Part shown: positions 1 through 64,000 of the stretch, in pieces
How positions within the stretch are numbered: position 1 is the first letter of the stretch
Layout: the number at the start of each line of letters is the position of its first letter
NCBI RefSeq assembly: GCF_003987395.1
Contig: NZ_PIPT01000004.1
Span: 124,001 to 188,000, forward strand
Direction: 5' to 3'
DNA length: 64,000 bases
From: Pseudidiomarina aquimaris
Lineage (GTDB): Bacteria; Pseudomonadota; Gammaproteobacteria; Enterobacterales; Alteromonadaceae
Notes under the pieces: model-generated
Seen by the model: the letters and a program-made list of their open reading frames with translations, nothing else
Databases searched by the model: none
Told to the model about the DNA's origin: nothing
Made by a program: the position numbers and the translations under genes

Positions 1-1939
1 CGTCGACTTTTGACAGCCAGCTCTCTAACACGACGGCTAAGGCCACCGGCTGGTCGTACTCAGCAGCAGTGACGCTGTCCTGCCAGTTGTTTAACTGCGT
101 CTGTAATTGCGCCAAAACCCACGCATCCTGATCGGTTTCGGCAGCAAAAAGACACTCCATCAAATCAGTCAGCTGTGCGCACCACTCTACCGGACGCAAT
201 TGTTGCAAGGTGAGTTCGAAAGCGCCATCGAGCACCCGCACGAGTTGCTGCAGCGCGCCTACGGCATTGGCCGCCAAACCGCCGACCTCAGGATACGGCT
301 CATCATCTAACCATGCGGTAGTTAAGCTGTCGGTGCGGCCCACCGCATAACCGAGCAACATCCGCCGCAAGCCGAACCACCAACTGTGTCGTCCCTCCGC
401 TGCAGGCAAACCTAGCTGTTCACGATGCTTGCCATGTAAGCCCCAACGTACGCCGGCCTCATGCAGCCATTGCTGCAGCTGCTCGACATCATTGCCGTTC
501 AGGCCAAAGCGCTTTTGTACCGCGGCGACCTGCAAAATATCGAGCATCTCGCTCGCCGTCGCGCGTTCGACATTGAGCTTCAGTACATACTCTAAGGCTA
601 ATAAAATCGGGTGTCGTTGCCGCATGCCCTGATCGGCGATAGTGAAAGGAATGCGGCGTGAATCGTCATAGCCATAGCGACCAAACACCGCTTGAATATG
701 CGGCGCATAGAGATCTACATCAGGCACCATGACGATGATGTCGCTCGGCTTTAATTCATCATGTTCAGCAAATAGTTGGAGCAAGCGGTCGTGCAGAACC
801 TCAACTTCGCGTTGCGGACTGTGACAGCTCACAAAACGCAATGAATCATCTTCGGGCAAGGCGGACCAATGCTCCCGCGTTTCGCCAATACTGCGCAGAT
901 GCAGCATATCGGATTGTAATTGGGCCAACTGTGACTGTGGTGCCTGCGCCTCTTCAAATAGGTCAAAGTTGAGCTTGGGAAAACGCTTCTGCTGCTCTTG
1001 GGTGCCATCAAAAGCATCCAACATACGAATGTAATCGCCGCCTTGTTTACCCCACGACGCTAACAGTGGATGTGTTTCAGTATGCAGATTATTGATATCC
1101 AACTCCGCCTGTCCAGGCTTGCGCTGCAAGCGTTTGCGTTTGATTTCACGCAATACATCGCGGCCTTCGATACTGTCCATCCAAAAGTGCTGACTCGGAT
1201 TGTGTACACAAAGCACCACCTGACAGCAATGTGCCAACGCATTTAGCACTTCTATCATTTGCTGCGGCAAACTCGATATACCAAAAACCACGACGCGTGG
1301 TGGTAGACCTGACGGACGCTGCGCCGGCGTTAAACTTTGCGCTTTGGCGACAAAACGCTGATGTAACTGCGCACGGTCACTCAAGCCATGCGCGCCAATG
1401 TCCGCGCGAATCAAGCGCCACAATACAGGCTGCCAGGCATTGGCCTCATCGACCGCAATGGCACCGCCTTCCGCCCAGTCTGCCAACCAATCAGCACGAT
1501 ACATTTGATATTGGTCATAAAGGTCCGCCAAACGCTCCGCTAATTGGTAGAGCTTGCGCTGCTCGGTATCGTTGCGCATGTAGTTGGCCAATGCGGCGAA
1601 TTCAGGGGCGTCGAGATGCTCGGGCAACAAGCGCAATAAACGCCAGGTAAGGCGGTCCTTATCAAAGGGCGAGTGCCGCGGTAAGTCGTTACCGAGGACC
1701 GCACGATAGGCCTGCCACTGAAACCGCGCGGGCAAGGTTACATCGACCATGGCGGCAATACCCAATGCTTCAGCCCAGTGTCGCTTGAGCCACTGGGCGA
1801 TACCGTTGGACTGCACCAGCACACATTCCGATTCGAGGGGGGCGAGAGGAGCAATCCTTGTCATCTCCACAACCAAGTTTGTCAGTTCCTCTAACTTATG
1901 GCTGTGGGCTACGATTAATCCTGCGCTTTGTTCACTCAT
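1..1939 (-). CDS. recC: RecC, exonuclease V gamma chain (5' part, runs off the window)
   Basis: RecC is the Chi-recognising, helicase-fold subunit of the RecBCD enzyme that processes DNA double-strand breaks for recombination. Reading leftwards from ATG at 1939 the frame stays open for 646 codons to the window edge. The N-terminus matches the E. coli RecC pattern: an LVQSNGIAQWL stretch near residue 41 (E. coli LVQSTGMAQWL), then a conserved LPARFQW, a KLYQLAERLADLYDQYQMYR segment and a W-L-A-D-W motif. E. coli RecC is about 1120 residues, so roughly 480 residues lie outside the window. recB and recD are expected further left but are not visible. The gene is divergent from the lipoprotein gene at 2051. 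Identification is by remembered family motifs and is firm. Confidence 0.93.
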   Translation of the reverse strand, partial: MSEQSAGLIVAHSHKLEELTNLVVEMTRIAPLAPLESECVLVQSNGIAQWLKRHWAEALGIAAMVDVTLPARFQWQAYRAVLGNDLPRHSPFDKDRLTWRLLRLLPEHLDAPEFAALANYMRNDTEQRKLYQLAERLADLYDQYQMYRADWLADWAEGGAIAVDEANAWQPVLWRLIRADIGAHGLSDRAQLHQRFVAKAQSLTPAQRPSGLPPRVVVFGISSLPQQMIEVLNALAHCCQVVLCVHNPSQHFWMDSIEGRDVLREIKRKRLQRKPGQAELDINNLHTETHPLLASWGKQGGDYIRMLDAFDGTQEQQKRFPKLNFDLFEEAQAPQSQLAQLQSDMLHLRSIGETREHWSALPEDDSLRFVSCHSPQREVEVLHDRLLQLFAEHDELKPSDIIVMVPDVDLYAPHIQAVFGRYGYDDSRRIPFTIADQGMRQRHPILLALEYVLKLNVERATASEMLDILQVAAVQKRFGLNGNDVEQLQQWLHEAGVRWGLHGKHREQLGLPAAEGRHSWWFGLRRMLLGYAVGRTDSLTTAWLDDEPYPEVGGLAANAVGALQQLVRVLDGAFELTLQQLRPVEWCAQLTDLMECLFAAETDQDAWVLAQLQTQLNNWQDSVTAAEYDQPVALAVVLESWLSKVD

Positions 1940-2050
1940 TTGCTATCCTCTCCATACATGTGGATCATCCTACCCAAACATGTAGCGGTAGGCTAGCAAG
2001 ATGGCGCGACATTTAACGTCGCACAGACGACATTCAATAGGGATGAGCAA

Positions 2051-2596
2051 ATGAAATTATCGAGCGCAATTTTCACGATTTCTATAGCCTTTGCAGTCAC
2101 CGGTTGTGCTACGGCGCCAGCGCCAGAGAGCAGCGCGTCCGCGCCAGTGGCAGTCTCGGCGACCGCGAGCGAAATCTATAATTTCTCACAACCGGCCCCG
2201 CAGCACCTTGCCGGCGGCCAACCGAAAAAGCATGAAATTGCCGCTTTGGCAACGAGTGGTGTTGACGCAGTCATTAACCTCCGCAGCCATGCTGAGATGC
2301 GCGATATTCACGAAGCAGAGTGGACCACCGCGAATCAAATGGCGTACTACCACATTCCGATTGCCGGCGCTGACGGCTTGACCAAAGAAAATGTGCAGAT
2401 TTTTCATGAAACCTTGCAGAACACCAGTGACGACACTGTCTTCATGCACTGCGCTAGTAGCAACCGGGTGGGCGCCATGATGGCCCTTCGCGCAGCGTGG
2501 TATCAAGGCGCAAGCACCGAAGAAGCTCTGGCGCTGGGTGAGCAGTACGGCATGACCAGTCTGCGTAAAAGAGTAGAAGAGCTGCTCAGCGAGTAA
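2051..2596 (+). CDS. Lipoprotein with DUF442 / phosphatase-like (CX4R) domain
   Basis: The first 20 residues form a lipoprotein signal with lipobox VTGC, followed by an Ala/Ser/Pro linker, so the mature protein is probably membrane anchored in the periplasm. The rest (about residues 40-181) resembles the DUF442/TIGR01244 family, a dual-specificity-phosphatase-like fold also fused to beta-lactamase-like hydrolases and sometimes called a sulfur transferase. The signature HCASSNRVGA near residue 133 has Cys followed by Arg five positions on (CX4R), one residue shorter than the CX5R loop of true phosphatases, as is usual for this family. The substrate is unknown. The start is preceded by a GGGATGAG ribosome site. 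It lies 74 bases upstream of trhO, also a Cys-loop enzyme, and may be cotranscribed with it. Confidence 0.75.
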   Translation: MKLSSAIFTISIAFAVTGCATAPAPESSASAPVAVSATASEIYNFSQPAPQHLAGGQPKKHEIAALATSGVDAVINLRSHAEMRDIHEAEWTTANQMAYYHIPIAGADGLTKENVQIFHETLQNTSDDTVFMHCASSNRVGAMMALRAAWYQGASTEEALALGEQYGMTSLRKRVEELLSE

Positions 2597-2670
2597 TTTT
2601 GTGCTAGACTGCGCGCGCAATTTTTGACCTCGGATTTGCGATCCGAATCGCCAAAAGAAGGAAGTAACAG

Positions 2671-3597
2671 ATGTATATTTGCGCCGCACTCTACAAGTTT
2701 GTGGAATTTAACGATTTTGAAGCCTTTCGCGAGCCACTCTACGACTGCATGGTCGAGAATGAAGTGAAAGGCACATTGCTACTCGCCCGCGAAGGTATCA
2801 ACGGTACCATTTGTGGCACCCGCGAAGGTATCGATAACGTCCTTGCGTTTATTCGTTCGCAAGAAGCCTTTGCCGACATCGAGCACAAAGAATCGCCTAG
2901 TGATACCCAAGCGTTTTACCGCACCAAAGTAAAACTGAAAAAAGAAATCGTCACCATGGGCATCGACTGGGTTGACCCGAAAAATGTGGTCGGTACTTAT
3001 GTTGACCCGCAAGAGTGGAACGATCTCATTCGTGATCCTGAAGTGCTGCTGATTGATACCCGTAACGACTACGAATATGCCGTGGGTACATTCGAAGGCG
3101 CGATTAATCCGCACACCGAAACCTTCCGTGAATTTCCGCAGTACGTGAAAGATCATCTTGACCCTGAAAAACATAAAAAGGTCGCGATGTTTTGTACCGG
3201 TGGTATTCGCTGCGAAAAATCGACTGCCTACTTAAAATCACTAGGTTTTAACGACGTCTACCATTTGAAAGGCGGCATTTTAAAGTACCTTGAAGAAGTG
3301 CCTGAAGATGATTCGACCTGGCAAGGCGATTGTTTTGTCTTTGATCAGCGCGTGACGGTGCGTCATGGTCTTGAGCAAGGTGAGTACGACCAATGCTACG
3401 CCTGCCGTATGCCGATTAAGGAAGCAGAGAAGCAATCTGAACACTACCAAAAAGGTGTTAGCTGCCCACACTGCTATGACAAAACCACAGCTGAGCAAAA
3501 ACAGCGCTTTGCTGAACGCGAAAAGCAAATTCAGCTCGCCAAGCAACGTGGCGAACAGCATATTCGCGATGGAAAGGTCGAAGAAAAATCGATTTAA
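2671..3597 (+). CDS. trhO: TrhO (YceA), tRNA uridine-34 hydroxylase, rhodanese fold
   Basis: TrhO catalyses oxygen-dependent hydroxylation of uridine 34 in tRNA, the first step toward 5-methoxy- or 5-oxyacetyl-uridine in the wobble position. At 308 residues it has the family layout: an N-terminal alpha/beta domain with the REGINGTI motif (residues about 40-47), a rhodanese domain (about 120-220) with [10 protein letters not shown] and the active loop [12 protein letters not shown] holding Cys175 and a second Cys at 181, and a C-terminal segment with paired cysteines (CYACRMP and CPHC) that looks metal binding. A charged Lys/Glu tail follows. The start is supported by an AGAAGGAAG ribosome site. 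A short hairpin (TCGGAT/ATCCGA, 2630-2646) lies in its leader. Confidence 0.93.
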
Positions 3598-3638
3598 GCA
3601 ATCGCTAAACTAAACTTCTCGTTGGCGCTTGAAAAGGT

Positions 3639-3651
3639 CTATACTGACCTT
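3639..3651 (+). promoter_or_regulatory. Candidate extended -10 (RpoS-like) and palindrome upstream of dps
   Basis: The sequence CTATACT (3639-3645) matches the extended -10 favoured by the stationary-phase sigma factor RpoS, which drives dps in E. coli. It sits inside a palindrome, AAGGTC (3634-3639) spaced by six bases from GACCTT (3646-3651). A second, wider inverted repeat flanks it: CGCTTGAAAA (3626-3635) and TTTTCAAGCG (3687-3696). No good -35 is visible. The sequence is seen directly; the sigma factor and any bound regulator are inference. Confidence 0.4.
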
Positions 3652-3715
3652 ATGTAATTAATAATAAGATCAAGTTTTTAGACTTATTTTCAAGCGTTCC
3701 AACAAGGAGTCTGCA

Positions 3716-4192
3716 ATGCAACAGTTAAATGTTATTGGTTTAGACCATCATCATGCCGAGCAGCTTGGCGAAAAGCTGAATAACCTACTCGCCAACTATC
3801 AAATCTTCTACATGAACGTGCGTGGCTTTCATTGGAACATTAAAGGCCAAGAGTTTTTTGAGCTGCACGCTAAATTTGAAGAAACCTACAACGACTTGCT
3901 AATGAAGGTCGATGAAATCGCTGAACGTATCCTGACCTTGGGTCAGCGCCCATTGCATGCTTATTCGACCTATATCAAGAGCAGCGAGATCCAAGAAGCC
4001 AAGGATATTCACGACGGCAAGGCTTGCGTACGAGAAATTCTGGATAGCTACCGCGTGACCATTCGCTTGCAACGCGAGCTACTCGACCTAGCGGGTGATG
4101 CCGGCGATGAAGGTACTTCAGCGCTTATGAGCGACTACATCAAAGAGCAAGAGAAAACAGCTTGGATGCTGACTTCATACCTAGGTTCTTAA
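3716..4192 (+). CDS. dps: Dps-family DNA-binding ferritin
   Basis: Dps proteins form 12-subunit shells that oxidise and store iron using hydrogen peroxide and can protect DNA in starvation or oxidative stress. The 158-residue protein has the four-helix ferritin-like core. The family signature is clear: NVRGFHWNIKG with His39 as the first ferroxidase ligand, then FFELHAKFEETYNDLLMKVDEIAER carrying the acidic ligands near residues 50-70. The N-terminus is short and not lysine-rich, so direct DNA binding is uncertain. It is a single-gene unit: its own candidate stress promoter lies upstream, an AAGGAG ribosome site precedes the start and a strong terminator follows at 4219-4251. Confidence 0.9.
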   Translation: MQQLNVIGLDHHHAEQLGEKLNNLLANYQIFYMNVRGFHWNIKGQEFFELHAKFEETYNDLLMKVDEIAERILTLGQRPLHAYSTYIKSSEIQEAKDIHDGKACVREILDSYRVTIRLQRELLDLAGDAGDEGTSALMSDYIKEQEKTAWMLTSYLGS

Positions 4193-4218
4193 TAAATAGG
4201 TGCTTAATTTTAGTAAAG

Positions 4219-4253
4219 AAAACCCAGTGTAATTGTATTGCACTGGGTTTTTG
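4219..4253 (+). terminator. Rho-independent terminator after dps
   Basis: AAAACCCAGTG (4219-4229) pairs with CACTGGGTTTT (4241-4251) around an 11-base loop and ends in a T-run. The A-run on the left side means it could also act in the reverse direction. Confidence 0.85.
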
Positions 4254-4305
4254 CTATGCTGAATTCAGCAGTACCTAAACACAAAAATAACTAAAGGAAG
4301 GTTTC

Positions 4306-4503
4306 ATGAACAAAGTCATCGGAATTATCTTACTTGTGGTTGGTATTATCTTGTTGTACTTCGGCTACGAAGCTTACAACTCGCCAGCATCAGAGATTTC
4401 TAATGCGGTCACGGGCGAACCAACAGATAACGCAATGTGGTATCTAATCGGTGGCGCTATTGCCGTGATTGTTGGACTTTACGGTGTCGTTCGCGGTAAA
4501 TAA
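4306..4503 (+). CDS. Small membrane protein, DUF3185 family
   Basis: This 65-residue protein has two hydrophobic helices (about residues 3-21 and 44-61) joined by a short polar stretch that contains the SNAVTGEPTDNAMWYLIGG pattern typical of DUF3185. Members are common in marine gammaproteobacteria; the function is not known. An AAAGGAAGG ribosome site supports the start. It stands alone between the dps terminator and a bidirectional terminator, so it must have its own promoter, for which I see no convincing match in the 50 bases upstream. I do not propose a role. Confidence 0.75.
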   Translation: MNKVIGIILLVVGIILLYFGYEAYNSPASEISNAVTGEPTDNAMWYLIGGAIAVIVGLYGVVRGK

Positions 4504-4525
4504 GCACTTTACGAAAAGAGCAATT

Positions 4526-4558
4526 AAAGAGCCAACGCCATACCAGCGTTGGCTCTTT
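4526..4558. terminator. Bidirectional terminator between DUF3185 gene and MFS gene
   Basis: AAAGAGCCAACGC (4526-4538) and GCGTTGGCTCTTT (4546-4558) form a perfect 13-bp stem with a 7-base loop, A-rich on one side and T-rich on the other. It serves both convergent genes. Confidence 0.88.
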
Positions 4559-4563
4559 TCGTT

Positions 4564-5907
4564 CTAGTCTTGCTGCACATTTGGCAGGGTCAACGCGCGT
4601 AATCCTGCGACACTCCCCAGCACTATAAGCAACAGCATCACCGCCTCAACGCCGGCATAAGCGTCCACCGCACCGAGTACAATACCCAGCAATAACACGA
4701 GACCAATAACGGTATTTGATACTGCCGTGAATTCGGCACGATTATCTTGCGTTGCCATATCAACTAAATAGGTCTTACGACCCACACGTGCACCGTGATG
4801 CGCCACCGCCGCGACAAAGATTAACAGACCGCCCAGCCATTGTTGCGCCAACCAGTCGCTCGCCAGCGTGTAAAATGCCAGCGCGACTGCCATGACCGCC
4901 ACGGCAATAAAGGCCGCTGCCGCCATGACATGGTGACTTGCTGAGTCGGACCAACGCCCCCAAAAACGCCCCGCCAGCATACCAGCGATACCACTTGCCA
5001 ACATAAGTCCACCCAAGCTGGTAAGACTGCCCTCACCACTGCGTTGTATCATCACCACAATGTAAGGAATGGCAAACGCTGATGAGACCAACAGCGCGCG
5101 CGTTAGAACAAAGCTGCCAAACTGCTTGTCTTGCCATAACAAGCGAATCGATTTCAGTGCTTCGATAAGCGCATTGCCACCGCCTTCGGTGGCGCCCGGC
5201 ACTTCAGGAACTTGCGCATAGGTGAGCGCTGCGGCAAACCACAGTACTGCGGCAACACCTAGCAGCCCAACAAAAACAAGGGTATTCCCTTCGCTCACAG
5301 TGGTACCGAACAAACTCGGCGCAAACAGCACAACAAGCGCCGTACCGACCGATAAAAAGCCTGCAATGGAGGCTGCCAAGCCCGACAATCGCCCGCGCCG
5401 CGTTTTCGAAATGGTTTTGCCCTGGACATCTTTAATCGACACCGAACATACACCACGTGCGATGCTAAACACGGTGAGCAAGGCTACCACGGCCCAGCCC
5501 AACGCGCTGCCGTGCAACGCAAGTACGCTGAACAACATGCCCACCAATGCTACGGCTTGACCGATGCTGCCGGCCACCCAAAACCATTTACGTATCGGCG
5601 TTTCGCGCAGTTGTTGCGCAATAATCAGTTGTGGCAGTAAAGCCAATGATTCGCGCAGCGGTACCAGCGCACTAATAAACGCCGAAGGCGCACCGAGTGA
5701 CGTTAAGATCCAAGGTAATACCAACCGCGCGCTCACCAACGAGTCACCCAGTTTCGTCATGCTCAGCGCAATAAGATGGGCAATAAAAGCTTGAGGTTGG
5801 TCGTTACAGGCAGAATCTGGAATATCCTTACAAACGCGCGCATCTTCGTCCTCAGCAAGATAACCGTAGAGTTTCTCTGTTAGTTCTTGCGACCGCTGCG
5901 TAGTCAT
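4564..5907 (-). CDS. MFS transporter, possibly last gene of the thiamine operon
   Basis: A 447-residue inner-membrane protein with about 12 predicted hydrophobic helices starting near residue 45 after a hydrophilic N-terminal segment. Glycine-rich helices and the short basic loop SKTRRGRLSGL between helices fit the major facilitator superfamily; the long soluble N-terminus with CKDIPDSAC is unusual. I cannot assign a substrate from sequence. It starts 9 bases after the stop of the kinase gene and lies on the same strand downstream of a TPP riboswitch, so it is probably cotranscribed with thiamine uptake genes; a role in moving thiamine or its precursors or breakdown products is inference from position only. 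Confidence 0.7.
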   Translation of the reverse strand: MTTQRSQELTEKLYGYLAEDEDARVCKDIPDSACNDQPQAFIAHLIALSMTKLGDSLVSARLVLPWILTSLGAPSAFISALVPLRESLALLPQLIIAQQLRETPIRKWFWVAGSIGQAVALVGMLFSVLALHGSALGWAVVALLTVFSIARGVCSVSIKDVQGKTISKTRRGRLSGLAASIAGFLSVGTALVVLFAPSLFGTTVSEGNTLVFVGLLGVAAVLWFAAALTYAQVPEVPGATEGGGNALIEALKSIRLLWQDKQFGSFVLTRALLVSSAFAIPYIVVMIQRSGEGSLTSLGGLMLASGIAGMLAGRFWGRWSDSASHHVMAAAAFIAVAVMAVALAFYTLASDWLAQQWLGGLLIFVAAVAHHGARVGRKTYLVDMATQDNRAEFTAVSNTVIGLVLLLGIVLGAVDAYAGVEAVMLLLIVLGSVAGLRALTLPNVQQD

Positions 5908-5916
5908 TCGCTGTCC

Positions 5917-6699
5917 TTATTCGTTAATGCGTTGCAGGTGATGATGTAATTCGTACCAAAGCTGATTCACGACCGCAACCAACTCGCGCCAATTCTCCAA
6001 AGTATCGCGATGCACCTGAAAACCCGCACTGGCCTCATAAGCATTAATAAAGGCCGTGCGTTGCGGAAGTTCTAATTCATTGGCAGCCATCGCATTGGCC
6101 AAGTCAAAATAGCGCTCGCCTATACCGGAATACTCCCAGTCAATAACGCGCGGTGTTGGAGCAAGGAAAACGTGATGTAAGGCAAGATCGTTGTGGCAAA
6201 ACACCGGGTGTGAAGCAAAGCTATCGATCAGTTTGCGAAAGCCACGCAGGCGACTCTCAAATTGTTTGGCGTGGTCACGATCAAACTCAGCAAGCTGTTG
6301 GCAGTAACGCGCAAGGCGTTCGCGCAACGACCACACCGGCGCGTTTACCGTCACCCGATGAATATGCGCTGCCAGCTCTGCAAGCTCGCGTAACTTATCC
6401 GCCATGGGTATATCAGCATGGGCAAGGTCTGGCTCTTCTAAATAGCTTTGCAGCACCAAGCCTTGCGCCGCGTCGTAATGCAAAACTTCGGGTGCCAACT
6501 GCTGCTCGGCGAGTTGCCGTTGCACCGACACTTCTTGATCGCGGTCGAGGCCGTAGGGGTGATCAAAGCGAAATTGCTTCAAGATATAAGTAGTTTTGGT
6601 GGTCGTAATTTTATAAACGTTATTGGCGACGCCTCGCAATAGCGGCTCGGCTTTGATAACGCCGTGTATTGGAAGACTATCTAACCATTGCTGCTGCAT
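5917..6699 (-). CDS. APH-fold small-molecule kinase, probably thiamine kinase-like
   Basis: The protein (about 260 residues) belongs to the aminoglycoside phosphotransferase/choline kinase fold. It shows an N-terminal lobe with the ATP-binding lysine in TTYILKQFRFD, the catalytic loop CHNDLALHHVF and the metal-binding VIDWEYSG. E. coli ThiK has the same architecture. Because the gene follows a PnuC-type permease and a TonB receptor under a TPP riboswitch, phosphorylation of imported thiamine (metabolic trapping) is the likely reaction; this is inference from context. Start: GTG at 6735 and ATG at 6729 are also in frame; I prefer ATG 6699 because it gives the smallest overlap (19 bases) with the permease and begins MQQQWLDSLP. 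Confidence 0.72.
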   Translation of the reverse strand: MQQQWLDSLPIHGVIKAEPLLRGVANNVYKITTTKTTYILKQFRFDHPYGLDRDQEVSVQRQLAEQQLAPEVLHYDAAQGLVLQSYLEEPDLAHADIPMADKLRELAELAAHIHRVTVNAPVWSLRERLARYCQQLAEFDRDHAKQFESRLRGFRKLIDSFASHPVFCHNDLALHHVFLAPTPRVIDWEYSGIGERYFDLANAMAANELELPQRTAFINAYEASAGFQVHRDTLENWRELVAVVNQLWYELHHHLQRINE

Positions 6700-7304
6700 T
6701 GTTGCTGTTCCGTCCTTGCTGTTTGCCATTGCCACATCGCATAAACTACCAGTATAAGATATACGAAATAAAGTGCCCCTGTGATCACAAAGCCTTTGCT
6801 GGCATACAGATACACATAAACACCATCAATGACGAGCCAATACCACCAATTGGCGAATTGCTTTCGGGTCAACAGCCAGGTTGCGAACAAAGAGAATACC
6901 GTGGTGTAGCTGTCGAGCCAAACTGCATCGGCTGAGGTATAGCGTTCGAGTAACAGCGCAATGGCGCCGGCTGCGAGTGCGAGTGCAACCAGCCATTGCA
7001 AATGCCAGCGAACCGACAACTCAGCGACATTACTTGCCGCTTTTCGCCCGGCACCATAACGCCATTGCCACCATCCATAGCCGGCTAGCAGCACATAAAT
7101 CAGCTGCAATACCGTCTCCATGTAGAGCTGCGCATGCCACATGAGAAAAGTGTAAATGCTGCAACTGACCGCGGCAGCATACCAACACCACAATGACTGA
7201 TGCGCAGCCAACACCAAATAGACCACCGCCAACACAACAGCTGTCCACTCCAACCAAGAAGTGGCCGCGATCTGCTCGACGATTGTGTGCAAGAGTTCTG
7301 TCAT
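6681..7304 (-). CDS. pnuT: PnuC-family transporter, probably thiamine permease PnuT
   Basis: A 207-residue inner-membrane protein of the PnuC (SWEET-like) family. It shows about seven hydrophobic segments and the family features W-x-x-Y near residue 40, LYMETVLQLIYVLLAGYGWWQW around residue 70 and FANWWYWLVIDGVYVYLYASKG around residues 145-165. PnuC proteins import vitamin precursors by facilitated diffusion; nicotinamide riboside is the classic substrate, but members located under TPP riboswitches (PnuT) carry thiamine. The riboswitch at 9530-9645 and the TonB receptor immediately upstream (21 bases apart) point to thiamine here. The downstream kinase overlaps its end, which is typical of permease-kinase trapping. 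Confidence 0.85.
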   Translation of the reverse strand: MTELLHTIVEQIAATSWLEWTAVVLAVVYLVLAAHQSLWCWYAAAVSCSIYTFLMWHAQLYMETVLQLIYVLLAGYGWWQWRYGAGRKAASNVAELSVRWHLQWLVALALAAGAIALLLERYTSADAVWLDSYTTVFSLFATWLLTRKQFANWWYWLVIDGVYVYLYASKGFVITGALYFVYLILVVYAMWQWQTARTEQQQCSSNG

Positions 7305-7325
7305 TGCGGTGGTCCTTAGTTGTGC

Positions 7326-9458
7326 TTAAAAATGGTAGTTAAAAGTAACACCAAGACGGCGTGGCTCACCAAATTGTTCGTAGGTTTCGTTCACGTACTC
7401 TTTGCGCGGGTCATTCCCAAAGTAGAAACCACGAATGCCATAGTCTTCATCGGTCAGGTTACGTCCCCATACACGCACTTGCCATGGGCCTTGGCGCCAG
7501 CGCAAGAAGGCATTGACTACTGCCATACTGTCGGCCTCACTCATGTGCGAGTCCGAGTAGTAAAAACCGTCTTTCGCATCCACTGAAAGTCCCATTTGCC
7601 ACGCTTTCGATAACTGATAATTGAAGCCCGCGTTGACTTGATAATTCGGCGCATGCGCTTGGTCGCGTCCGCTCATATCGACGCCATCTTCGGTGACAAA
7701 ACCCTCGATTTCGGTATCCAGTAAGCCGATGTTGGTAAATAGCTCCAACTGTTCAAACGGACGGTAGCGAACTTCAAACTCCGCTCCATAAGCTTCACCT
7801 TCGGCAGCATTTTGCAAATAACCGACAAAGCTTTGATCACGATTCACCCAGCCTTTCAGTTGCACGTCATCACGCTGATGGGCAAAAACAGCGAACTGCA
7901 TGCTAAGGCGACCATCGGCACTCACACGTTTGTGACCCACTTCAATGCTGGTTAATAGTTCTGGCTTAAAGGTGGCGCGCGCCAGCAAGTAGTCACGTAA
8001 TTCCGTTAACTCGGTATCTTGCACTTTGCCTAACGCATCACCGTTAACGCCGCCCGCTTTATAGCCGCGCGCTATGGTGGTATACCACAAGACATCCGCA
8101 GTTGGCAGATAGCTTAGGCTTACACGTCCGCCCCACATGGTATCTTCCGGTGTTTCATTCACGCCATTAGTGTCGTTGTAGGGGTTATCGTAGCGCTCCA
8201 CTCGCGCACCCGTGGTGATACGCCACGCTGCAGACAAATGCTGCGTGAGCTCACCGTAAACGGCATTATGGCGGCTGTCATAGCTGCTGGTGAAAAGGTC
8301 CTGCTGACCAATGTCCCAATTGGAAAAGTCGCGGGTTAGCACTTCGTCGCGGCGGTAATGGTAGACGCCGAGTACCCAATCACTGTCATTGCCGAACACA
8401 CTAATAGGCTGAGTACTTACCCAGCGGGCTTCAAGGGTGTGATCATCGCGCTCGCGCTCGTAGGCATCAAACGAGCTGTATTCCCAGCCCGGAGCAATAC
8501 CAACATAGCTCCAATCTTCGTCATAGCTGTAGACACTGTCGGCACCCAAAAACGCATACGCCAGCTCAAGTTCAGCACCTTGCCAGCCGGAATAGGTGAG
8601 TGCCAGTCGGGCCGCGCGAGTACGCAGGTCATCTTCACCCGGTTCATCCGACAGGGTGGTGCGGTTGTTATCTAGGGAAAAAGCATCGTAACCATTGTCT
8701 TGGCTAAGCGCATGCAAGGTCGTACGTAATTGCCAATCTTGTCCGAGCTCGCTGAACAGGTTCGCGCGTACATTACGCTCTGAGCGTTTGTTAGTGTCGT
8801 CGCGACCTAAGTAAGTATTTTCAATAAAGCCATCGTCGCGCTGCTGGAACACACTCAAACGGCCGCGGCCAAGCGCACCGAGGTCACCGCCCACAGCGAA
8901 ACCGCCACTTAAGGCGTCGTAATTTGCCGCGCCGAGCTGCCACACGCCCCTGGCTTCAGTACTTGGCATGGTGCTTTCTAACACCATCATGCCGGCCATA
9001 CCATCGGCGCCGAAGCGGCCGCTTTGCGGACCGCGGTAGACTTCAATTTGGCTGATATCGAACAACTGTGCTGCTTGTGCAAGCCCACTGTAGTTGATGC
9101 CATCCACCAGCAAACCGACAGAAGGCTGAATCGGATCAACAAATTGACTGCGCTCACCAACACCACGGATTTGGATGAAGCGGGCGCGCGATGAGCCGCC
9201 AGAGAAATTCACATTGGCAAACGCATTCAGCGTCGACTCAAGATGCAAGGCGCCACGCTCAGCAACATCTTCAGCGACGAGCGCCGTGACACTGGTCGGC
9301 GCTTCTTGCACAGTCATTTGACGAAACTCACCTTGAATGGTGATACGTTCAATGTCTTTCTTTTCGGTGCTATCGTTCTCTTGAGCGAACGCCGTCGGCG
9401 CTACCGCAAAGCTTGATAGAGCTAAATAGACCGCAGCGGCCAGGGTAGATTTTTGCAT
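7326..9458 (-). CDS. TonB-dependent outer-membrane receptor, probably for thiamine
   Basis: A 710-residue receptor with a signal peptide ending after ...PTAFAQ (about residue 25), a TonB-box-like IERITIQG segment, an N-terminal plug (about residues 50-170: APTSVTAL, then QIRGVGERSQF, then IEVYRGPQSGRFGADGMAG) and a beta-barrel ending in the aromatic F-N-Y-H-F that barrel proteins use for assembly. Such proteins use the TonB-ExbBD proton-motive system to import scarce ligands. It is the first gene after a TPP riboswitch, so the ligand is probably thiamine or a derivative; this matches the TPP-regulated receptors described in other marine gammaproteobacteria. A GAGGAA ribosome site lies 7 bases before ATG 9458. 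Confidence 0.87.
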   Translation of the reverse strand: MQKSTLAAAVYLALSSFAVAPTAFAQENDSTEKKDIERITIQGEFRQMTVQEAPTSVTALVAEDVAERGALHLESTLNAFANVNFSGGSSRARFIQIRGVGERSQFVDPIQPSVGLLVDGINYSGLAQAAQLFDISQIEVYRGPQSGRFGADGMAGMMVLESTMPSTEARGVWQLGAANYDALSGGFAVGGDLGALGRGRLSVFQQRDDGFIENTYLGRDDTNKRSERNVRANLFSELGQDWQLRTTLHALSQDNGYDAFSLDNNRTTLSDEPGEDDLRTRAARLALTYSGWQGAELELAYAFLGADSVYSYDEDWSYVGIAPGWEYSSFDAYERERDDHTLEARWVSTQPISVFGNDSDWVLGVYHYRRDEVLTRDFSNWDIGQQDLFTSSYDSRHNAVYGELTQHLSAAWRITTGARVERYDNPYNDTNGVNETPEDTMWGGRVSLSYLPTADVLWYTTIARGYKAGGVNGDALGKVQDTELTELRDYLLARATFKPELLTSIEVGHKRVSADGRLSMQFAVFAHQRDDVQLKGWVNRDQSFVGYLQNAAEGEAYGAEFEVRYRPFEQLELFTNIGLLDTEIEGFVTEDGVDMSGRDQAHAPNYQVNAGFNYQLSKAWQMGLSVDAKDGFYYSDSHMSEADSMAVVNAFLRWRQGPWQVRVWGRNLTDEDYGIRGFYFGNDPRKEYVNETYEQFGEPRRLGVTFNYHF

Positions 9459-9529
9459 GGATCATTTCCTCAACGTCTGGTTCAGAAATAATCCGGTCGG
9501 GCAGGATTCAAATGGACTAAGGTTGTTAG

Positions 9530-9645
9530 CTACCATCCCTACGCCAGTATTAACCGGATCAGGTGCAAAGGGTTCGCATCAATGTGCATCTCAGCCGCTG
9601 TACGTAGATTCCTTAGAACCTAAACGTACAAGGGCACCCCTTGGT
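9530..9645 (-). ncRNA. TPP riboswitch (THI element)
   Basis: Read on the minus strand, the leader holds the conserved TPP aptamer blocks in order: GGGGTGCCC near 9643-9634, GGCTGAGATG near 9597-9588, GAACCCTTTGCACCTGATC near 9575-9557, then CCGGTTAATACTGGCGTAGGG near 9558-9538. This is the classic thi-box signature. The expression platform between the aptamer and the receptor start (9459-9530) shows only a weak AATCC/GGATT stem (9487-9511 region), so I cannot tell whether control is at termination or translation. It should switch off the receptor-permease-kinase(-MFS) operon when thiamine pyrophosphate is plentiful. Confidence 0.95.
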
Positions 9646-9658
9646 AATTGCGCCGCGA

Positions 9659-9687
9659 AGTATAGCAGCGCAGTTAAATGAAGGCTA
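9659..9687 (-). promoter_or_regulatory. Possible promoter for the thiamine operon
   Basis: On the minus strand TATACT (9664-9659) is a good -10 just upstream of the aptamer. The position 17 bases further upstream reads TAGCCT (9687-9682), a poor -35. The position is right for transcription to begin before the riboswitch. Confidence 0.4.
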
Positions 9688-10372
9688 GTGCGTCACCATA
9701 AAGCTGCGCCAATGGCAAACCACGCGCATGAAAGTCATCACGAATCACACGCACCATTTCAAATCGGCCCGCCACGTAAACGTCCGCATCACTCAAATCA
9801 GATTGCTCCGCCAGTACCGCATGCGGAACCAAGCCAATGGTACCGTGCCACCCTGCGCCAGCCTCTTCTACAACCGGACGATAATGGAAATTAGCATGAT
9901 CATCGCTGAGCTGTTTGAGCTTCTCATCGTAATACAAATCAGCGGCTTTGCGCCCACCCCAATACAAGGTCACAGGTCGCTTCGAGCCACTGCGCAAGTG
10001 GGCCTGCAAAATCGACCAGGTGTACGAGAAGCCAGTTCCGCCAGCGATCAAAATAAGTGAGCGATCACTGTCTTCACGATAACCTGCATCACCTAATGGT
10101 GCTTCGATGGTGAGCTCACCGTTCGCGCGGATGGCTTCGATGACTTCCATGGCGTAAGGGTTATCTGGCGTCGCACCAATGTGCAGCTCCAGTTCACGCG
10201 TTTTAGAAGGGCACGAGGCGATTGAAAAAGGCCGCTTATCACGCTCACCCATCACCACCTGTAAATACTGCCCAGCGACGAACTCAATCGCTTCGGGCAG
10301 CTCAAGTAGCACGCGGTAAACATTCGGTGAAAGCGTTTCGAGCGCCGTTACCTTACAAGAAAACTGTTTCAT
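9674..10372 (-). CDS. fre: NAD(P)H-flavin reductase Fre
   Basis: Fre reduces free FMN and FAD with NAD(P)H and supplies reduced flavin to other enzymes. The 232-residue length equals the E. coli protein (233). Visible motifs are the FAD-domain RPFSIAS (about residues 46-52), the nicotinamide-site [17 protein letters not shown] (about 105-121) and [12 protein letters not shown]. The gene overlaps the end of ubiD by four bases (ATGA), so the two are translationally coupled. The pairing is conserved in E. coli and makes sense because UbiD needs a prenylated reduced FMN made from flavin pools. Confidence 0.93.
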
Positions 10373-11856
10373 TTAACTGACTTATCCTGTTGCAAAATTC
10401 CGAGGTCATCCCAAATGTCATCAACGCGCTGTTTCACCGCTTCGTCCATAACAATCGGCACGCCCCACTCACGATCCGTTTCGCCCGGCCACTTATTGGT
10501 CGCATCCATCCCCATTTTGGAGCCCAAACCCGAGACCGGTGACGCAAAATCGAGATAATCAATCGGTGTATTCTCCACCAGCACCGTGTCACGCGCAGGG
10601 TCCATGCGGGTGGTCATCGCCCAAATCACGTCTTTCCAATCACGGGCATTCACATCATCGTCGCAAACAATCACAAACTTGGTGTACATGAACTGGCGCA
10701 AGAACGACCACACGCCCATCATGACGCGCTTGGCGTGCCCAGCGTATTGCTTCTTCATGGTGACCACCGCCACCCGATAGGAACAACCCTCGGGTGGCAG
10801 ATAAAAATCGACAATTTCCGGGAACTGTTTCTGCAGCAAAGGCACAAAAACCTCATTCAGCGCCACACCCAACACTGCAGGCTCATCCGGCGGGCGGCCC
10901 GTGTAGGTCGAGTGATAAATAGGCTTACGACGCTGGGTAACATGAGTAACGGTGAACACGGGGAAGTCATCTACTTCGTTGTAGTAGCCCGTGTGATCCC
11001 CGTACGGCCCTTCTGGCGCCATTTCGCCCGGCTCAATATAGCCTTCGAGAATAATTTCAGCGTGCGCTGGCACTTGTAAGTCGTTACTCACACACTTGGT
11101 TACTTCGGTCTTGCCATCGCGGAGCAAACCTGCGAAAGCATATTCAGACAATGTATCGGGCACCGGTGTTACCGCACCAAGAATCGTTGCCGGATCGGCA
11201 CCGAGGGCTACCGCCACCGGGAAACGCTCGCCCGGATGCTGCTTTTGCCACTCTTGAAAGTCCAAAGCGCCACCACGGTGCGACAGCCAGCGCATAATCA
11301 CTTTATTTTTACCGAGCAATTGCTGGCGATAAATACCTAGGTTTTGCCGCTCTTTGTGCGGTCCTTTGGTTACCGTCAGCCCCCAAGTAATCAACGGGGC
11401 AACGTCACCGGGCCAGCAATGCTGAATCGGCAACTTGGTTAAATCAACCTCATCACCACTCACCACCACCTCTTGGCAGGGTGCTTTTTTCAGTTGTTTG
11501 GGCGACATGCTCAGCACTTTTTTGTACATCGGCAACAAATTCAGCGCATCGCGAAAGCCCTTCGGCGGCTCCGGCTCTTTCAAAAACGCCAGCAGCTTAC
11601 CGACATCACGCAAAGCCTCAACTGACTCTTGCCCCATACCAAGCGCTACGCGTTCGGGCGTACCGAACAGGTTCGCCAGTACCGGCACCGAGTGCCCTTT
11701 CACATTTTCAAACAGTAACGCCGGACCACCGGCTTTGAGCGTACGATCGGAGATTTCGGTGATCTCCAAATACGGATCCACCTCCATTTGAATACGTTTT
11801 AGCTCGCCGCGCTGCTCTAGCAACGCGATAAAATCACGCAAATCTTGATACTTCAC
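10369..11856 (-). CDS. ubiD: UbiD, 3-octaprenyl-4-hydroxybenzoate decarboxylase
   Basis: UbiD removes the carboxyl group from the prenylated 4-hydroxybenzoate ring in ubiquinone synthesis, using prenylated FMN made by UbiX. The 495-residue product is near full length relative to E. coli (497) and begins [22 protein letters not shown] as in that family. Other signatures are [11 protein letters not shown], the metal/phosphate-binding [10 protein letters not shown], the catalytic ExxxxE region [23 protein letters not shown] (around residue 275-297) and [16 protein letters not shown] near the C-terminus. It is divergent from the gene at 11976; a 12-bp perfect palindrome CCAGTATACTGG lies in between at 11888-11899. 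Confidence 0.96.
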
Positions 11857-11975
11857 TGCGTCCGCCCTTATCGCGACTCAATTGCCGCCAGTATACTGGT
11901 TTTTCTGACTGTTTTCAGCGCCTCGAAAGTACGCTAGGCTTAAACGCATTATTCGCCACGGACGATCACCTGCGC

Positions 11976-12980
11976 ATGCCAGAATTCAATGTCGCTTTTC
12001 TGACCCTAAGTTTGTTTACCCTGCTGCTCGTTGTGGTCAGTTTGCTGCCACTCTCCCAGCGCACCCATTGGCTCATTCGCTTGTGGGACTTCCCACGCCT
12101 GCAATTGACAACCTTTGCGTTGGCTCTGCTCGTTGCCAGTGCCGCATTTTTGCCGGTCGATCGCAGCACGACTTGGTTCTTGGTCGCACTGCAGCTGGTG
12201 TGTTGCGCATGGCAGTTATGGTGGATCTTCCCCTACACGCCACTCGCCGAGCGCAGCGTGACCCGCTATCAGCGCAAGCGTGACGAAAAAAAGGTCGAAG
12301 AGCACCTACGTATTCTTGCCGTCAACGTGCTCGAGCCGAATCGCAATGCCGTTGAACTGGTGCGGATGATTAACCGTGAGCGGCCCGACATTATTGTTGC
12401 GGTTGAGACCGACGATTGGTGGGAAAAACAATTCACCGATATCGAAGACGACCTACCCCACGTGGTGCGAGTGCCGCAAAATAACTTGTACGGCATGATG
12501 CTCTATTCCGTGTGGCCACTCGAAAACGTGAAAGTTGAAAACTTGGTGCAGGAGAATGTGCCATCCATCAGCGCCGATGTGCAGATGCCCGATGGCCGTG
12601 TGGTGAAACTACACTGTGTGCACCCCGCGCCACCGAGCCCGACGGAAAATGAAAAATCCAAACCACGTGACCGCGAGCTCTTACAAATCGCCAAGCGTGC
12701 CGCGAAAGAAACAGGACCAGTCATCGTTACCGGCGACCTCAACGATGTCGCTTGGTCACCAACCACGCGCGAATTCATACGTGTCAGCAAGCTCCTCGAC
12801 CCCCGTATGGGTCGTGGCTTCTTCAACACCTTCCACGCGCAATTGCCATTCTTGCGCTGGCCCCTCGACCACCTGTTTCACAGCGAACATTTCATGCTCG
12901 TCAAAATGCGCCGCCTACCCAAATTCGGCTCCGACCACTTCCCACTACTGATCGAGCTCGCCCTCAAACGCCAAGACTAA
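11976..12980 (+). CDS. Membrane-anchored endonuclease/exonuclease/phosphatase-family protein
   Basis: The 334-residue protein has three hydrophobic helices in the first 95 residues, then a cytosolic or periplasmic EEP-fold domain (about 107-330). Catalytic signatures are visible: ILAVNVLEPNRN, the glutamate in IIVAVETDDWW, the histidine in LHCVHPAPPSP, GDLNDVAWSPTTR and the terminal GSDHFPLL. Members of this group act on DNA, phosphoinositides or other phosphodiesters; relatives with this membrane layout are widespread in Idiomarina, Shewanella and Vibrio but their substrate is unknown to me. It is a single gene facing rho, with a 109-base convergent gap. Confidence 0.8.
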   Translation: MPEFNVAFLTLSLFTLLLVVVSLLPLSQRTHWLIRLWDFPRLQLTTFALALLVASAAFLPVDRSTTWFLVALQLVCCAWQLWWIFPYTPLAERSVTRYQRKRDEKKVEEHLRILAVNVLEPNRNAVELVRMINRERPDIIVAVETDDWWEKQFTDIEDDLPHVVRVPQNNLYGMMLYSVWPLENVKVENLVQENVPSISADVQMPDGRVVKLHCVHPAPPSPTENEKSKPRDRELLQIAKRAAKETGPVIVTGDLNDVAWSPTTREFIRVSKLLDPRMGRGFFNTFHAQLPFLRWPLDHLFHSEHFMLVKMRRLPKFGSDHFPLLIELALKRQD

Positions 12981-13089
12981 GCTTCGGGCTTTGGGGTCGG
13001 CTTCGGCTTTGGGCTTTTGGCGAGTTTGGGGTCCCTCAGCAATCGATCACGTGGAAGCGCCGAAGCCAAGGGGCCGTGCAAGCCAACGC
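12981..13089. other. Convergent spacer with TTCGG-rich repeats and long-range inverted repeat
   Basis: The spacer between the EEP gene and rho is G/T-rich and repeats GGCTTCGG/GCTTTGGG blocks (12981-13016). GGCTTCGGC (12999-13007) is exactly complementary to GCCGAAGCC (13059-13067), 51 bases away. There is no T-tract, so it is not a standard terminator. Confidence 0.4.
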
Positions 13090-14355
13090 TTACGATTTCT
13101 GGCGCTTCATGGCCTCGAAGAATTCGTCGTTGGTTTTGGTCATTTGCAGTTTGTCGATGAGGAATTCCATGGCTTCGGTTTCGCCCATTGGGTGAACGAT
13201 TTTGCGTAGGATCCACATTTTCTGGAGCTCTTCTTGCGAAGTGAGCAGCTCTTCGCGACGGGTGCCTGAACGGTTGAAGTCGATAGCTGGGAAGACGCGC
13301 TTCTCGGCGATCTTGCGGTTCAGGTGCAATTCCATGTTACCGGTACCTTTAAACTCTTCGTAGATGACTTCATCCATCTTCGAGCCAGTATCGATAAGCG
13401 CAGTCGCGATGATGGTCAAGCTACCACCTTCTTCGACGTTACGCGCCGCACCGAAGAAACGCTTCGGTTTGTGCAGTGCGTTGGCGTCGACACCACCCGT
13501 CAAGACTTTACCTGAGCTTGGAATAACGGTGTTGTACGCACGAGCTAAACGAGTAATTGAATCGAGTAGAATCACCACATCTTTCTTGTGCTCGACCAAG
13601 CGCTTGGCTTTTTCGATGACCATTTCAGCTACTTGTACGTGACGGTTCGCTGGCTCATCGAAGGTTGAGGCTACCACCTCGCCTTTTACTAGGCGATGCA
13701 TCTCGGTCACTTCTTCTGGACGCTCGTCAATCAGCAACACCATCAACACACACTCTGGGTGGTTGGCGGCAATTGACTGGGCAATGTTCTGCAGCAACAA
13801 GGTTTTACCGGCTTTCGGTGGCGCGACGATCAAACCGCGTTGACCTTTACCAATCGGTGAAGCTAAGTCGAGTACACGTGCCGTAATATCTTCTGTCGAA
13901 CCATTACCACGCTCCATGCGCAGACGCTCGTCGGCATGTAAAGGAGTAAGGTTTTCAAAAAGGATTTTGTTGCGGGAGTTTTCAGGTTTGTCGAAGTTGA
14001 CTTCACGAATCTTCAGGAGGGCAAAATAACGCTCGCCTTCTTTTGGCGGTCGAATCTTTCCGGCGACGGTGTCACCCGTGCGCAAGTTGAAGCGACGTAT
14101 CTGGCTTGGAGAGACATAAATGTCGTCAGGGCCAGCAAGGTAAGAAGAATCCGCTGAGCGCAAAAAGCCGAAGCCGTCTTGCAAGATTTCCAACACCCCG
14201 TCGCCATAAATGTCTTCACCGCTTTTCGCGTGAGCCTTCAGGATGGCAAAAATGATGTCTTGTTTGCGGGTACGTGCCATGGCCTCGAGGCCCATGGACT
14301 CTGCGAGCTGCACGAGCTCGTTTACGGGTTTATTTTTTAATTCTGTAAGATTCAT
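13090..14355 (-). CDS. rho: Transcription termination factor Rho
   Basis: Rho is the hexameric RNA-dependent ATPase/translocase that terminates untranslated transcripts. The 421-residue sequence is nearly colinear with E. coli Rho (419): [23 protein letters not shown] start, the RNA-binding cold-shock-like domain with [23 protein letters not shown], Walker A APPKAGKT near residue 180, Walker [17 protein letters not shown] near residue 260, the Q-loop [10 protein letters not shown] and the R-loop GTGNMELHL. It lies 245 bases downstream of trxA on the same strand, the usual gammaproteobacterial arrangement; the long leader contains a large inverted repeat (14530-14585), of interest because rho is autoregulated in E. 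coli. Confidence 0.98.
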
Positions 14356-14529
14356 AAGAAGGGTATGACTTTAGTGTCCAAAGAAAACAAAGGGTTCGTT
14401 TAATCGTGTAAAACTATAGCTTTCGGGGTTTGCTATCTGGCTGCCGTAAGGCTGGCAACCTGAAGAAATATGGGAGAAAAGTAACACCTAAATCGCAATT
14501 CGTCCAGTTTTTTGCTGTTTATTTAGGCT

Positions 14530-14585
14530 AAAGTTCGCGAAAACGTCACCAAACCTTGCGGATTGGCAACGTTTTCCGCAACTTT
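14530..14585. repeat. Inverted repeat in the trxA-rho intergenic leader
   Basis: AAAGTTCGCGAAAACGT (14530-14546) and ACGTTTTCCGCAACTTT (14569-14585) are 17-base arms that pair except at two positions, with a 22-base loop. The structure begins 16 bases after the trxA stop and has no T-tract. It could stabilise the trxA mRNA end or take part in control of rho. Confidence 0.65.
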
Positions 14586-14600
14586 GACGCACACCTAAGC

Positions 14601-14927
14601 TTACAGGTTTGAGTCAATGAACTCTGCTAGTTGCGCTTTCGACAACGCACCTACTTTCGTTCCCGCAACTTCGCCGTTTTTGAACAACAACAGCGTTGGA
14701 ATGCCGCGGATGCCATACTTCGGCGGAGTTTGACTGTTATGGTCGACGTTCAGTTTACCGATAGTGATGCGATCGCCATACTCGTTTGCAATATCGTCAA
14801 GGATAGGTGCAATCATTTTGCATGGACCACACCACTCGGCCCAGAAGTCAACGAGAACTGGCTTATCTGAATTGAGGACATCGGCCTCAAAAGTATCATC
14901 ACTTAGCTGAACAATTTTATCACTCAT
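14601..14927 (-). CDS. trxA: Thioredoxin 1
   Basis: Thioredoxin reduces protein disulfides in the cytoplasm with electrons from thioredoxin reductase. The 108-residue length and the active site WCGPC (Cys33, Cys36) are exactly as in E. coli TrxA; the buried Asp in DFWAEW and the cis-proline motif RGIPTL are also present. The gene precedes rho on the same strand and is divergent from rhlB, the same neighbourhood as in E. coli. The ribosome site GGAGATTACC lies just before the ATG. Confidence 0.98.
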
Positions 14928-14953
14928 GGTAATCTCCGCTGCTGAATTCGCGT

Positions 14954-14977
14954 GAAATAATAAAACCCTATTATTTC
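14954..14977. repeat. AT-rich inverted repeat between trxA and rhlB
   Basis: GAAATAAT (14954-14961) and ATTATTTC (14970-14977) are perfect 8-bp arms with an 8-base spacer in the 88-base divergent promoter region. On the plus strand it is followed by TGTTTTTG. It may be an operator or a weak attenuator. Confidence 0.5.
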
Positions 14978-15015
14978 TGTTTTTGAATGTTAGCGCAAAC
15001 TGGTATGCTTACGCT

Positions 15016-16308
15016 ATGAGTAAAACACACCTTACAGAGACACGCTTTGCCGATCTCGACCTGCATCCGCAGGTATTAACTGCTTTAAACAAGGCGGGCT
15101 TTGAATATTGCACGCCTATTCAAGCTTTGAGCTTACCTGTTGCCCTTAAGGGTCAAGATGTTGCTGGTCAAGCACAAACCGGGACGGGTAAGACCCTGGC
15201 GTTCCTTGTGGCGACCTTCACCACCTTGCTCAACAAGCCGCGAGAGGGCGAAAAACGTTATCCGCGCGCTATTATTATGGCTCCTACGCGTGAACTCGCC
15301 ATTCAGATCGCAAACGATGCTGAACTATTGGCCGATCACTGCGACATGCGCCTTGGTATCATCTATGGGGGCGAGGGTTACGAAAGTCAACGGCAGAAGC
15401 TCGAGGATGGGGTCGATATTTTAATCGGCACCACCGGTCGTTTGATTGACTATTACAAGCAAGGGATTTATCAGCTCGACAAAATTGACGTGGTCGTGCT
15501 GGACGAAGCCGATCGTATGTTCGATTTAGGCTTCATCAAAGATATTCGTTATATGTTCAACAAAATGCCGAGTGCGAAAGAGCGTCAAAGCATGCTGTTC
15601 TCAGCGACGTTGTCACAGCGTGTGCAGGAACTTGCGTACGACCATATGAACTCGCCGACGAAAGTTGAAGTTGAGCCGGCCCAAAAAACGGGTACGCGCA
15701 TTACCGAAGAACTTTTTTACCCGTCGAAGCAAGACAAAATCAAGTTATTGCTGACCCTCATCGAGGAAGACTGGCCCGAGAAAGCCATCATTTTTGCTAA
15801 CACTAAGCATGTTTGTGAAAAGCTCTATCAATGGCTCGACGCCGATGGCCACCGCGTGGGTTTACTCACCGGCGATGTGCCACAGCGGAAACGCCTGAAG
15901 ATCCTGGAACAGTTCACTGACGGTTCGCTGGATTTCTTAGTTGCCACAGACGTAGCGGCTCGTGGCTTACATATTCCAGAAGTCAGTCATGTCTACAACT
16001 ACGATTTACCTGACGACTTTGAAGACTATGTACATCGCATCGGTCGTACCGGTCGTGCTGGAGCAAGCGGTAAAGCGATTAACCTTGCCTGCGAAGAGTA
16101 TGTGTATAACCTTCCGGCCATCGAAGAGTATATCGGCCACGCGATTCCGGTGACCAAATACGATCCTGATGCCCTACTGACTGATATTCGCAGTCCACGC
16201 CCGTCAGGCCGTCGTCGCGCTCGCGGTGGTCGCAGAGGTGGAAGTCAGCAGCGTCGCGGCGGCAATAACCGTGGTGGCAAGCCTTCAGGTAAACGAAGTA
16301 ACAGCTAA
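15016..16308 (+). CDS. rhlB: RhlB, DEAD-box RNA helicase of the degradosome
   Basis: RhlB unwinds RNA for RNase E and PNPase. I place the start at ATG 15016 because the protein then begins [18 protein letters not shown], matching the E. coli start [11 protein letters not shown]; an upstream in-frame ATG at 14983 adds 11 unmatched residues. Helicase motifs: Q-motif YCTPIQ (31-36), AQTGTGKT (53-60), PTREL, VLDEADR, SATLS, and [10 protein letters not shown]. The tail is a long Arg/Gly-rich segment ([18 protein letters not shown]), which in RhlB binds RNA and partners. Its stop overlaps the start of the gppA-like gene by one base (TAATG), as in the E. coli rhlB-gppA pair. Confidence 0.96.
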
Positions 16309-17225
16309 TGCAAGTGAACGCGCGCCTTGCGGCAATCGACTTAGGCTCTAACAGCTTTCACATGTTGATTGCCAAGGTGACGTCGCGTGGCTACCGCATT
16401 CTTACACGGCAGCGCCAAAAAGTACGCTTAGCCGATGGCTTACAATCTGACCTGACTGTTGACAACGCCGCAATTGAACGCGGCGTTGCTTGTTTAAAGA
16501 GCTTTGCTGAGCTCATCGAACGTTACCAACCCCTGCAAGTTCGTTGCGTTGCCACCGCTACTCTGCGACTGGCTAAAAACCGTAAACAACTACTGAAGCA
16601 ATTTGAAAAAGCACTCGGCTTTCCCATTGATGTTATCGCTGGAACCACCGAAGCTGGCCTTATCTATCGCGGCGCAACCGCCGAACTCGCCCAGGCCGAC
16701 CAGCCCATGTTGGTCTTAGATATTGGCGGTGCCAGTACCGAAGTCATCGCCGGTGTAGGCACGGAACCACACGTTTTAAAAAGTCTTGATATGGGCTGCG
16801 TGGTGTGGCAAAACCGTTTCTTCGCCAATGGCATCAAGCAAGAGAACTTTACTGCGGCCATAGCAGCCGCAGAAGAGCTTATTCGTCCATTGGCACGTAC
16901 TTATCAAGCACATGGCTGGGACACCGTATGCGGCGCCTCAGGTACGTTCCGCGCCTTGCAAGATCGTCTCCGCCATTTGCAGTCAGAGCATATGGACCAA
17001 GCGTTTATCTTGGCCACCATGGAGGCAGCAATCAGTACGGGCGATACACAACGCTTGGTTGAGCTTGGTATACGGGAAGATAGAATTGCGGTGTTCTGTG
17101 GGGGCTTGGCTATTCTTATCGCGCTGGTGAAAGCACTCGATATTAAACAAATTGACCTAGCCCAAGGCGCTTTGCGCGAAGGGCTAGTACATACCATGCT
17201 GGCTGAGCGCAGCGCCGCACGCTAA
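16308..17225 (+). CDS. Ppx/GppA-family phosphatase, short form without the C-terminal HD domain
   Basis: Ppx/GppA enzymes remove phosphate from polyphosphate chains or from pppGpp. The ASKHA-fold core is complete: phosphate-1 motif AAIDLGSNSFHMLIA (residues 8-22), RCVATATLRLAKN, GTTEAGLIYRGA, phosphate-2 motif VLDIGGASTEV (about 142-152), GASGTFRA and FCGGLAIL. At 305 residues it stops where E. coli GppA (about 494) and Ppx (about 513) continue with an HD-like domain, so this is the short type. Location after rhlB suggests the GppA role, but substrate cannot be decided from sequence. Given spoT at 38.6 kb, a part in (p)ppGpp turnover is plausible. Confidence 0.85.
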   Translation: MQVNARLAAIDLGSNSFHMLIAKVTSRGYRILTRQRQKVRLADGLQSDLTVDNAAIERGVACLKSFAELIERYQPLQVRCVATATLRLAKNRKQLLKQFEKALGFPIDVIAGTTEAGLIYRGATAELAQADQPMLVLDIGGASTEVIAGVGTEPHVLKSLDMGCVVWQNRFFANGIKQENFTAAIAAAEELIRPLARTYQAHGWDTVCGASGTFRALQDRLRHLQSEHMDQAFILATMEAAISTGDTQRLVELGIREDRIAVFCGGLAILIALVKALDIKQIDLAQGALREGLVHTMLAERSAAR

Positions 17226-17235
17226 CCGCGGCGCT
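17211..17235. terminator. GC-rich hairpin over the gppA stop codon
   Basis: AGCGCCGC (17211-17218) pairs with GCGGCGCT (17228-17235) around a 9-base loop holding the TAA stop of the gppA-like gene. No T-tract follows. It lies between convergent gppA-like and hemB genes. Confidence 0.6.
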
Positions 17236-17243
17236 CAAGTTAA

Positions 17244-18248
<1,005 letters not shown>

Positions 18249-20039
18249 CTATGGCTTTTCACTCACATCATTCAATGAACGGGCAATGCGGATTTGATCA
18301 CGCCCTGCATTCTTGGCTTGGTACAACGCGTTGTCCGCGGCTTCGAGCAACTGTTTACTTGACGCGTGCCCTGGCATGCTATTCAAAAGCGCCATACCGA
18401 CACTAACGGTGATTTTAACCTCTCCGCGCTCAGTTTTAAACGAGTGGGCTCGAATTACGTCAGTTACGGTCAACACTTTGTCGTGGCAACCAAGCTCTTG
18501 TGCGCCTGGCATCAGAATCACAAACTCTTCGCCGCCGTAACGATAGATACGGTCACCCGCGCGACGGAAGTTAACACGTAACAAGCGCGCAAGCTCAACT
18601 AGCACCTCATCACCGGCTTGGTGACCAAGGTTATCATTCACTTTCTTAAAGTGGTCGATATCAATCATCACCACAGCAATATCGTAACCCGTTCGACGGG
18701 CACGGCGCACTTCGAGCGGCAGGTCCTCGTCGAGAACGCCACGATTATAAAGCTTGGTAAGACGATCTTCGTTGCTTTTCACTTCAAGGCGCTGATTCAT
18801 TTCTTTCAGCTTCCGCATCACGGCTTCAAGTTCGGCAGTACGCTGCTTAACTTTAACTTCTAAGCGCGAATTCAAACGCTGTTCCGCGGCTAAACGCTCG
18901 CGGCGATCTTCGTTGAAGCGAATCGCTAGCACCAAGCTCAGCAGCATAATCTCAATCGCTGAGCCGATCATGATCATGTAGCGCTGAATAAAGAACGACT
19001 CGAAGAAGCCAAGGTAGCCAATGGCGTTAATAATAATCGCCAACAACAGCACGCTAAGTGCGAGGGTGTAAATCCGCGCATAGGCAAGCCCTTGTTGCCA
19101 CAGTGTGAAACCGGTAAAAATTAGGAAGCTACTTGCCAGTATTGCTACCACCAATACGGCGCTAATCATCAGCTCATAAGGCAGTATGAGTGACGCTAAA
19201 AATAGCAGTCCGGCGACAATCATGATGCCTTGCAGGCCTTTATGTAACTTCGGCGCGCGCGTTTCAGTTTGTAGGATTTGGCTCGCTACCAGGCTCGCGA
19301 ATACAAATACAATACTGCCAAATAGTGCGATCGACTTGTATTGAATCCACTCCGACCAAGGCCACAAATATTGATAGCCGGTACCGTCCAGCCCAGCCAA
19401 TAGCAGGCCAATGGCGACGATATAAGCACTATAGATAGCAAAGCGCTTGTCACGCGTGACCGTGTAACTGAACAGATTGTAGATAATCATGCACAGCAAC
19501 AAGCCAAAATACATAGCCGTAGCTGTGTTTAAGGCTTGTTCAGAGCCAATCAAATCACTCGGCTGCCAAACGCTCAGTGGCATCCGCATAGAGCTTGTCG
19601 TCTCAACACGCAGATACACTTTGACTTCATCATGTGTATCTATCGGAAAGATAAAATTACGGCTGTTGACGCGGCGTTGATCAAACTCGAAGCTGTCTCC
19701 AGCTTTTACGCGATCGATGATGGTTTCACCGCTAACAAAGTAAGCATCAATGCGGTCAAGTAGCGGATAGTCAATACGGATCATGCGGTCATAATCAGCC
19801 GCAGGGAGTTTAAAATAGAACCAATAGACATCGGACGTATACCCGAACGAGGCACCATCACTTGGGAGCACATTCCAATAGCTAGGCTCTTTATCGAGCA
19901 ATTGCTCTACTGACTGATTACCTGTCTTATCGACGTGATAATAAACAGGGGGCATTGTTTCTTGCGCATACGCAGCTGCCGATACCCATGTGAGCACCAA
20001 CATACATGCAGCGAACCAACGCTTTAGTTGTTTTGCCAT
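18249..20039 (-). CDS. Membrane diguanylate cyclase, 7TMR-DISM plus GGDEF
   Basis: The 596-residue protein has a signal peptide (to about residue 25), a periplasmic 7TMR-DISM extracellular domain 2 (about 30-170, with YWFYFKLP and VYLRVETTSSMRMPLSVW), seven transmembrane helices (about 180-385), a short coiled coil and a C-terminal GGDEF domain (about 435-590). The active motif is GGEEF near residues 502-506 and an RAGD inhibitory site lies five residues before it, so it should make cyclic di-GMP with product inhibition. DISM domains often bind small carbohydrates or other ligands; the ligand here is unknown. It overlaps the end of tatD by 16 bases and abuts hemB, an unusual insertion between these housekeeping genes. 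Confidence 0.9.
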   Translation of the reverse strand: MAKQLKRWFAACMLVLTWVSAAAYAQETMPPVYYHVDKTGNQSVEQLLDKEPSYWNVLPSDGASFGYTSDVYWFYFKLPAADYDRMIRIDYPLLDRIDAYFVSGETIIDRVKAGDSFEFDQRRVNSRNFIFPIDTHDEVKVYLRVETTSSMRMPLSVWQPSDLIGSEQALNTATAMYFGLLLCMIIYNLFSYTVTRDKRFAIYSAYIVAIGLLLAGLDGTGYQYLWPWSEWIQYKSIALFGSIVFVFASLVASQILQTETRAPKLHKGLQGIMIVAGLLFLASLILPYELMISAVLVVAILASSFLIFTGFTLWQQGLAYARIYTLALSVLLLAIIINAIGYLGFFESFFIQRYMIMIGSAIEIMLLSLVLAIRFNEDRRERLAAEQRLNSRLEVKVKQRTAELEAVMRKLKEMNQRLEVKSNEDRLTKLYNRGVLDEDLPLEVRRARRTGYDIAVVMIDIDHFKKVNDNLGHQAGDEVLVELARLLRVNFRRAGDRIYRYGGEEFVILMPGAQELGCHDKVLTVTDVIRAHSFKTERGEVKITVSVGMALLNSMPGHASSKQLLEAADNALYQAKNAGRDQIRIARSLNDVSEKP

Positions 20040-20830
20040 CCTTCGCGTCCAAAAAATAAAAAACTATTGTTTCGAGTATACGCTGAGACATCTGCAAGAG
20101 TCTCGTCTCGCAGTTCTGCCACAACGCGTGCTATTTCTGGGAGCCAACATGGCTCATTCATGCTTGGGCGGGGTTTGAGCGTTCTCGGTAACAAAAATGG
20201 TGCATCTGTTTCCAAAATTAAGCGCTCGCGAGGAATCAATGGTACCGCTTCGCGTAAAGCGCCCCCACGCCGCTCATCGCAGACCCATCCGGTGATTCCA
20301 ATGTAACAGCCTAACTTTAGATACTCTTTGAGCTCATCGCAACCACTTGTGAAGCAATGTGCTAATTTTCTTGGTATTTTTTTGGAAAATTTTTGTAACA
20401 AACCATGCTGTTCGCGAAACGCATCGCGTTCATGCAAGTAAACAGGAAGTTGTAATTCAGCCGCCACTTCAAGTTGTTGCTCGAAAATCTCAAGCTGCAC
20501 GTCGCGCGGTGAGTAATTGCGATTAAAATCGAGTCCGCATTCGCCAATCGCTACCACCGCAGGGTGTTGCGCCAGTTCACGCAGCTGATGTTTTAGGTCC
20601 GCAGGGGCGTCTTTCGCATCGTGGGGATGAATCCCCGCAGTGACAACTAATTCAGGGTGGGATTCCGCAAGCGCACAAGCTTGTCGCGCTTCTTCAAGAT
20701 TACAGGAGATAACTAGTAAATGCTCAACACCCGCTTCACGAGCGCGTTGCAGAACATCGTTAAGACGTGACTGCAAACGCGCATTCGTTAAATTAACGCC
20801 AGCATCAAACCAATGAAGTTTTTCACTCAC
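20024..20830 (-). CDS. tatD: TatD-family metal-dependent deoxyribonuclease
   Basis: TatD is a cytoplasmic TIM-barrel nuclease of the amidohydrolase fold implicated in DNA fragmentation and quality control. The 268-residue protein follows the true TatD branch rather than YcfH: it opens WFDAGVNLTNARL, then GIHPHDAKDAP, AIGECGLDFNRNYSP (catalytic Glu), HCFTSGCDEL, YIGITGWVCDERRGG and LETDAPFLLPR. All metal ligands expected of the family are present. It lies downstream of tatABC with one extra gene in between, and its 3' end overlaps the diguanylate cyclase start by 16 bases, so the two are probably cotranscribed. Confidence 0.94.
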   Translation of the reverse strand: MSEKLHWFDAGVNLTNARLQSRLNDVLQRAREAGVEHLLVISCNLEEARQACALAESHPELVVTAGIHPHDAKDAPADLKHQLRELAQHPAVVAIGECGLDFNRNYSPRDVQLEIFEQQLEVAAELQLPVYLHERDAFREQHGLLQKFSKKIPRKLAHCFTSGCDELKEYLKLGCYIGITGWVCDERRGGALREAVPLIPRERLILETDAPFLLPRTLKPRPSMNEPCWLPEIARVVAELRDETLADVSAYTRNNSFLFFGREGWQNN

Positions 20831-20836
20831 TCTTAA

Positions 20837-21343
20837 TTACTTAATACGGCGCACTTTGATGCGCTTGTTCAGGCCATCTCGACCCAGAAAGTAACTATTT
20901 AATAAGCCACGCTCGATTTCATAGTCGCCATCTAACGGCAGCGGGAAGTATTGCGAATCGGTTTGCTGCCATACTTGGCCGTTGGTGAAGTGAATCACCC
21001 ACTTGCCGTATGGGTCTTTCTCTGCCTTGCTTATGGCTACATAAATGGTGTCGTTGCCGTCATCTGTCTCTTTCGCTGGCAAGCCAAACGTATCCGTTGG
21101 CGACGCTTGAGCATTACTATTGCGCTGCGGTGCAGCAGCACCTTGTGGCTGAGCAACAGCAACATCAACACCTTCACCGGCGGCAACTTTGTCGTAGCAG
21201 ACCAAGCGTTTTAACGGGTTCTCGATTCCCGCACAGGCACGCAGTTGTTGCAACGTTGGCTCTTGAGCACTAGCGTTTGGAGTCCACAGAAGTGCCACTG
21301 ACAAACAACTGACAACACTCCCCAAAGCTAACTTTTTAAGCAT
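20837..21343 (-). CDS. Uncharacterised exported protein between tatC and tatD
   Basis: A 168-residue protein with a Sec-type signal peptide (cleavage likely after ...NASA, about residue 26). The mature N-terminus has C-A-G-I-E-N-P-L-K-R-L-V-C-Y-D, the two-cysteine RLxCYD motif seen in several exported proteins including VasI-type proteins linked to type VI secretion. An Ala/Gln/Pro-rich linker (about residues 60-90) leads to a C-terminal domain with YVAISKAEKDPYGKWVIHFTNGQVWQQTDS, which looks like a small beta domain. I do not know its function. It lies 6 bases upstream of tatD and 27 bases after tatC in the operon; no other type VI genes are in the window. Confidence 0.7.
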   Translation of the reverse strand: MLKKLALGSVVSCLSVALLWTPNASAQEPTLQQLRACAGIENPLKRLVCYDKVAAGEGVDVAVAQPQGAAAPQRNSNAQASPTDTFGLPAKETDDGNDTIYVAISKAEKDPYGKWVIHFTNGQVWQQTDSQYFPLPLDGDYEIERGLLNSYFLGRDGLNKRIKVRRIK

Positions 21344-21370
21344 CTTTTTTGCTTCCTACTTCTTGATTAT

Positions 21371-22108
21371 TCATTCACGCTCAGGCTCTGCTGAGCGCGG
21401 TGTTTGTTGGTATAGACTAGCAATCAGCAAGCCAAGTTCAAACAGTAACCACATGGGAATCGCTAAAAGCGTCTGCGATATCACGTCAGGTGGTGTCAAA
21501 ATCATGCCAACAACGAAAGCAACGACAATGACATACGCCCGCTTTGCACGCAAGGATTTGACGTTGGTAACGCCAGTCCAGCAAAGCAAAATAATTGCTA
21601 CAGGCGTCTCGAAGGCGATGCCAAAGGCCATAAAAATAGCCAAAACAAAATCCAAATAGCGGGCAATATCCGTCGCAACTGTTACACCTTCAGGCGCCGC
21701 ATTTGCCAAAAAGTTCAATGCGAGAGGCAAAACCACCCAGTAAGCAAAAGCAATGCCCGCATAAAAGAGCAATGTGCTCGAAACCATCAATGGCATGACC
21801 AAACGCTTTTCACGTTTATAAAGACCTGGGGCGACAAAGGCCCATAGTTGCCAAAGCAATATAGGGATGGCCAAGGCAATAGAAACGACCAATGCGAGCT
21901 TAAAGGGAGTGAAGAACGGCGTCGCAACGTCTGTGGCTATCAAGGTACTTCCTTGCGGCAAACTGGCTAACATAGGTGCCGCGAGGAAGCTATAGAGTTC
22001 GTCAGCGAACACCGCCAACACAGCAAATATCGCCAATACCACAATGACGCTGCGTAAGACGCGGCGGCGCAGTTCTAATAAATGATCTAATAGGGGCGAC
22101 TGACTCAT
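21371..22108 (-). CDS. tatC: TatC, twin-arginine translocase receptor subunit
   Basis: TatC binds the twin-arginine signal peptide and, with TatB and TatA, moves folded proteins across the inner membrane. The 245-residue protein has six transmembrane helices and the hallmark cytoplasmic N-terminus [16 protein letters not shown] with the essential L-R-R region, plus [12 protein letters not shown] and a conserved Glu/Phe-rich segment [14 protein letters not shown]. Its start overlaps the end of tatB by four bases. The order ubiE-ubiJ-ubiB-tatA-tatB-tatC matches E. coli. Confidence 0.97.
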
Positions 22109-22491
22109 GAAGAGGACTTATCTTGCTGAACTGACGATGGCTTGGAATCTTTCTCGCTCGGCTCTTGCTTGGCGTCCTCTTGCTTAGCGTTCTCTTGCTT
22201 AGCATAAGGACGCTGCACTGCGGCCGCTGCGTTGCGCAATTCGGCCATCGAACGTTGTAACTCAGGCGACAGTTTATCTGCGTCGAGCTGCTCGGCTTTA
22301 CGCAAGTGCTCGTGGAGCTCTTTGATGCGCAACTCATGATTCAATTCAGCCTGCACCGAGGTACCAAAGCTTTTGGCTTTTTGAATACCGCGCTGTAGCG
22401 CTCGTAAAGCCGTCGGCAGGCGCTCAGGGCCGAGCACTAGCAAACCAATGAGTGCGACCAGTAAGAGCTCCCAAAAGCCGATATCAAACAT
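22105..22491 (-). CDS. tatB: TatB, Sec-independent translocase subunit
   Basis: TatB works with TatC as the receptor for twin-arginine precursors. The 128-residue protein starts [26 protein letters not shown], with the single N-terminal membrane helix and the conserved Glu and Gly-Pro hinge, followed by a long amphipathic helix (about 25-75) and a charged tail. The tail holds three 5-residue repeats [15 protein letters not shown] encoded by a 15-base tandem repeat (about 22162-22206). It is 5 bases from tatA and overlaps tatC. Confidence 0.96.
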
Positions 22492-22496
22492 GACGA

Positions 22497-22697
22497 TTAC
22501 GCGTCCTTGTCAGTGTCGTTTTTGCTATCTACTTTTTTTTGATCTTGTGATTTTTCAGCGTCGTCGTCACTGACTGACTTCTTAAATCCTTTGACTGCTG
22601 AGCCTAAGTCACTGCCCATAGAGCGCAAACGTTTGGTCCCAAATAACAACACGATAATGACCAAAACGATCAGCAGTTGCCAAATACTAATTCCCAT
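22497..22697 (-). CDS. tatA: TatA, pore-forming translocase subunit
   Basis: TatA oligomerises to form the protein-conducting path of the Tat system. The 66-residue protein shows the N-terminal helix [20 protein letters not shown], the FGTKRL hinge, the amphipathic helix containing [15 protein letters not shown] and a short Asp/Lys tail. It lies between ubiB (13 bases upstream) and tatB (5 bases downstream). Confidence 0.96.
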
Positions 22698-22710
22698 AAT
22701 GTCCTCTGTT

Positions 22711-24357
22711 TTACTTTGCTGGCTTGCGCCAGCTCATCGTTATACTGACTAGCGTTGCTAAGCCACTGATAGCGGTCAGCCAATGATTCTGTTCAGTGAC
22801 CCACAACAAAGTGGTGTTCACCAGCGTGGCTGAGCTCGCTAACCCCCACCACAAGCGCCAAGCCATTTTCTTTTGACTCGCTAACAATGCCTGTGTGGCA
22901 AGCTGTTGCTGGTCTACTTGGCTCTTTTGCGTGCGCAAATAATCATAGAGCAAGGTCGGCATTTCTGGCATTTTTTCTGCCCAATAAGGCGCGTGCTCTT
23001 TCACTGAACGCAATACCGCACGCCAGCCGAGTTGCTCTTGCATCCAGCGCTCTAAAAATGGCTTGGCGGTCTGCCAAAGATCCAGCTGCGGATACAAGGT
23101 GCGGCCTAAACCTTCAACGTAAAGCAAAGTCTTCTGCAGTAGCACCAGTTGCGGCTGCACTTCCATTTCAAAACGTCGGGCCGTATTGAACAAGTTTACC
23201 AGTACATGGCCGAAAGAAATATCGGCAAGTGGCTTATTAAAAATAGGCTCGCACACGGTGCGAATTGCTGACTCGAATTCTTCGACATTGATATGTGACG
23301 GCACCCACCCCGAATCCACATGTAATTCAGCAACTTTGCGGTAGTCGCGATTGAAAAACGCCAAGAAGTTTTCTGCCAGATAACGCTTGTCTTCACGGTT
23401 GAGCGTACCGACGATACCAAAGTCGATTCCTAAATACTGTGGGTCTTCCGGATTTTCTCGCGAAACGAAAATATTGCCTGGGTGCATGTCAGCATGAAAG
23501 AAACTGTCGCGAAATACCTGCGTGAAAAAGACCTCCACACCGCGCTCGGCAAGCTTTTTCATATCAACGCCAAGCGCCATCAAGGTATCAACATCGCTCA
23601 CTGGAATGCCGTCGATACGCTCCATTACCATCACGTTGTGACGGCTAAAGTCACTGTAAACCAACGGGATATAGAGCAACGGAGAGTCTTCAAAATTGCG
23701 TCGCAACTGAATGGCATTCGCTGCTTCACGCGCAAGATCCAGTTCGTCGAGCAAGGTTTTGCGATACTCTTTAACCACTTCACGCGGTTTCAGGCGACGG
23801 CCATCAGGTAGGTGCTTGGCCAGCACTGAGGCGAGCGTTTCCATGAGACTCAAATCGGCATCAATGGCATCGCGAATATCTGGCCGAATGACCTTAATCA
23901 CTACTTCAGCCCCGGCGTCATCGCCATGCTTGAGCGTAGCTGTATGGACTTGCGCAATTGACGCTGAGGCCAACGGTGTCACCGCAAAATCATCGAATAG
24001 CTCATCGATACTCTTAAGGCCAAGTGCTTTCTCGATAAGTTTTTGCGCGCGTTCACCACTGAAGGGTTTTACTTTGTCTTGCAACTTAGCTAATTCGAGC
24101 GCGATATCAGGAGGTAACAAATCACGCCGCGTCGAGAGCATTTGGCCAAACTTCACCCACACCGGCCCCAGCGACTCCAGAGCAAGGCGTAACCGCACTC
24201 CAGCAGGTTTATCCTTGTGTCGGTTGGGTAACCAAAACAAGCCAATGCGCGCAATGCGCACCGACCAAGGCATCCACTTGGCTGGGATCAGCTCATTCAG
24301 ACCGTAGTGCAGAAAGGTTCGTGTGATTTGGTAAAGTCGCTTCGCTCGCATACTCAC
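22711..24357 (-). CDS. ubiB: UbiB, ubiquinone biosynthesis ATPase/kinase-like protein
   Basis: UbiB is an atypical protein-kinase-like (ADCK) ATPase that supports the membrane ubiquinone-synthesis complex. The 548-residue sequence shows the diagnostic KxGQ motif ([16 protein letters not shown], about residues 72-88), ASASIAQVH in place of the glycine-rich loop, the [10 protein letters not shown] catalytic loop and the DFGIVG metal site, and two C-terminal transmembrane helices (about 500-540). Four-base overlap with ubiJ upstream and 13 bases to tatA downstream support a single operon. Confidence 0.97.
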
Positions 24358-24956
24358 GTTCGGCTCTTCCGTAGTTCCCGCTCAAGTTTATCAATGCGCG
24401 CACGCAAGGCCTGCACGTCCGCTTGAAATTGCAAAAATTGTTCGCGCGCAGGCAGCACCTGTTTTTCTTCAACAAGCGCATCTTTTAGCCACTGCTGACT
24501 ATCGGTCTGCATACTTTGCATGCGGCTGCGTCCGCGTCGAAATGCACTTACCAATAACTGTGCTGGCACATCGCCAATACGCTGCGAAAGCTGCTCGGGC
24601 CAATCGATGTCCAGCTCAGTAAAGAGCTTACTCAATTGTTGCGCCAGCATTGGGTCGCCATCGATATCGAGCTTATCGGCTTTGATCAAACGCGTGATAT
24701 TGGCGCTGTCACGCAGTTCCGGCAGCACTGCGAATTCCGTCATGATATGACAATCCACCGCATCGGATTCGATCCAACTCATATAGACACTGGCTTCCGT
24801 CACCGTCACAGTTAACGGCTTACCAATTTCTTTCAAGGTGACCCGCAGGCGTTTACCAGCGAGTTTCGCTAAGCGCTCTTCACTCGCTGGGTCGAGCGTC
24901 AGCAACTGCTGTGCTGCCAACTCTAACAATTGGTTCGGTAGCACGGTCCACAGCAT
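24354..24956 (-). CDS. ubiJ: UbiJ, ubiquinone biosynthesis accessory factor (SCP2 domain)
   Basis: UbiJ is a lipid-binding partner of UbiK that helps assemble the soluble ubiquinone-synthesis complex. The 200-residue protein has an N-terminal SCP2-like domain (about 15-115, with [17 protein letters not shown] and [16 protein letters not shown]) and a long C-terminal helix-rich region ending in a coiled coil. Its start overlaps the ubiE stop by one base and its end overlaps ubiB by four, so the three ubi genes are translationally coupled. Confidence 0.93.
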
Positions 24957-25714
24957 CAGAATTTAAACCCTCGATGCAGGGCTACAATGCCGCCAGTAAG
25001 GTTGTGATAGGTGACCTGCTCATAGCCTGCGGTTTCCATCATGCCTTTGAGTGTCTCTTGATCTGGGTGCATACGAATCGATTCGGCAAGATACTGATAG
25101 CTCTCGGCATCACCAGCAACCAATTGACCCATTTTGGGCAAGACATTAAACGAGTAAAAATCATACGCTTGCGACAGGAGCGGTGGTTCCGGCTTCGAAA
25201 ACTCAAGCACCAAGAGGCGACCGCCAGGCTTCAATACACGGAACATCGACTCTAATGCTTTCTGCTTATCAGTGACGTTACGCAGACCGAAGGCAATGGT
25301 GATGATGTCGAAGCGATCGCTTTCAAAGGGCAATTCTTCGGCATTTGCTTGCACGTAATCGACATTATCTACGATGCCCATATTACGTAACTTATCGCGA
25401 CCCACGTCCAACATGGCTTGGTTGATATCAGCCAACACTACTTCGCCGGTCGGCCCGACACGGCGCGAGAATTGTGCGGTTAAATCACCAGTACCACCGG
25501 CGATATCGAGCACCTTCATGCCCTTGCGAACGCCACTACAATCAATGGTGTAGCGCTTCCACAAGCGATGGATACCGAACGACATAACGTCATTCATAAT
25601 GTCGTATTTTTTTGCCACTGAATTAAAAACGTTGGCTACGAGTCCCTGCTTCTCGTCGCGGGCGACTTGTTTGTAGCCAAAATCAATGGTTTCTGACTTG
25701 GAATCTTTCATCAT
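24956..25714 (-). CDS. ubiE: UbiE, ubiquinone/menaquinone C-methyltransferase
   Basis: UbiE methylates the ring carbon of demethylmenaquinone and of the ubiquinone precursor, using S-adenosylmethionine. At 252 residues it matches E. coli (251). Motifs: [14 protein letters not shown] start region, [26 protein letters not shown] (signature 1), the SAM-binding [12 protein letters not shown] (about 70-81), and [23 protein letters not shown] (signature 2). It is the first gene of the ubi-tat operon; the 39 bases between it and recG leave little room for a promoter. Confidence 0.97.
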
Positions 25715-25753
25715 ACTGCCTTTTTACAAGTGTGCGCCTAGTGTACTACGAAA

Positions 25754-27835
25754 TCATGCTTGGGCGTAGTGGTCTCGACGGGGTAACCAGCGCTGAATCA
25801 ATGCTTCCGAGGTTTCACGGTAATCACTCCATAAGTGCTGCGCAAGCGACTGCGCCTCATCCAGCAATTCACTGTGTTTCATTACGTCGGCAACCTTCAT
25901 TTCGGTCACTCCCGTTTGCCGCTGACCTAGGAGTTCGCCAGGACCACGCAGCTCGAGGTCGCGTTGGGCAATGACAAAGCCATCGTTACTATCACGCAAC
26001 ACGCCCAAGCGCTGTGTGGCGGTTTTTGACAAGGGCGCGTGATAGAGCAGCACACAGTGACTCGCGACCGCGCCACGCCCCACGCGACCACGGAGCTGAT
26101 GTAACTGCGCCAAGCCCAAGCGCTCGGGATTTTCAATAATCATCAAACTAGCATTTGGTACGTCAACGCCCACTTCAATCACCGTGGTAGCCACCAATAA
26201 ATCCAGTTCATGCGCTTTGAAGGCCTGCATCACCGCTTCTTTTTCTGCGCTTTTCAAGCGCCCGTGTACCAAGCCAATACGTAAATCTGGTAATGCCGCT
26301 GCAAGCTGGTTCGCGGTGTCTTCCGCCGCTTGGCATTGCAAAGCTTCTGACTCTTCAATCAAGGTACAGACCCAGTAAGCTTGCCGCTTTTCTTCGGTAC
26401 AAACTTTATGCACACGCTCCACCACTTGCTCGCGCCGGGTATCTGGCACCGCGACTGTGGTCACGGGTGTGCGTCCAGGCGGTAGCTCATCGATGACTGA
26501 CGTCGCCAAGTCAGCATAGGCCGTCATTGCTAACGTACGCGGAATCGGCGTCGCGGTCATGATCAGCTGATGCGGTTGGAAGCCTTGCTGTACGCCCTTT
26601 TCACGTAGCTCAAGACGTTGATGCACACCAAAGCGATGTTGTTCGTCGATAATCACCAGTGACAAATTGTGATAATCCACATCGGCTTGAAACAGTGCGT
26701 GGGTACCGACAACCAGTTGCGTCTGCCCAGTCTTCAGCGTCGCTAACACCTCGTTGCGCTGCTTACTGGTTTGTTTTCCGGCCAACCAGCCGACTTCAAT
26801 ACCTAAAGGCGCAAACCATTGGCGGAAGGTTAAAGCATGTTGCTCAGCAAGAATTTCAGTCGGTGCCATCAACGCCACTTGATAGCCTTGCCCAATGGCT
26901 GTTAAAGCTGCAAGCGCCGCCACTAACGTCTTACCCGAACCTACGTCACCTTGCACTAAGCGCATCATCGGAATCGGCTGCGCTAAATCTTGTTGGATTT
27001 CCTGCACCACTCGTTGCTGTGCCTTGGTTGGCTGAAAAGGCAGTTGCTGCAAAAAGGCCGACTCTAAGTCACTATTCGGCTGCAGTGGCCGCGCGTGGTG
27101 TTGCTGCTTCAAGCTGCGCAGTTTTAGTAGGCTCAATTGGTGGGCCACCAACTCTTCCATCGCCAGCCGCAGCTGCGCTGGATGCGTACCTTCTTGCAAC
27201 TGGCTCAAATGCACATCAAGAGGCGGGCGGTGCAACAATCTAATAGCGGCACTCAACTCCATCCCGTTGGGCCTAAGCTGCTCTGGCAAAAGCTCCGGTA
27301 GTGCTTGTGGCGTAAGGTAAGTAAGCGCTTGCTCGGTGAGTTTGCGTAAAGTCGCTTGCTGCACGCCCTCAGTGGTTGGGTAAACCGGCGTTAGGGATGT
27401 TTCCGCCAATTGCGGAGCCTCGCCCTGCACAATTTTATACTCCGGATGGATCATATCCGGTCCCTGCATGCCCCGGCGTACTTCACCGAAAAGTTGCAAC
27501 TGCGTACCTTGGGCAAATTGCTTCAACTGCGCGGCACTAAACTGAAAAAACACCAGATTCAGACCACCGCTGGCATCACGCACATTCACCTTGAGCATGC
27601 GGCGGCGGCCATAGACCACATCCGCTTTTACCACATGCGCAATCACCGTGGCGGTGGTACCCGGCTGCAATGCCGCAATCGGGTAAATCCGCGAGCGGTC
27701 TTCATAGCGCAATGGAAGGTGCAGCAGCACGTCTTGGATCGTCGCCAGCCCCAACTTAGTGAGGCGTTCTTGCAGCTTCGGCCCTACCCCTTTGAGCACT
27801 GAAACTGGTATACGATGCAGGCCCGCTGCTGCCAT
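25754..27835 (-). CDS. recG: RecG, ATP-dependent DNA branch-migration helicase
   Basis: RecG remodels stalled forks and Holliday junctions. The 693-residue protein is full length. It has the wedge OB-fold N-terminal domain (to about 270), Walker A VQGDVGSGKT (about 296-305), the DEQH box IIDEQHRFG, TATPIPRTL, and the C-terminal GRVGRG and TRG-like region QRDLELRGPGELLGQRQTG used to couple ATP use to branch migration. It begins one base after the trmH stop, so trmH-recG form a pair as in E. coli, but here they are separated from spoT. Confidence 0.97.
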   Translation of the reverse strand: MAAAGLHRIPVSVLKGVGPKLQERLTKLGLATIQDVLLHLPLRYEDRSRIYPIAALQPGTTATVIAHVVKADVVYGRRRMLKVNVRDASGGLNLVFFQFSAAQLKQFAQGTQLQLFGEVRRGMQGPDMIHPEYKIVQGEAPQLAETSLTPVYPTTEGVQQATLRKLTEQALTYLTPQALPELLPEQLRPNGMELSAAIRLLHRPPLDVHLSQLQEGTHPAQLRLAMEELVAHQLSLLKLRSLKQQHHARPLQPNSDLESAFLQQLPFQPTKAQQRVVQEIQQDLAQPIPMMRLVQGDVGSGKTLVAALAALTAIGQGYQVALMAPTEILAEQHALTFRQWFAPLGIEVGWLAGKQTSKQRNEVLATLKTGQTQLVVGTHALFQADVDYHNLSLVIIDEQHRFGVHQRLELREKGVQQGFQPHQLIMTATPIPRTLAMTAYADLATSVIDELPPGRTPVTTVAVPDTRREQVVERVHKVCTEEKRQAYWVCTLIEESEALQCQAAEDTANQLAAALPDLRIGLVHGRLKSAEKEAVMQAFKAHELDLLVATTVIEVGVDVPNASLMIIENPERLGLAQLHQLRGRVGRGAVASHCVLLYHAPLSKTATQRLGVLRDSNDGFVIAQRDLELRGPGELLGQRQTGVTEMKVADVMKHSELLDEAQSLAQHLWSDYRETSEALIQRWLPRRDHYAQA

Positions 27836-27836
27836 A

Positions 27837-28517
27837 TTAATTCGTCCTTACCGCTTGCCACCAAGCATCATCGGCTACAATTTGCCCCTGCGCATCAAGT
27901 TCAGGATAAGGGAGCTTTTTACGCCGACAAATCTTGGCAAAAATCGGGTGCCCGCCCTCAAACAGCACGCGATGGCGTTCGGCGGCCGACAGTTGCGGTC
28001 GTTCGTACATTCCCGCATTTTCACGTTGCCGCTGCGCCTCGTATAAAATCGCCGCAGCCGCCACCGAAACATTCAGTGATTGGGCCATGCCTACCATCGG
28101 AATCACAACATGGTGGTCGGCAAGTTCGAGCGCTTGTTCCGACACACCATGCTTTTCTTGCCCGAAAATAATTGCCGTCGGCTGAGTGTAATCCACCTGC
28201 CGAAAATCTACCGCAGTGGCCGACAAATGGGTGACGAGCACCTGCTTCCCTTCTTGCTTGAGCTGCGCTATGGCATCAGTGGTACTGTCATGATGATTGA
28301 CTTTGACCCATTGCTGCGAGCCCATGGCTGTGCCACCTTTGATTTTTCCCTTGCGGTCAAACCAGATGGCATGTACTTCGTGCAGGCCCACGGCATCTGC
28401 GGTACGGATAAGTGCCGATAAGTTATGGTTTTTGTGGACACTCTCGAGACAGAGCGTAAGATCGGGTTGGCGCCGATCGAGTAATGCATTAATGCGAGCA
28501 AAGCGTTCCGGTGACAT
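27837..28517 (-). CDS. trmH: TrmH, tRNA (Gm18) 2'-O-methyltransferase
   Basis: TrmH methylates the ribose of G18 in tRNAs. The 226-residue SPOUT protein closely follows E. coli TrmH (229): MSPERFARINALLDRRQPDLTLCLE, VHKNHNLSALIRTADAVG (motif 1 with catalytic Arg), AIIFGQEKHGVSEQALELAD (motif 2) and IPMVGMAQSLNVSVAAAAILYE (motif 3, knot). It heads the trmH-recG pair. The upstream region to the divergent gene at 28637 carries an inverted repeat of the family also found at 35.15 kb. Confidence 0.95.
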   Translation of the reverse strand: MSPERFARINALLDRRQPDLTLCLESVHKNHNLSALIRTADAVGLHEVHAIWFDRKGKIKGGTAMGSQQWVKVNHHDSTTDAIAQLKQEGKQVLVTHLSATAVDFRQVDYTQPTAIIFGQEKHGVSEQALELADHHVVIPMVGMAQSLNVSVAAAAILYEAQRQRENAGMYERPQLSAAERHRVLFEGGHPIFAKICRRKKLPYPELDAQGQIVADDAWWQAVRTN

Positions 28518-28531
28518 AGTAAACCCAAAAG

Positions 28532-28622
28532 CGTTGTTTGATGTTCGCTGTTCGCACGCTCGCCTGCGCTCGCTCTTTGTTTAAACCAACAACAAACAGC
28601 GAATAGCGAACAACGGTTTTTA
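28532..28622. repeat. Intergenic inverted repeat, copy A
   Basis: Two 21-base arms (28532-28552 and 28595-28615), both ending in CGTTGTT/AACAACG, are imperfect complements around a 42-base centre and are followed by GGTTTTTA. The right arm plus tail agrees at 26 of 28 positions with 35184-35211 (copy B). It lies between divergent trmH and the pseudouridine synthase gene, where a terminator is not expected. Confidence 0.6.
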
Positions 28623-28636
28623 GTGAGTATAACGGT

Positions 28637-29278
28637 ATGCGCGAGTTAACCCTAGTATTTCAACATGCTGATTTTTATGCCCTAAACAAACCGGCAGGCG
28701 CCCCCATGCATGCCAACGAGCATGAAATTAGCGTGGTGCACCAACTCGCCCAGCAACTTGACGAACAACTTTGGCCCGCACACCGCCTTGATACCCCTAC
28801 TTCAGGGTTGCTGTTGGTCGCGCGCAATGCCGCGGCGGCAGCAGCTTTGAGTCAGCTATTTGCCGAGCGGCAAATCAACAAAACCTACCTTGCCATTGCG
28901 GCCGGTAAGCCGAAAAAGAAGCAAGGCTGGGTCATCGGTGATATGGAAAAAGCGCGCCGCGGCAACTGGCGGTTGTGTCACAGTAAGCTAAATCCGGCCC
29001 GTACCCAATTTACCAGTACAGCTATTGCGACGGGGTACCGCTTATATGAATTACACCCGCAAACGGGGCGAACCCATCAATTGCGCGTTGCCATGAAGAG
29101 TCTTGGCGTCCCCATTGTTGGTGACAGCCGTTACGGCGGTGAGGCACATGAATACCTGCACCTGCATGCCTGGCGCCTCGCCTTTAGCTATGCTGGGGAG
29201 AATTTTTCGCTGACTGCGCCGGTTCCAGACTACGGTTTGTTCGCGGATGTTGCGACCAAAGCCGTATTGGCAAAATAA
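28637..29278 (+). CDS. RluA-family pseudouridine synthase
   Basis: The enzyme isomerises uridine to pseudouridine in an RNA. The 213-residue protein lacks the S4 domain and matches the short RluA/TIGR01621 type. Motif I is NKPAGAPMHANE (residues 18-29), motif II with the catalytic aspartate is HRLDTPTSGLLLVAR (about 51-65), and motif III is LHPQTGRTHQLRVAMKSLG (about 138-156). Which RNA site it modifies cannot be told from the sequence. It appears to be a single gene preceded by the intergenic repeat at 28532-28622 and followed 56 bases later by the M20 peptidase gene. Confidence 0.87.
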   Translation: MRELTLVFQHADFYALNKPAGAPMHANEHEISVVHQLAQQLDEQLWPAHRLDTPTSGLLLVARNAAAAAALSQLFAERQINKTYLAIAAGKPKKKQGWVIGDMEKARRGNWRLCHSKLNPARTQFTSTAIATGYRLYELHPQTGRTHQLRVAMKSLGVPIVGDSRYGGEAHEYLHLHAWRLAFSYAGENFSLTAPVPDYGLFADVATKAVLAK

Positions 29279-29334
29279 TCGACAAAGAGGCATACTCAAA
29301 TCACTCTAAATATAACTTGGATAGGTGATGGGTC

Positions 29335-30639
29335 ATGTCTAAAATTTCTGCGTTTGCAAAACTTACCGTAGCCTGCTGTGCGACATTAGCTGTCGCACCA
29401 ATGCCTCTGCTCGCCGCAGATGAGCCGGTACGTATCTCCGCCGAACTCGAGCAACAGGTCATTGAGTGGCGTCGTGATCTGCACCAACATCCTGAGCTCA
29501 GTAATCGCGAGTTCCGTACAGCCAAGGTGGTCGCCGAGCACTTACGTGAACTGGGCCTTGAAGTACAAACCGAAGTGGCGCACACCGGCGTAGTGGGTAT
29601 TTTGAAAGGTGCCAAGCCAGGCCCCGTAGTCGCGTTGCGTGCCGATATGGATGCGCTGCCGGTTACCGAAAAAACCGATGTACCGTTTAAGTCTACTGCA
29701 ACCGCCGAATACCGTGGTGAAGAAGTAGGCGTGATGCACGCTTGCGGGCACGACATGCACGTCGCCATGCTCATGGGCGCAGCTGAACAACTCGCGGCGA
29801 TGCAAAGTGAGCTAGCGGGTACCGTTATGTTCATCTTCCAACCGGCCGAAGAAGGCGCACCCAAAGGTGAAGAAGGCGGTGCTGAGCTGATGTTAGAGCA
29901 AGGCTTGTTTACCGATCTTAAGCCTGACGCGGTGTTTGGCATTCATGTTTGGTCGGCAGGCACCACTGGGCATATCGGCTACCGTTCGGGTCCACTCATG
30001 GCTTCGTCTGACCGCTTTGAGATCAATGTAAAAGGTCGCCAAACGCACGGTTCACGGCCTTGGGGTGGTGTCGACCCTATCGTTGCTGCCGCGCAAATCA
30101 TCAACAACACCCAGACTATTATCAGCCGCCAGGTTGATATCACCAAGGCACCCGCTGTGGTCAGCTTTGGTATTGTCGAAGGTGGCGTGCGTAACAACAT
30201 TATTCCGGACGAAGTTTATCTTGAAGGCACGATTCGCAATTTCGACATGGACAATCGCGCACAAATTTTTGAGAACTTGAAGACCACCGCAGAACACACG
30301 GCGGCAAGCTCGGGTGCCGAAGCCCATGTGCACATTGACGAGGGCTACCCAGTCACCATTAACAATCCAGAGCTCACGGCGCAAATGTTGCCAACGATTG
30401 AGCAAGTGGCGGGTGCTGACAAAGTGAAGGTCAATCCACTAGTCACGGGTGCTGAGGACTTTTCATTTTATGCCCTTGAAGTCCCTGGTCTGTTTGTTTT
30501 CTTAGGCATCACTCCTGAGGACCAAGATCCGGCCACTGCACCTAGCAACCACTCGCCGTACTTTTATGCCGATGAAGATGCGTTGAAAGTCGGTACCGAG
30601 TTATACGTGAACTGGGTGTTCGATTACGCCGGAGAATAA
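29335..30639 (+). CDS. Exported M20D-family amidohydrolase/peptidase
   Basis: A 434-residue hydrolase with a clear Sec signal peptide (cleavage near ...PLLAAD, about residue 27), so it acts in the periplasm. The M20D core shows the metal ligands in RADMDALP, HACGHDMHVAML, PAEEG and the late histidine region near PSNHSPYFYADE; the dimerisation domain carries THGSRPWGGVDPI. Relatives remove acyl groups from N-acyl amino acids (hippurate hydrolase or IAA-amino-acid hydrolase type), so peptide or acyl-amino-acid scavenging is likely. It is 17 bases before the CoA-transferase/GNAT gene and could be its operon partner. Confidence 0.88.
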   Translation: MSKISAFAKLTVACCATLAVAPMPLLAADEPVRISAELEQQVIEWRRDLHQHPELSNREFRTAKVVAEHLRELGLEVQTEVAHTGVVGILKGAKPGPVVALRADMDALPVTEKTDVPFKSTATAEYRGEEVGVMHACGHDMHVAMLMGAAEQLAAMQSELAGTVMFIFQPAEEGAPKGEEGGAELMLEQGLFTDLKPDAVFGIHVWSAGTTGHIGYRSGPLMASSDRFEINVKGRQTHGSRPWGGVDPIVAAAQIINNTQTIISRQVDITKAPAVVSFGIVEGGVRNNIIPDEVYLEGTIRNFDMDNRAQIFENLKTTAEHTAASSGAEAHVHIDEGYPVTINNPELTAQMLPTIEQVAGADKVKVNPLVTGAEDFSFYALEVPGLFVFLGITPEDQDPATAPSNHSPYFYADEDALKVGTELYVNWVFDYAGE

Positions 30640-30656
30640 GTTCAAGGAGGCCAGTC

Positions 30657-32522
30657 ATGACCAGCGCACAGGGTAGCTTATCGGTAGCAGGACAACTCAC
30701 CCATTGGCATCAGCTGTTAAAGTCGGGGAGTCGAATTTTCATTGGCTCTCATGCGGCGGTACCCCACGCGCTCATCAATGACCTCATTGACCACAGCCAG
30801 CACTTGCACGACATCGAAATCGTGCAAGTGTATGCGCTTGGCGACAACAAATGGGCCGAACCAGAGCATACCCAGCAGTTCAAGGTAAACAGCCTGTTTA
30901 TTGGCGGGCCGCAAGTTCGTAAGGCTGTCGCTGAAGGTCGGGCCGATTACACGCCCTGCTTTATGTCGGATATCCCCTATTTGTTTTCCGAAGGCATACT
31001 GCCACTCGACGCTGCTCTGATCATGGTCAGCCCAGCGGACAAATACGGTTATCACTCCCTCGGCGTATCCGTCGACATTGTCTCGTCAGCTCTTAAATCA
31101 GCCAAGAAGGTGATTGCCCAAGTGAACCCGAAAATGCCCGTCACCTTTGGCCAGGCGTTTATCCACAAAGGGCAAATTGATGCTTTCTTCGAGGCCGAAG
31201 AAGATCTACCGGAAATCGAAGCGACCGAACTCGATGCGGTCACCGAACGCATCGGCCAGTATGTTTCGTTATTGATTGACGATGGCGCTACGATTCAGAT
31301 TGGCTTTGGTAATATTTGCGACGCGGTGCTGCGTTACCTTGGTAACCACAAAGATCTTGGCGTACACAGCGAAATGATCACCGATGGCATCATGGAGCTC
31401 ATGCAAAAAGGCGTGATAAATAATCGTAAAAAGACCTATCACCAGCACAAGGCGGTGACCAGCTTCTGTATCGGCAGCAAAGCATTATACGACTTCGTTG
31501 ATGGCAACCCACATATCGGCTTTTATCCGAGCGAATACGTGAACTCGCCTGCGAATATTGCGCGCAACGACAACATGATTTCGATTAACAGTGCTATCGA
31601 GGTGGATTTAACGGGGCAAGTGGTATCAGACTCCATCGGTCATCAGTTCTACAGTGGCATTGGCGGTCATGTCGATTTTAGCCGCGGTGCTTCGATGAGC
31701 AAAGGTGGTAAACCTGTCATCGCGCTACCCTCAACCGCCAAAAATGGCACCATCTCGCGAATCGTGCCGCACCTAACCGAAGGCGTTGGCGTTGCCACTT
31801 CACGCGCGCATGTCTATTACGTGGTAACTGAGTTTGGCGTGGCCTCCTTACGCGGTAAAAGTATTCGTGAACGGGCGCTTGAACTGATTCGCGTGGCCCA
31901 CCCTAAATTCCGCCAGCAGCTGCTCGAAGAAGTCCGCAAACACTATTACGTACCGAATTATCAAACCATCAAATCGGTCGAAGTGCCAGAGCTTGGGAGT
32001 GTCGGTTTTAAAGAGCTCAACATTGACGGTCAATGCTACGACCTGCGCCCGCTCAACCCAAGCGATGAACGGCGGCTGCAAGAGTTTTTCTATTCGCACA
32101 CCAAAGAAACCTTGCAGATGCGTTACAACACTGTGCCGACGCAAATGAGTCGCGAAAAATCCTGTACCTTGGTAAGCGTGGATCAAACCACCGATCTGGC
32201 GTTATGTATCGTGCGGCAAAAAGGCTCAGCGGCGGAGATTCAAGCTGTGGGGCGCTATTACTTTGTGCCGCAAAACAATAGCTGTGAAGTCGCCTTTGTC
32301 ACCCGCGAAATTCACCAAGGCAAAGGCATGGCGAGTCGGCTGTTGGACGAAATGATCCGTATCGCCAAACTCAGATCTATTGATCATATGGTCGCCTATG
32401 TGCGCGCCGAGAATCATAAAATGCTAGCGGTGTTCGAGCGCGCTGGCTTTAAACGATTACCCAGCGAAGAGCCTGGTGAAGTTCATCTGAAGCTACCGCT
32501 CACTTCTAATAACGAGTCGTAA
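30657..32522 (+). CDS. Acetyl-CoA hydrolase/transferase fused to GNAT acetyltransferase
   Basis: The 621-residue protein joins two enzymes. Residues about 15-440 are an acetyl-CoA hydrolase/4-hydroxybutyrate CoA-transferase domain, with IGFGNICDAVL, HSEMITDGIMEL, the GIGGHVDFSRGA substrate loop and the C-terminal hallmark YYVVTEFGVASLRGKSI. Residues about 450-621 are a GNAT domain: the acetyl-CoA loop is EIHQGKGMASRLLDEM and the end is AVFERAGFKR. The fusion suggests that acetyl- or acyl-CoA handled by the first domain is used by the second for acylation of protein or a small molecule. It has a strong AAGGAGG ribosome site. The next gene, one base later, is a deacetylase-family enzyme. Confidence 0.9.
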   Translation: MTSAQGSLSVAGQLTHWHQLLKSGSRIFIGSHAAVPHALINDLIDHSQHLHDIEIVQVYALGDNKWAEPEHTQQFKVNSLFIGGPQVRKAVAEGRADYTPCFMSDIPYLFSEGILPLDAALIMVSPADKYGYHSLGVSVDIVSSALKSAKKVIAQVNPKMPVTFGQAFIHKGQIDAFFEAEEDLPEIEATELDAVTERIGQYVSLLIDDGATIQIGFGNICDAVLRYLGNHKDLGVHSEMITDGIMELMQKGVINNRKKTYHQHKAVTSFCIGSKALYDFVDGNPHIGFYPSEYVNSPANIARNDNMISINSAIEVDLTGQVVSDSIGHQFYSGIGGHVDFSRGASMSKGGKPVIALPSTAKNGTISRIVPHLTEGVGVATSRAHVYYVVTEFGVASLRGKSIRERALELIRVAHPKFRQQLLEEVRKHYYVPNYQTIKSVEVPELGSVGFKELNIDGQCYDLRPLNPSDERRLQEFFYSHTKETLQMRYNTVPTQMSREKSCTLVSVDQTTDLALCIVRQKGSAAEIQAVGRYYFVPQNNSCEVAFVTREIHQGKGMASRLLDEMIRIAKLRSIDHMVAYVRAENHKMLAVFERAGFKRLPSEEPGEVHLKLPLTSNNES

Positions 32523-32523
32523 T

Positions 32524-33441
32524 ATGTCGGTTACCGTATTCAGCCATCCGCAATGTATGCAGCACCAAGTTACGGAAGTGCACCCTGAAGAACCTGCGCG
32601 ATTGAGCGCTATTAATGACCAAATCATCCGCTCTGGACTAGAGTTGGCCATTCAGCAACGTGATGGTGTGAAAGCCAGCCAAGAACAACTCTTTCATGCC
32701 CACAGTGTGGATTACGTAAAGGATGTTTTTGCGCGTGCCCCCAGTGAAGATCATATCTGGCTCGACCCTGATACTCTGATGACCCCAGGCTCACTCGATG
32801 CTGCACTGTACGCAGCAGGATGCGGTATCAGTGCGGTCGATGAAGTGATGCACGGTGAAAACCCGCGCGCCTTCTGCGTGGTGCGACCGCCGGGCCATCA
32901 TGCCTGTTATGACAAGGCGATGGGCTTTTGTATTTTCAACAATATCGCAGTAGCCGCGACCCATGCCCTGAGTGTTCATAACTTAGAGCGCGTGGCTATC
33001 ATCGATTTTGATGTACACCATGGCAACGGAACCGAAGATATTTTCTTTAACGACGAACGGGTGTTGCTGTGCTCCTCGTTTCAGCATCCGTTTTATCCTG
33101 ACACCGGCGCCGACACCATCAGTCCGCATATTATCAACTCACCGATGCCCGCTGGTACCACCGGTGAAACGTGGCGTGAAGAAGTTTGCGCACGCTGGTG
33201 GCCCGCGCTCGAGCGCTTTGAACCGCAACTCATTCTGGTCTCTGCTGGCTTTGATGGACATGCCGAAGACGACATGGGCAACTTCAAGTTACGTGAAGAA
33301 GATTATTTCTGGATAGCGAAAGAATTGAAAACCTACGCTGAGCGCTATTGCTCGGGGCGCGTGGTCGGCATGCTCGAGGGTGGCTACGACCACAGCTCGC
33401 TGGGGCGAAGTGTGGTCGCATTTATCAAAGGCTTAATTTAA
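32524..33441 (+). CDS. Histone-deacetylase-family amidohydrolase
   Basis: A 305-residue zinc amidohydrolase of the HDAC/acetylpolyamine amidohydrolase fold, class II-like. Visible residues: paired histidines in RPPGHHACYDKAMGFC (about residues 120-135), zinc ligands in AIIDFDVHHGNGTED, the third ligand in LVSAGFDGHAEDDMG and the active Tyr region LEGGYDHSSLG. It should remove acyl groups from lysine side chains or polyamines. The ATG is one base after the stop of the CoA-transferase/GNAT gene, so acetylation and deacetylation functions are encoded in one coupled operon. Substrate is unknown. Confidence 0.9.
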   Translation: MSVTVFSHPQCMQHQVTEVHPEEPARLSAINDQIIRSGLELAIQQRDGVKASQEQLFHAHSVDYVKDVFARAPSEDHIWLDPDTLMTPGSLDAALYAAGCGISAVDEVMHGENPRAFCVVRPPGHHACYDKAMGFCIFNNIAVAATHALSVHNLERVAIIDFDVHHGNGTEDIFFNDERVLLCSSFQHPFYPDTGADTISPHIINSPMPAGTTGETWREEVCARWWPALERFEPQLILVSAGFDGHAEDDMGNFKLREEDYFWIAKELKTYAERYCSGRVVGMLEGGYDHSSLGRSVVAFIKGLI

Positions 33442-33444
33442 GGG

Positions 33445-35094
33445 CTAGCTTTCTTGCAGTTGACTGCGGATCAGCTTCTTATCGACCTTGCCGACACTGG
33501 TGCGCGGGATCTCATCGACAACCTTAATGCTATCGGGAATCGCCCACTTCTCGATGTGTCCTTCATCGACAAACTGCTGCATGAATTCGGCCACCGCTTG
33601 CTGGTCCACTTGCGCGCCTTCGCGCACCGTGACCACCGCATGTGGACGCTCACCCCACTCATCATCTGGTAGACCGACCACCGCCGAGAGTTCCACATCA
33701 GGGTGTTGGCTGATTAGGTTTTCAATGTCGAGTGACGACACCCATTCCCCGCCGGTTTTAATGACATCCTTGATGCGGTCGCGGATCTGTAAGGTATAGC
33801 CGCTATCGATACTGCCGACATCGCCGGTGTGCATCCAGCCATTAGCCCACAGCTCGTCGCTCTTTTCTGGCTCGTGCAAATAACCTTGGGTCAACCACGG
33901 CGTGCGTACCACGACCTCACCCATCGCCTGACCGTCATGAGGTAAGAAGCGGCCGTTGTCGTCGATAATACGCATATTCACCAATGGCACTGGCTTACCG
34001 GTACGCACTCGCGTACGTACCTGCTCTTCCAGACTCATGTCATCCGCATCAAGCGGCATCCATGTGGTACTCAACAACGGACACGTCTCAGACATGCCGT
34101 AACCGGTATAAACTTTGATGCCCCGCTCCAGAGCAGCTTTCGCTAAACCTTCGGTCAGCGCACTGCCGCCGATTAACACCTGCCAGCCACTGAAATCAAT
34201 TGCCTTCGCCTTCTCACTACTCAAGATCATCTGCAAAATCGTTGGCACGCAGTGCGAGAAGGTTACTTTCTCGGTCATGTAGAGCTTCAGCAAGGTTGCC
34301 GGTTCATAGCGACCTGGGTACACCTGCTTAAGACCCATCATGGTCGCCACATAAGGCACACCCCAAGCATGCACATGGAACATTGGGGTGATTGGCATGT
34401 ACACGCTCGATGCCTGCATCAGCTGCATGTTGTCGTTCATACTCGTCGTCGCAGACAACGCAAGGGTATGCAAAACTAACTGCCGATGACTGAAGTACAC
34501 ACCTTTCGGATTACCCGTCGTGCCGGTGGTATAGAAGGTTGTCGCAATGGCATTTTCGTCAAAGTCAGGAAAATCGAATTCGGTCAAAGCGCCCGCCAGC
34601 AGACTCTCATAATCACCGATAACTTCCAGCGGCGACTGCGGCGCCTGTGCTTCATCGGTCAACTGAATATAACCTTTCACCGTGGTCAATTGATCTTGTA
34701 CCTTGGCAATCAGCGGCAAAAAGTCGTCGTGCACCAACACCAGATCGTCTTGCGCATGGTTCATGGTGTACACCACCTGCTCCGGCGCTAAGCGCACGTT
34801 CACCGTGTGCAGCACCGCGCCAATCATCGGCACCGCAAAAAAGCACTCAAGATAACGTGGCGTATCCCAATCAAGTACGGCGACGGTATCACCTTCTTTC
34901 ACCCCAGCTTCAGTGAGCACGTTGGCTAAGCGATGCACGCGTTCAATGAACTCAGCGTAGCTAAAGCGCTGGCCATTGTTGCCGCCCACGATTTCGTTAT
35001 CGCCGGCATAACGCTCGGCAGAAAGCAGAAGCTGTTTGATCAGAAGCGGATAGTTATAGGCCTCATCCGCTGGAGAAATCAGTTTTACCGCCAT
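33445..35094 (-). CDS. AMP-forming fatty acyl-CoA ligase
   Basis: The 549-residue protein is a complete member of the ANL superfamily that activates fatty acids to acyl-CoA. Motifs: TTFYTTGTTGNPKGV (P-loop, about residues 176-190), YGMSETCP (about 334), HTGDVGSID (about 424), the hinge IKTGGEWVSS and the C-terminal catalytic lysine in SVGKVDKKLI. Overall it resembles medium/long-chain ligases of the AlkK type. It is convergent with the deacetylase gene (3 bases between the stops). The repeat region at 35103-35211 lies immediately upstream and reaches close to the ribosome site. Confidence 0.9.
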   Translation of the reverse strand: MAVKLISPADEAYNYPLLIKQLLLSAERYAGDNEIVGGNNGQRFSYAEFIERVHRLANVLTEAGVKEGDTVAVLDWDTPRYLECFFAVPMIGAVLHTVNVRLAPEQVVYTMNHAQDDLVLVHDDFLPLIAKVQDQLTTVKGYIQLTDEAQAPQSPLEVIGDYESLLAGALTEFDFPDFDENAIATTFYTTGTTGNPKGVYFSHRQLVLHTLALSATTSMNDNMQLMQASSVYMPITPMFHVHAWGVPYVATMMGLKQVYPGRYEPATLLKLYMTEKVTFSHCVPTILQMILSSEKAKAIDFSGWQVLIGGSALTEGLAKAALERGIKVYTGYGMSETCPLLSTTWMPLDADDMSLEEQVRTRVRTGKPVPLVNMRIIDDNGRFLPHDGQAMGEVVVRTPWLTQGYLHEPEKSDELWANGWMHTGDVGSIDSGYTLQIRDRIKDVIKTGGEWVSSLDIENLISQHPDVELSAVVGLPDDEWGERPHAVVTVREGAQVDQQAVAEFMQQFVDEGHIEKWAIPDSIKVVDEIPRTSVGKVDKKLIRSQLQES

Positions 35095-35144
35095 AAAAAC
35101 CTCGCTGTTTGCTGTTCGATGTTTGATGTTCGATAAACACAGAT

Positions 35145-35211
35145 CGTTGTTAGCTGTTTGATGTTTGTTTTAAACGAAGAGCGAACATCAAATAGCGAAC
35201 AACGGTTTTTA
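35145..35211. repeat. Intergenic inverted repeat, copy B
   Basis: Arms at 35145-35165 and 35184-35204 (21 bases each) are imperfect complements with an 18-base centre, again bounded by CGTTGTT and AACAACG and followed by GGTTTTTA. The tail ends exactly before the stop codon of the gene at 35212. Degenerate GTTTGATGTTCG-like units continue left to about 35103. Confidence 0.6.
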
Positions 35212-36735
35212 TTACCATTTCCTGGTGACTTCGTAGATGTCGGTGCGTCTATCTTTTAGATTTGTCACCGAACCTTCGTGATGTAAATACCGCAATTCAT
35301 CCAAGTTTAGATCAGAGAAAATCAGCTGCTCCGTATTTGGTGTTGTCTCTGCCAAAATGGCATCGTACGGAAAAGCAAAGTCAGATGGCGAGAATACCGC
35401 CGACTGAGCGTACTGCACATCTAGGCTCTCGACTTGCGGCAAGTTACCGACGCTGCCGCAGGTAACCACGTAACATTCGTTTTCGACGGCACGGGCTTGG
35501 GCACAATGACGTACGCGCAGATACGCGTTACGGGTATCGGTCCAGAACGGTACGAAGAGAATCTCTAAGCCTTCGGCCGCCATCAAGCGACCAAGCTCAG
35601 GGAACTCGACGTCATAACAAATCAAGATGCCAATTTTACCGGCGTCGGTATCGAACACCTGCACATGATTGCCACCTTCAATGACCCAGTCACGCTTTTC
35701 ATGTGGCGTTACATGAATCTTACGTTGCTCTTCAATAGTGCCATCGCGCCGGCAAAGATAGGAAACGTTGTAGATCACATCGTCTTCATCGAGCGGCATC
35801 GAACCTGTGATGATATTGATGTTGTAACTCACGGCCATCTGCGACATTTCGCGCTTGAAGCGATCGGTGTAGCCCGCTAAAAAGCGGATCGCATCTTTTT
35901 GGCGACTTTGATCGGTCAAGCCCATCAGTGGCGCGTTAAAAAATTCTGGGAATACTGCGAAATCACTTTGGTAGCTGGACATGGCATCGACGAAGTACTC
36001 AACTTGCTTAAGCATCTCTTCGACCGAATCGATTTCACGCATTTGCCACTGCACCGCGCCAATCCTCACATTGCGAATGCGACTGCCAAGAATATTATCC
36101 GAAGGCTCGTACAAGAAGTTGTTCCATTCCAGCAAAGTGGCAAAGCCGACCGAGCGTTTGTCCTCGGGCAGATACTTACCGAGCAAGCGCTTGACGGTGA
36201 AATCGTTGGCTAACTGGAACGTTAAAATGGGGTCGTAAATTTCGCGACGGTGCACGCCTTCGATGTATTGACCTGGGGTCAGCTCATCAGCATATTTGTG
36301 AAAATTAACAATACGTCCACCCGCCAGAATCGCTTTCAGATTCATCTGCCGACAGAGCTCTTTGCGCGCGTCATACAAACGGCGGCCTAAGCGAAAGCCG
36401 CGATAATCTGGGTGAATGAGGACGTCGAGACCATACAAAGCATCGCCTTTGCGGTCATTGAGTATATTTTCGCGTGCATCCATGAGGTCGTCATACGTAT
36501 GCGGGTTACTAAAACGCGCATACTTAACGCGCACGGTCAGGGCGACACCGACCATTTGGCCGTTATCTTCCAGACAAATTTGTCCTTCCGGGAATTCCTT
36601 TACTAGCTTGAGAATGGTGTGCTCTCCCCAAGCCCCGCCAATATCTGGGTAAACCTTGTCCATCAAGGCTTTTAATTGTGGGTAGTCTTCTTTGCGAATA
36701 TTACGTAACTGCAAGTGCAGATCATCAGGGCTCAT
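35212..36735 (-). CDS. GNAT acetyltransferase fused to carbon-nitrogen hydrolase
   Basis: The 507-residue protein has an N-terminal GNAT domain (about 5-210; acetyl-CoA loop HPDYRGFRLGRRLYDAR) and a C-terminal nitrilase-superfamily domain (about 225-490). The catalytic triad is visible as Glu in VFPEFFNAPL, Lys in EQRKIHVTPHEK and Cys in ILICYDVEFPELGR. Proteins with this exact two-domain layout occur widely in proteobacteria; the substrate is not known to me, though amide hydrolysis of an acylated amine is a reasonable guess. It is a single gene with the repeat at its 3' end, and divergent from the MetT candidate. Confidence 0.88.
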   Translation of the reverse strand: MSPDDLHLQLRNIRKEDYPQLKALMDKVYPDIGGAWGEHTILKLVKEFPEGQICLEDNGQMVGVALTVRVKYARFSNPHTYDDLMDARENILNDRKGDALYGLDVLIHPDYRGFRLGRRLYDARKELCRQMNLKAILAGGRIVNFHKYADELTPGQYIEGVHRREIYDPILTFQLANDFTVKRLLGKYLPEDKRSVGFATLLEWNNFLYEPSDNILGSRIRNVRIGAVQWQMREIDSVEEMLKQVEYFVDAMSSYQSDFAVFPEFFNAPLMGLTDQSRQKDAIRFLAGYTDRFKREMSQMAVSYNINIITGSMPLDEDDVIYNVSYLCRRDGTIEEQRKIHVTPHEKRDWVIEGGNHVQVFDTDAGKIGILICYDVEFPELGRLMAAEGLEILFVPFWTDTRNAYLRVRHCAQARAVENECYVVTCGSVGNLPQVESLDVQYAQSAVFSPSDFAFPYDAILAETTPNTEQLIFSDLNLDELRYLHHEGSVTNLKDRRTDIYEVTRKW

Positions 36736-36837
36736 TCGACTTCCTTTGTATTCCTTAGTACAACATGTAACTTAGTATGACGAAGTCGCGGTAATTGGCA
36801 ACAGCTAATCGGCTTTGGCTATTGCACCCGAAGTTAA

Positions 36838-36861
36838 GGATGTATACACTTCTGGACGTCC
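36838..36861 (+). promoter_or_regulatory. MetJ-like operator (three 8-bp boxes) upstream of the NhaC-family gene
   Basis: Three contiguous octamers, GGATGTAT, ACACTTCT and GGACGTCC, match the MetJ box AGACGTCT at 5, 6 and 6 of 8 positions. They lie 30 bases before the start codon. The same kind of tandem boxes precede metY and metX in this window. Confidence 0.65.
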
Positions 36862-36890
36862 AAATAAAAATGATAAAGGTTCGCTAACTT

Positions 36891-38222
36891 ATGACTGAAG
36901 CTGCTAGCGCGCGTGCGCTGCTCCCACTGGGGCTCTTTCTCGCACTCTTCGTTGGTGCCGGTATTTACTTTCAACTCACCGGCGTGGATATGGCGTTTTA
37001 CCAACTGGCGAGTCCAGTTGCGATTTTACCGGCAATTATTTTGGCGGTACTACTGAGCAAACAGGCTTTCGAAGAGCGTATTAATACCTTCGTCGCTGGG
37101 GTCGGTGACCGCAATATTGTCACCATGTGCATGATCTACTTGTTGGCAGGTGCCTTCTCGACAGTAGCCGCAGCAACGGGTGGTGTCGATGCTATGGTTG
37201 CTTTGGGTCTACACGTGATTCCGGCGAGCTTCTTGTTGCCAGGTCTATTTATTATTGCCGCGGTGGTATCTACGGCAATGGGCACCTCGATGGGAACTTT
37301 AGGTGCCTTGGCGCCGGTGGCACTGGGTCTTGGCCAAGCCTCAGGCATCGACTTGCCATTACTTGCCGGGGTACTGGTCAGTGGTGCGATGTTCGGTGAC
37401 AACTTGTCGATTATTTCCGACACCACCATTGCCGCAACGCGTACGCAAGGCTGTAACATGAGCGACAAGTTCAAAGCGAACTTAAAGATCTCGATTCCAG
37501 CGGCCATCATCACAATTCTTTGGCTGGTTAGCTACGATACCGGCGCAACACCGCCGAAAATCCCTGATGCCAACTTGTGGTTAAGTCTTCCCTACTTCTT
37601 CATTATCGTGTTGGCGGTCATGGGACTGAATGTGTTCGCAGTGCTGACACTCGGAATTATTTTGGCCGCAGCGTTTGGCATGGTCACTGTCGATTATCAA
37701 TGGGTTGCCTTCAGCCAAGATATCTACAAAGGCTTCGCCAGCATGCAAGAGATCTTCTTACTTAGCTTGTTGATTGGTGGCCTGTCAGCGCTGATTCGTC
37801 AACAAGGAGGCTTGAAGTTCCTTGCGAGCTCGGTGGGCAATGTCACCAAGCGTTTGTTCAAACATCCTCAGCAACGTGCAGCCTTTGGTGTCGCTGGCCT
37901 CACTGGGCTTACCAATTTCGCCGTTGCAAACAACACAGTCACAATTTTGCTATCCGGTGAGGTAAGTAAGCGCTTGGCGGAGGAAGGCAATCTTGCGCCG
38001 CGGCAGAGCGCCAGTTTGCTGGATATCTTTGCCTGTGTAGTTCAGGGCGCATTGCCCTATGGTGCGCAAGCACTGTTTATGGGCGCAAGCTTTGGCCTGA
38101 CGCCGATTCAGGTCAGCGTCAATACCGGCTATTGCTTCATTTTGGGCGCAGTTGCATTGGCAATGATCATTTGGCGCAAGCCGCTTGAAGGCCGTGAAAA
38201 ACTAGAGCCGAGCACCTCTTAA
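36891..38222 (+). CDS. metT: NhaC-family transporter, probable methionine transporter MetT
   Basis: A 443-residue integral membrane protein with about 11-12 helices. Family markers are [18 protein letters not shown] (about residues 135-152), [19 protein letters not shown] (about 170-188) and [16 protein letters not shown]. By fold it would be called a Na+/H+ antiporter of the NhaC group. Comparative work on methionine regulons describes a NhaC-type methionine transporter, MetT, controlled by MetJ in Shewanella/Vibrio relatives; the MetJ-like boxes at 36838-36861 make that assignment the better one. The substrate is therefore inferred from regulation. It converges on ridA with a four-base overlap of the stop codons. 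Confidence 0.75.
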
Positions 38223-38233
38223 TTGGTGCTCGG
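38208..38233. terminator. Hairpin shared by the 3' ends of metT and ridA
   Basis: CCGAGCACC (38208-38216) and GGTGCTCGG (38225-38233) form a perfect 9-bp stem; the 8-base loop contains both stop codons, which overlap. The hairpin is coding on both strands, so both proteins end in similar residues (EPSTS and LPSTN). No T-tract; it may block both convergent transcripts. Confidence 0.7.
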
Positions 38234-38611
38234 TAACTCCATGACACCATCAATTTCGATTTGCGCGCCCTTCGGCAAAGCTTTCACACCGATAGCGGCG
38301 CGCGCTGGGTAAGGCGTACGGAAGAACTCGGCCATCACTTCGTTAACGATGGCGAACTGACCTAAGTCGGTTAAATAAATTTGGACTTTGACCATATCTT
38401 GCAGCTCACCGCCGGCCGCTTCACAAACGGCAGATAGGTTTTTAAATACCTGCACGGCTTGGGCGCGAAAATCTTCGCTGACAAATTCCATGGTCTCCGG
38501 AACCAACGGGATTTGCCCCGACAAATAAACAGTCGTGCCGATTTTAACGGCCTGTGAGTAGGTACCAATCGCCGCTGGTGCCTTGTCGGTACTGATAATG
38601 ACTTTTGACAT
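38219..38611 (-). CDS. ridA: RidA family enamine/imine deaminase
   Basis: RidA hydrolyses reactive 2-aminoacrylate and related imines formed by PLP enzymes, protecting them from damage. The 130-residue length is standard. Family motifs are [10 protein letters not shown] (about 17-26), [12 protein letters not shown], the catalytic Arg in [10 protein letters not shown] (about residue 105) and the terminal VEIEAI-like IEIDGVM. It starts one base after the spoT stop, so it is the last gene of the gmk-rpoZ-spoT-ridA series, an association also common in other gammaproteobacteria. Confidence 0.95.
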
Positions 38612-38612
38612 G

Positions 38613-40721
38613 TTATTTCCTTAAACGCGCGACGCGTTGTACATCTGGCATCTTGCGAATATGACGGATGACATCCGCAAGTTGTTTTCTATCATGAACG
38701 GTGAGCGCCACATCAATATAGTAAATGTTGGCGTCGACTTCTTCGGTTTTCAGGCCATGAATATTACAGCCAGTCGCCGAAATAGCAGAAGTAAGTTTCG
38801 CTAACGCGCCCTGATGGTTGACCACCTCGACCCGCACTTCGGTAACAAACTCAGCATCGGGCTTGTTGTCCCATTGCACAGGGAAGTAGCGTCCTGGTTC
38901 GTCTTCGTGACCGCGAACGTTTTTACATTCGCGACGGTGAATCACCAAGCCTTTACCTGGGCTTACATGCGCAATAATATCGTCACCTGGAATCGGTCGG
39001 CAGCACTTGGCAAAACTCACCAATAAGCCCTCGGCACCTTTGATCGCCAAACCGCGCCCATTACTTGGTTGCTCGTCTTTAAGTTGCTGCACTTCACCTA
39101 ACAAGCGCTTGGCAATCGCGACCGACATCATATTGCCGAGCCCGATTTCGCGTAATAACTGTGACTTGTCTTCTATTTTGACCTCTTCACAAACCCGCGC
39201 AAATTCTTCCGCCGAGATGTCATTGTAATTCACTGGACCCAATGCGGCGCGCAACAAACGTTCGCCTAATTGCTCGGCTTCGCGGGTTTCTTGCCCTTTG
39301 AGGTACTGACGAATCTTAGCCCGCGCTTTACCTGTGACGGCAAAGTTCAGCCATGCAATGTTAGGGCGTGAACCCGGTGCGGTCTTAATTTCGACGGTCT
39401 GCCCAGTTTCCAATGGCTTACTCAGTGAATACACCTTGTGGTTAACGCGTGCACCAATACAGGTGTTACCGATATCGGTGTGGACCGCGTAAGCAAAGTC
39501 GACCGGTGTCGCACCCTGCGGCAACTCAATAATGCGGCCTTCTGGCGTGAACACGTAAATTTCTTCTGGGAATAGCTCGGACTTCACGTTCTCGATAAAC
39601 TCAAACGCATTACCCGTGCTTTGTTGTAGCTCCAATAGGCTTTGCATCCAGCGGCGGGCGCGTACCTGCGCGGTGGTACCTGAACTTTCGTCAGTTTTAT
39701 ACAGCCAGTGCGCAGCAACCCCGCGGTCAGCCATTAGATTCATTTCTTCGGTACGGATCTGAATTTCTACCGGAATGCCGTGCGGGCCTTTCAATGAAGT
39801 ATGCAGCGACTGATAGCCATTCGATTTCGGGATCGCAATATAATCTTTAAACCGCGTTTCTATCGGCTTGTAGAGGTTATGCAGGGCACCGAGCACGCGG
39901 TAGCAAGTATCAACTTCATCTACAATCACGCGAAACGCGTAAATGTCCATCACCTGCTCAAAGTGCAACTCCTTGCTCAGCATTTTCTTATAAATGCTGT
40001 ACAAGTGCTTTTCACGTCCTATCACGCGAGCATTGATACCATGTTCATGCAGCCGCGCTTCGATCTCTTTTTGCACCCGCTCAACCAGCTCTCGGCGATT
40101 GCCACGCGCTTGCTTCACTTGCGACTCAAGTAGTTTTGCCCGCCACGGATACAAGGCAAAAAAGCCTAAGTGCTCGAGCTCGTTCTTGATGTCGTGAATA
40201 CCCAAGCGGTGGGCCAGCGGTGCATAAATCTCGAGGGTCTCGCGCGCAATGCGGCGGCGCTTATCTGGGCGCAAATGGCCGATGGTGCGCATGTTGTGCG
40301 TACGGTCGGCAAGCTTAATCAAAATCACCCGAATGTCATGCACCATCGCCATGATCATCTTGCGATAGTTTTCGGTTTGTAACTCTTCTTTGGAGTCAAA
40401 CGTAAGCTTGTCGAGCTTCGAGACACCTTCAACAAGCTCAGCAACGGTCGAGCCGAACTGCTCAGCTAAGTCTTCTTGGGTGAATTCGGTATCTTCGATA
40501 ACGTCATGCAACAGCGCCGACATGATGGTTTCATGGTCGAGACGCATGTCTGCAAGAATGCCAGCTACGGCAACAGGATGGGTAATATAAGGTTCGCCAC
40601 TACGGCGTTTTTGCGTTTTGTGTGCTTCTGCGGCCAATTTAAAGGCCGCAGCCGCACGCTGCACCTGATCAGGTGGGAGATACTCGGCTAGTTGCTGCCG
40701 GAGACCTTCAAATAAATACAC
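38613..40721 (-). CDS. spoT: SpoT, bifunctional (p)ppGpp synthetase/hydrolase
   Basis: SpoT makes and degrades the alarmone (p)ppGpp in response to starvation. The 702-residue protein is full length (E. coli 702). Domains in order: HD hydrolase (about 20-190, with HDVIEDT and its metal-binding residues), synthetase (about 230-350, with GYQSLHTSL and the RFKD motif that marks bifunctional rather than RelA-type enzymes), TGS (about 385-445, beginning with [22 protein letters not shown]), the helical and zinc-finger-like region with [12 protein letters not shown], and a C-terminal ACT domain (about 630-700). It starts 5 bases after rpoZ ends. Confidence 0.97.
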
Positions 40722-40726
40722 CCGCG

Positions 40727-40999
40727 TTACTCAAGACCACGAATCGCATCTACAGCAGCAAGTTCATCAGCGTCTTGCTGAGCCATTTCAGTGCGCTCTT
40801 CAACATCCAAGCGCTCGGCGTCGATCAAGCCTTCTTCGATTTCACGCAAGGCGACCACAGTCGCTTTCTCGTTTTTCCACGGAACCAAAGCGTCTTTGCC
40901 TTGGGTGGCCAACTGACGGGCACGGCGTGAGGCGACTAATACCAAGTCAAATCGATTGCCAATACGATCAACAGCTTCTTCTACAGTTACGCGCGCCAT
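40727..40999 (-). CDS. rpoZ: RNA polymerase omega subunit
   Basis: Omega is a small RNA polymerase subunit that aids assembly and forms part of a ppGpp binding site. The 90-residue protein starts [30 protein letters not shown], the usual omega signature, and ends in an acidic tail. It sits between gmk (60 bases upstream) and spoT (5 bases downstream) as in E. coli. The pairing with spoT is functionally apt because omega helps RNA polymerase sense ppGpp. Confidence 0.97.
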
Positions 41000-41059
41000 A
41001 GTTACTCCAACTTAATAAAATAGATTGCAATTGCAAAATGGGTCACGAATTATACGGAT

Positions 41060-41701
41060 TTAACCAGCATTCGCCAAGAGATCTTTGAGTTTAGCCGCAT
41101 GTCGTGATTGCTGCAACGCCATTCTCTGGCGTCGTGCCAACACTATGTGCTCAAAATTGGCCAAACTTTCATTGAAATCATCATTCACTAGCAAATAGTC
41201 AAACTCGTGGTAATGGGACATTTCCGCTTGCGCCTTGGCCATCCGCCCAGCAATGACTTCGTCGCTATCTTGGCCGCGGCTGCGCAGGCGTTGTTCAAGA
41301 GTTTCCAGGCTTGGCGGCACGATGAAAATGGACTGAGCTTGCGGATAAGCTTCGCGTACTTGTCGTGCACCCTGCCAATCAATGTCTAAAAAAACATCAA
41401 TGCCTTGTTGCAAGGTCTCTTCAATCACTAGGCGTGACGTGCCATAGTAGTTATCGAAGACTTTGGCCCATTCGTAAAAGGCATTTTCTTCGATCTTGCG
41501 CTGGAACGTTTCAACATCTAAAAAGTGATAGTGCACACCATCGACCTCACCAGGGCGCGGCGCTCGCGTGGTGCACGAAACCGAGACTTGCATGCTGCCA
41601 TCATTGTGGCGCTCGAGCAAAGCACGGATTAAACTGGATTTACCTGCACCACTTGGTGCAGCAACAATAAATAAATTTCCGTCAGCGGTGGATGTCGTCA
41701 T
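41060..41701 (-). CDS. gmk: Guanylate kinase
   Basis: Gmk phosphorylates GMP to GDP. I set the start at ATG 41701, giving 213 residues and the sequence [20 protein letters not shown]; the in-frame upstream ATG at 41776 would add 25 residues that do not fit the family. Motifs: P-loop APSGAGKSS (about 14-22), [16 protein letters not shown] (GMP binding) and [11 protein letters not shown]. It heads the gmk-rpoZ-spoT-ridA series and is divergent from lemA, 86 bases apart. Confidence 0.96.
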
Positions 41702-41787
41702 GGCTTCTAAAAATCGCTTGCGAATGACGGCAAAGCATAGCATGTTGCTGATAAGCGTGCGACATCTTAACAACAAGGAAAACCGAC

Positions 41788-42381
41788 ATGAGTACAGGTT
41801 GGATTATTATCATCATCGCCGTCGTCTTGTTTGTGTATTTGATCAGCATTTACAACAAACTTGTACGTCTAAAAAACCAATTCGAAAATGCGTTTGCGCA
41901 AATCGAAGTGCAACTTAAACGTCGTTATGACCTGATTCCTAATTTGGTTGAAACCGCAAAAGCCTATTTGAAACACGAAAGTGAAACCCTTGAAGCGGTA
42001 ACCCAAGCGCGTAATCAGGCTGCAGCCGCGTTGCCCAAAGCCGCACAAGATCCACGTAATGCCAACGCCATGCATGAATTAGGCGGAGCCGAAAGTGCAT
42101 TAGGTAGCGCTTTAGGTCGTTTGAATGTGGTGATGGAAGCGTACCCAGAGCTGAAAGCTAACGAAAACATGATGCAAGTGTCGGAAGAATTGACCAGCAC
42201 TGAGAACCGTGTGGCGTTTGCCCGCCAAGCGTTTAACGATGCGGTGATGAGCTACAACACTTATCGTCAGTCATTCCCGCCGGTCGCTTTTGCGAGCTTC
42301 TTTGGTCACGGTAAAGACGCCAGCTTGCTAGAGTTCGCGGATAGTGCCGAGATTCAAGCCGCACCTAAAGTTAACTTTTAA
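41788..42381 (+). CDS. lemA: LemA family membrane protein
   Basis: The 197-residue protein has one N-terminal transmembrane helix (about residues 4-22, outside-facing N-terminus) followed by a long helical domain. The LemA signature is plain: [31 protein letters not shown] (about 27-57) and [20 protein letters not shown] (about 150-170). LemA proteins are widespread; their role is unclear, but they often sit next to M48 proteases or TPM-domain proteins. Here an M48 protease follows after 11 bases, so the two form an operon. An AAGGAAAACC ribosome site precedes ATG 41788. Confidence 0.92.
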
Positions 42382-42392
42382 GTCGTATTAGA

Positions 42393-44027
42393 ATGGTTAA
42401 TTTCTTTGAACATCAACAGCAGGCCCGACGTAATACGGGTCTGCTCGTCCTGCTATTTTTTCTTGCCTTCGGCCTGATTATTGCTGCCGTAACGTTAGTC
42501 GTGGCTTTTATTGCTGGGGCAGTACAAACCGATGGCAACGGTGGCTATCAACTGAGTATCGAACCGTTTTTGTGGGTGAGCTTGGCAGTGGGTGGCGGTA
42601 TTCTGCTGGTCATGCTGTTTAAGTGGCTGCAATTAAAAGCTGGCGGTAAGGTCATTGCCGAATATCTCGGCGGAGAGCTGGTCTCGCCTGATACCCAAGA
42701 CGCCGTTGAGCGCCGTGTACTGAATGTCGTCGAAGAAATGGCAATTGCCGCCAATATGCCCGTTCCTGCGGTGTATATCTTGCCCCACGAGAGCAACATT
42801 AATGCCTTTGCAGCTGGGTATGACACCCGTGATGCCGTTATCGGCCTCACCCGCGGCTCCGTCGAAGCTTTCTCACGCGAGCAGTTACAAGGCGTTGTCG
42901 CCCACGAGTTCAGCCACATTCTAAACGGTGACATGCGCTTGAATATTCGCTTAATTGCGGCACTCGCAGGGATTCTTGCAGTGGCTCACTTAGGCCGTAT
43001 TTTGTTGTACTCCGGTGGCCGCAGTCGTGGTCGAAACAACAAGAATGCGCTACCTCTGGTTGGCATTGGCCTAATGATTGTTGGTGGAATCGGTGTGCTG
43101 TTTGGCAACTTGATAAAAGCAGCCGTGAGTCGCCAGCGCGAGTTCCTGGCCGATGCTGCAGCAGTGCAATTCACGCGTAACCCAGAAGCGCTTTCGGGTG
43201 CGTTGAAGCAAATCGGTGCACGCCAGTACGGTAGCCGTCTGGTCAGCAAAAACGCTGATGAAGCGGCGCATTTATTTTTTGGTGAAGCGCTCAAACACTG
43301 GTTTGGCATGATGGCGACCCACCCGCCGCTCGAAAAGCGCATCAAACGCATCGAGCCGCACTGGAACGGGCGCTATCCAGAGCCACGTAAAGCCCGCAGT
43401 CGCTCTGAAAAAGAACATGTTGAGGCTCAGCCTAAGCCTTCGGCACTGAATAAGTTGGCGATGCTAGCACTCCCTGCAGTGCTGCTTGAACAGGCACATA
43501 GCCCCCAACAGGCACCAAAACTGGTGCACGACTTGGTGCTGAGCGAACTGCTTGGTGAGCCTAACGAGGTTCTGAAAGGGTTAAATCCGGCCCAGCAATT
43601 GGCATTGGTTGAGCTGGCAGTACCTGCCTTAAGGCAAGCCTCTGAATCACAACGCTTAAACCTGCTGAAAGACTTGCAAGCAATGGCGCAGAGCCAAGAT
43701 CTCTTCCATTGGGGTCTGTACCAGCTGCTCGCCCGGCAACTCCTACCGAAAGGTAAATTCAAAGACACCCTCGATAATCAAAAAGCTTTGGATGTAACGA
43801 TCACAGCTTTGGAACGCACTGATGCAGGGCAAGATGTTGACCGTGAAACACTCAGCAAAGCCCTAAATACGTGCCGTGGTTGGGCGCCCAAAGCCAAGGA
43901 AACGCTCATTGAGAAATGGCTGATGACCGTACGTAAAGATAATGTCGTGTCACCAGCGGAGCGTCAGCTATTGGCAATTTTGTGTGCCTGTATCGAGGTG
44001 CCCATCCCCGATGAGATGCTGCAATAG
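42393..44027 (+). CDS. M48 family membrane metalloprotease with C-terminal extension
   Basis: An integral membrane zinc protease of the HtpX/M48 family, 544 residues long. Hydrophobic helices lie at about 20-45, 65-85, 190-210 and 222-245. The catalytic site is VVAHEFSHILNGDMRLN (HEFSH near residue 170), with the third ligand in SRQREFLADAAAVQF and the family ending TRNPEALSGALKQIG. HtpX proper ends near 290 residues; here about 220 more follow, including a hydrophobic, helical stretch and a domain with DNVVSPAERQLLAILCACI. The extension is known for LemA-associated M48 proteins. A role in membrane protein quality control is inferred. Confidence 0.9.
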   Translation: MVNFFEHQQQARRNTGLLVLLFFLAFGLIIAAVTLVVAFIAGAVQTDGNGGYQLSIEPFLWVSLAVGGGILLVMLFKWLQLKAGGKVIAEYLGGELVSPDTQDAVERRVLNVVEEMAIAANMPVPAVYILPHESNINAFAAGYDTRDAVIGLTRGSVEAFSREQLQGVVAHEFSHILNGDMRLNIRLIAALAGILAVAHLGRILLYSGGRSRGRNNKNALPLVGIGLMIVGGIGVLFGNLIKAAVSRQREFLADAAAVQFTRNPEALSGALKQIGARQYGSRLVSKNADEAAHLFFGEALKHWFGMMATHPPLEKRIKRIEPHWNGRYPEPRKARSRSEKEHVEAQPKPSALNKLAMLALPAVLLEQAHSPQQAPKLVHDLVLSELLGEPNEVLKGLNPAQQLALVELAVPALRQASESQRLNLLKDLQAMAQSQDLFHWGLYQLLARQLLPKGKFKDTLDNQKALDVTITALERTDAGQDVDRETLSKALNTCRGWAPKAKETLIEKWLMTVRKDNVVSPAERQLLAILCACIEVPIPDEMLQ

Positions 44028-44037
44028 CCGTTATTGC
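44021..44037. terminator. Short palindrome over the M48 and hydrolase stop codons
   Basis: GCAATA (44021-44026) and TATTGC (44032-44037) flank a 5-base loop; the TAG stop of the protease gene and the TAA stop of the convergent hydrolase lie inside it. The stem is short and has no T-tract, so terminator activity is uncertain. Confidence 0.4.
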
Positions 44038-45023
44038 GCGGTGAGCCAAGCGCTAATGTGCTGGTGCAGCTCATTATCCACAATGCCCACGGTGATGTGA
44101 TGGCGCCCCGGCGCCATTACCAACGTACGCTCTGCTGACTCTAATGGCAGGTAGCGTTCATAGGGCGCAACGGTATCCATGTCGCTGGCGATTATTAATG
44201 TCGGCAAAGCAAGCTGCGGCAGAAGCTGTTTTAAGTCGGTATCGGCAAGCTCGATATCCTGGCGCTGCATTGCACCAATCACGCCTTCGCGCACCGATGC
44301 AACCGGCATAAGTTTACTTAATTGCGGGTACCAAGCTTCGAGCATCGCATTGGTTGCCTCATCCATAGGCGCCATCGGCGCAAACAGAATTAAGCCGTCG
44401 ACGTCGTCTCGTTGCTTAGCCACATGCGCCGCAGCGACAGTGCCCATCGACAAACCAGCGAGGTATAAGGGCTTCGGCATCTCGCGTTGCGGTAAGCTGT
44501 CCAATAAAGCCGTGATCAGCTCAGCGTCACGCACGCCAAAACCCATTTGGTCCACGGTTGACTGTCCATGCCCCAACAAATCCGGCACCACCACGTGATA
44601 ACCAAGAAACATGAAATAGGCTGCGTTAATCGCCATGGTCGATTTATTGCCACCGTAGCCATGCAGCAGCACCACGGTACCGCGCTGCGGATTAACCTCT
44701 TCACGTTTTAAATTCAGTTGGTACTCTTCAATGCCATCGCCAACGTCAAAGGCGAAATCAAAGTCAAACTTCGCAACATCATCTTGCGCATCTTGGCCCA
44801 ACAAATGATAGGGCTTACCGTACAGATACCCGGTGCAACCACCGAGAAAGGGCAGGCAAAACTCGCGGGTCGTCAGTTTTAAATTGCGCAGCGAAGCTTC
44901 CGTGTCGCCTTCATTTGAAAACCCTGACGGGCGCATCGACAAACTTTCTTCGACCACCGCCGCACAACTGATAAGTAAGGTGCTCACCAAGGCAAGCACC
45001 ACCCATTGTAAACCTCTTTGCAT
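44031..45023 (-). CDS. Alpha/beta-hydrolase lipoprotein
   Basis: A 330-residue protein with a lipoprotein signal (lipobox LISC, Cys20) and an alpha/beta hydrolase fold. Visible features: VVLLHGYGGNKSTMAINAAYF (oxyanion HGYGG), VVPDLLGHGQS, the nucleophile elbow LAGLSMGTVAA, the acid in IIASDMDTVAPYERY and the catalytic His in GRHHITVGI. Two extra cysteines in CLPFLGGCTGYLYG near residues 56-64 could form a disulfide, which fits a periplasmic location. Substrate is unknown; lysophospholipase- or esterase-like activity is likely. It is a single gene converging on the protease gene. Confidence 0.8.
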   Translation of the reverse strand: MQRGLQWVVLALVSTLLISCAAVVEESLSMRPSGFSNEGDTEASLRNLKLTTREFCLPFLGGCTGYLYGKPYHLLGQDAQDDVAKFDFDFAFDVGDGIEEYQLNLKREEVNPQRGTVVLLHGYGGNKSTMAINAAYFMFLGYHVVVPDLLGHGQSTVDQMGFGVRDAELITALLDSLPQREMPKPLYLAGLSMGTVAAAHVAKQRDDVDGLILFAPMAPMDEATNAMLEAWYPQLSKLMPVASVREGVIGAMQRQDIELADTDLKQLLPQLALPTLIIASDMDTVAPYERYLPLESAERTLVMAPGRHHITVGIVDNELHQHISAWLTAQ

Positions 45024-45067
45024 GTTTCTATCTCAGGCTAACGTCAAAGAGGCTCACTATACCTAAT

Positions 45068-46378
45068 CTAGTTGGTTGCAGCTACTTTCTGAGCCGTCTT
45101 TACTAAAGCCTGCTCGAGGTCGCCAATAATGTCATCAGGATGCTCAATGCCCACACACAAACGTATAGCTTCGGGCTTCACACCGACCTTGAGTTGCTCC
45201 TCTGGGGTTAACTGCCGGTGCGTGGTCGAGGCTGGGTGACAAGCCAGAGATTTAGCATCTCCAATATTTACTAGACGCTTAAAGAGTTTTAGTTTGTCGT
45301 AGAACTGTACACCTGCCTCGTAACCGCCTTTTAAGCCGAAGGTAAGCAGCGACGCGGGAAGACCGCCACGAATGTACTTCTGTGCCAGTTCATAGTTTGG
45401 ATGATTCTCGAGGCCGGCATAATTGACCCACGCAACTTCGGGGTGATGCTGTAAGAAGTGCAGCACCCGCTCAGTGTTTTGACAATGGCGTTCAATGCGT
45501 AGCTCCAAGGTTTCCAATCCCTGCAAAATTAAGAAGGCATTAAACGGCGACAACGCCGCACCAGTGTTACGCAGCGCCACGGTGCGCACTCGGGCAATAA
45601 AGGCTGCCGCTGCAAAGGCTTCGTTGTACACTACGCCGTGATACGCAGGTTCAGGTTCATTAAACTGCGGAAATTTGGCTTTGTGCTTGACCCAATCGAA
45701 GCGTCCACCGTCCACAATCAAACCGCCAATCGTGGTGCCGTGACCACCGATGTACTTGGTCAGCGAATGCACGACAATGTGCGCGCCCCAGTCCAGCGGC
45801 TTACACAACGACGGGCTAGCGACAGTGTTATCGACCACTAACGGTATGCCATGCTGTTCAGCCAGTTTACCGTAGCCTTCAAGGTCGGCAATGTTGCCCG
45901 CTGGATTACCAATGGTTTCGCAGTACAGCGCCTTCGTGCGTTCGTCGACACAAGCGGCTAAATCTTCGGCGCTGTCTGATTTAGCAAAGCGCACTTCGAT
46001 GCCAAACGACGGCAGCATGTGCGCAAATAAAGTGTAGGTACCGCCATAGAGTTGCGGGGTGGTAACAATATTGTCGCCTTGGCTGGCAAGCGTGATCAAA
46101 GTGTACTGAATCGCCGCCATCCCCGATGCTACCGCTAAGCCAGCAACACCGCCCTCGAGGGCAGCCACGCGTTGCTCCAAGACGTCATTGGTCGGATTCA
46201 TGATGCGCGAGTAAATATTGCCCGGCACCGCTAAATCAAATAGATCGGCACCGTGCTGTGCATCGTCAAAGGCAAACGCCGCGGTTTGATAAATTGGGGT
46301 TGCCACGGCTTTGGTGGTCGGATCGGTTTCATAGCCATGGTGGATAGCTAATGTTGCAGCTCGGTAATGTTCAGACAT
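45068..46378 (-). CDS. metY: O-acetylhomoserine sulfhydrylase
   Basis: MetY joins O-acetylhomoserine and sulfide to give homocysteine in one step (direct sulfhydrylation). The 436-residue PLP enzyme has the Cys/Met-metabolism family motifs: TPIYQTAAFAF, YSRIMNPTNDVLEQRVAALEGG, VVDNTVASPSLCKPLDWGAHIVVHSLTKYIGGHGTTIGG (catalytic Lys in SLTKY) and CHPASTTHRQL. This length and the NYAGLENHPNY stretch distinguish it from the shorter MetB/MetC. MetJ-like boxes lie 33 bases upstream. With metX and hom next door it completes a homoserine-to-homocysteine route. Confidence 0.94.
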   Translation of the reverse strand: MSEHYRAATLAIHHGYETDPTTKAVATPIYQTAAFAFDDAQHGADLFDLAVPGNIYSRIMNPTNDVLEQRVAALEGGVAGLAVASGMAAIQYTLITLASQGDNIVTTPQLYGGTYTLFAHMLPSFGIEVRFAKSDSAEDLAACVDERTKALYCETIGNPAGNIADLEGYGKLAEQHGIPLVVDNTVASPSLCKPLDWGAHIVVHSLTKYIGGHGTTIGGLIVDGGRFDWVKHKAKFPQFNEPEPAYHGVVYNEAFAAAAFIARVRTVALRNTGAALSPFNAFLILQGLETLELRIERHCQNTERVLHFLQHHPEVAWVNYAGLENHPNYELAQKYIRGGLPASLLTFGLKGGYEAGVQFYDKLKLFKRLVNIGDAKSLACHPASTTHRQLTPEEQLKVGVKPEAIRLCVGIEHPDDIIGDLEQALVKTAQKVAATN

Positions 46379-46410
46379 AAAGCACTCACTTGTAATAAAT
46401 ACGTCGATAC

Positions 46411-46434
46411 GGATGTTTATACGTTTAGACGTCC
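46411..46434 (-). promoter_or_regulatory. MetJ-like operator upstream of metY
   Basis: Three contiguous octamers, GGATGTTT, ATACGTTT and AGACGTCC (plus-strand reading), match the palindromic MetJ box AGACGTCT at 5, 6 and 7 of 8 positions. They cover the region where a -10-like TATAAA lies on the minus strand, so bound MetJ would block metY transcription. Confidence 0.75.
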
Positions 46435-46489
46435 ATATTAATTAAGTCAGTGCAATGTGCAAGCTTTTTTCGGCTACTTTTTCAACTCT

Positions 46490-47572
46490 CTACTTTTTCA
46501 GCAGAGTAATGAGCTGTAATACATCGCTATGAACGCCCGCCGCCGTGACTTCAGGTCCAGCGCCGGGCCCCTGAATCACCAGTGGGTTGGCATCATATTG
46601 CTGGCTGCGCACGGTAAAGTTGGCATTGCCAGGTGGTAAGCGCGCATAGACCGAGTCGCCATTAATGGATACCAGCTCGGTGCCCGCACTTAGCTCGCCG
46701 GTAGCGCTTCGCGCGATGTATCCTAGGTAAACCCACTGCTTCGCCTGAGCATCAGCGCCTTGGCGCCAGTTATCAAAAGCACTATCAAATTCGTTCAGGC
46801 GCTGTAAAAACTCCTCCGTTGTGCCATCACGTAAGGTTTCGGGTACGAGGTTGTGAATCCTGACATCAGCCAACTGCAAGGGCAGCCCCGCTTCACGTGC
46901 CAGAATCACTAACTTACGGGCGACGTCCATGCCGCCGAGATCGGTGCGCGGGTCAGGCTCGGTCAGTCCCTGTTCGCGCGCCTTTAATAGCCACTCAGAC
47001 AAGGCATCACCACTGCGATAGTTTTGGAAAATCCACGATAAAGAGCCGGATAAATTCCCTTCAATACGCAGAATCTCGTCGCCGCAGCGACAGCGCTCGG
47101 CAATTGCAGTCAAAATAGGCAAGCCCGCTCCAACCGTCGTGTTATAGAGCCAGTTACGTTGATATTGCTGCAATGTCCGCTGTAACTCGCGATAGTAAGC
47201 CAAGCCACTCGAACCGGCATATTTGTTCGCCGAGATAATATGCGCGCCAGCCTTCACCCACGCCACGTAGTCACGACTGATGGATTTTGCTGCGGTGAGG
47301 TCCAATAACACGGTTTGCTGTCCACGTTGTTGGCTGGCCCTGATCCACTTCAGAATCGTGTCCGCATCGCTTTGCTCTGCTGCGGCAGCAAAGTCTTGGC
47401 GCCAGCGCTCACTAGCTATGCCACGCGGTTTTATCAATGCTCGCTTACTGCGAAAAATGGCTGTGACACGACTTTGTGACGCAAGCGACAATTGGGTGGC
47501 GAAATGATCTAACCAATAACCACCAATAGTACCTGCTCCTACTACGCCCAGCGCAATTTCAGCTTGGCTCAT
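46490..47572 (-). CDS. Homoserine dehydrogenase (single-domain, met-linked)
   Basis: The enzyme reduces aspartate semialdehyde to homoserine. The 360-residue protein has the NAD(P)-binding VVGAGTIGGYWLDHF (residues 9-23), VLLDLTAAKSI, ISANKYAG, YNTTVGAGLPILTAI and EPDPRTDLGGMDVARKLVILAREAG, matching the C-terminal part of ThrA/MetL, but there is neither an aspartokinase domain nor an ACT domain, so it should not be feedback regulated by threonine in that way. Its start overlaps the metX stop by four bases, and the pair lies under MetJ-like boxes; this is evidently a copy dedicated to methionine synthesis. Confidence 0.92.
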   Translation of the reverse strand: MSQAEIALGVVGAGTIGGYWLDHFATQLSLASQSRVTAIFRSKRALIKPRGIASERWRQDFAAAAEQSDADTILKWIRASQQRGQQTVLLDLTAAKSISRDYVAWVKAGAHIISANKYAGSSGLAYYRELQRTLQQYQRNWLYNTTVGAGLPILTAIAERCRCGDEILRIEGNLSGSLSWIFQNYRSGDALSEWLLKAREQGLTEPDPRTDLGGMDVARKLVILAREAGLPLQLADVRIHNLVPETLRDGTTEEFLQRLNEFDSAFDNWRQGADAQAKQWVYLGYIARSATGELSAGTELVSINGDSVYARLPPGNANFTVRSQQYDANPLVIQGPGAGPEVTAAGVHSDVLQLITLLKK

Positions 47573-48480
47573 GCTTCCTCCAAAAACTGTTTAAGTTGCG
47601 GCCCAAAGCTTGCCGTATTGAGAATAAAACCGTCGTGCCCATGCACCGTCGCAACTTCAAGGTGCTCACGACAATCAGGCAGTAAGACTGCGAATTCGCT
47701 CATCAGGTGAGATGGCGCCAAATAGTCATCGGCAAAACTAACTAACAAGGTGGGGTTACGAATGGCTTGAGGTGGCACACGGAAATGGTCCAACGCCGGC
47801 CCGAAGCAGGCAAAGAGCTGCTCGGCTTGCTGCGGATTCGAATCCACCAATTGCGCCGCGCGCTCGTGTACATAGGCGACGGCACCCGCTGGATCAGGGA
47901 ACCGAGTATCAAGTCCTTGTGCACCGCGATAACTCAACATGGCCAGTGCCCGCGCTAACTCTACACCACGTCGGTCTTGCCCAGCGGCCTGCCCAAGCGC
48001 GACAAAATCCCGCTGCAAGCTGCGTACAATAACGGCTTGCGCGGTGGGTCGGTGGGCAGCACCTAAGACGACCAGACGTGCATCACTAAACTCCTCATGC
48101 TGGGCCAAACATAGCGCCACACAGCCACCAAATGAGCCGCCAATGAGCCCATGTAACCGCATCACTCCCAGTTCTCGCAGCGCATATGCCAGCAGCTCAG
48201 CATGGGCTTCCACTGTGGCCGGAACTTCGTCACAATGACTCGCGCCCATGCCACCAAAATAGTCGACGGCAAGTAAGCGGTAGCATTGCAATTCAGCGTC
48301 TTCCACCAAGCCTTGCCACCAGCCCCGTCCCGCATGCTGCGGCTCCGCCTGATAAATGTTGCGGCCGCCGGAAATGCCACCCAAGATCAGCACCACAGGA
48401 GCATCGTCGCGGCCATAACTCCGCAACGCCAACTCGCCCTGCGGGAGTCTGACAGAGATATCTTGATAAGAAAAAGGCAT
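47569..48480 (-). CDS. metX: Homoserine O-acyltransferase, MetX type
   Basis: MetX acylates homoserine with acetyl-CoA (or succinyl-CoA), feeding MetY. It is an alpha/beta hydrolase-fold acyltransferase; the nucleophile elbow LIGGSFGGCVAL, the acid in VSFADDYLAPSHLM and the histidine in VHGHDGFIL form the triad. I place the start at ATG 48480 (304 residues, MPFSYQDISVRLP), because a consensus-like promoter at 48519-48547 predicts a transcript start near 48512, downstream of the alternative in-frame GTG at 48540. No good ribosome site is visible. It is followed by hom with a four-base overlap. Confidence 0.88.
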   Translation of the reverse strand: MPFSYQDISVRLPQGELALRSYGRDDAPVVLILGGISGGRNIYQAEPQHAGRGWWQGLVEDAELQCYRLLAVDYFGGMGASHCDEVPATVEAHAELLAYALRELGVMRLHGLIGGSFGGCVALCLAQHEEFSDARLVVLGAAHRPTAQAVIVRSLQRDFVALGQAAGQDRRGVELARALAMLSYRGAQGLDTRFPDPAGAVAYVHERAAQLVDSNPQQAEQLFACFGPALDHFRVPPQAIRNPTLLVSFADDYLAPSHLMSEFAVLLPDCREHLEVATVHGHDGFILNTASFGPQLKQFLEEA

Positions 48481-48518
48481 GTCGACGGACGAACTCAGAT
48501 TAATGGGCTGTGACAGCG

Positions 48519-48547
48519 AATGTACTGAGCCAAACAACACTTGTCAA
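48519..48547 (-). promoter_or_regulatory. Promoter of metX-hom
   Basis: Minus-strand TTGACA (48547-48542) is a perfect -35, followed after 17 bases by TACATT (48524-48519) as -10. The transcript would start near 48512, which decides the choice of metX start codon. Confidence 0.75.
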
Positions 48548-48550
48548 TAT

Positions 48551-48566
48551 AGACGGCTATACTTCC
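48551..48566 (-). promoter_or_regulatory. MetJ-like boxes upstream of metX
   Basis: Octamers AGACGGCT (48551-48558) and ATACTTCC (48559-48566) match the MetJ box at 7 and 5 of 8 positions and lie immediately upstream of the -35 hexamer of metX. Confidence 0.6.
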
Positions 48567-48687
48567 AAATAACATTAGGGGCTTGGGACGAAATCAGTTA
48601 CTGGCAACACACATTTTCTTGTGATAACAACATTTATTAATGATAATAAAACATACGTTTACGAAAAGAAGCCAAAAGGCGGTCCTA

Positions 48688-49173
48688 ATGCCAACATTTG
48701 ATATAGTTTCAGAGATCGATCGTGTCGAACTAAAAAACGCCGTAGATAATGCCAATCGTGAACTTGATTCGCGCTTTGATTTTCGCGGCGTCGAAGCCCG
48801 TATTGAACTCAATGAGTTCACGGTAACTCTGGCGTCCGAGTCAGACTTCCAAGTGCAGCAGCTGTACGATATTTTCGCTAACCACTGTGCCAAACGAAAC
48901 CTCAGTATGGCGGGTACAGAAACACCGCAAGAGCTCAATCACAGCGGCAAAACCTACAGTACAACTGTCACCTTTAAGCAAGGCATTGACCAGCCTTTAG
49001 CGAAGCAAATCGTTAAACTTGTCAAAGATAGTAAGCTGAAAGTTCAGGCCTCAATTCAAGGTGAGAAAGTCCGTGTATCGGGTAAGAAAAGAGATGATCT
49101 GCAGCAAACCATGGCGTTGTTGCGTGCGTCGGATATCGAATTACCCTTGCAATTTGAGAACTTTCGCGACTAA
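48688..49173 (+). CDS. yajQ: YajQ-family cyclic-di-GMP-binding protein
   Basis: YajQ proteins are small two-domain RNA-recognition-like proteins; some bind cyclic di-GMP and act as transcription co-regulators. I set the start at ATG 48688 (162 residues, [22 protein letters not shown]), with AGGCGG as ribosome site; the upstream in-frame ATG 48640 adds 16 residues outside the family. The signatures [25 protein letters not shown]-like [13 protein letters not shown] and the ending LQFENFRD are all present. The following gene, 43 bases later, encodes a diguanylate cyclase, which makes a ligand-supply link plausible. Confidence 0.94.
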
Positions 49174-49216
49174 TACTTAGTTAGTATTCAGCTATTACTC
49201 GAAGCGTAGGCGAAAA

Positions 49217-50494
49217 ATGGACTGGCAACGTTTTCTCGATAAGATGCCCGGCCTCACGTACCAAATCATACGTGAGCCGAGCGGTCATTTTCGCTTCACT
49301 CACATAAGTGCAAATGTCGAGGAGATGCTTGGGTTCTCGCCGCAACTATTGACCGAAGACGCCCGCCCACTCCTCGACGCTATTCACCCAGAAGATGTCG
49401 AAGAAGTCATCGAAGCGAGTATTCTCTCAGCTCAACAACACAGAGAATGGCATCATCCGTTTCGCTTTATCCGCCCTGATGGCAAACAGTTATGGCTTGA
49501 TGCACACGATAGCGGCGAAGAGCTCGATGATGGAACCTTGGTCTGGACCGGTTATATCGTTGAAGCAACCCATCGCAAACAACTCGAACTTGACCTTATT
49601 GCAAGTGAACAACGCTTCCAAACTTTGGTCAAGAATGCCTCGGATATTATTTTCACGTTAGATGCCAATGGCACGATTGGCTATCTTTCGCCTAATTGGC
49701 GACGGATTGTTGGCGATGAACAAAGCGATCCACTTTATCAGTCCTATACGACAGTTGTGCATCAAGACGATTTGGCCAACTGTAATGCGTTTATTCAATC
49801 GCTACTCAACGATGGTCCTCTGGTTGAAGACCTCGAATTCAGGGTACGTCACAATGATGGCGAATGGCACTGGTATACCTGTCGCGCAGCGAAGGTAGAC
49901 GGGCGTGAGAATGATAGCGACTATCTGCTCGGTATTGCTCGCGAAATTACTGAACAGCGGGAACAGCGAGAAAAGATGGCGCGCCTTGCCCGACAAGATA
50001 TGCTCACCAATTTGCCGAACCGAGCCTCCTTTGATGAAGCATTCGAACTAGCGCTGCGTCATTGTGAGCAACGCCAACGTGCGCTCGCTGTTTTATTTAT
50101 CGACCTCGACAACTTTAAGCCCGTCAATGACCAATACGGCCATAGTGTTGGCGACCAGTTGCTGATTCACGTTGCGCGGCGTATCAAAGCGTGTTTGCGT
50201 GATAGTGATTTGGCGTGTCGCATCGGCGGCGATGAATTTTTGGTGTTAACCGAAGCTCACCCTCAGGTGGACAGCGCCAAGTCCACCGCGCTAGCGATTG
50301 CCGAGCGGCTGCGCGATGAACTGGCCAAACCCTTTGCCGTCGAGCATCTGCAGTTAGAAATTTCAGCGAGTATTGGCGTCGCCATTTATCCTACCCATGC
50401 CACCGGCACAGGAGAGCTCGTGCGTTGCGCCGATCGCGCCATGTATGAAGCCAAACTACAGGGGCGTAACTGCGTTGTCTTCAGCCAATGCTGA
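49217..50494 (+). CDS. PAS-PAS-GGDEF diguanylate cyclase
   Basis: A soluble 425-residue protein. It has a first PAS domain (about 8-125; RFTHISANVEEMLGFS), a second PAS domain with PAC (about 130-250; NASDIIFTLDANGTIGYLS) and a GGDEF domain (about 260-425). The active motif is IGGDEFLV with an RDSD inhibitory site five residues before it, so it is likely an active, product-inhibited cyclase. No transmembrane segment is seen, so the signal sensed by the PAS domains is cytoplasmic. It overlaps the convergent permease gene by 14 bases. Confidence 0.92.
   Translation: MDWQRFLDKMPGLTYQIIREPSGHFRFTHISANVEEMLGFSPQLLTEDARPLLDAIHPEDVEEVIEASILSAQQHREWHHPFRFIRPDGKQLWLDAHDSGEELDDGTLVWTGYIVEATHRKQLELDLIASEQRFQTLVKNASDIIFTLDANGTIGYLSPNWRRIVGDEQSDPLYQSYTTVVHQDDLANCNAFIQSLLNDGPLVEDLEFRVRHNDGEWHWYTCRAAKVDGRENDSDYLLGIAREITEQREQREKMARLARQDMLTNLPNRASFDEAFELALRHCEQRQRALAVLFIDLDNFKPVNDQYGHSVGDQLLIHVARRIKACLRDSDLACRIGGDEFLVLTEAHPQVDSAKSTALAIAERLRDELAKPFAVEHLQLEISASIGVAIYPTHATGTGELVRCADRAMYEAKLQGRNCVVFSQC
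50481..50494. terminator. Palindrome spanning both stop codons of the cyclase and permease genes
   Basis: TCAGC (50481-50485) and GCTGA (50490-50494) flank CAAT. The palindrome is exactly the 14-base overlap of the two genes: TGA stop on each strand at its ends. Too short for a strong terminator but notable. Confidence 0.4.
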
Positions 50495-51713
50495 GTAAGC
50501 CGCCAATCACCAACCACGCTGCCGCAAGTGCGGACAAGATTTGCATGATGCGCGTACCGAGCGACGCTCCCCCATGGTTATGATCATGGCTATGATCATG
50601 GCCCGCATGGTCATGTTGCTGAGCGCGCCAGCGTTGATACAGAAGCGCTCCTGTCACCAGCAGGCCGAGCAGATTTAAGTAAAAACCGTAGTTGATTTTA
50701 AAGTGATCACGCTCCGTGATATTTTCGATTTGGCTGGCATCAGGTAATAAGTCAAAGGCAGCAAGACCGTAATGCATAAGCAGTGAGGCCACCACCAAGC
50801 AGGTAAATAACATCGCAGAAATATACAGCGCCATTTTCCAACCATAGTACTGCGCATTAATCCGTAATACCGGCAACACAACCAAATCAGAAAAGATAAA
50901 GGCCATGACGCCGGCAAAAGCAACCCCTTCACCAAATAGCACTGCAGCAAGTGGAATATTGCCCATCGAGCCAATAAAGGTAAAAAAGGCGGCAATAGGA
51001 CCGATCACCGTTTGCTGTAACACTTGCCCAAAGCTGAGTTCGCTGGCATTAGCGCCTGCACCTTGGAATAGCCAGGTGAAAAACTCCGAGGGTACAAACG
51101 CCGAAATAAGGCCCGCCACCGTGAAACCGATGAGGATGTCTTTCCAGACCATTTGCCATTCCATGACATAGCGATTAGCAACCATCTGCCAAAGCTCTGG
51201 GTCGGTTAGGTCGCCCCAGTGGCGCACGTCATAACCGTTTTCTTCGCCGTCGTCCTGTTCTTCGTCACGCGCCTCTTTGATTAACTTTTTCGGGCGTGTC
51301 AGTTTGACAAATAACCAGGCGAATAAAATGAGTAGGAAGCCGCCTAGATATTCGCCGACGACAAATTGCCAACTCAAGAAAACAGCGATAACAAAGCCTA
51401 GCTCAATGACCAAGTTCGTCGAGGCAAGCATAAATGCCATTGCAGCCGAGAACGCCGCACCTTTGTTGAAAAGTGCTCGCGTGGTGGCCAGCGCAGCAAA
51501 ACTACAGGAACTAGAAATAAAGCCAAAAAAAGTACCCAGCGCAATAGATTTAGCTCCATCGTCACCCATCACTGCGCGCATTTGTCGTCGCGTTACCAAA
51601 ACCTGAATGACGCTACTGATAAAGTAGCCAAGAATAAACGCCCACAACGCCATCCAAAAAAAACCTAGACTGGTCATTGCGGCACTCTGCCATTGCGCTA
51701 AAAAATCATTCAT
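50481..51713 (-). CDS. YraQ/ArsP-type permease with histidine-rich C-terminal loop
   Basis: A 410-residue integral membrane protein with about 8-10 helices of the UPF0718/DUF318 (YraQ) family, whose relatives include ArsP, an exporter of organic arsenicals. Family features are SSVIQVLVTRRQ, SCSFAALATTRALFNKGAAFSAAMAFMLASTNLVIELG and the repeat-related GPIAAFFTFIGSMGNIPLAAVLFGEGVAFAGVMAFIFSDL. A loop near 145-160 is highly acidic, and a histidine-rich stretch (HDHAGHDHSHDHNHG, about 365-380) precedes the last helix, which suggests binding of a transition metal. No arsenic genes lie nearby, so the substrate is open. Confidence 0.82.
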   Translation of the reverse strand: MNDFLAQWQSAAMTSLGFFWMALWAFILGYFISSVIQVLVTRRQMRAVMGDDGAKSIALGTFFGFISSSCSFAALATTRALFNKGAAFSAAMAFMLASTNLVIELGFVIAVFLSWQFVVGEYLGGFLLILFAWLFVKLTRPKKLIKEARDEEQDDGEENGYDVRHWGDLTDPELWQMVANRYVMEWQMVWKDILIGFTVAGLISAFVPSEFFTWLFQGAGANASELSFGQVLQQTVIGPIAAFFTFIGSMGNIPLAAVLFGEGVAFAGVMAFIFSDLVVLPVLRINAQYYGWKMALYISAMLFTCLVVASLLMHYGLAAFDLLPDASQIENITERDHFKINYGFYLNLLGLLVTGALLYQRWRAQQHDHAGHDHSHDHNHGGASLGTRIMQILSALAAAWLVIGGLLSIG

Positions 51714-51837
51714 TCCATGGGTCCTTTGAATTTGTCAGCTATCTTATTGTTCCTATTCATTATTGGTATCTCACTGTAAACATAGCATACTATGAACAGA
51801 CACATGTGCAAGAACCTGCAGCAGACTAGGAGTAGCT

Positions 51838-53127
51838 ATGAACGAGTATTGGCAAGCCCGACGATCAGGCCCTTCCGCGCAACGCCCCGGCGATCGACGC
51901 ACCCCATGGCAACGTGATCGCGCTCGCGTACTGCATTCTGCTGCCTTTCGGCGTTTGCAATCAAAAACTCAAATCATGAATGTCGGGGAAAATGATTTTT
52001 ACCGTACACGCCTGACGCATTCACTTGAAGCCGCGCAAATCGGCACATCGCTGATCAATCAGTTGCACCATGTCGGCAGTAGCGAAGAGCGCCAACTGTT
52101 ACCCGATCTAAACTTGATGGAAACGCTGTGTCTCGCTCATGACATTGGTCACCCACCCTTTGGCCACGGCGGTGAAACCGCCTTGAACTATAAGATGCTC
52201 GCGTCCGGAGGCTTCGAGGGCAACGGCCAAACTTTCCGTATTGTTGGCAAACTTGAAGCGTATCATGCCGAGCATGGCATGGATCTGACGCGGCGCTCAT
52301 TGTTAGGTTTATTAAAATACCCTGTTCTGATGCCAGATTGGCCGGTCCCTGACACGCTCGCGAACCCCGGAAGCCTAGCTGAGTGGCGACCGGCAAAAGC
52401 GTTGTTTGCCTGTGACGCAGACTTACTCGACTGGGTGCTTGAGCCGCTCAGCGCAGCCGATCGGCAACGCTTTCAAGAAGTTGAGAAACTTGAACGCTCG
52501 CCCTGGCAACGCTCACTCCACAAGAGTTTCGATGCCTCACTCATGGAGCTGGCCGACGACATTGCTTACGGCGTGCATGATCTCGAAGATGCAGTGGTCA
52601 CAGGCACCTTGTCAGAAAACCAGTGGCATACCCATATCGACCATGTGGTGAGTAGTCTTGATGGTGACTTAAGCACGTTAATGCGCCAGCTTGGGACGCA
52701 GCTTTTCTCGCGCGAACACAGCGTACGCAAAGACGCCATAGGTGCCTTAGTGAATATTTTCGTCACCGCCGTGCGTATCAAAGAGGTGTTACCCGACGTC
52801 AGCGAAGAACTAATACGTTTCAATGCTGTGCTGCCTGATCCGCAACGCTTTTTGCTTGATAGCCTTAAAGCAGTGGTATTTGAACATGTCATCAATCAAC
52901 CCTCTATTCAGCAATTACGCTATCGCAGCCAAACCATGCTGCTCAATCTGTTTAGTGCTTTTCACAACGAGCCATTACGGCTTTTACCGCACAACACCCG
53001 AGCGCGTTGGCAAGCAGCCTATGAACAAGAGGGTCAAGCCGGCGCCGACCGTATCCTCTGTGATTATATTGCCGGCATGACCGACGATTACGCCGAACGC
53101 ATGTATAAGAATCTTTTTGTGATCTGA
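51838..53127 (+). CDS. dGTP triphosphohydrolase-like HD protein
   Basis: The enzyme hydrolyses dGTP (or related dNTPs) to deoxynucleoside and triphosphate. The 429-residue protein shows the dGTPase start DRRTPWQRDRARVLHSAAFRRLQSKTQI, the HD-domain histidine in RTRLTHSLEAAQIG, CLAHDIGHPPFGHGGE and the MELADDIAYGVHDLEDAV motif. The metal site is intact. It belongs to the family that includes both housekeeping Dgt-like enzymes and recently described antiphage dGTPases; nothing in its neighbours (permease, iron receptor) marks it as a defence gene. Confidence 0.9.
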   Translation: MNEYWQARRSGPSAQRPGDRRTPWQRDRARVLHSAAFRRLQSKTQIMNVGENDFYRTRLTHSLEAAQIGTSLINQLHHVGSSEERQLLPDLNLMETLCLAHDIGHPPFGHGGETALNYKMLASGGFEGNGQTFRIVGKLEAYHAEHGMDLTRRSLLGLLKYPVLMPDWPVPDTLANPGSLAEWRPAKALFACDADLLDWVLEPLSAADRQRFQEVEKLERSPWQRSLHKSFDASLMELADDIAYGVHDLEDAVVTGTLSENQWHTHIDHVVSSLDGDLSTLMRQLGTQLFSREHSVRKDAIGALVNIFVTAVRIKEVLPDVSEELIRFNAVLPDPQRFLLDSLKAVVFEHVINQPSIQQLRYRSQTMLLNLFSAFHNEPLRLLPHNTRARWQAAYEQEGQAGADRILCDYIAGMTDDYAERMYKNLFVI

Positions 53128-53131
53128 GCCA

Positions 53132-53161
53132 TTGCAAATGCGAATAGTTTGCATTTATAAT
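53132..53161 (+). promoter_or_regulatory. Fur-box-overlapped promoter of the iron receptor
   Basis: TTGCAA (53132-53137) and TATAAT (53156-53161) are spaced by 18 bases. The intervening AATGCGAATAGTTTGCATT (53137-53155) matches the Fur pattern AATGAGAATNATTNNCATT at all but two positions. Just downstream CCCCC (53164-53168) and GGGGG (53191-53195, the ribosome site) are complementary. Confidence 0.75.
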
Positions 53162-53199
53162 CTCCCCCGATTTTTCGCGACACGAATTTTGGGGGAAAC

Positions 53200-55341
53200 A
53201 TGCGTTATTCACTTCTGGCCGGTGCAATCACATTAGCACTCACCAGCACAACAACTTCTGCAGAAGAAGTTGCCACGACGACAGCTGACGCTACTGAAGT
53301 CATCCAGATCATTGGTGACAAACAAGCTGCGCGCACCGTGGCAGGCTCAAGTGCCGTGGTGGCACCAGAGCAACTTGAGGTTGAAGTTAATACCGACATC
53401 AACCAAGTGCTGAAAACCGTTCCAGGCGTCTACATTCGTGAAGAAGACGGCCAGGGCCTGCGCCCCAACATTGGTATTCGTGCGGCAGCAGGTGGCCGTT
53501 CAAGTAAAGTTACCTTGCTCGAAGACGGCGTGATGATTGCGCCAGCACCTTACTCAAACCCAGCGGCTTATTACTTTCCTGAAGCTTACCGTATGCACAC
53601 CATCGAAGTGCTTAAAGGCGCGCCGTTGCTGCGCTACGGACCACAAACCACCGGTGGTGTCATTAATCTCGTGACCACGCCGATTCCACAACAACGCCAA
53701 GGGCAAGTTACCTTGCGTATGGGGGAAAACAACAGCCGCGATATTCATGCTTATTATGGCGGTACAGAGGGTGCTTGGGGCTGGTTGATTGATACCGTGC
53801 AACGCGACAGTGATGGCTTTAAAGAAATTGATCGCAGCAACCGCGACGCTGGTCACGATATCGAAGACTACTTGGTCAAGCTGCGTTGGTCCGGCGTTAA
53901 TCAGAGCTTAACTGCAAAAGCGCAGTACTCTGAGCAAGTTTCGAACGAAACCTACGCAGGGTTAACTGACGTAGACTTTGCACGCAACCCAAACCGCCGT
54001 TATGGCTTAACCGCTATCGACCAAATGGATAACCAACACACCGGTCTGAGCCTTACTTACGAAGCCGATTTAGCTGACAACCTGAACCTGTCTGTGGTGG
54101 GCTACCGCAATGAATACAAGCGCGATTGGTTCAAAGGCAGTCCAAGCAGCCTCATTAATGCTGCCAACGCTGGCGATACCGAGGCACAAGCCATTCTTGA
54201 CGGCACTCGCGATGTACAGGACCTTGAGTACACGCACAACAACCGCGCATACGAGTCTTATGGTATTGAAGCGCGTATACAAAGCTCTTGGGGCGACCAC
54301 CAAGTTGAAGTCGGCGTGCGTGACCATAGCGACCGCATGGATCGCTTCCAACCGGTAGAGGTTTACGATCAGGTCAATGGCAGCTTGGTTTATCAAGAAA
54401 CTATTCAGCCAACGGGTGGTGATAATCGTCTTGAAGGCGCTGATGCCATGGCATTTTGGCTCGCTGACGCTTGGCAAGCAACAGCCAACTTGAAGGTACA
54501 AGCGACCTTGCGCTACGAAGATGTCGATACTTTCCGTGAGCAATTTGCCAGTGTTGATCGCAGTGACGCGCCTAGCGCACGCAGCAGCACAGCGCAAGAA
54601 TGGTTGCCAGGTCTTTCATTCACGTACGACTTAAATGATTCAGTACAGTTGCTAGCTGGTGTGCATCGTGGCTTTGCCCCTCTCGGTGGCGGCGCAACCG
54701 AAACCGATGAACCAGAAACCAGCACCAACTACGAGTTTGGCGCACGTTACCAGGCACAAAGCCTATTTGCTGAAGCCATTTTCTTCCGTAGTGACTTCAA
54801 TAATCAGGCGGAGAGCTGCTCAGTGGCAAGCCCATGTAGCAATGGTGCTACGTCAGGGAGCTACGTGACAGGTGAAGCACTAGTGCAAGGTATCGAACTG
54901 CAATTAGGTAATGAGTGGCAGCTTGAAGGCGCACGCCTCCCAGTCAGTTTCAACTATACCTACACCAGTGCTGAGATTAGCGAGGATAATGCACTGACAG
55001 GCGTGCAGGACGGCGATACCTTGGCAGACATTCCAGAGCAAATCTTCAGTGCACAAATCGGTTTGTTGCTGGACAACGGTTGGGACAATCACGCAGTTGT
55101 AAAATACATGGACGAGACTTGTGTGAGCGTGGGTTGCCAGCGTGACGATAGTGCCTTTGCCACCACTGAATCGCTGTTTACCGTCGACTGGATCAGCCGC
55201 TATCCGTTAAGCGCACAAACCACCGTGTTCTTAAAAGTTGAGAACATCTTTGACGAGCAAGTGATTATTTCACGCTTACCTTACGGCGCACGGCCGAACA
55301 AACCACAAACGGTTTCTATTGGTTTGGACTACCGTTTCTAA
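53200..55341 (+). CDS. TonB-dependent receptor, FecA-like
   Basis: A 713-residue outer-membrane receptor, with signal peptide (to about residue 22), TonB-box-like segment, plug domain (about 50-165: LKTVPGVYIREEDGQGLRPNIGIRAAAGG, IEVLKGAPLLRYGPQTTGGVINLVT) and beta-barrel ending Y-R-F. The sequence is closest to the FecA (ferric dicitrate) type, with no N-terminal signalling domain, so it does not use a FecI/FecR sigma system. The Fur-box-like promoter supports an iron-siderophore role. A cysteine pair in CSVASPC (about residues 537-543) is an extracellular-loop feature. The ligand is not identifiable. Confidence 0.9.
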   Translation: MRYSLLAGAITLALTSTTTSAEEVATTTADATEVIQIIGDKQAARTVAGSSAVVAPEQLEVEVNTDINQVLKTVPGVYIREEDGQGLRPNIGIRAAAGGRSSKVTLLEDGVMIAPAPYSNPAAYYFPEAYRMHTIEVLKGAPLLRYGPQTTGGVINLVTTPIPQQRQGQVTLRMGENNSRDIHAYYGGTEGAWGWLIDTVQRDSDGFKEIDRSNRDAGHDIEDYLVKLRWSGVNQSLTAKAQYSEQVSNETYAGLTDVDFARNPNRRYGLTAIDQMDNQHTGLSLTYEADLADNLNLSVVGYRNEYKRDWFKGSPSSLINAANAGDTEAQAILDGTRDVQDLEYTHNNRAYESYGIEARIQSSWGDHQVEVGVRDHSDRMDRFQPVEVYDQVNGSLVYQETIQPTGGDNRLEGADAMAFWLADAWQATANLKVQATLRYEDVDTFREQFASVDRSDAPSARSSTAQEWLPGLSFTYDLNDSVQLLAGVHRGFAPLGGGATETDEPETSTNYEFGARYQAQSLFAEAIFFRSDFNNQAESCSVASPCSNGATSGSYVTGEALVQGIELQLGNEWQLEGARLPVSFNYTYTSAEISEDNALTGVQDGDTLADIPEQIFSAQIGLLLDNGWDNHAVVKYMDETCVSVGCQRDDSAFATTESLFTVDWISRYPLSAQTTVFLKVENIFDEQVIISRLPYGARPNKPQTVSIGLDYRF

Positions 55342-55355
55342 GCTAGAAAGCCATT

Positions 55356-55390
55356 GCCGCGCAAGTGAGTTATCGCTTACTCTGCGCGGC
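55356..55390. terminator. Hairpin at the convergent ends of the receptor and LOV-GGDEF-EAL genes
   Basis: GCCGCGCA (55356-55363) pairs with TGCGCGGC (55383-55390); inner bases AGTGAG/CTTACT extend the stem imperfectly. The loop contains the TAA stop of the minus-strand gene. A short TTTCTA/TAGAAA palindrome covers the receptor stop (55335-55349). No T-tract. Confidence 0.6.
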
Positions 55391-58033
55391 TATCCAAGCT
55401 AACACCTCATCAAGTGGCTGTGGGCGACAGAATAAATAGCCCTGTAACAGGTCGCTACCATGCGCAATAACAAATTCACGTTCGCCTTCTGTCTCTACGC
55501 CTTCGGCAATTGTTTTCACGCCAAGCTCTTTGGCTATCATCAATACCCCTCGGGTTATGGCGGAATTCCGTTGCGCATTGTCGACACCGGAAATAAACGT
55601 ACGGTCAATTTTGATGACATCCACAGGGAGTTGATTTAAGTAACTTAAGCTAGCAAAGCCGGTACCGAAATCATCGATAGATATTTTCAGGCCGAGCTCA
55701 CGCAATTTGTGCAAGAGCGCAATCATGTGCGCACTATCGCGTACGAAGACGTTTTCGGTGATCTCGATGACCAACTGTCCCGGTTCAATGGCATAGTCAT
55801 GCACCGTTGCAGCAACGTTTTCAATAAAATCGTCACGGTAAAACTGCAGCGGTGAAAAGTTGACACTTACACTCTCAAGCCCTGCGCCAATCAGTGCTTT
55901 GGTATCACGGCAGGCACGCGCAAAAACCCAATCGGCAATAGCAATAATCTGCCCCGTTGCTTCCGCCAATGGAATAAAATCGTTAGGTGGAATATAACCG
56001 CGCTCAGGATGCTTCCAACGCACCAATGCTTCGACCGCTCGTGGTGTTCCATTACGGTCAACAATCGGTTGGTAAAACAGTTCGAACTGCTCTTTTTGAA
56101 TCGCTTCTTGCAAGTGTGTGCGTAATTCAACTTGCTGCTGCATACCGGCATCAAGATCCGAACTGTACCAGTGCCACGAGCTGCCACCACGACGTTTCGC
56201 TTCATACATGGCAACATCGGCACGCTGAATCAGCTCAACCGGGTAATTAAATTCGCCACTGTTATCGGCAATACCTATTGTTGCTGATAACGATACTTCT
56301 AAGTCATCAAAGCGATAGGGATTGTTAAACTGCGCCAATAACCGCCCCACTAATAAGGTCACCTGCTCGCGCTCCCGCGCACTCGTAACCACCGCGACAA
56401 ACTCATCACCACCAAAGCGCGCCAACAGGTCGTTTGGCCCGATTTGCTGCTGCAAGCGTTCAGCTGTTTCAGTGAGAATACGGTCACCTACTGCATGCCC
56501 AAGACTGTCATTGATCGGCTTGAAGCCGTCTAGGTCGATAAATAAGACGAAAACCTGCGCTGGATTCTCGCCAGTTTGGGCCAATGCACGGGCAAGGTGG
56601 TTTTCCAGCGCATTTCGATTTGGCAGGTGAGTCAGCACATCATGCTGCGCCATAAACGCGAGTGCCTCTTCGCGTTCAACCCGCTCGGTAATATCGCTTT
56701 GCAGACCAATAAAGTGGGTTACTTTTTCGCCGTCGCGCACTGGGGAAATCAGCAAATCGTTCCAAAACGGCGTGCCATCTTTACGGTAATTGCGAATGGT
56801 GACGCGAACCTCGCTGCGGGTGTGCAGCGCATGGCGGATTTTCTCAACTGCCTCAGGATCGGTTTCTGCGCCCTGCAGAAAGCTACAACTACGGCCCAAA
56901 AGTTCGTTGTCTTCGTGATACCCGGTAATTTCTTTGAAAGCTGGGTTCACATAAATAATTGGAAACGCTTTCTGGTTTGCGTCACTAATGATCACGCCAT
57001 TATTGCTGGACTCCACGCTTCGCTCGAAAATTTTCAGTCGCGACTCATTGCGACGTTGCACGGTCATATCTTTGGCAATACCGTGTATCCCGGTAATTTC
57101 ACCGTTGATGATAATTGGCATATTGGTTACATCGAGATCACGCAGCTCACCTTTGCGGTTAAAGATTTTGATCTCGTAACGTTGCGGCTTGCCCGTTTTT
57201 GTTGCCTCAAAGTGCGCAAGGGTGCGCTCGCGGTCAGGCTCTGCCACCACCATTTCATAGTTTTGTCCGAGCACTTCAAGCTCGTCATAACCAATCAAAT
57301 CGGCCCCGGCGCGGTTGAGGCTCATAAAATTACCCTCAAGGTCGAGGGTGAACACCGCTTCAGGGTTATAGCTAAACAGTGAGCGATTATGCTGCTCACT
57401 ACGTTCCCGCTGCACGCGATCATTGTGTTGATCAATCACCAGCGCAACGAGGTCGCGGCTACGCTGCAATAAATCAAGTTCTCGCAAGGTCGGTTCGCGA
57501 CGCTTACGAAAATAAACAGCAAATGTGCCGATTACATTTTTATGGGCGGGTGACAGCACTGGGTAAGACCAACAGGCACGTAATTTAAATTCAGCGATGA
57601 TTTCGCGAAAGGCATCAAAGCGTGCATCGTGGGTCATATCAGAGACAATAATTGGCACTCGGCGGTAGGCAGCCGTGCCGCATGCGCCGACGCCGTCCGC
57701 GATGGGCAAGCCTTGAAGCTTAGCGACAAATTCAGACGGCAGACTCAGAGCACTGGCAGCATTGAGCTCACGCTTGCGATCATCAACCAACATAACTGAG
57801 CACAGGGCGTCATCAATTTGGTCTTCGATCAATGCACAGATATCGGTTAACTTTTCTTCCAGAGACTTATTCTGGGCAAGCGATGCTAAGGTCCGAAATT
57901 TTGCTGCAACTAAGCGCGCCAAACGCACGCGTTCGCGATGCCCTATCCACCAACCAAGCGCAAGCGACGCTAAAGCCAAAAGAAGGCCATAGACTAGTAA
58001 CTGATGTTCCCACGCAAGCTGTTGAAACGCCAA
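55370..58033 (-). CDS. GAF-PAS-LOV-GGDEF-EAL protein, probable blue-light-controlled c-di-GMP enzyme
   Basis: An 887-residue protein with one N-terminal transmembrane helix (about 11-29), a GAF domain (about 40-205; GIGACGTAA-like VGACGTAAYRR), a PAS (about 225-335), a second PAS that is LOV-like (about 345-460), GGDEF (about 470-625, RFGGDEF intact, no RxxD inhibitory site) and EAL (about 640-880, VEALVRWKHP and IDDFGTGFASL intact). The LOV features are GRSCSFLQ with the photo-adduct cysteine at Cys383, NYRKDGTPFWN for the flavin ring and the closing FIGLQSDIT glutamine. LOV proteins bind FMN and sense blue light; two photolyase genes lie 1.4 kb away. Whether it is a cyclase, phosphodiesterase or both is unknown. 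Confidence 0.88.
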   Translation of the reverse strand: MAFQQLAWEHQLLVYGLLLALASLALGWWIGHRERVRLARLVAAKFRTLASLAQNKSLEEKLTDICALIEDQIDDALCSVMLVDDRKRELNAASALSLPSEFVAKLQGLPIADGVGACGTAAYRRVPIIVSDMTHDARFDAFREIIAEFKLRACWSYPVLSPAHKNVIGTFAVYFRKRREPTLRELDLLQRSRDLVALVIDQHNDRVQRERSEQHNRSLFSYNPEAVFTLDLEGNFMSLNRAGADLIGYDELEVLGQNYEMVVAEPDRERTLAHFEATKTGKPQRYEIKIFNRKGELRDLDVTNMPIIINGEITGIHGIAKDMTVQRRNESRLKIFERSVESSNNGVIISDANQKAFPIIYVNPAFKEITGYHEDNELLGRSCSFLQGAETDPEAVEKIRHALHTRSEVRVTIRNYRKDGTPFWNDLLISPVRDGEKVTHFIGLQSDITERVEREEALAFMAQHDVLTHLPNRNALENHLARALAQTGENPAQVFVLFIDLDGFKPINDSLGHAVGDRILTETAERLQQQIGPNDLLARFGGDEFVAVVTSAREREQVTLLVGRLLAQFNNPYRFDDLEVSLSATIGIADNSGEFNYPVELIQRADVAMYEAKRRGGSSWHWYSSDLDAGMQQQVELRTHLQEAIQKEQFELFYQPIVDRNGTPRAVEALVRWKHPERGYIPPNDFIPLAEATGQIIAIADWVFARACRDTKALIGAGLESVSVNFSPLQFYRDDFIENVAATVHDYAIEPGQLVIEITENVFVRDSAHMIALLHKLRELGLKISIDDFGTGFASLSYLNQLPVDVIKIDRTFISGVDNAQRNSAITRGVLMIAKELGVKTIAEGVETEGEREFVIAHGSDLLQGYLFCRPQPLDEVLAWIAAQSKR

Positions 58034-58042
58034 GTGAATTCC

Positions 58043-59284
58043 TTAATTACGTAAGGCTCGATAACGGTAACGATGCCAAGCTAAACCGAGTATCAAGAGC
58101 ACCAACCCAATAAACACAGTGCCAACATGCAACATAACTGCCAGACTGACACAGCCGACAAGACCAAGCAAGGGCCATGTTTTTGCGATAAACCGTTGCT
58201 CACGCTGCACTTTTAGTGCGGCTAAATTAGTAATTGAATAGTAGATAAGTACGGTAAATGCGCTAAACGTCCAAGCTAAGCGAATTCCACCCAAAGCTGC
58301 AATCGCGATCATTACCGCTGCCGTTACCCAGGTCGCCGTGGGCGCTGAAGTCCGCGTGCTATTGAGTGTCGCCCAAGCATGGGGTAAATCGCCCCGCCGT
58401 GCCATGGCCAAAACCACCCGCGAAACGCCCAGTATCAAATTCAAGGTGACACCCAACATCGCCAGGATGGCTCCAATAAAAACAAAATCGCGCGCCAGTC
58501 CAGGTGCCATTAACTGAGTCAAAATAAAGTCTTCGCCAATGAACAGTGGATTGCGCTGCATCAACGCCCATGCCACCGCACCATAGAGTACAGTCACTAC
58601 CACCATTGTGGCGATAATTGCGCGCGGGATTACGCGCCGAGGCTCTTGCACCTCTTCCCCCATGGTGGCGATACGTCCATATCCAGTATAGGCAACAAAC
58701 AACAATCCTGCGGCCGCCAAAAAGTCGCGCAGCGAGAATTCTGCCGAATCACGTACGAAGGCGGCTGGTCGTGGCGCTTGTGCTGACCAAACCACAAAAA
58801 CAATGAGGCTGGCGATGGCCAGACCCACCAACAAAGCATTCACTTGGTTGGAGCGGCGCAAACCGGCCAGTACCAACGCGGTAAGAAACACAATAAAGCC
58901 GATCGCGATACTTGTGACCGCCCATTCTGGCCAACCGAGGTACTGGTTCATCAGCCATGCGCTGGCAAGCGCTGCTGCGGCCGCCGAGGCACTTTTTGCG
59001 GCGATAAAAAACCAGCCGGCTACGAACCCTAGGTCATGATTTAAAAATTTATAGCCGTACTCATAAGTGCCGCCGCTCACTGGGTGCACAGCAGCTAATT
59101 GAGCACTCGATAGGCCATTACAAAGAGCCACAAAAGCAGCCAGCAAGATGGCGTAGAGCAGCCATTCACCGGCCAAAGCATAACCGAAGCCAATACTCAC
59201 AAAGGCGCCCGTTCCAACAATTGAGCCTAAACCTAGAATGACCGCGCCAAACAATGCTGTTGAACGCACCAATTGCTGTGTCAT
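58043..59284 (-). CDS. APC-family amino-acid permease
   Basis: A 413-residue, 12-helix inner-membrane permease of the amino acid-polyamine-organocation superfamily. The substrate-binding unwound helix 1 motif is GLGSIVGTGAFVSIG (about residues 17-31), with the glycine-rich HPVSGGTYEYGYKFL and the FVAYTGYGRIATMGEEVQEPRRVIPRAI stretch of helix 6 and loop 6-7. Substrate cannot be told. It lies 9 bases upstream of the LOV-GGDEF-EAL gene on the same strand and is probably cotranscribed with it; the divergent photolyase gene starts 142 bases beyond. Confidence 0.87.
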   Translation of the reverse strand: MTQQLVRSTALFGAVILGLGSIVGTGAFVSIGFGYALAGEWLLYAILLAAFVALCNGLSSAQLAAVHPVSGGTYEYGYKFLNHDLGFVAGWFFIAAKSASAAAAALASAWLMNQYLGWPEWAVTSIAIGFIVFLTALVLAGLRRSNQVNALLVGLAIASLIVFVVWSAQAPRPAAFVRDSAEFSLRDFLAAAGLLFVAYTGYGRIATMGEEVQEPRRVIPRAIIATMVVVTVLYGAVAWALMQRNPLFIGEDFILTQLMAPGLARDFVFIGAILAMLGVTLNLILGVSRVVLAMARRGDLPHAWATLNSTRTSAPTATWVTAAVMIAIAALGGIRLAWTFSAFTVLIYYSITNLAALKVQREQRFIAKTWPLLGLVGCVSLAVMLHVGTVFIGLVLLILGLAWHRYRYRALRN

Positions 59285-59426
59285 GCGACCCCCGGGAAGC
59301 GATGTGCTGATAAATGACAGTGCCTTAATAAATAGAGTATCGAGCTGCCGGCAACGCAGCCGACCGATCTAGATAAGCATTTGTTACGTTATAGTAGTCA
59401 CTTTACAGCAATGATGACAGTCTAAG

Positions 59427-60764
59427 ATGTATCGAATCGGTCTCGTTTGGTTACAAGATGATCTGCGGCTTGATGACAATCCGCTCATCCACCGTGCGGC
59501 AGACGAATGTGAGCAGTTGCTTTTCGTCTACTGCGTGAACCCGAAGTGGTTCCAGCATAATCGCTATGGCCTGGTCACCGTTGGCGCTCATCGCTGGCGA
59601 TTTTTACTCGAGTCGCTCACCGAGCTACGCAAACAACTGCAAGCGTTAGGCCAGGATCTGATTGTGAGCTACCAGAGTCCATTGCATACTCTGGCTGAGC
59701 TCTTTGGCCAATTTCCAATCGATGCGCTCTACAGTAGCGAGCATGCGGGGCAGTACGAACGCACTTATCAGCGCTTACTGCAGCAACGCTATCCACTCAT
59801 CAAGCACCAGCAAGTGAACAACAATACGCTGTTTAACAGCAACCAGTTACCTTTTTCACTTGCCGAGTTACCCGATAGTTTCTCGAAGTTTCGCCGCAAA
59901 CTCGAGCAGCAAGATCTGCGTCAAGCTATCGCTACGCCGCTGGCGATGCCGCGACAGTTACCACCACCGCCAAACTTCGTTGGGGCGCTGTTAGAACACC
60001 ATGCGGCGGGTCTGCCAGCGATAACGACCCCGCATCATGCTGAGTTTAACGGCGGAGAGTTGGCGGCTCAGCAACATCTCAACAGCTACTTTGCGAGCAC
60101 TGCCGCCAGTACCTATAAAGCAACGCGCAATGCACTCGATGAATGGTCGGCGTCGACCAAGTTTTCCGCTTGGCTCGCCAACGGCAGTCTCAGCGCGCGA
60201 CGCATTCACGCGCAATTGTGCGCCTATGAAGCGCAACAGGGTGCCAACGAAAGCAGTTATTGGATTTTCTTCGAACTACTCTGGCGCGAGTATTTTCATT
60301 GGTATGCGCGCCACCACCAGCAACGCCTATTCAAGTTTACGGGGATCCAGGATAAACGCCCACAAACGAGTTTTTATTCATCGCGCTGGCAGCAATGGTG
60401 CAGTGGCACCACCGCATACCCCATCGTCAATGCTTGTATGAACCAGCTCAACGCCACTGGTTACATGTCCAATCGAGGCCGCCAGTTAGTCGCGAGTTGC
60501 TTTGTGCATGAACTCGAACTCGACTGGCGTTATGGCGCAGCATTTTTTGAGCAACAACTGATCGACTATGACGTCGCTTCAAACTGGGGCAACTGGCAAT
60601 ATCTCGCTGGGGTGGGTGCTGACCCGCGTGGCCATCGGCGTTTTGACCTCGCCAAGCAAACCCAACAGTACGATCCAAAGGGCGAATTTATCGAACGTTG
60701 GCAAGGTGATGTAGCTGCGCAACCGGAGTGGATTGATGCCGCCGACTGGCCGATACAGAACTAA
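59427..60764 (+). CDS. DASH-type cryptochrome/photolyase
   Basis: A 445-residue flavoprotein of the photolyase/cryptochrome family. The Rossmann-like antenna domain (about 1-135) begins YRIGLVWLQDDLRLDDNPLIHRA; the FAD domain (about 190-440) has STAASTYKATRNALDEWSASTKFSAWLANGSLSARRIHAQL, EYFHWYARHHQQRLF, NACMNQLNATGYMSNRGRQLVASCFVHEL and WRYGAAFFEQQLIDYDVASNWGNWQY, features of the DASH group. DASH enzymes repair cyclobutane dimers in single-stranded DNA and may signal. It is followed after 18 bases by a second photolyase-family gene, so two light-driven enzymes form one unit. Confidence 0.9.
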   Translation: MYRIGLVWLQDDLRLDDNPLIHRAADECEQLLFVYCVNPKWFQHNRYGLVTVGAHRWRFLLESLTELRKQLQALGQDLIVSYQSPLHTLAELFGQFPIDALYSSEHAGQYERTYQRLLQQRYPLIKHQQVNNNTLFNSNQLPFSLAELPDSFSKFRRKLEQQDLRQAIATPLAMPRQLPPPPNFVGALLEHHAAGLPAITTPHHAEFNGGELAAQQHLNSYFASTAASTYKATRNALDEWSASTKFSAWLANGSLSARRIHAQLCAYEAQQGANESSYWIFFELLWREYFHWYARHHQQRLFKFTGIQDKRPQTSFYSSRWQQWCSGTTAYPIVNACMNQLNATGYMSNRGRQLVASCFVHELELDWRYGAAFFEQQLIDYDVASNWGNWQYLAGVGADPRGHRRFDLAKQTQQYDPKGEFIERWQGDVAAQPEWIDAADWPIQN

Positions 60765-60782
60765 CGAATGAAGGGCTAATAA

Positions 60783-62300
60783 ATGCAAAATCAGCAGCCG
60801 CTCGCCGTCGTTTGGCTCAAGCGCGACTTGAGGCTGCGCGATCACGAGCCTTTGCAACGTGCCATTGCCAGCGGCCACCCAGTGCTGCTGCTCTACTGCT
60901 TTGAACCCAGCATTGTTGTTGACGAACATTATTCTGAGCGGCATTGGCGCTTTGTGTGGCAGAGCCTCGAAGCGCTGCAGCAGGGCTTAGAAAAGCGCGT
61001 GCCTTTGCCGCTCTTGGTGCGCTACGACGAAGTGCTGGCAAGTCTGCAAGCCATTCAGCAGCAACAACCGATAGCAGCACTCTATAGCCACGAGGAAGTT
61101 GGCTTGGAGCTGACCTATAAGCGTGACCAAGAGGTTCAGCAATGGTGTCGCAGCCATACAATTGCTTGGCATGAGAGCCCGACTGGCGCAGTACAACGTG
61201 GTAAAACCCAACGCCACGACTGGGACAAACAATGGCAAAATGTGATGCGTGCCCCGCTCGCTCGACCAAACTGGGAGCAGGCGATGGCTTGGCAACCCCA
61301 TTGGCTCAGTGAACTCGAACAAAGCGCACAAATACCCACCGCTTGGCGCACTGCCGACGAGCACTTTCAGCAGGGCGGGCTATTCGCAGCGCACGCCACG
61401 ATGGCCAGCTTCTTCTCGACCCGCGGTAAAGATTACCGTTTTGCTATTTCGAAACCAGAGGCCAGTCGCACGGCCTGTTCGCGCCTCTCCGCATATCTCG
61501 CTTGGGGTAACCTTAGTTTGCGGGAAGTCTACCAACAGCTCCTCAAACACTGGCAGCAACCCGGTTGGCGCATGTCGTTGCGGGCGTTTGCGTCGCGTTT
61601 GCACTGGCACTGCCATTTTATCCAGAAGTTTGAAAGCGAACATGAAATGGAATGGCGTCCCGTGAACCGTGGCTATCAATCCTTTCCTTACCGTAACGAC
61701 GAGCAAGTAAGCGAGCACTTACATGCATGGCAACAAGGACTCACTGGGTACCCCTTAGTTGATGCCTGCATGCGCTGTTTGCAAGCGACCGGTTACATTA
61801 ATTTCCGTATGCGCGCCATGCTAGTCAGCTTTCTCTGTCACCATCTCCTCATTGATTGGCGTGAAGGCGTGCACCATTTAGCCCAGCTTTTTCTCGACTT
61901 TGAGCCTGGGATTCACTACCCGCAATTTCAAATGCAAGCTGGCGTCACCGGCACCAACACCATACGCATTTATAATCCGGTCAAGCAGAGCGAAGAACAT
62001 GACCCCGAAGGGAGTTTTATTAAACAATGGTGCCCAGAACTAAGCGAAGTGCCGCCAGAGCTGATCCATAGCCCCTGGCAGTTAAGCATGCTTGAGCAGC
62101 AGCTCTACGGCTGCCACCTTGGCCGCGACTATCCATTCCCGATTGTGGATCTCAAAGCAAGCGGTAAACGGGCGCGCGACTTACTGTGGGGCTGGCGTAA
62201 AGAAGCGCAGGTGCAAGCCGAAAAAAAACGCATTTTAGCGCGTCATGTGCGCCCCAACCAACGCAAGAGCAACTCTGCTAAACGCAAGCGTAGCGAATAA
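60783..62300 (+). CDS. Second photolyase/cryptochrome-family protein
   Basis: The 505-residue protein has an N-terminal antenna domain (about 1-130, [22 protein letters not shown]) and a C-terminal FAD domain (about 200-470). FAD-domain motifs are [99 protein letters not shown] and [31 protein letters not shown]. The FAD domain does not look like the DASH group. Such proteins are annotated as deoxyribodipyrimidine photolyase-related; repair of cyclobutane or (6-4) lesions is likely, but the lesion cannot be told. The C-terminus is Lys/Arg-rich. Confidence 0.88.
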
Positions 62301-62384
62301 GCATTGCCTCGACCGGCGAAACACCGCTACTATCGAAGCATAATCACAAAAGCAGCTTCAACATTAGAACTTCAAGGTAGCGTT

Positions 62385-63749
62385 ATGAAAACACTAATAA
62401 AAACGCTCGTCGCTCTGGCTTTGACAAGCACTCAAGCAGGCGCTTGGGCGCAGCCAGCCGAGCAAGGGCGTGTCATTGCTAATGCCGACAACTACAGCGT
62501 GCTCAGCTATCAAGACCGCATCGGTCCAGAGAACCGCATGCTGACCACCCGATTAACCGAGTTATTGCCACAGCTCATGGCAGAAACTGAGCTCGATATG
62601 TGGCTGGTTATCAACCGCGAATATGCGGAGGATCCAGTCTATTACACGCTGGTACCACAACCGACTTTTGCGGCACGGCGCACCACCATGCTGGTGTTTA
62701 ACCGCTTAGCCGACGGCACCATCGAGCGCCTGTCGGTCAACCGCTATCCATTGGGTGAACCCTATGAGTCGGCCTGGGCTGGCGGCGAACTCGATGCACA
62801 GTGGCAAGCTTTGGCTGACCTGATTGCTGACAAAGACCCGCAACGAATTGGCATAAACGTCTCGCGCGATTGGCCCGTCGCTGATGGTCTTAGCCACGGT
62901 TTGCACCAGCGTTTACAAGAAGCGTTACCTGAGCCACTCGAACAACGCCTCGTGTCCGCTGAAGATCTCATTGTGCGCTGGGTCGAGACCCGTACAGCAG
63001 AAGAAATTGAAATCTACCCTCAGGTGGTAAGCTTGGCACGCGGGGTTATCGCCGAAGCCTTCAGCAACCGTGTGATCACACCCGGTATAACAACCACCCA
63101 AGACGTAGCATGGTATATCCGCGAACGCTTTGCCGAACTGCAGTTGCCGGTGTGGTTCATGCCTTATGTAACCCTACAACGTAAGGGCCAAGGCTGTACC
63201 GACGAACAGCCTTTCTGTGGACAAAGTGACAAAACCATTCAAAGAGGCGACGTTATTCACACAGATGTGGGTATTTGTTACCTGAAACTGTGTACAGATA
63301 CCCAAGAGCTGGGCTATGTGCTTAATTTTGGCGAAACCGACGTGCCGGCTGAATTAAAAGCTGCGATGGCGGTGGGCAACAAGTGGCAAGACCATTTAAC
63401 TGACGCCTTTACGGTGGGTCGCACAGGCAACGAAGTGCTAGAAGCGACTATCGCGAAAACCACCGCGGAAAGCATGATCACCAGCACCTACACCCATCCA
63501 CTTGGCTTCTACGGGCACGCCCCTGGGCCAACGATTGGCATGTGGGATAACCAAGGTCCCACACCTATCCGTGGCGACTGGCCTTTGTATGCCAATACCG
63601 CCTATGCGATTGAAGGAAATGCCAAAGTGCCACTAGCCATGTGGGACGGCCAAAATGTGCAGATTATGCTCGAGCAAAGTGCGCTATTTGACGGTGAGAA
63701 GGTGACTTACATAGCGGGTCGCCAGACGCAATGGCATGTGATTCGTTAG
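62385..63749 (+). CDS. Exported M24-family metallopeptidase
   Basis: The pita-bread-fold peptidase family M24 includes Xaa-Pro dipeptidases and creatinases. I place the start at ATG 62385 because it has an AAGGTAG ribosome site and begins a clean signal peptide (MKTLIKTLVALALTSTQAGAWAQ), so the enzyme is periplasmic; an upstream ATG at 62304 would disrupt that. The five metal ligands can be picked out: Asp in IHTDVGICY and LCTDTQ, His in FYGHAPGPTIG, Glu in YAIEGNAK and Glu in IMLEQSALF. Specificity is unknown; peptide scavenging fits. An N-terminal creatinase-like domain occupies about residues 30-210. Confidence 0.9.
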   Translation: MKTLIKTLVALALTSTQAGAWAQPAEQGRVIANADNYSVLSYQDRIGPENRMLTTRLTELLPQLMAETELDMWLVINREYAEDPVYYTLVPQPTFAARRTTMLVFNRLADGTIERLSVNRYPLGEPYESAWAGGELDAQWQALADLIADKDPQRIGINVSRDWPVADGLSHGLHQRLQEALPEPLEQRLVSAEDLIVRWVETRTAEEIEIYPQVVSLARGVIAEAFSNRVITPGITTTQDVAWYIRERFAELQLPVWFMPYVTLQRKGQGCTDEQPFCGQSDKTIQRGDVIHTDVGICYLKLCTDTQELGYVLNFGETDVPAELKAAMAVGNKWQDHLTDAFTVGRTGNEVLEATIAKTTAESMITSTYTHPLGFYGHAPGPTIGMWDNQGPTPIRGDWPLYANTAYAIEGNAKVPLAMWDGQNVQIMLEQSALFDGEKVTYIAGRQTQWHVIR

Positions 63750-63750
63750 T

Positions 63751-63789
63751 CGTTATTCGTTATTCGTTATTCGTTATTCGTTATTCGTT
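63751..63789. repeat. Heptamer tandem repeat (ATTCGTT)n
   Basis: Five full copies of ATTCGTT (63755-63789) preceded by a partial CGTT (63751-63754), lying two bases after the M24 peptidase stop and just before the ribosome site of the next gene. The peptidase's last codons also read ATTCGTT (63741-63747). Confidence 0.9.
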
Positions 63790-63802
63790 AATGGAGTAGA
63801 TT

Positions 63803-64000
63803 ATGGCGCATTCGTTTCAGAGCATATGTGTGTATTGTGGGGCGAATCCGGGATTCAGCCCAGTCTATAAAGATGCCGCTTTGCAACTCGCCGATGAGCT
63901 TTGTCGCGCCGGTATCACTCTCGTCTATGGTGGCTCCAGCGTTGGCCTCATGGGTATCCTTGCCGACCGAGTATTAAGTAACGGCGGCAAGGTCATTGGT
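63803..64000 (+). CDS. LOG-family protein (TIGR00730), 5' part
   Basis: The first 66 codons of a Rossmann-fold LOG-family protein, running off the window. The start MAHSFQSICVYCGANPG (SICVYCGxNPG) and the P-loop-like VYGGSSVGLMGILAD are the N-terminal signatures of the family. Members include cytokinin-riboside 5'-monophosphate phosphoribohydrolases and bacterial nucleotide 5'-monophosphate nucleosidases such as PpnN. The ribosome site GGAG precedes ATG 63803. The catalytic PGGxGT region would lie beyond the window. Confidence 0.88.
   Translation, partial: MAHSFQSICVYCGANPGFSPVYKDAALQLADELCRAGITLVYGGSSVGLMGILADRVLSNGGKVIG

What the first reader, a model, noticed from the sequence alone, without database searches (positions are those of the whole stretch)
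55370..58033. Probable blue-light (LOV) GGDEF-EAL protein beside a photolyase pair
The third sensor domain of this 887-residue protein carries GRSCSFLQ with the adduct-forming Cys383, the flavin-binding NYRKDGTPFWN, and the closing glutamine of LOV domains, although two of the eight canonical LOV motif positions differ (the Asn and Arg of GRNCRFLQ are both Ser). Two photolyase/cryptochrome genes lie 1.4 kb away on the opposite strand. Light input to cyclic-di-GMP turnover together with light-driven DNA repair is a coherent theme. The domain facts are seen; the regulatory link is inference.
Basis: partly seen in the sequence, partly recalled or inferred. Interest (0 to 1): 0.7.

Follow-up and report, generated by a model that had tools for sequence, protein, structure and literature searches.

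The report
LOV sensor with eroded flavin-tail contacts
A marine bacterium carries a second-messenger enzyme whose light-sensor domain still has the reactive cysteine but has lost residues that normally grip the tail of the flavin pigment, and related species have lost such residues repeatedly; the nearby DNA-repair genes look like old neighbours rather than partners.

Summary
The minus-strand ORF 55370-58033 (887 aa) reads GAF-PAS-LOV-GGDEF-EAL and carries GRSCSFLQ with Cys383. The third sensor is LOV in sequence and predicted fold (best PDB match MrLOV, TM 0.94); the GGDEF and EAL motifs are intact.

Orthologues in 19 of 26 genomes of the genus mostly keep the flavin-ring contacts and the cysteine: Asn415 19/19, Asn425 18/19, Gln445 16/19, Cys 17/19. 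Contacts to the flavin's ribityl-phosphate tail are poorly kept: Asn 6/19, first Arg 6/19, second Arg 9/19; in 37 Cys-bearing LOVs outside the genus these are 30, 35 and 31. I read it as a probably flavin-binding, possibly light-responsive LOV with relaxed tail recognition. Nothing here shows light response.

The photolyase link is weak: Cry-DASH is next door in 7 of 19 and absent from 5 of 19. Where both occur (14 of 19) they lie within 13.4 kb, but the same neighbourhood exists in three of six examined genomes without the LOV gene.

A paralogue in the same genome and eight relatives keeps the LOV scaffold and cysteine but has six of eight flavin-contact residues replaced, possibly a pocket retooled for another ligand.

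The parts
55370..58033 (-). LOV-GGDEF-EAL gene ('family A'), 887 aa, TTG start
57941..58000 (-). probable N-terminal membrane helix, residues about 12-31
   Evidence: read by eye from the hydrophobic stretch; no predictor run
57431..57868 (-). GAF domain, residues 56-201
   Evidence: Pfam GAF_2 1.1e-12
57038..57403 (-). PAS domain, residues 211-332
   Evidence: TIGR00229, PAS_4
56684..57028 (-). LOV-type PAS domain, residues 336-450
   Evidence: PAS_9 8.9e-34; PDB LOV hits; AlphaFold pLDDT 91.7 and Foldseek best hit MrLOV, TM 0.94
56873..56896 (-). GRSCSFLQ motif, residues 380-387 (Cys383 at 56885-56887)
56183..56650 (-). GGDEF domain, residues 462-617; GGDEF motif intact, no RxxD inhibitory site
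55421..56116 (-). EAL domain, residues 640-871; EAL, N, E, DDFG, K, E and Q motifs intact
58043..59284 (-). amino-acid permease, same strand, 9 bp upstream of the LOV gene (likely one operon)
   Evidence: adjacent in 13 of 19 genomes
59427..60764 (+). cryptochrome DASH, divergent neighbour; no specific link shown
   Evidence: TIGR02765 4.5e-160, over cut-off
60783..62300 (+). second photolyase/cryptochrome-family gene
   Evidence: FAD_binding_7 3.1e-73; no NCBIfam model over cut-off; near the LOV gene in 3 of 19 genomes
51838..53127 (+). dgt-type dGTP triphosphohydrolase; within 2.4 kb of the LOV gene in 19 of 19 genomes
   Evidence: TIGR01353 and NF003701 over cut-off
48640..49173 (+). YajQ-family cyclic di-GMP-binding protein; within 7 kb of the LOV gene in 19 of 19 genomes
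   Evidence: NF003819 over cut-off

Best explanation
The gene encodes a probably membrane-anchored c-di-GMP enzyme (most likely a phosphodiesterase, possibly bifunctional) with a LOV domain as its last sensor. The LOV domain keeps the flavin-ring contacts and the adduct cysteine but not all the residues that hold the flavin's ribityl and phosphate tail. I think it still binds a flavin, with weaker or altered choice among FMN, riboflavin and FAD, forms a cysteinyl adduct under blue light, and passes this to the GGDEF-EAL output. Shown: domain order, motif state, predicted fold class, conservation pattern, intact catalytic motifs. Inferred: flavin binding, tail selectivity, light response, net enzyme direction.
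For: The best PDB sequence hits and all 50 Foldseek rows shown are LOV or LOV-derived. In 19 orthologues the ring contacts and Cys are mostly kept (Asn415 19, Asn425 18, Gln445 16, Gln387 17, Cys383 17), while the Asn382, Arg384 and Arg400 equivalents are kept in 6, 6 and 9. Only 1 of 19 keeps both Arg, 13 keep one, 5 none. Fitch changes on a tree built without the LOV columns: 5, 8 and 6 at these tail sites against a LOV mean of 3.0; 0, 1 and 3 at the ring sites; 2 at Cys. Outside the genus, 37 Cys-bearing domains keep the three tail residues in 30, 35 and 31. The three tail sites are among the 7 of 36 best-conserved LOV positions at which fewer than 60% of family A keep the outside consensus (chance 0.005; grouping chosen after seeing the data). 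Contact roles are from passages of PMC4335406 (DsLOV N71, R73, Q76, R89, N104, N114, Q135). A LOV apoprotein can bind riboflavin with a working photocycle (PMC5314338, passages), and Gln-to-Leu at the closing Gln, seen in 2 of 19, still signals (PMC9098866, passages).
Against: Cys is lost in 2 of 19 (G005, G021), and by entropy Cys, Gln387 and Gln445 are only mid-ranked in family A (49, 49 and 57 of 118; outside the genus 1, 16 and 11, the Cys rank by selection), so photochemistry may not be under strong selection everywhere. Over all eight contact residues together, family A's losses are not significantly enriched (3 of 8, P 0.17). Family A also changed at other well-conserved sites (positions 347, 385, 413). 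No binding or light data exist.
Confidence: 0.52

Rival explanations
1. The LOV domain is decaying: it no longer works as a light sensor and serves as a dark, redox or dimerisation PAS module for the c-di-GMP enzyme.
For: Cys lost in 2 of 19, one of them also losing the Gln387 and Gln445 equivalents; both phosphate arginines gone in 5 of 19; the only other strong LOV-like domain found in the same genome has lost most flavin contacts. In Ralstonia, blue-light effects on transcription were minor and largely independent of the LOV-GGDEF-EAL protein RprR (PMC12802281, passages).
Against: Asn415 never changes and Asn425 once on the tree; Cys is kept in 17 of 19; the LOV domain changes about as fast (3.0 changes per site) as the PAS (3.1), GGDEF (3.0) and EAL (2.8) domains of the same protein. 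Free decay should hit ring contacts as hard as tail contacts.
Confidence: 0.3
2. An ordinary LOV photoreceptor: the two serines are near-neutral variation and light control works as in canonical LOV-GGDEF-EAL proteins.
For: One orthologue (P. halophila, L004/L050) has the full canonical set, so the family is still near the canonical state; some LOVs outside the genus also deviate (for example L189, GRSCGFLQ).
Against: The window-type motif (serine by AGY, then Asn or Ser) was found once in 329 Pseudomonadota genomes, in this genome, against 46 canonical sites in 28 genomes. The patterns cover only part of the codons and the sample held no other member of this genus, two of which (G008, G018) share the motif.
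Confidence: 0.13
3. A light-response module in which this protein and the photolyases work together, as the first reader suggested (not exclusive of the other readings).
For: Permease-LOV and Cry-DASH diverge from one 142-bp stretch; adjacency in 7 of 19 genomes, and in all 14 genomes that have both genes they lie within 13.4 kb, on either side.
Against: Cry-DASH is absent from 5 of 19 genomes with the gene and present in 6 of 7 without it (two of the seven, G001 and G016, are 77% and 86% complete); the Cry-DASH and dgt/yajQ neighbourhood exists without the LOV gene in G014, G016 and G020, 3 of 6 examined.
Confidence: 0.08

Closest known systems
LOV-GGDEF-EAL proteins (for example Mesorhizobium loti WP_140774521.1 in PMC9098866; Ralstonia RprR in PMC12802281)
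   Same: LOV-type PAS with GGDEF and EAL outputs; extra N-terminal sensors in RprR
   Different: Those deviate at a glutamine (closing Gln to Met in M. loti; last motif residue to His in RprR). This one deviates at ribityl/phosphate contacts (Asn and Arg of GXNCRFLQ).
MrLOV histidine-kinase LOV domain (PDB 9vf7) and YtvA (2pr5)
   Same: Top sequence and fold matches
   Different: They carry canonical GRNCRFLQ and GKNCRFLQ (alignments) and different outputs
LOV-activated diguanylate cyclase (PDB 8c05)
   Same: LOV domain feeding a c-di-GMP enzyme; fold match TM 0.86
   Different: A 321-residue chain named a diguanylate cyclase, too short for GAF, PAS and EAL as well (inference)
PpSB1/PpSB2-LOV arginine-cluster variants (PMC13322254, PMC5314338; passages)
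   Same: Natural variation in FMN-phosphate arginines
   Different: There R61 and R66 vary and R54 and R70 stay; here the R54 equivalent is gone

Membership tests
LOV domain (flavin blue-light photoreceptor) | PAS/LOV fold | tested here: met
   AlphaFold pLDDT 91.7; Foldseek rank 1 MrLOV, TM 0.94, rmsd 0.9; best PDB sequence hits are LOV
LOV domain (flavin blue-light photoreceptor) | Adduct-forming cysteine in GXNCRFLQ | tested here: met
   Cys383 present; kept in 17 of 19 orthologues
LOV domain (flavin blue-light photoreceptor) | Full GXNCRFLQ motif | tested here: not met
   GRSCSFLQ: Asn and Arg both Ser
LOV domain (flavin blue-light photoreceptor) | Ring contacts Asn, Asn and closing Gln | tested here: met
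   N415, N425, Q445
LOV domain (flavin blue-light photoreceptor) | Two phosphate-contacting arginines | tested here: not met
   One of two: position 384 is Ser, Arg400 present; roles from PMC4335406 passages
LOV domain (flavin blue-light photoreceptor) | Binds flavin and forms a light adduct | not testable with these tools
   needs purified protein
GGDEF-EAL c-di-GMP enzyme | Catalytic motifs intact | tested here: met
   GGDEF 20/20; EAL, N, E, DDFG, K, E and Q motifs 20/20 in 19 genus members plus G059; RxxD at the I-site place in none of the 19, present in G059 (which residues count as catalytic is recalled)
YtvA-family photoreceptor (NF052652) | Score over curated cut-off | tested here: not met
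   156 bits against cut-off 250; only the LOV part matches
Light-response module with photolyase | Conserved, specific linkage to photolyase genes | tested here: not met
   adjacent in 7 of 19, within 13.4 kb in 14 of 14 that have both, absent in 5 of 19; neighbourhood exists without the gene in 3 of 6

The most novel reading that the evidence does not exclude
In this genus LOV domains fused to c-di-GMP enzymes are being retooled away from FMN in two ways. In the window gene the tail grip is released while ring contacts and cysteine stay, giving a phosphate-blind flavin sensor. In the paralogue at G000:C1:50546-52588, six of eight flavin-contact residues were replaced; in nine genomes four of the new states are fixed (Asp for Arg, His and Asp for the two ring Asn, His for the closing Gln; 9 of 9 each), one is nearly so (Ser in 8, Pro in 1) and one is Ile (6) or Val (3), while the scaffold and the cysteine stayed. 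That pocket may bind a metal or another small ligand, making it a sensor built on a LOV scaffold that does not use flavin light chemistry.
Probability: 0.3. Interest if true: 0.7.

Novelty: new variant of a known kind. Interest (0 to 1): 0.42.

Why it matters
LOV domains are usually recognised by a short motif. This genus offers a natural series of one protein, from fully canonical (P. halophila) through tail-eroded (the window) to cysteine-less, with the output motifs unchanged. It would let one test directly which contacts LOV photochemistry and signalling need, and the paralogue would test how a light-sensor pocket turns into something else. It also cautions against calling light sensing from a cysteine and a neighbouring photolyase.

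Tried and rejected
Photolyase linkage as functional evidence: not accepted, on gene order and co-occurrence, though nearness in all 14 genomes with both genes is left as a point in its favour; I raised that rival from 0.05 to 0.08 for it. BLUF as a second light input: none in this genome, 2 of 26 in the genus. Canonical GXNCRFLQ (Arg as CGN) elsewhere in this genome: none. Search for the paralogue's H/D/H pocket in other genera: 0 of 28 domains newly examined, out of 48 out-of-genus matches listed, and 0 of the 50 (the two sets overlap). Neighbours of the paralogue (YceI-like, GNAT, BCCT transporter, fasciclin, citrate/sulphate transporter) gave no ligand clue. Papers: 'Pseudidiomarina' with 'blue light' found 0; 'LOV domain', 'GGDEF-EAL', 'Idiomarina' found 2, seen as listing only; in the listings I saw no title or abstract start about loss of LOV tail contacts in nature; I claim no absence from print beyond these searches. 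PMC4844311 and PMC12202551 were seen as passages and gave background only. The external LOV control used 50 of 60 out-of-genus matches listed (10 without a fetched locus dropped); 37 carry Cys and the 13 without Cys were left out of the counts that say so. The external rows are an uneven sample and not independent, and Cys is fixed in them by selection. The hypergeometric tests treat sites as exchangeable. The tree warns of long branches (A_G059, B_G015, B_G007, B_G009). The pattern control covers AGY serine only and sampled no other genus member. Of the seven genus genomes without family A, G009, G010, G014, G020 and G025 are 99% complete; G001 and G016 are 77% and 86%.
Full report
What is there. 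The finding's coordinates hold one gene on the minus strand, 58033 to 55370, 887 codons with a TTG start and an AAGGA upstream of it. Pfam places GAF, PAS (two stretches), GGDEF and EAL over cut-off; a hydrophobic N-terminal stretch looks like a membrane helix (read by eye). The third sensor domain is of LOV type: phmmer against PDB sequences gives a LOV domain first (1.8e-37) and YtvA, aureochromes and phototropins among the 60 of 161 hits shown, and the AlphaFold model (pLDDT 91.7, alignment of 65 sequences) matches MrLOV at TM 0.94, rmsd 0.9; all 50 Foldseek rows shown are LOV or LOV-derived. The fold says nothing about whether a flavin is bound. The output half looks able to work: the GGDEF motif and the usual EAL catalytic motifs are intact in 19 genus members and the outgroup G059 (20 of 20); an RxxD at the inhibitory-site place is missing in all 19 and present in G059 (the meaning of these motifs is recalled).

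Where it is. The best named relatives are Pseudidiomarina (89% identical in P. homiensis). The held genus has 26 genomes; 19 (this one included) have an orthologue, the least alike at 51-52% identity, here called family A.

The motif. The window has GRSCSFLQ. The 19 orthologues read GRSCSFLQ (3 genomes), GRSCNFLQ (2), GRNCRFLQ (2), GRNCRILQ (2), GRSCSMLQ (2) and one each of GRSCSLLQ, GHGCGFLQ, GREFNFLQ, GRSCRILQ, GKSCNLLQ, GRSCALLQ, GDNCDKLR, GRNMRLLH. Cys is kept in 17 of 19. The paper on DsLOV (PMC4335406, passages) lists the hydrogen-bond contacts N71, R73, Q76, N104, N114, Q135 and says that two arginines, R73 and R89, contact the phosphate. Counting from the Cys (C72 there, C383 here) and by the alignment gives Asn/Ser382, Arg/Ser384, Gln387, Arg400, Asn415, Asn425 and Gln445 here. 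Which part of the flavin each contacts is from that paper, from PMC5314338 (passages) and partly recalled.

Tail against ring. In family A, the tail residues Asn382, Arg384 and Arg400 are kept in 6, 6 and 9 of 19; ring residues Asn415, Asn425 and Gln445 in 19, 18 and 16; Gln387 in 17. Only 1 of 19 keeps both arginines, 13 keep one, 5 none; only one, matching P. halophila, has all eight contact residues canonical (identity of that genome inferred from equal contig length). On a tree built from the other domains, so that the LOV columns could not shape it, the fewest changes are 5, 8 and 6 at the tail sites, 0, 1 and 3 at the ring sites and 2 at Cys; the LOV mean is 3.0. Outside the genus, among 37 Cys-bearing LOV domains from Gammaproteobacteria, the tail residues are kept in 30 (six more have Asp), 35 and 31, and the ring residues in 37, 35 and 35. 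By entropy, Arg384 falls from rank 11 to 111 of 118, Arg400 from 30 to 107, Asn382 from 27 to 87, while Asn415 stays at 1; but Asn425 (11 to 32), Gln387 (16 to 49) and Gln445 (11 to 57) slip too, and Cys stands at 49 in family A. A DNA-pattern control in 329 Pseudomonadota genomes found the window-type motif once, here, and canonical motifs at 46 sites in 28 genomes, none of them this genome (codon coverage is partial and no other genus member was in the sample). Against this: the enrichment over all eight contacts taken together is not significant for family A (3 of 8, P 0.17), and it reaches 0.005 only for the three tail sites, a grouping made after seeing the data.

How it probably works. 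I think the domain still holds a flavin by its ring, with altered tail recognition, and can form an adduct. A LOV apoprotein can take riboflavin and FAD and still photocycle (PMC5314338, passages). Loss of the closing Gln by Leu, as in two orthologues, left light signalling largely intact in test systems, while His abolished it in two of them (PMC9098866, passages); the same paper's section 9 finds natural LOVs without this Gln, some with His. G021, which has His there, has also lost Cys. Light response, flavin identity and the direction of the c-di-GMP change remain inference. The main rival is that the domain is turning into a dark PAS module.

Neighbours. Cry-DASH (TIGR02765, over cut-off) starts 1.4 kb from the LOV gene's start, but an amino-acid permease on the LOV gene's strand, 9 bp from it, stands between. 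Cry-DASH is next door in 7 of 19 genomes, about 7 kb away on the other side in 4 and about 13 kb away in 3; 5 of 19 lack it. So in all 14 genomes with both genes they lie within 13.4 kb, which favours some link. But 6 of 7 genomes without the LOV gene have Cry-DASH, and in G014, G016 and G020, which lack the LOV gene, Cry-DASH lies about 5-9 kb from dgt or yajQ as well; in G009, G025 and G001 the fetched stretches showed neither dgt nor yajQ. The nearness is most simply old gene order. The second photolyase-family gene is near in 3 of 19 and the permease next door in 13 of 19. The constant neighbours are a dGTP triphosphohydrolase (dgt), within 2.4 kb in 19 of 19, and a YajQ-family c-di-GMP-binding protein, within 7 kb in 19 of 19. 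A c-di-GMP enzyme beside a c-di-GMP-binding protein is a theme at least as good as light, though dgt and yajQ also sit together without the LOV gene in G014 and G016.

A paralogue worth a look. Family B (1160-1193 aa; 13 of 26 genomes; G000:C1:50546-52588 here) has PAS, LOV-like PAS, GGDEF and EAL too (two members scanned). In G007, G009 and G014 its LOV domain is canonical at the motif and ring contacts; G015 has GKSCALLQ with the second Arg also changed. In the other nine genomes, one clade at full support, the Asn is Ser (8) or Pro (1), the Arg Asp (9), the Gln Ile (6) or Val (3), the two ring Asn His (9) and Asp (9), and the closing Gln His (9), while the Cys is kept in 9 of 9 and the second Arg in 8 of 9. 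Of the 36 best-conserved LOV positions, seven have fewer than 60% of this clade at the outside consensus, and six of those are among the eight flavin contacts (P 9.5e-5, sites taken as exchangeable). The model is still LOV-like (pLDDT 92.1; best match MrLOV). I found the same pocket in 0 of 28 out-of-genus domains newly examined and 0 of 50. A change so confined to the pocket, and then held, suggests a new ligand rather than decay; a metal or other small molecule is a guess. Structures of an engineered LOV protein with His at the closing Gln exist (6ywr, title), so His alone need not exclude flavin.

Verdict. Observation confirmed; LOV membership met in fold, cysteine and ring contacts but not in the full motif or both arginines; photolyase theme weak; a new variant of a known kind.

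Noticed in passing
G000:C1:50546-52588 (L123; L241:7535-11038 minus): Second LOV-derived GGDEF-EAL protein with six of eight flavin-contact residues replaced (C kept; Asp, Ile/Val, His, Asp, His) in nine genomes while the rest of the LOV scaffold is kept.
   Followed up: partly
window 48640-49173 and 51838-53127 (+): A YajQ-family c-di-GMP-binding protein and a dGTP triphosphohydrolase (also over the cut-off of models named anti-phage dGTPase) stay near the LOV-GGDEF-EAL gene in 19 of 19 genomes; in 9 of 19 the dgt match ends 1 bp from the LOV gene's match.
   Followed up: partly
L136, L137, L138, L139 (G012, G017, G019, G024): A third, shorter LOV-like GGDEF-EAL family with GQSLHFLQ or GKSLHFLQ: the cysteine is Leu and the closing Gln is Leu in all four; the G019 copy has a stop inside.
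   Followed up: no
G015:C1:599025-600488 (L141): A related gene whose match starts in the second half of the LOV domain and has a stop inside.
   Followed up: no
window 49217-50494 (+): A PAS-GGDEF protein without EAL lies 5 kb away, beside yajQ; a relative at 48% identity or more is in the fetched neighbourhood in 7 of 18 other genomes.
   Followed up: no
window 60783-62300 (+): Photolyase/cryptochrome-family protein below every NCBIfam cut-off listed (best 171 bits against 506); found at 53% identity or more in 9 of 26 genus genomes and beside Cry-DASH in 8 of the 9.
   Followed up: partly
G023:C198:5213-6153: Cry-DASH copy in two pieces with a TGA stop.
   Followed up: no
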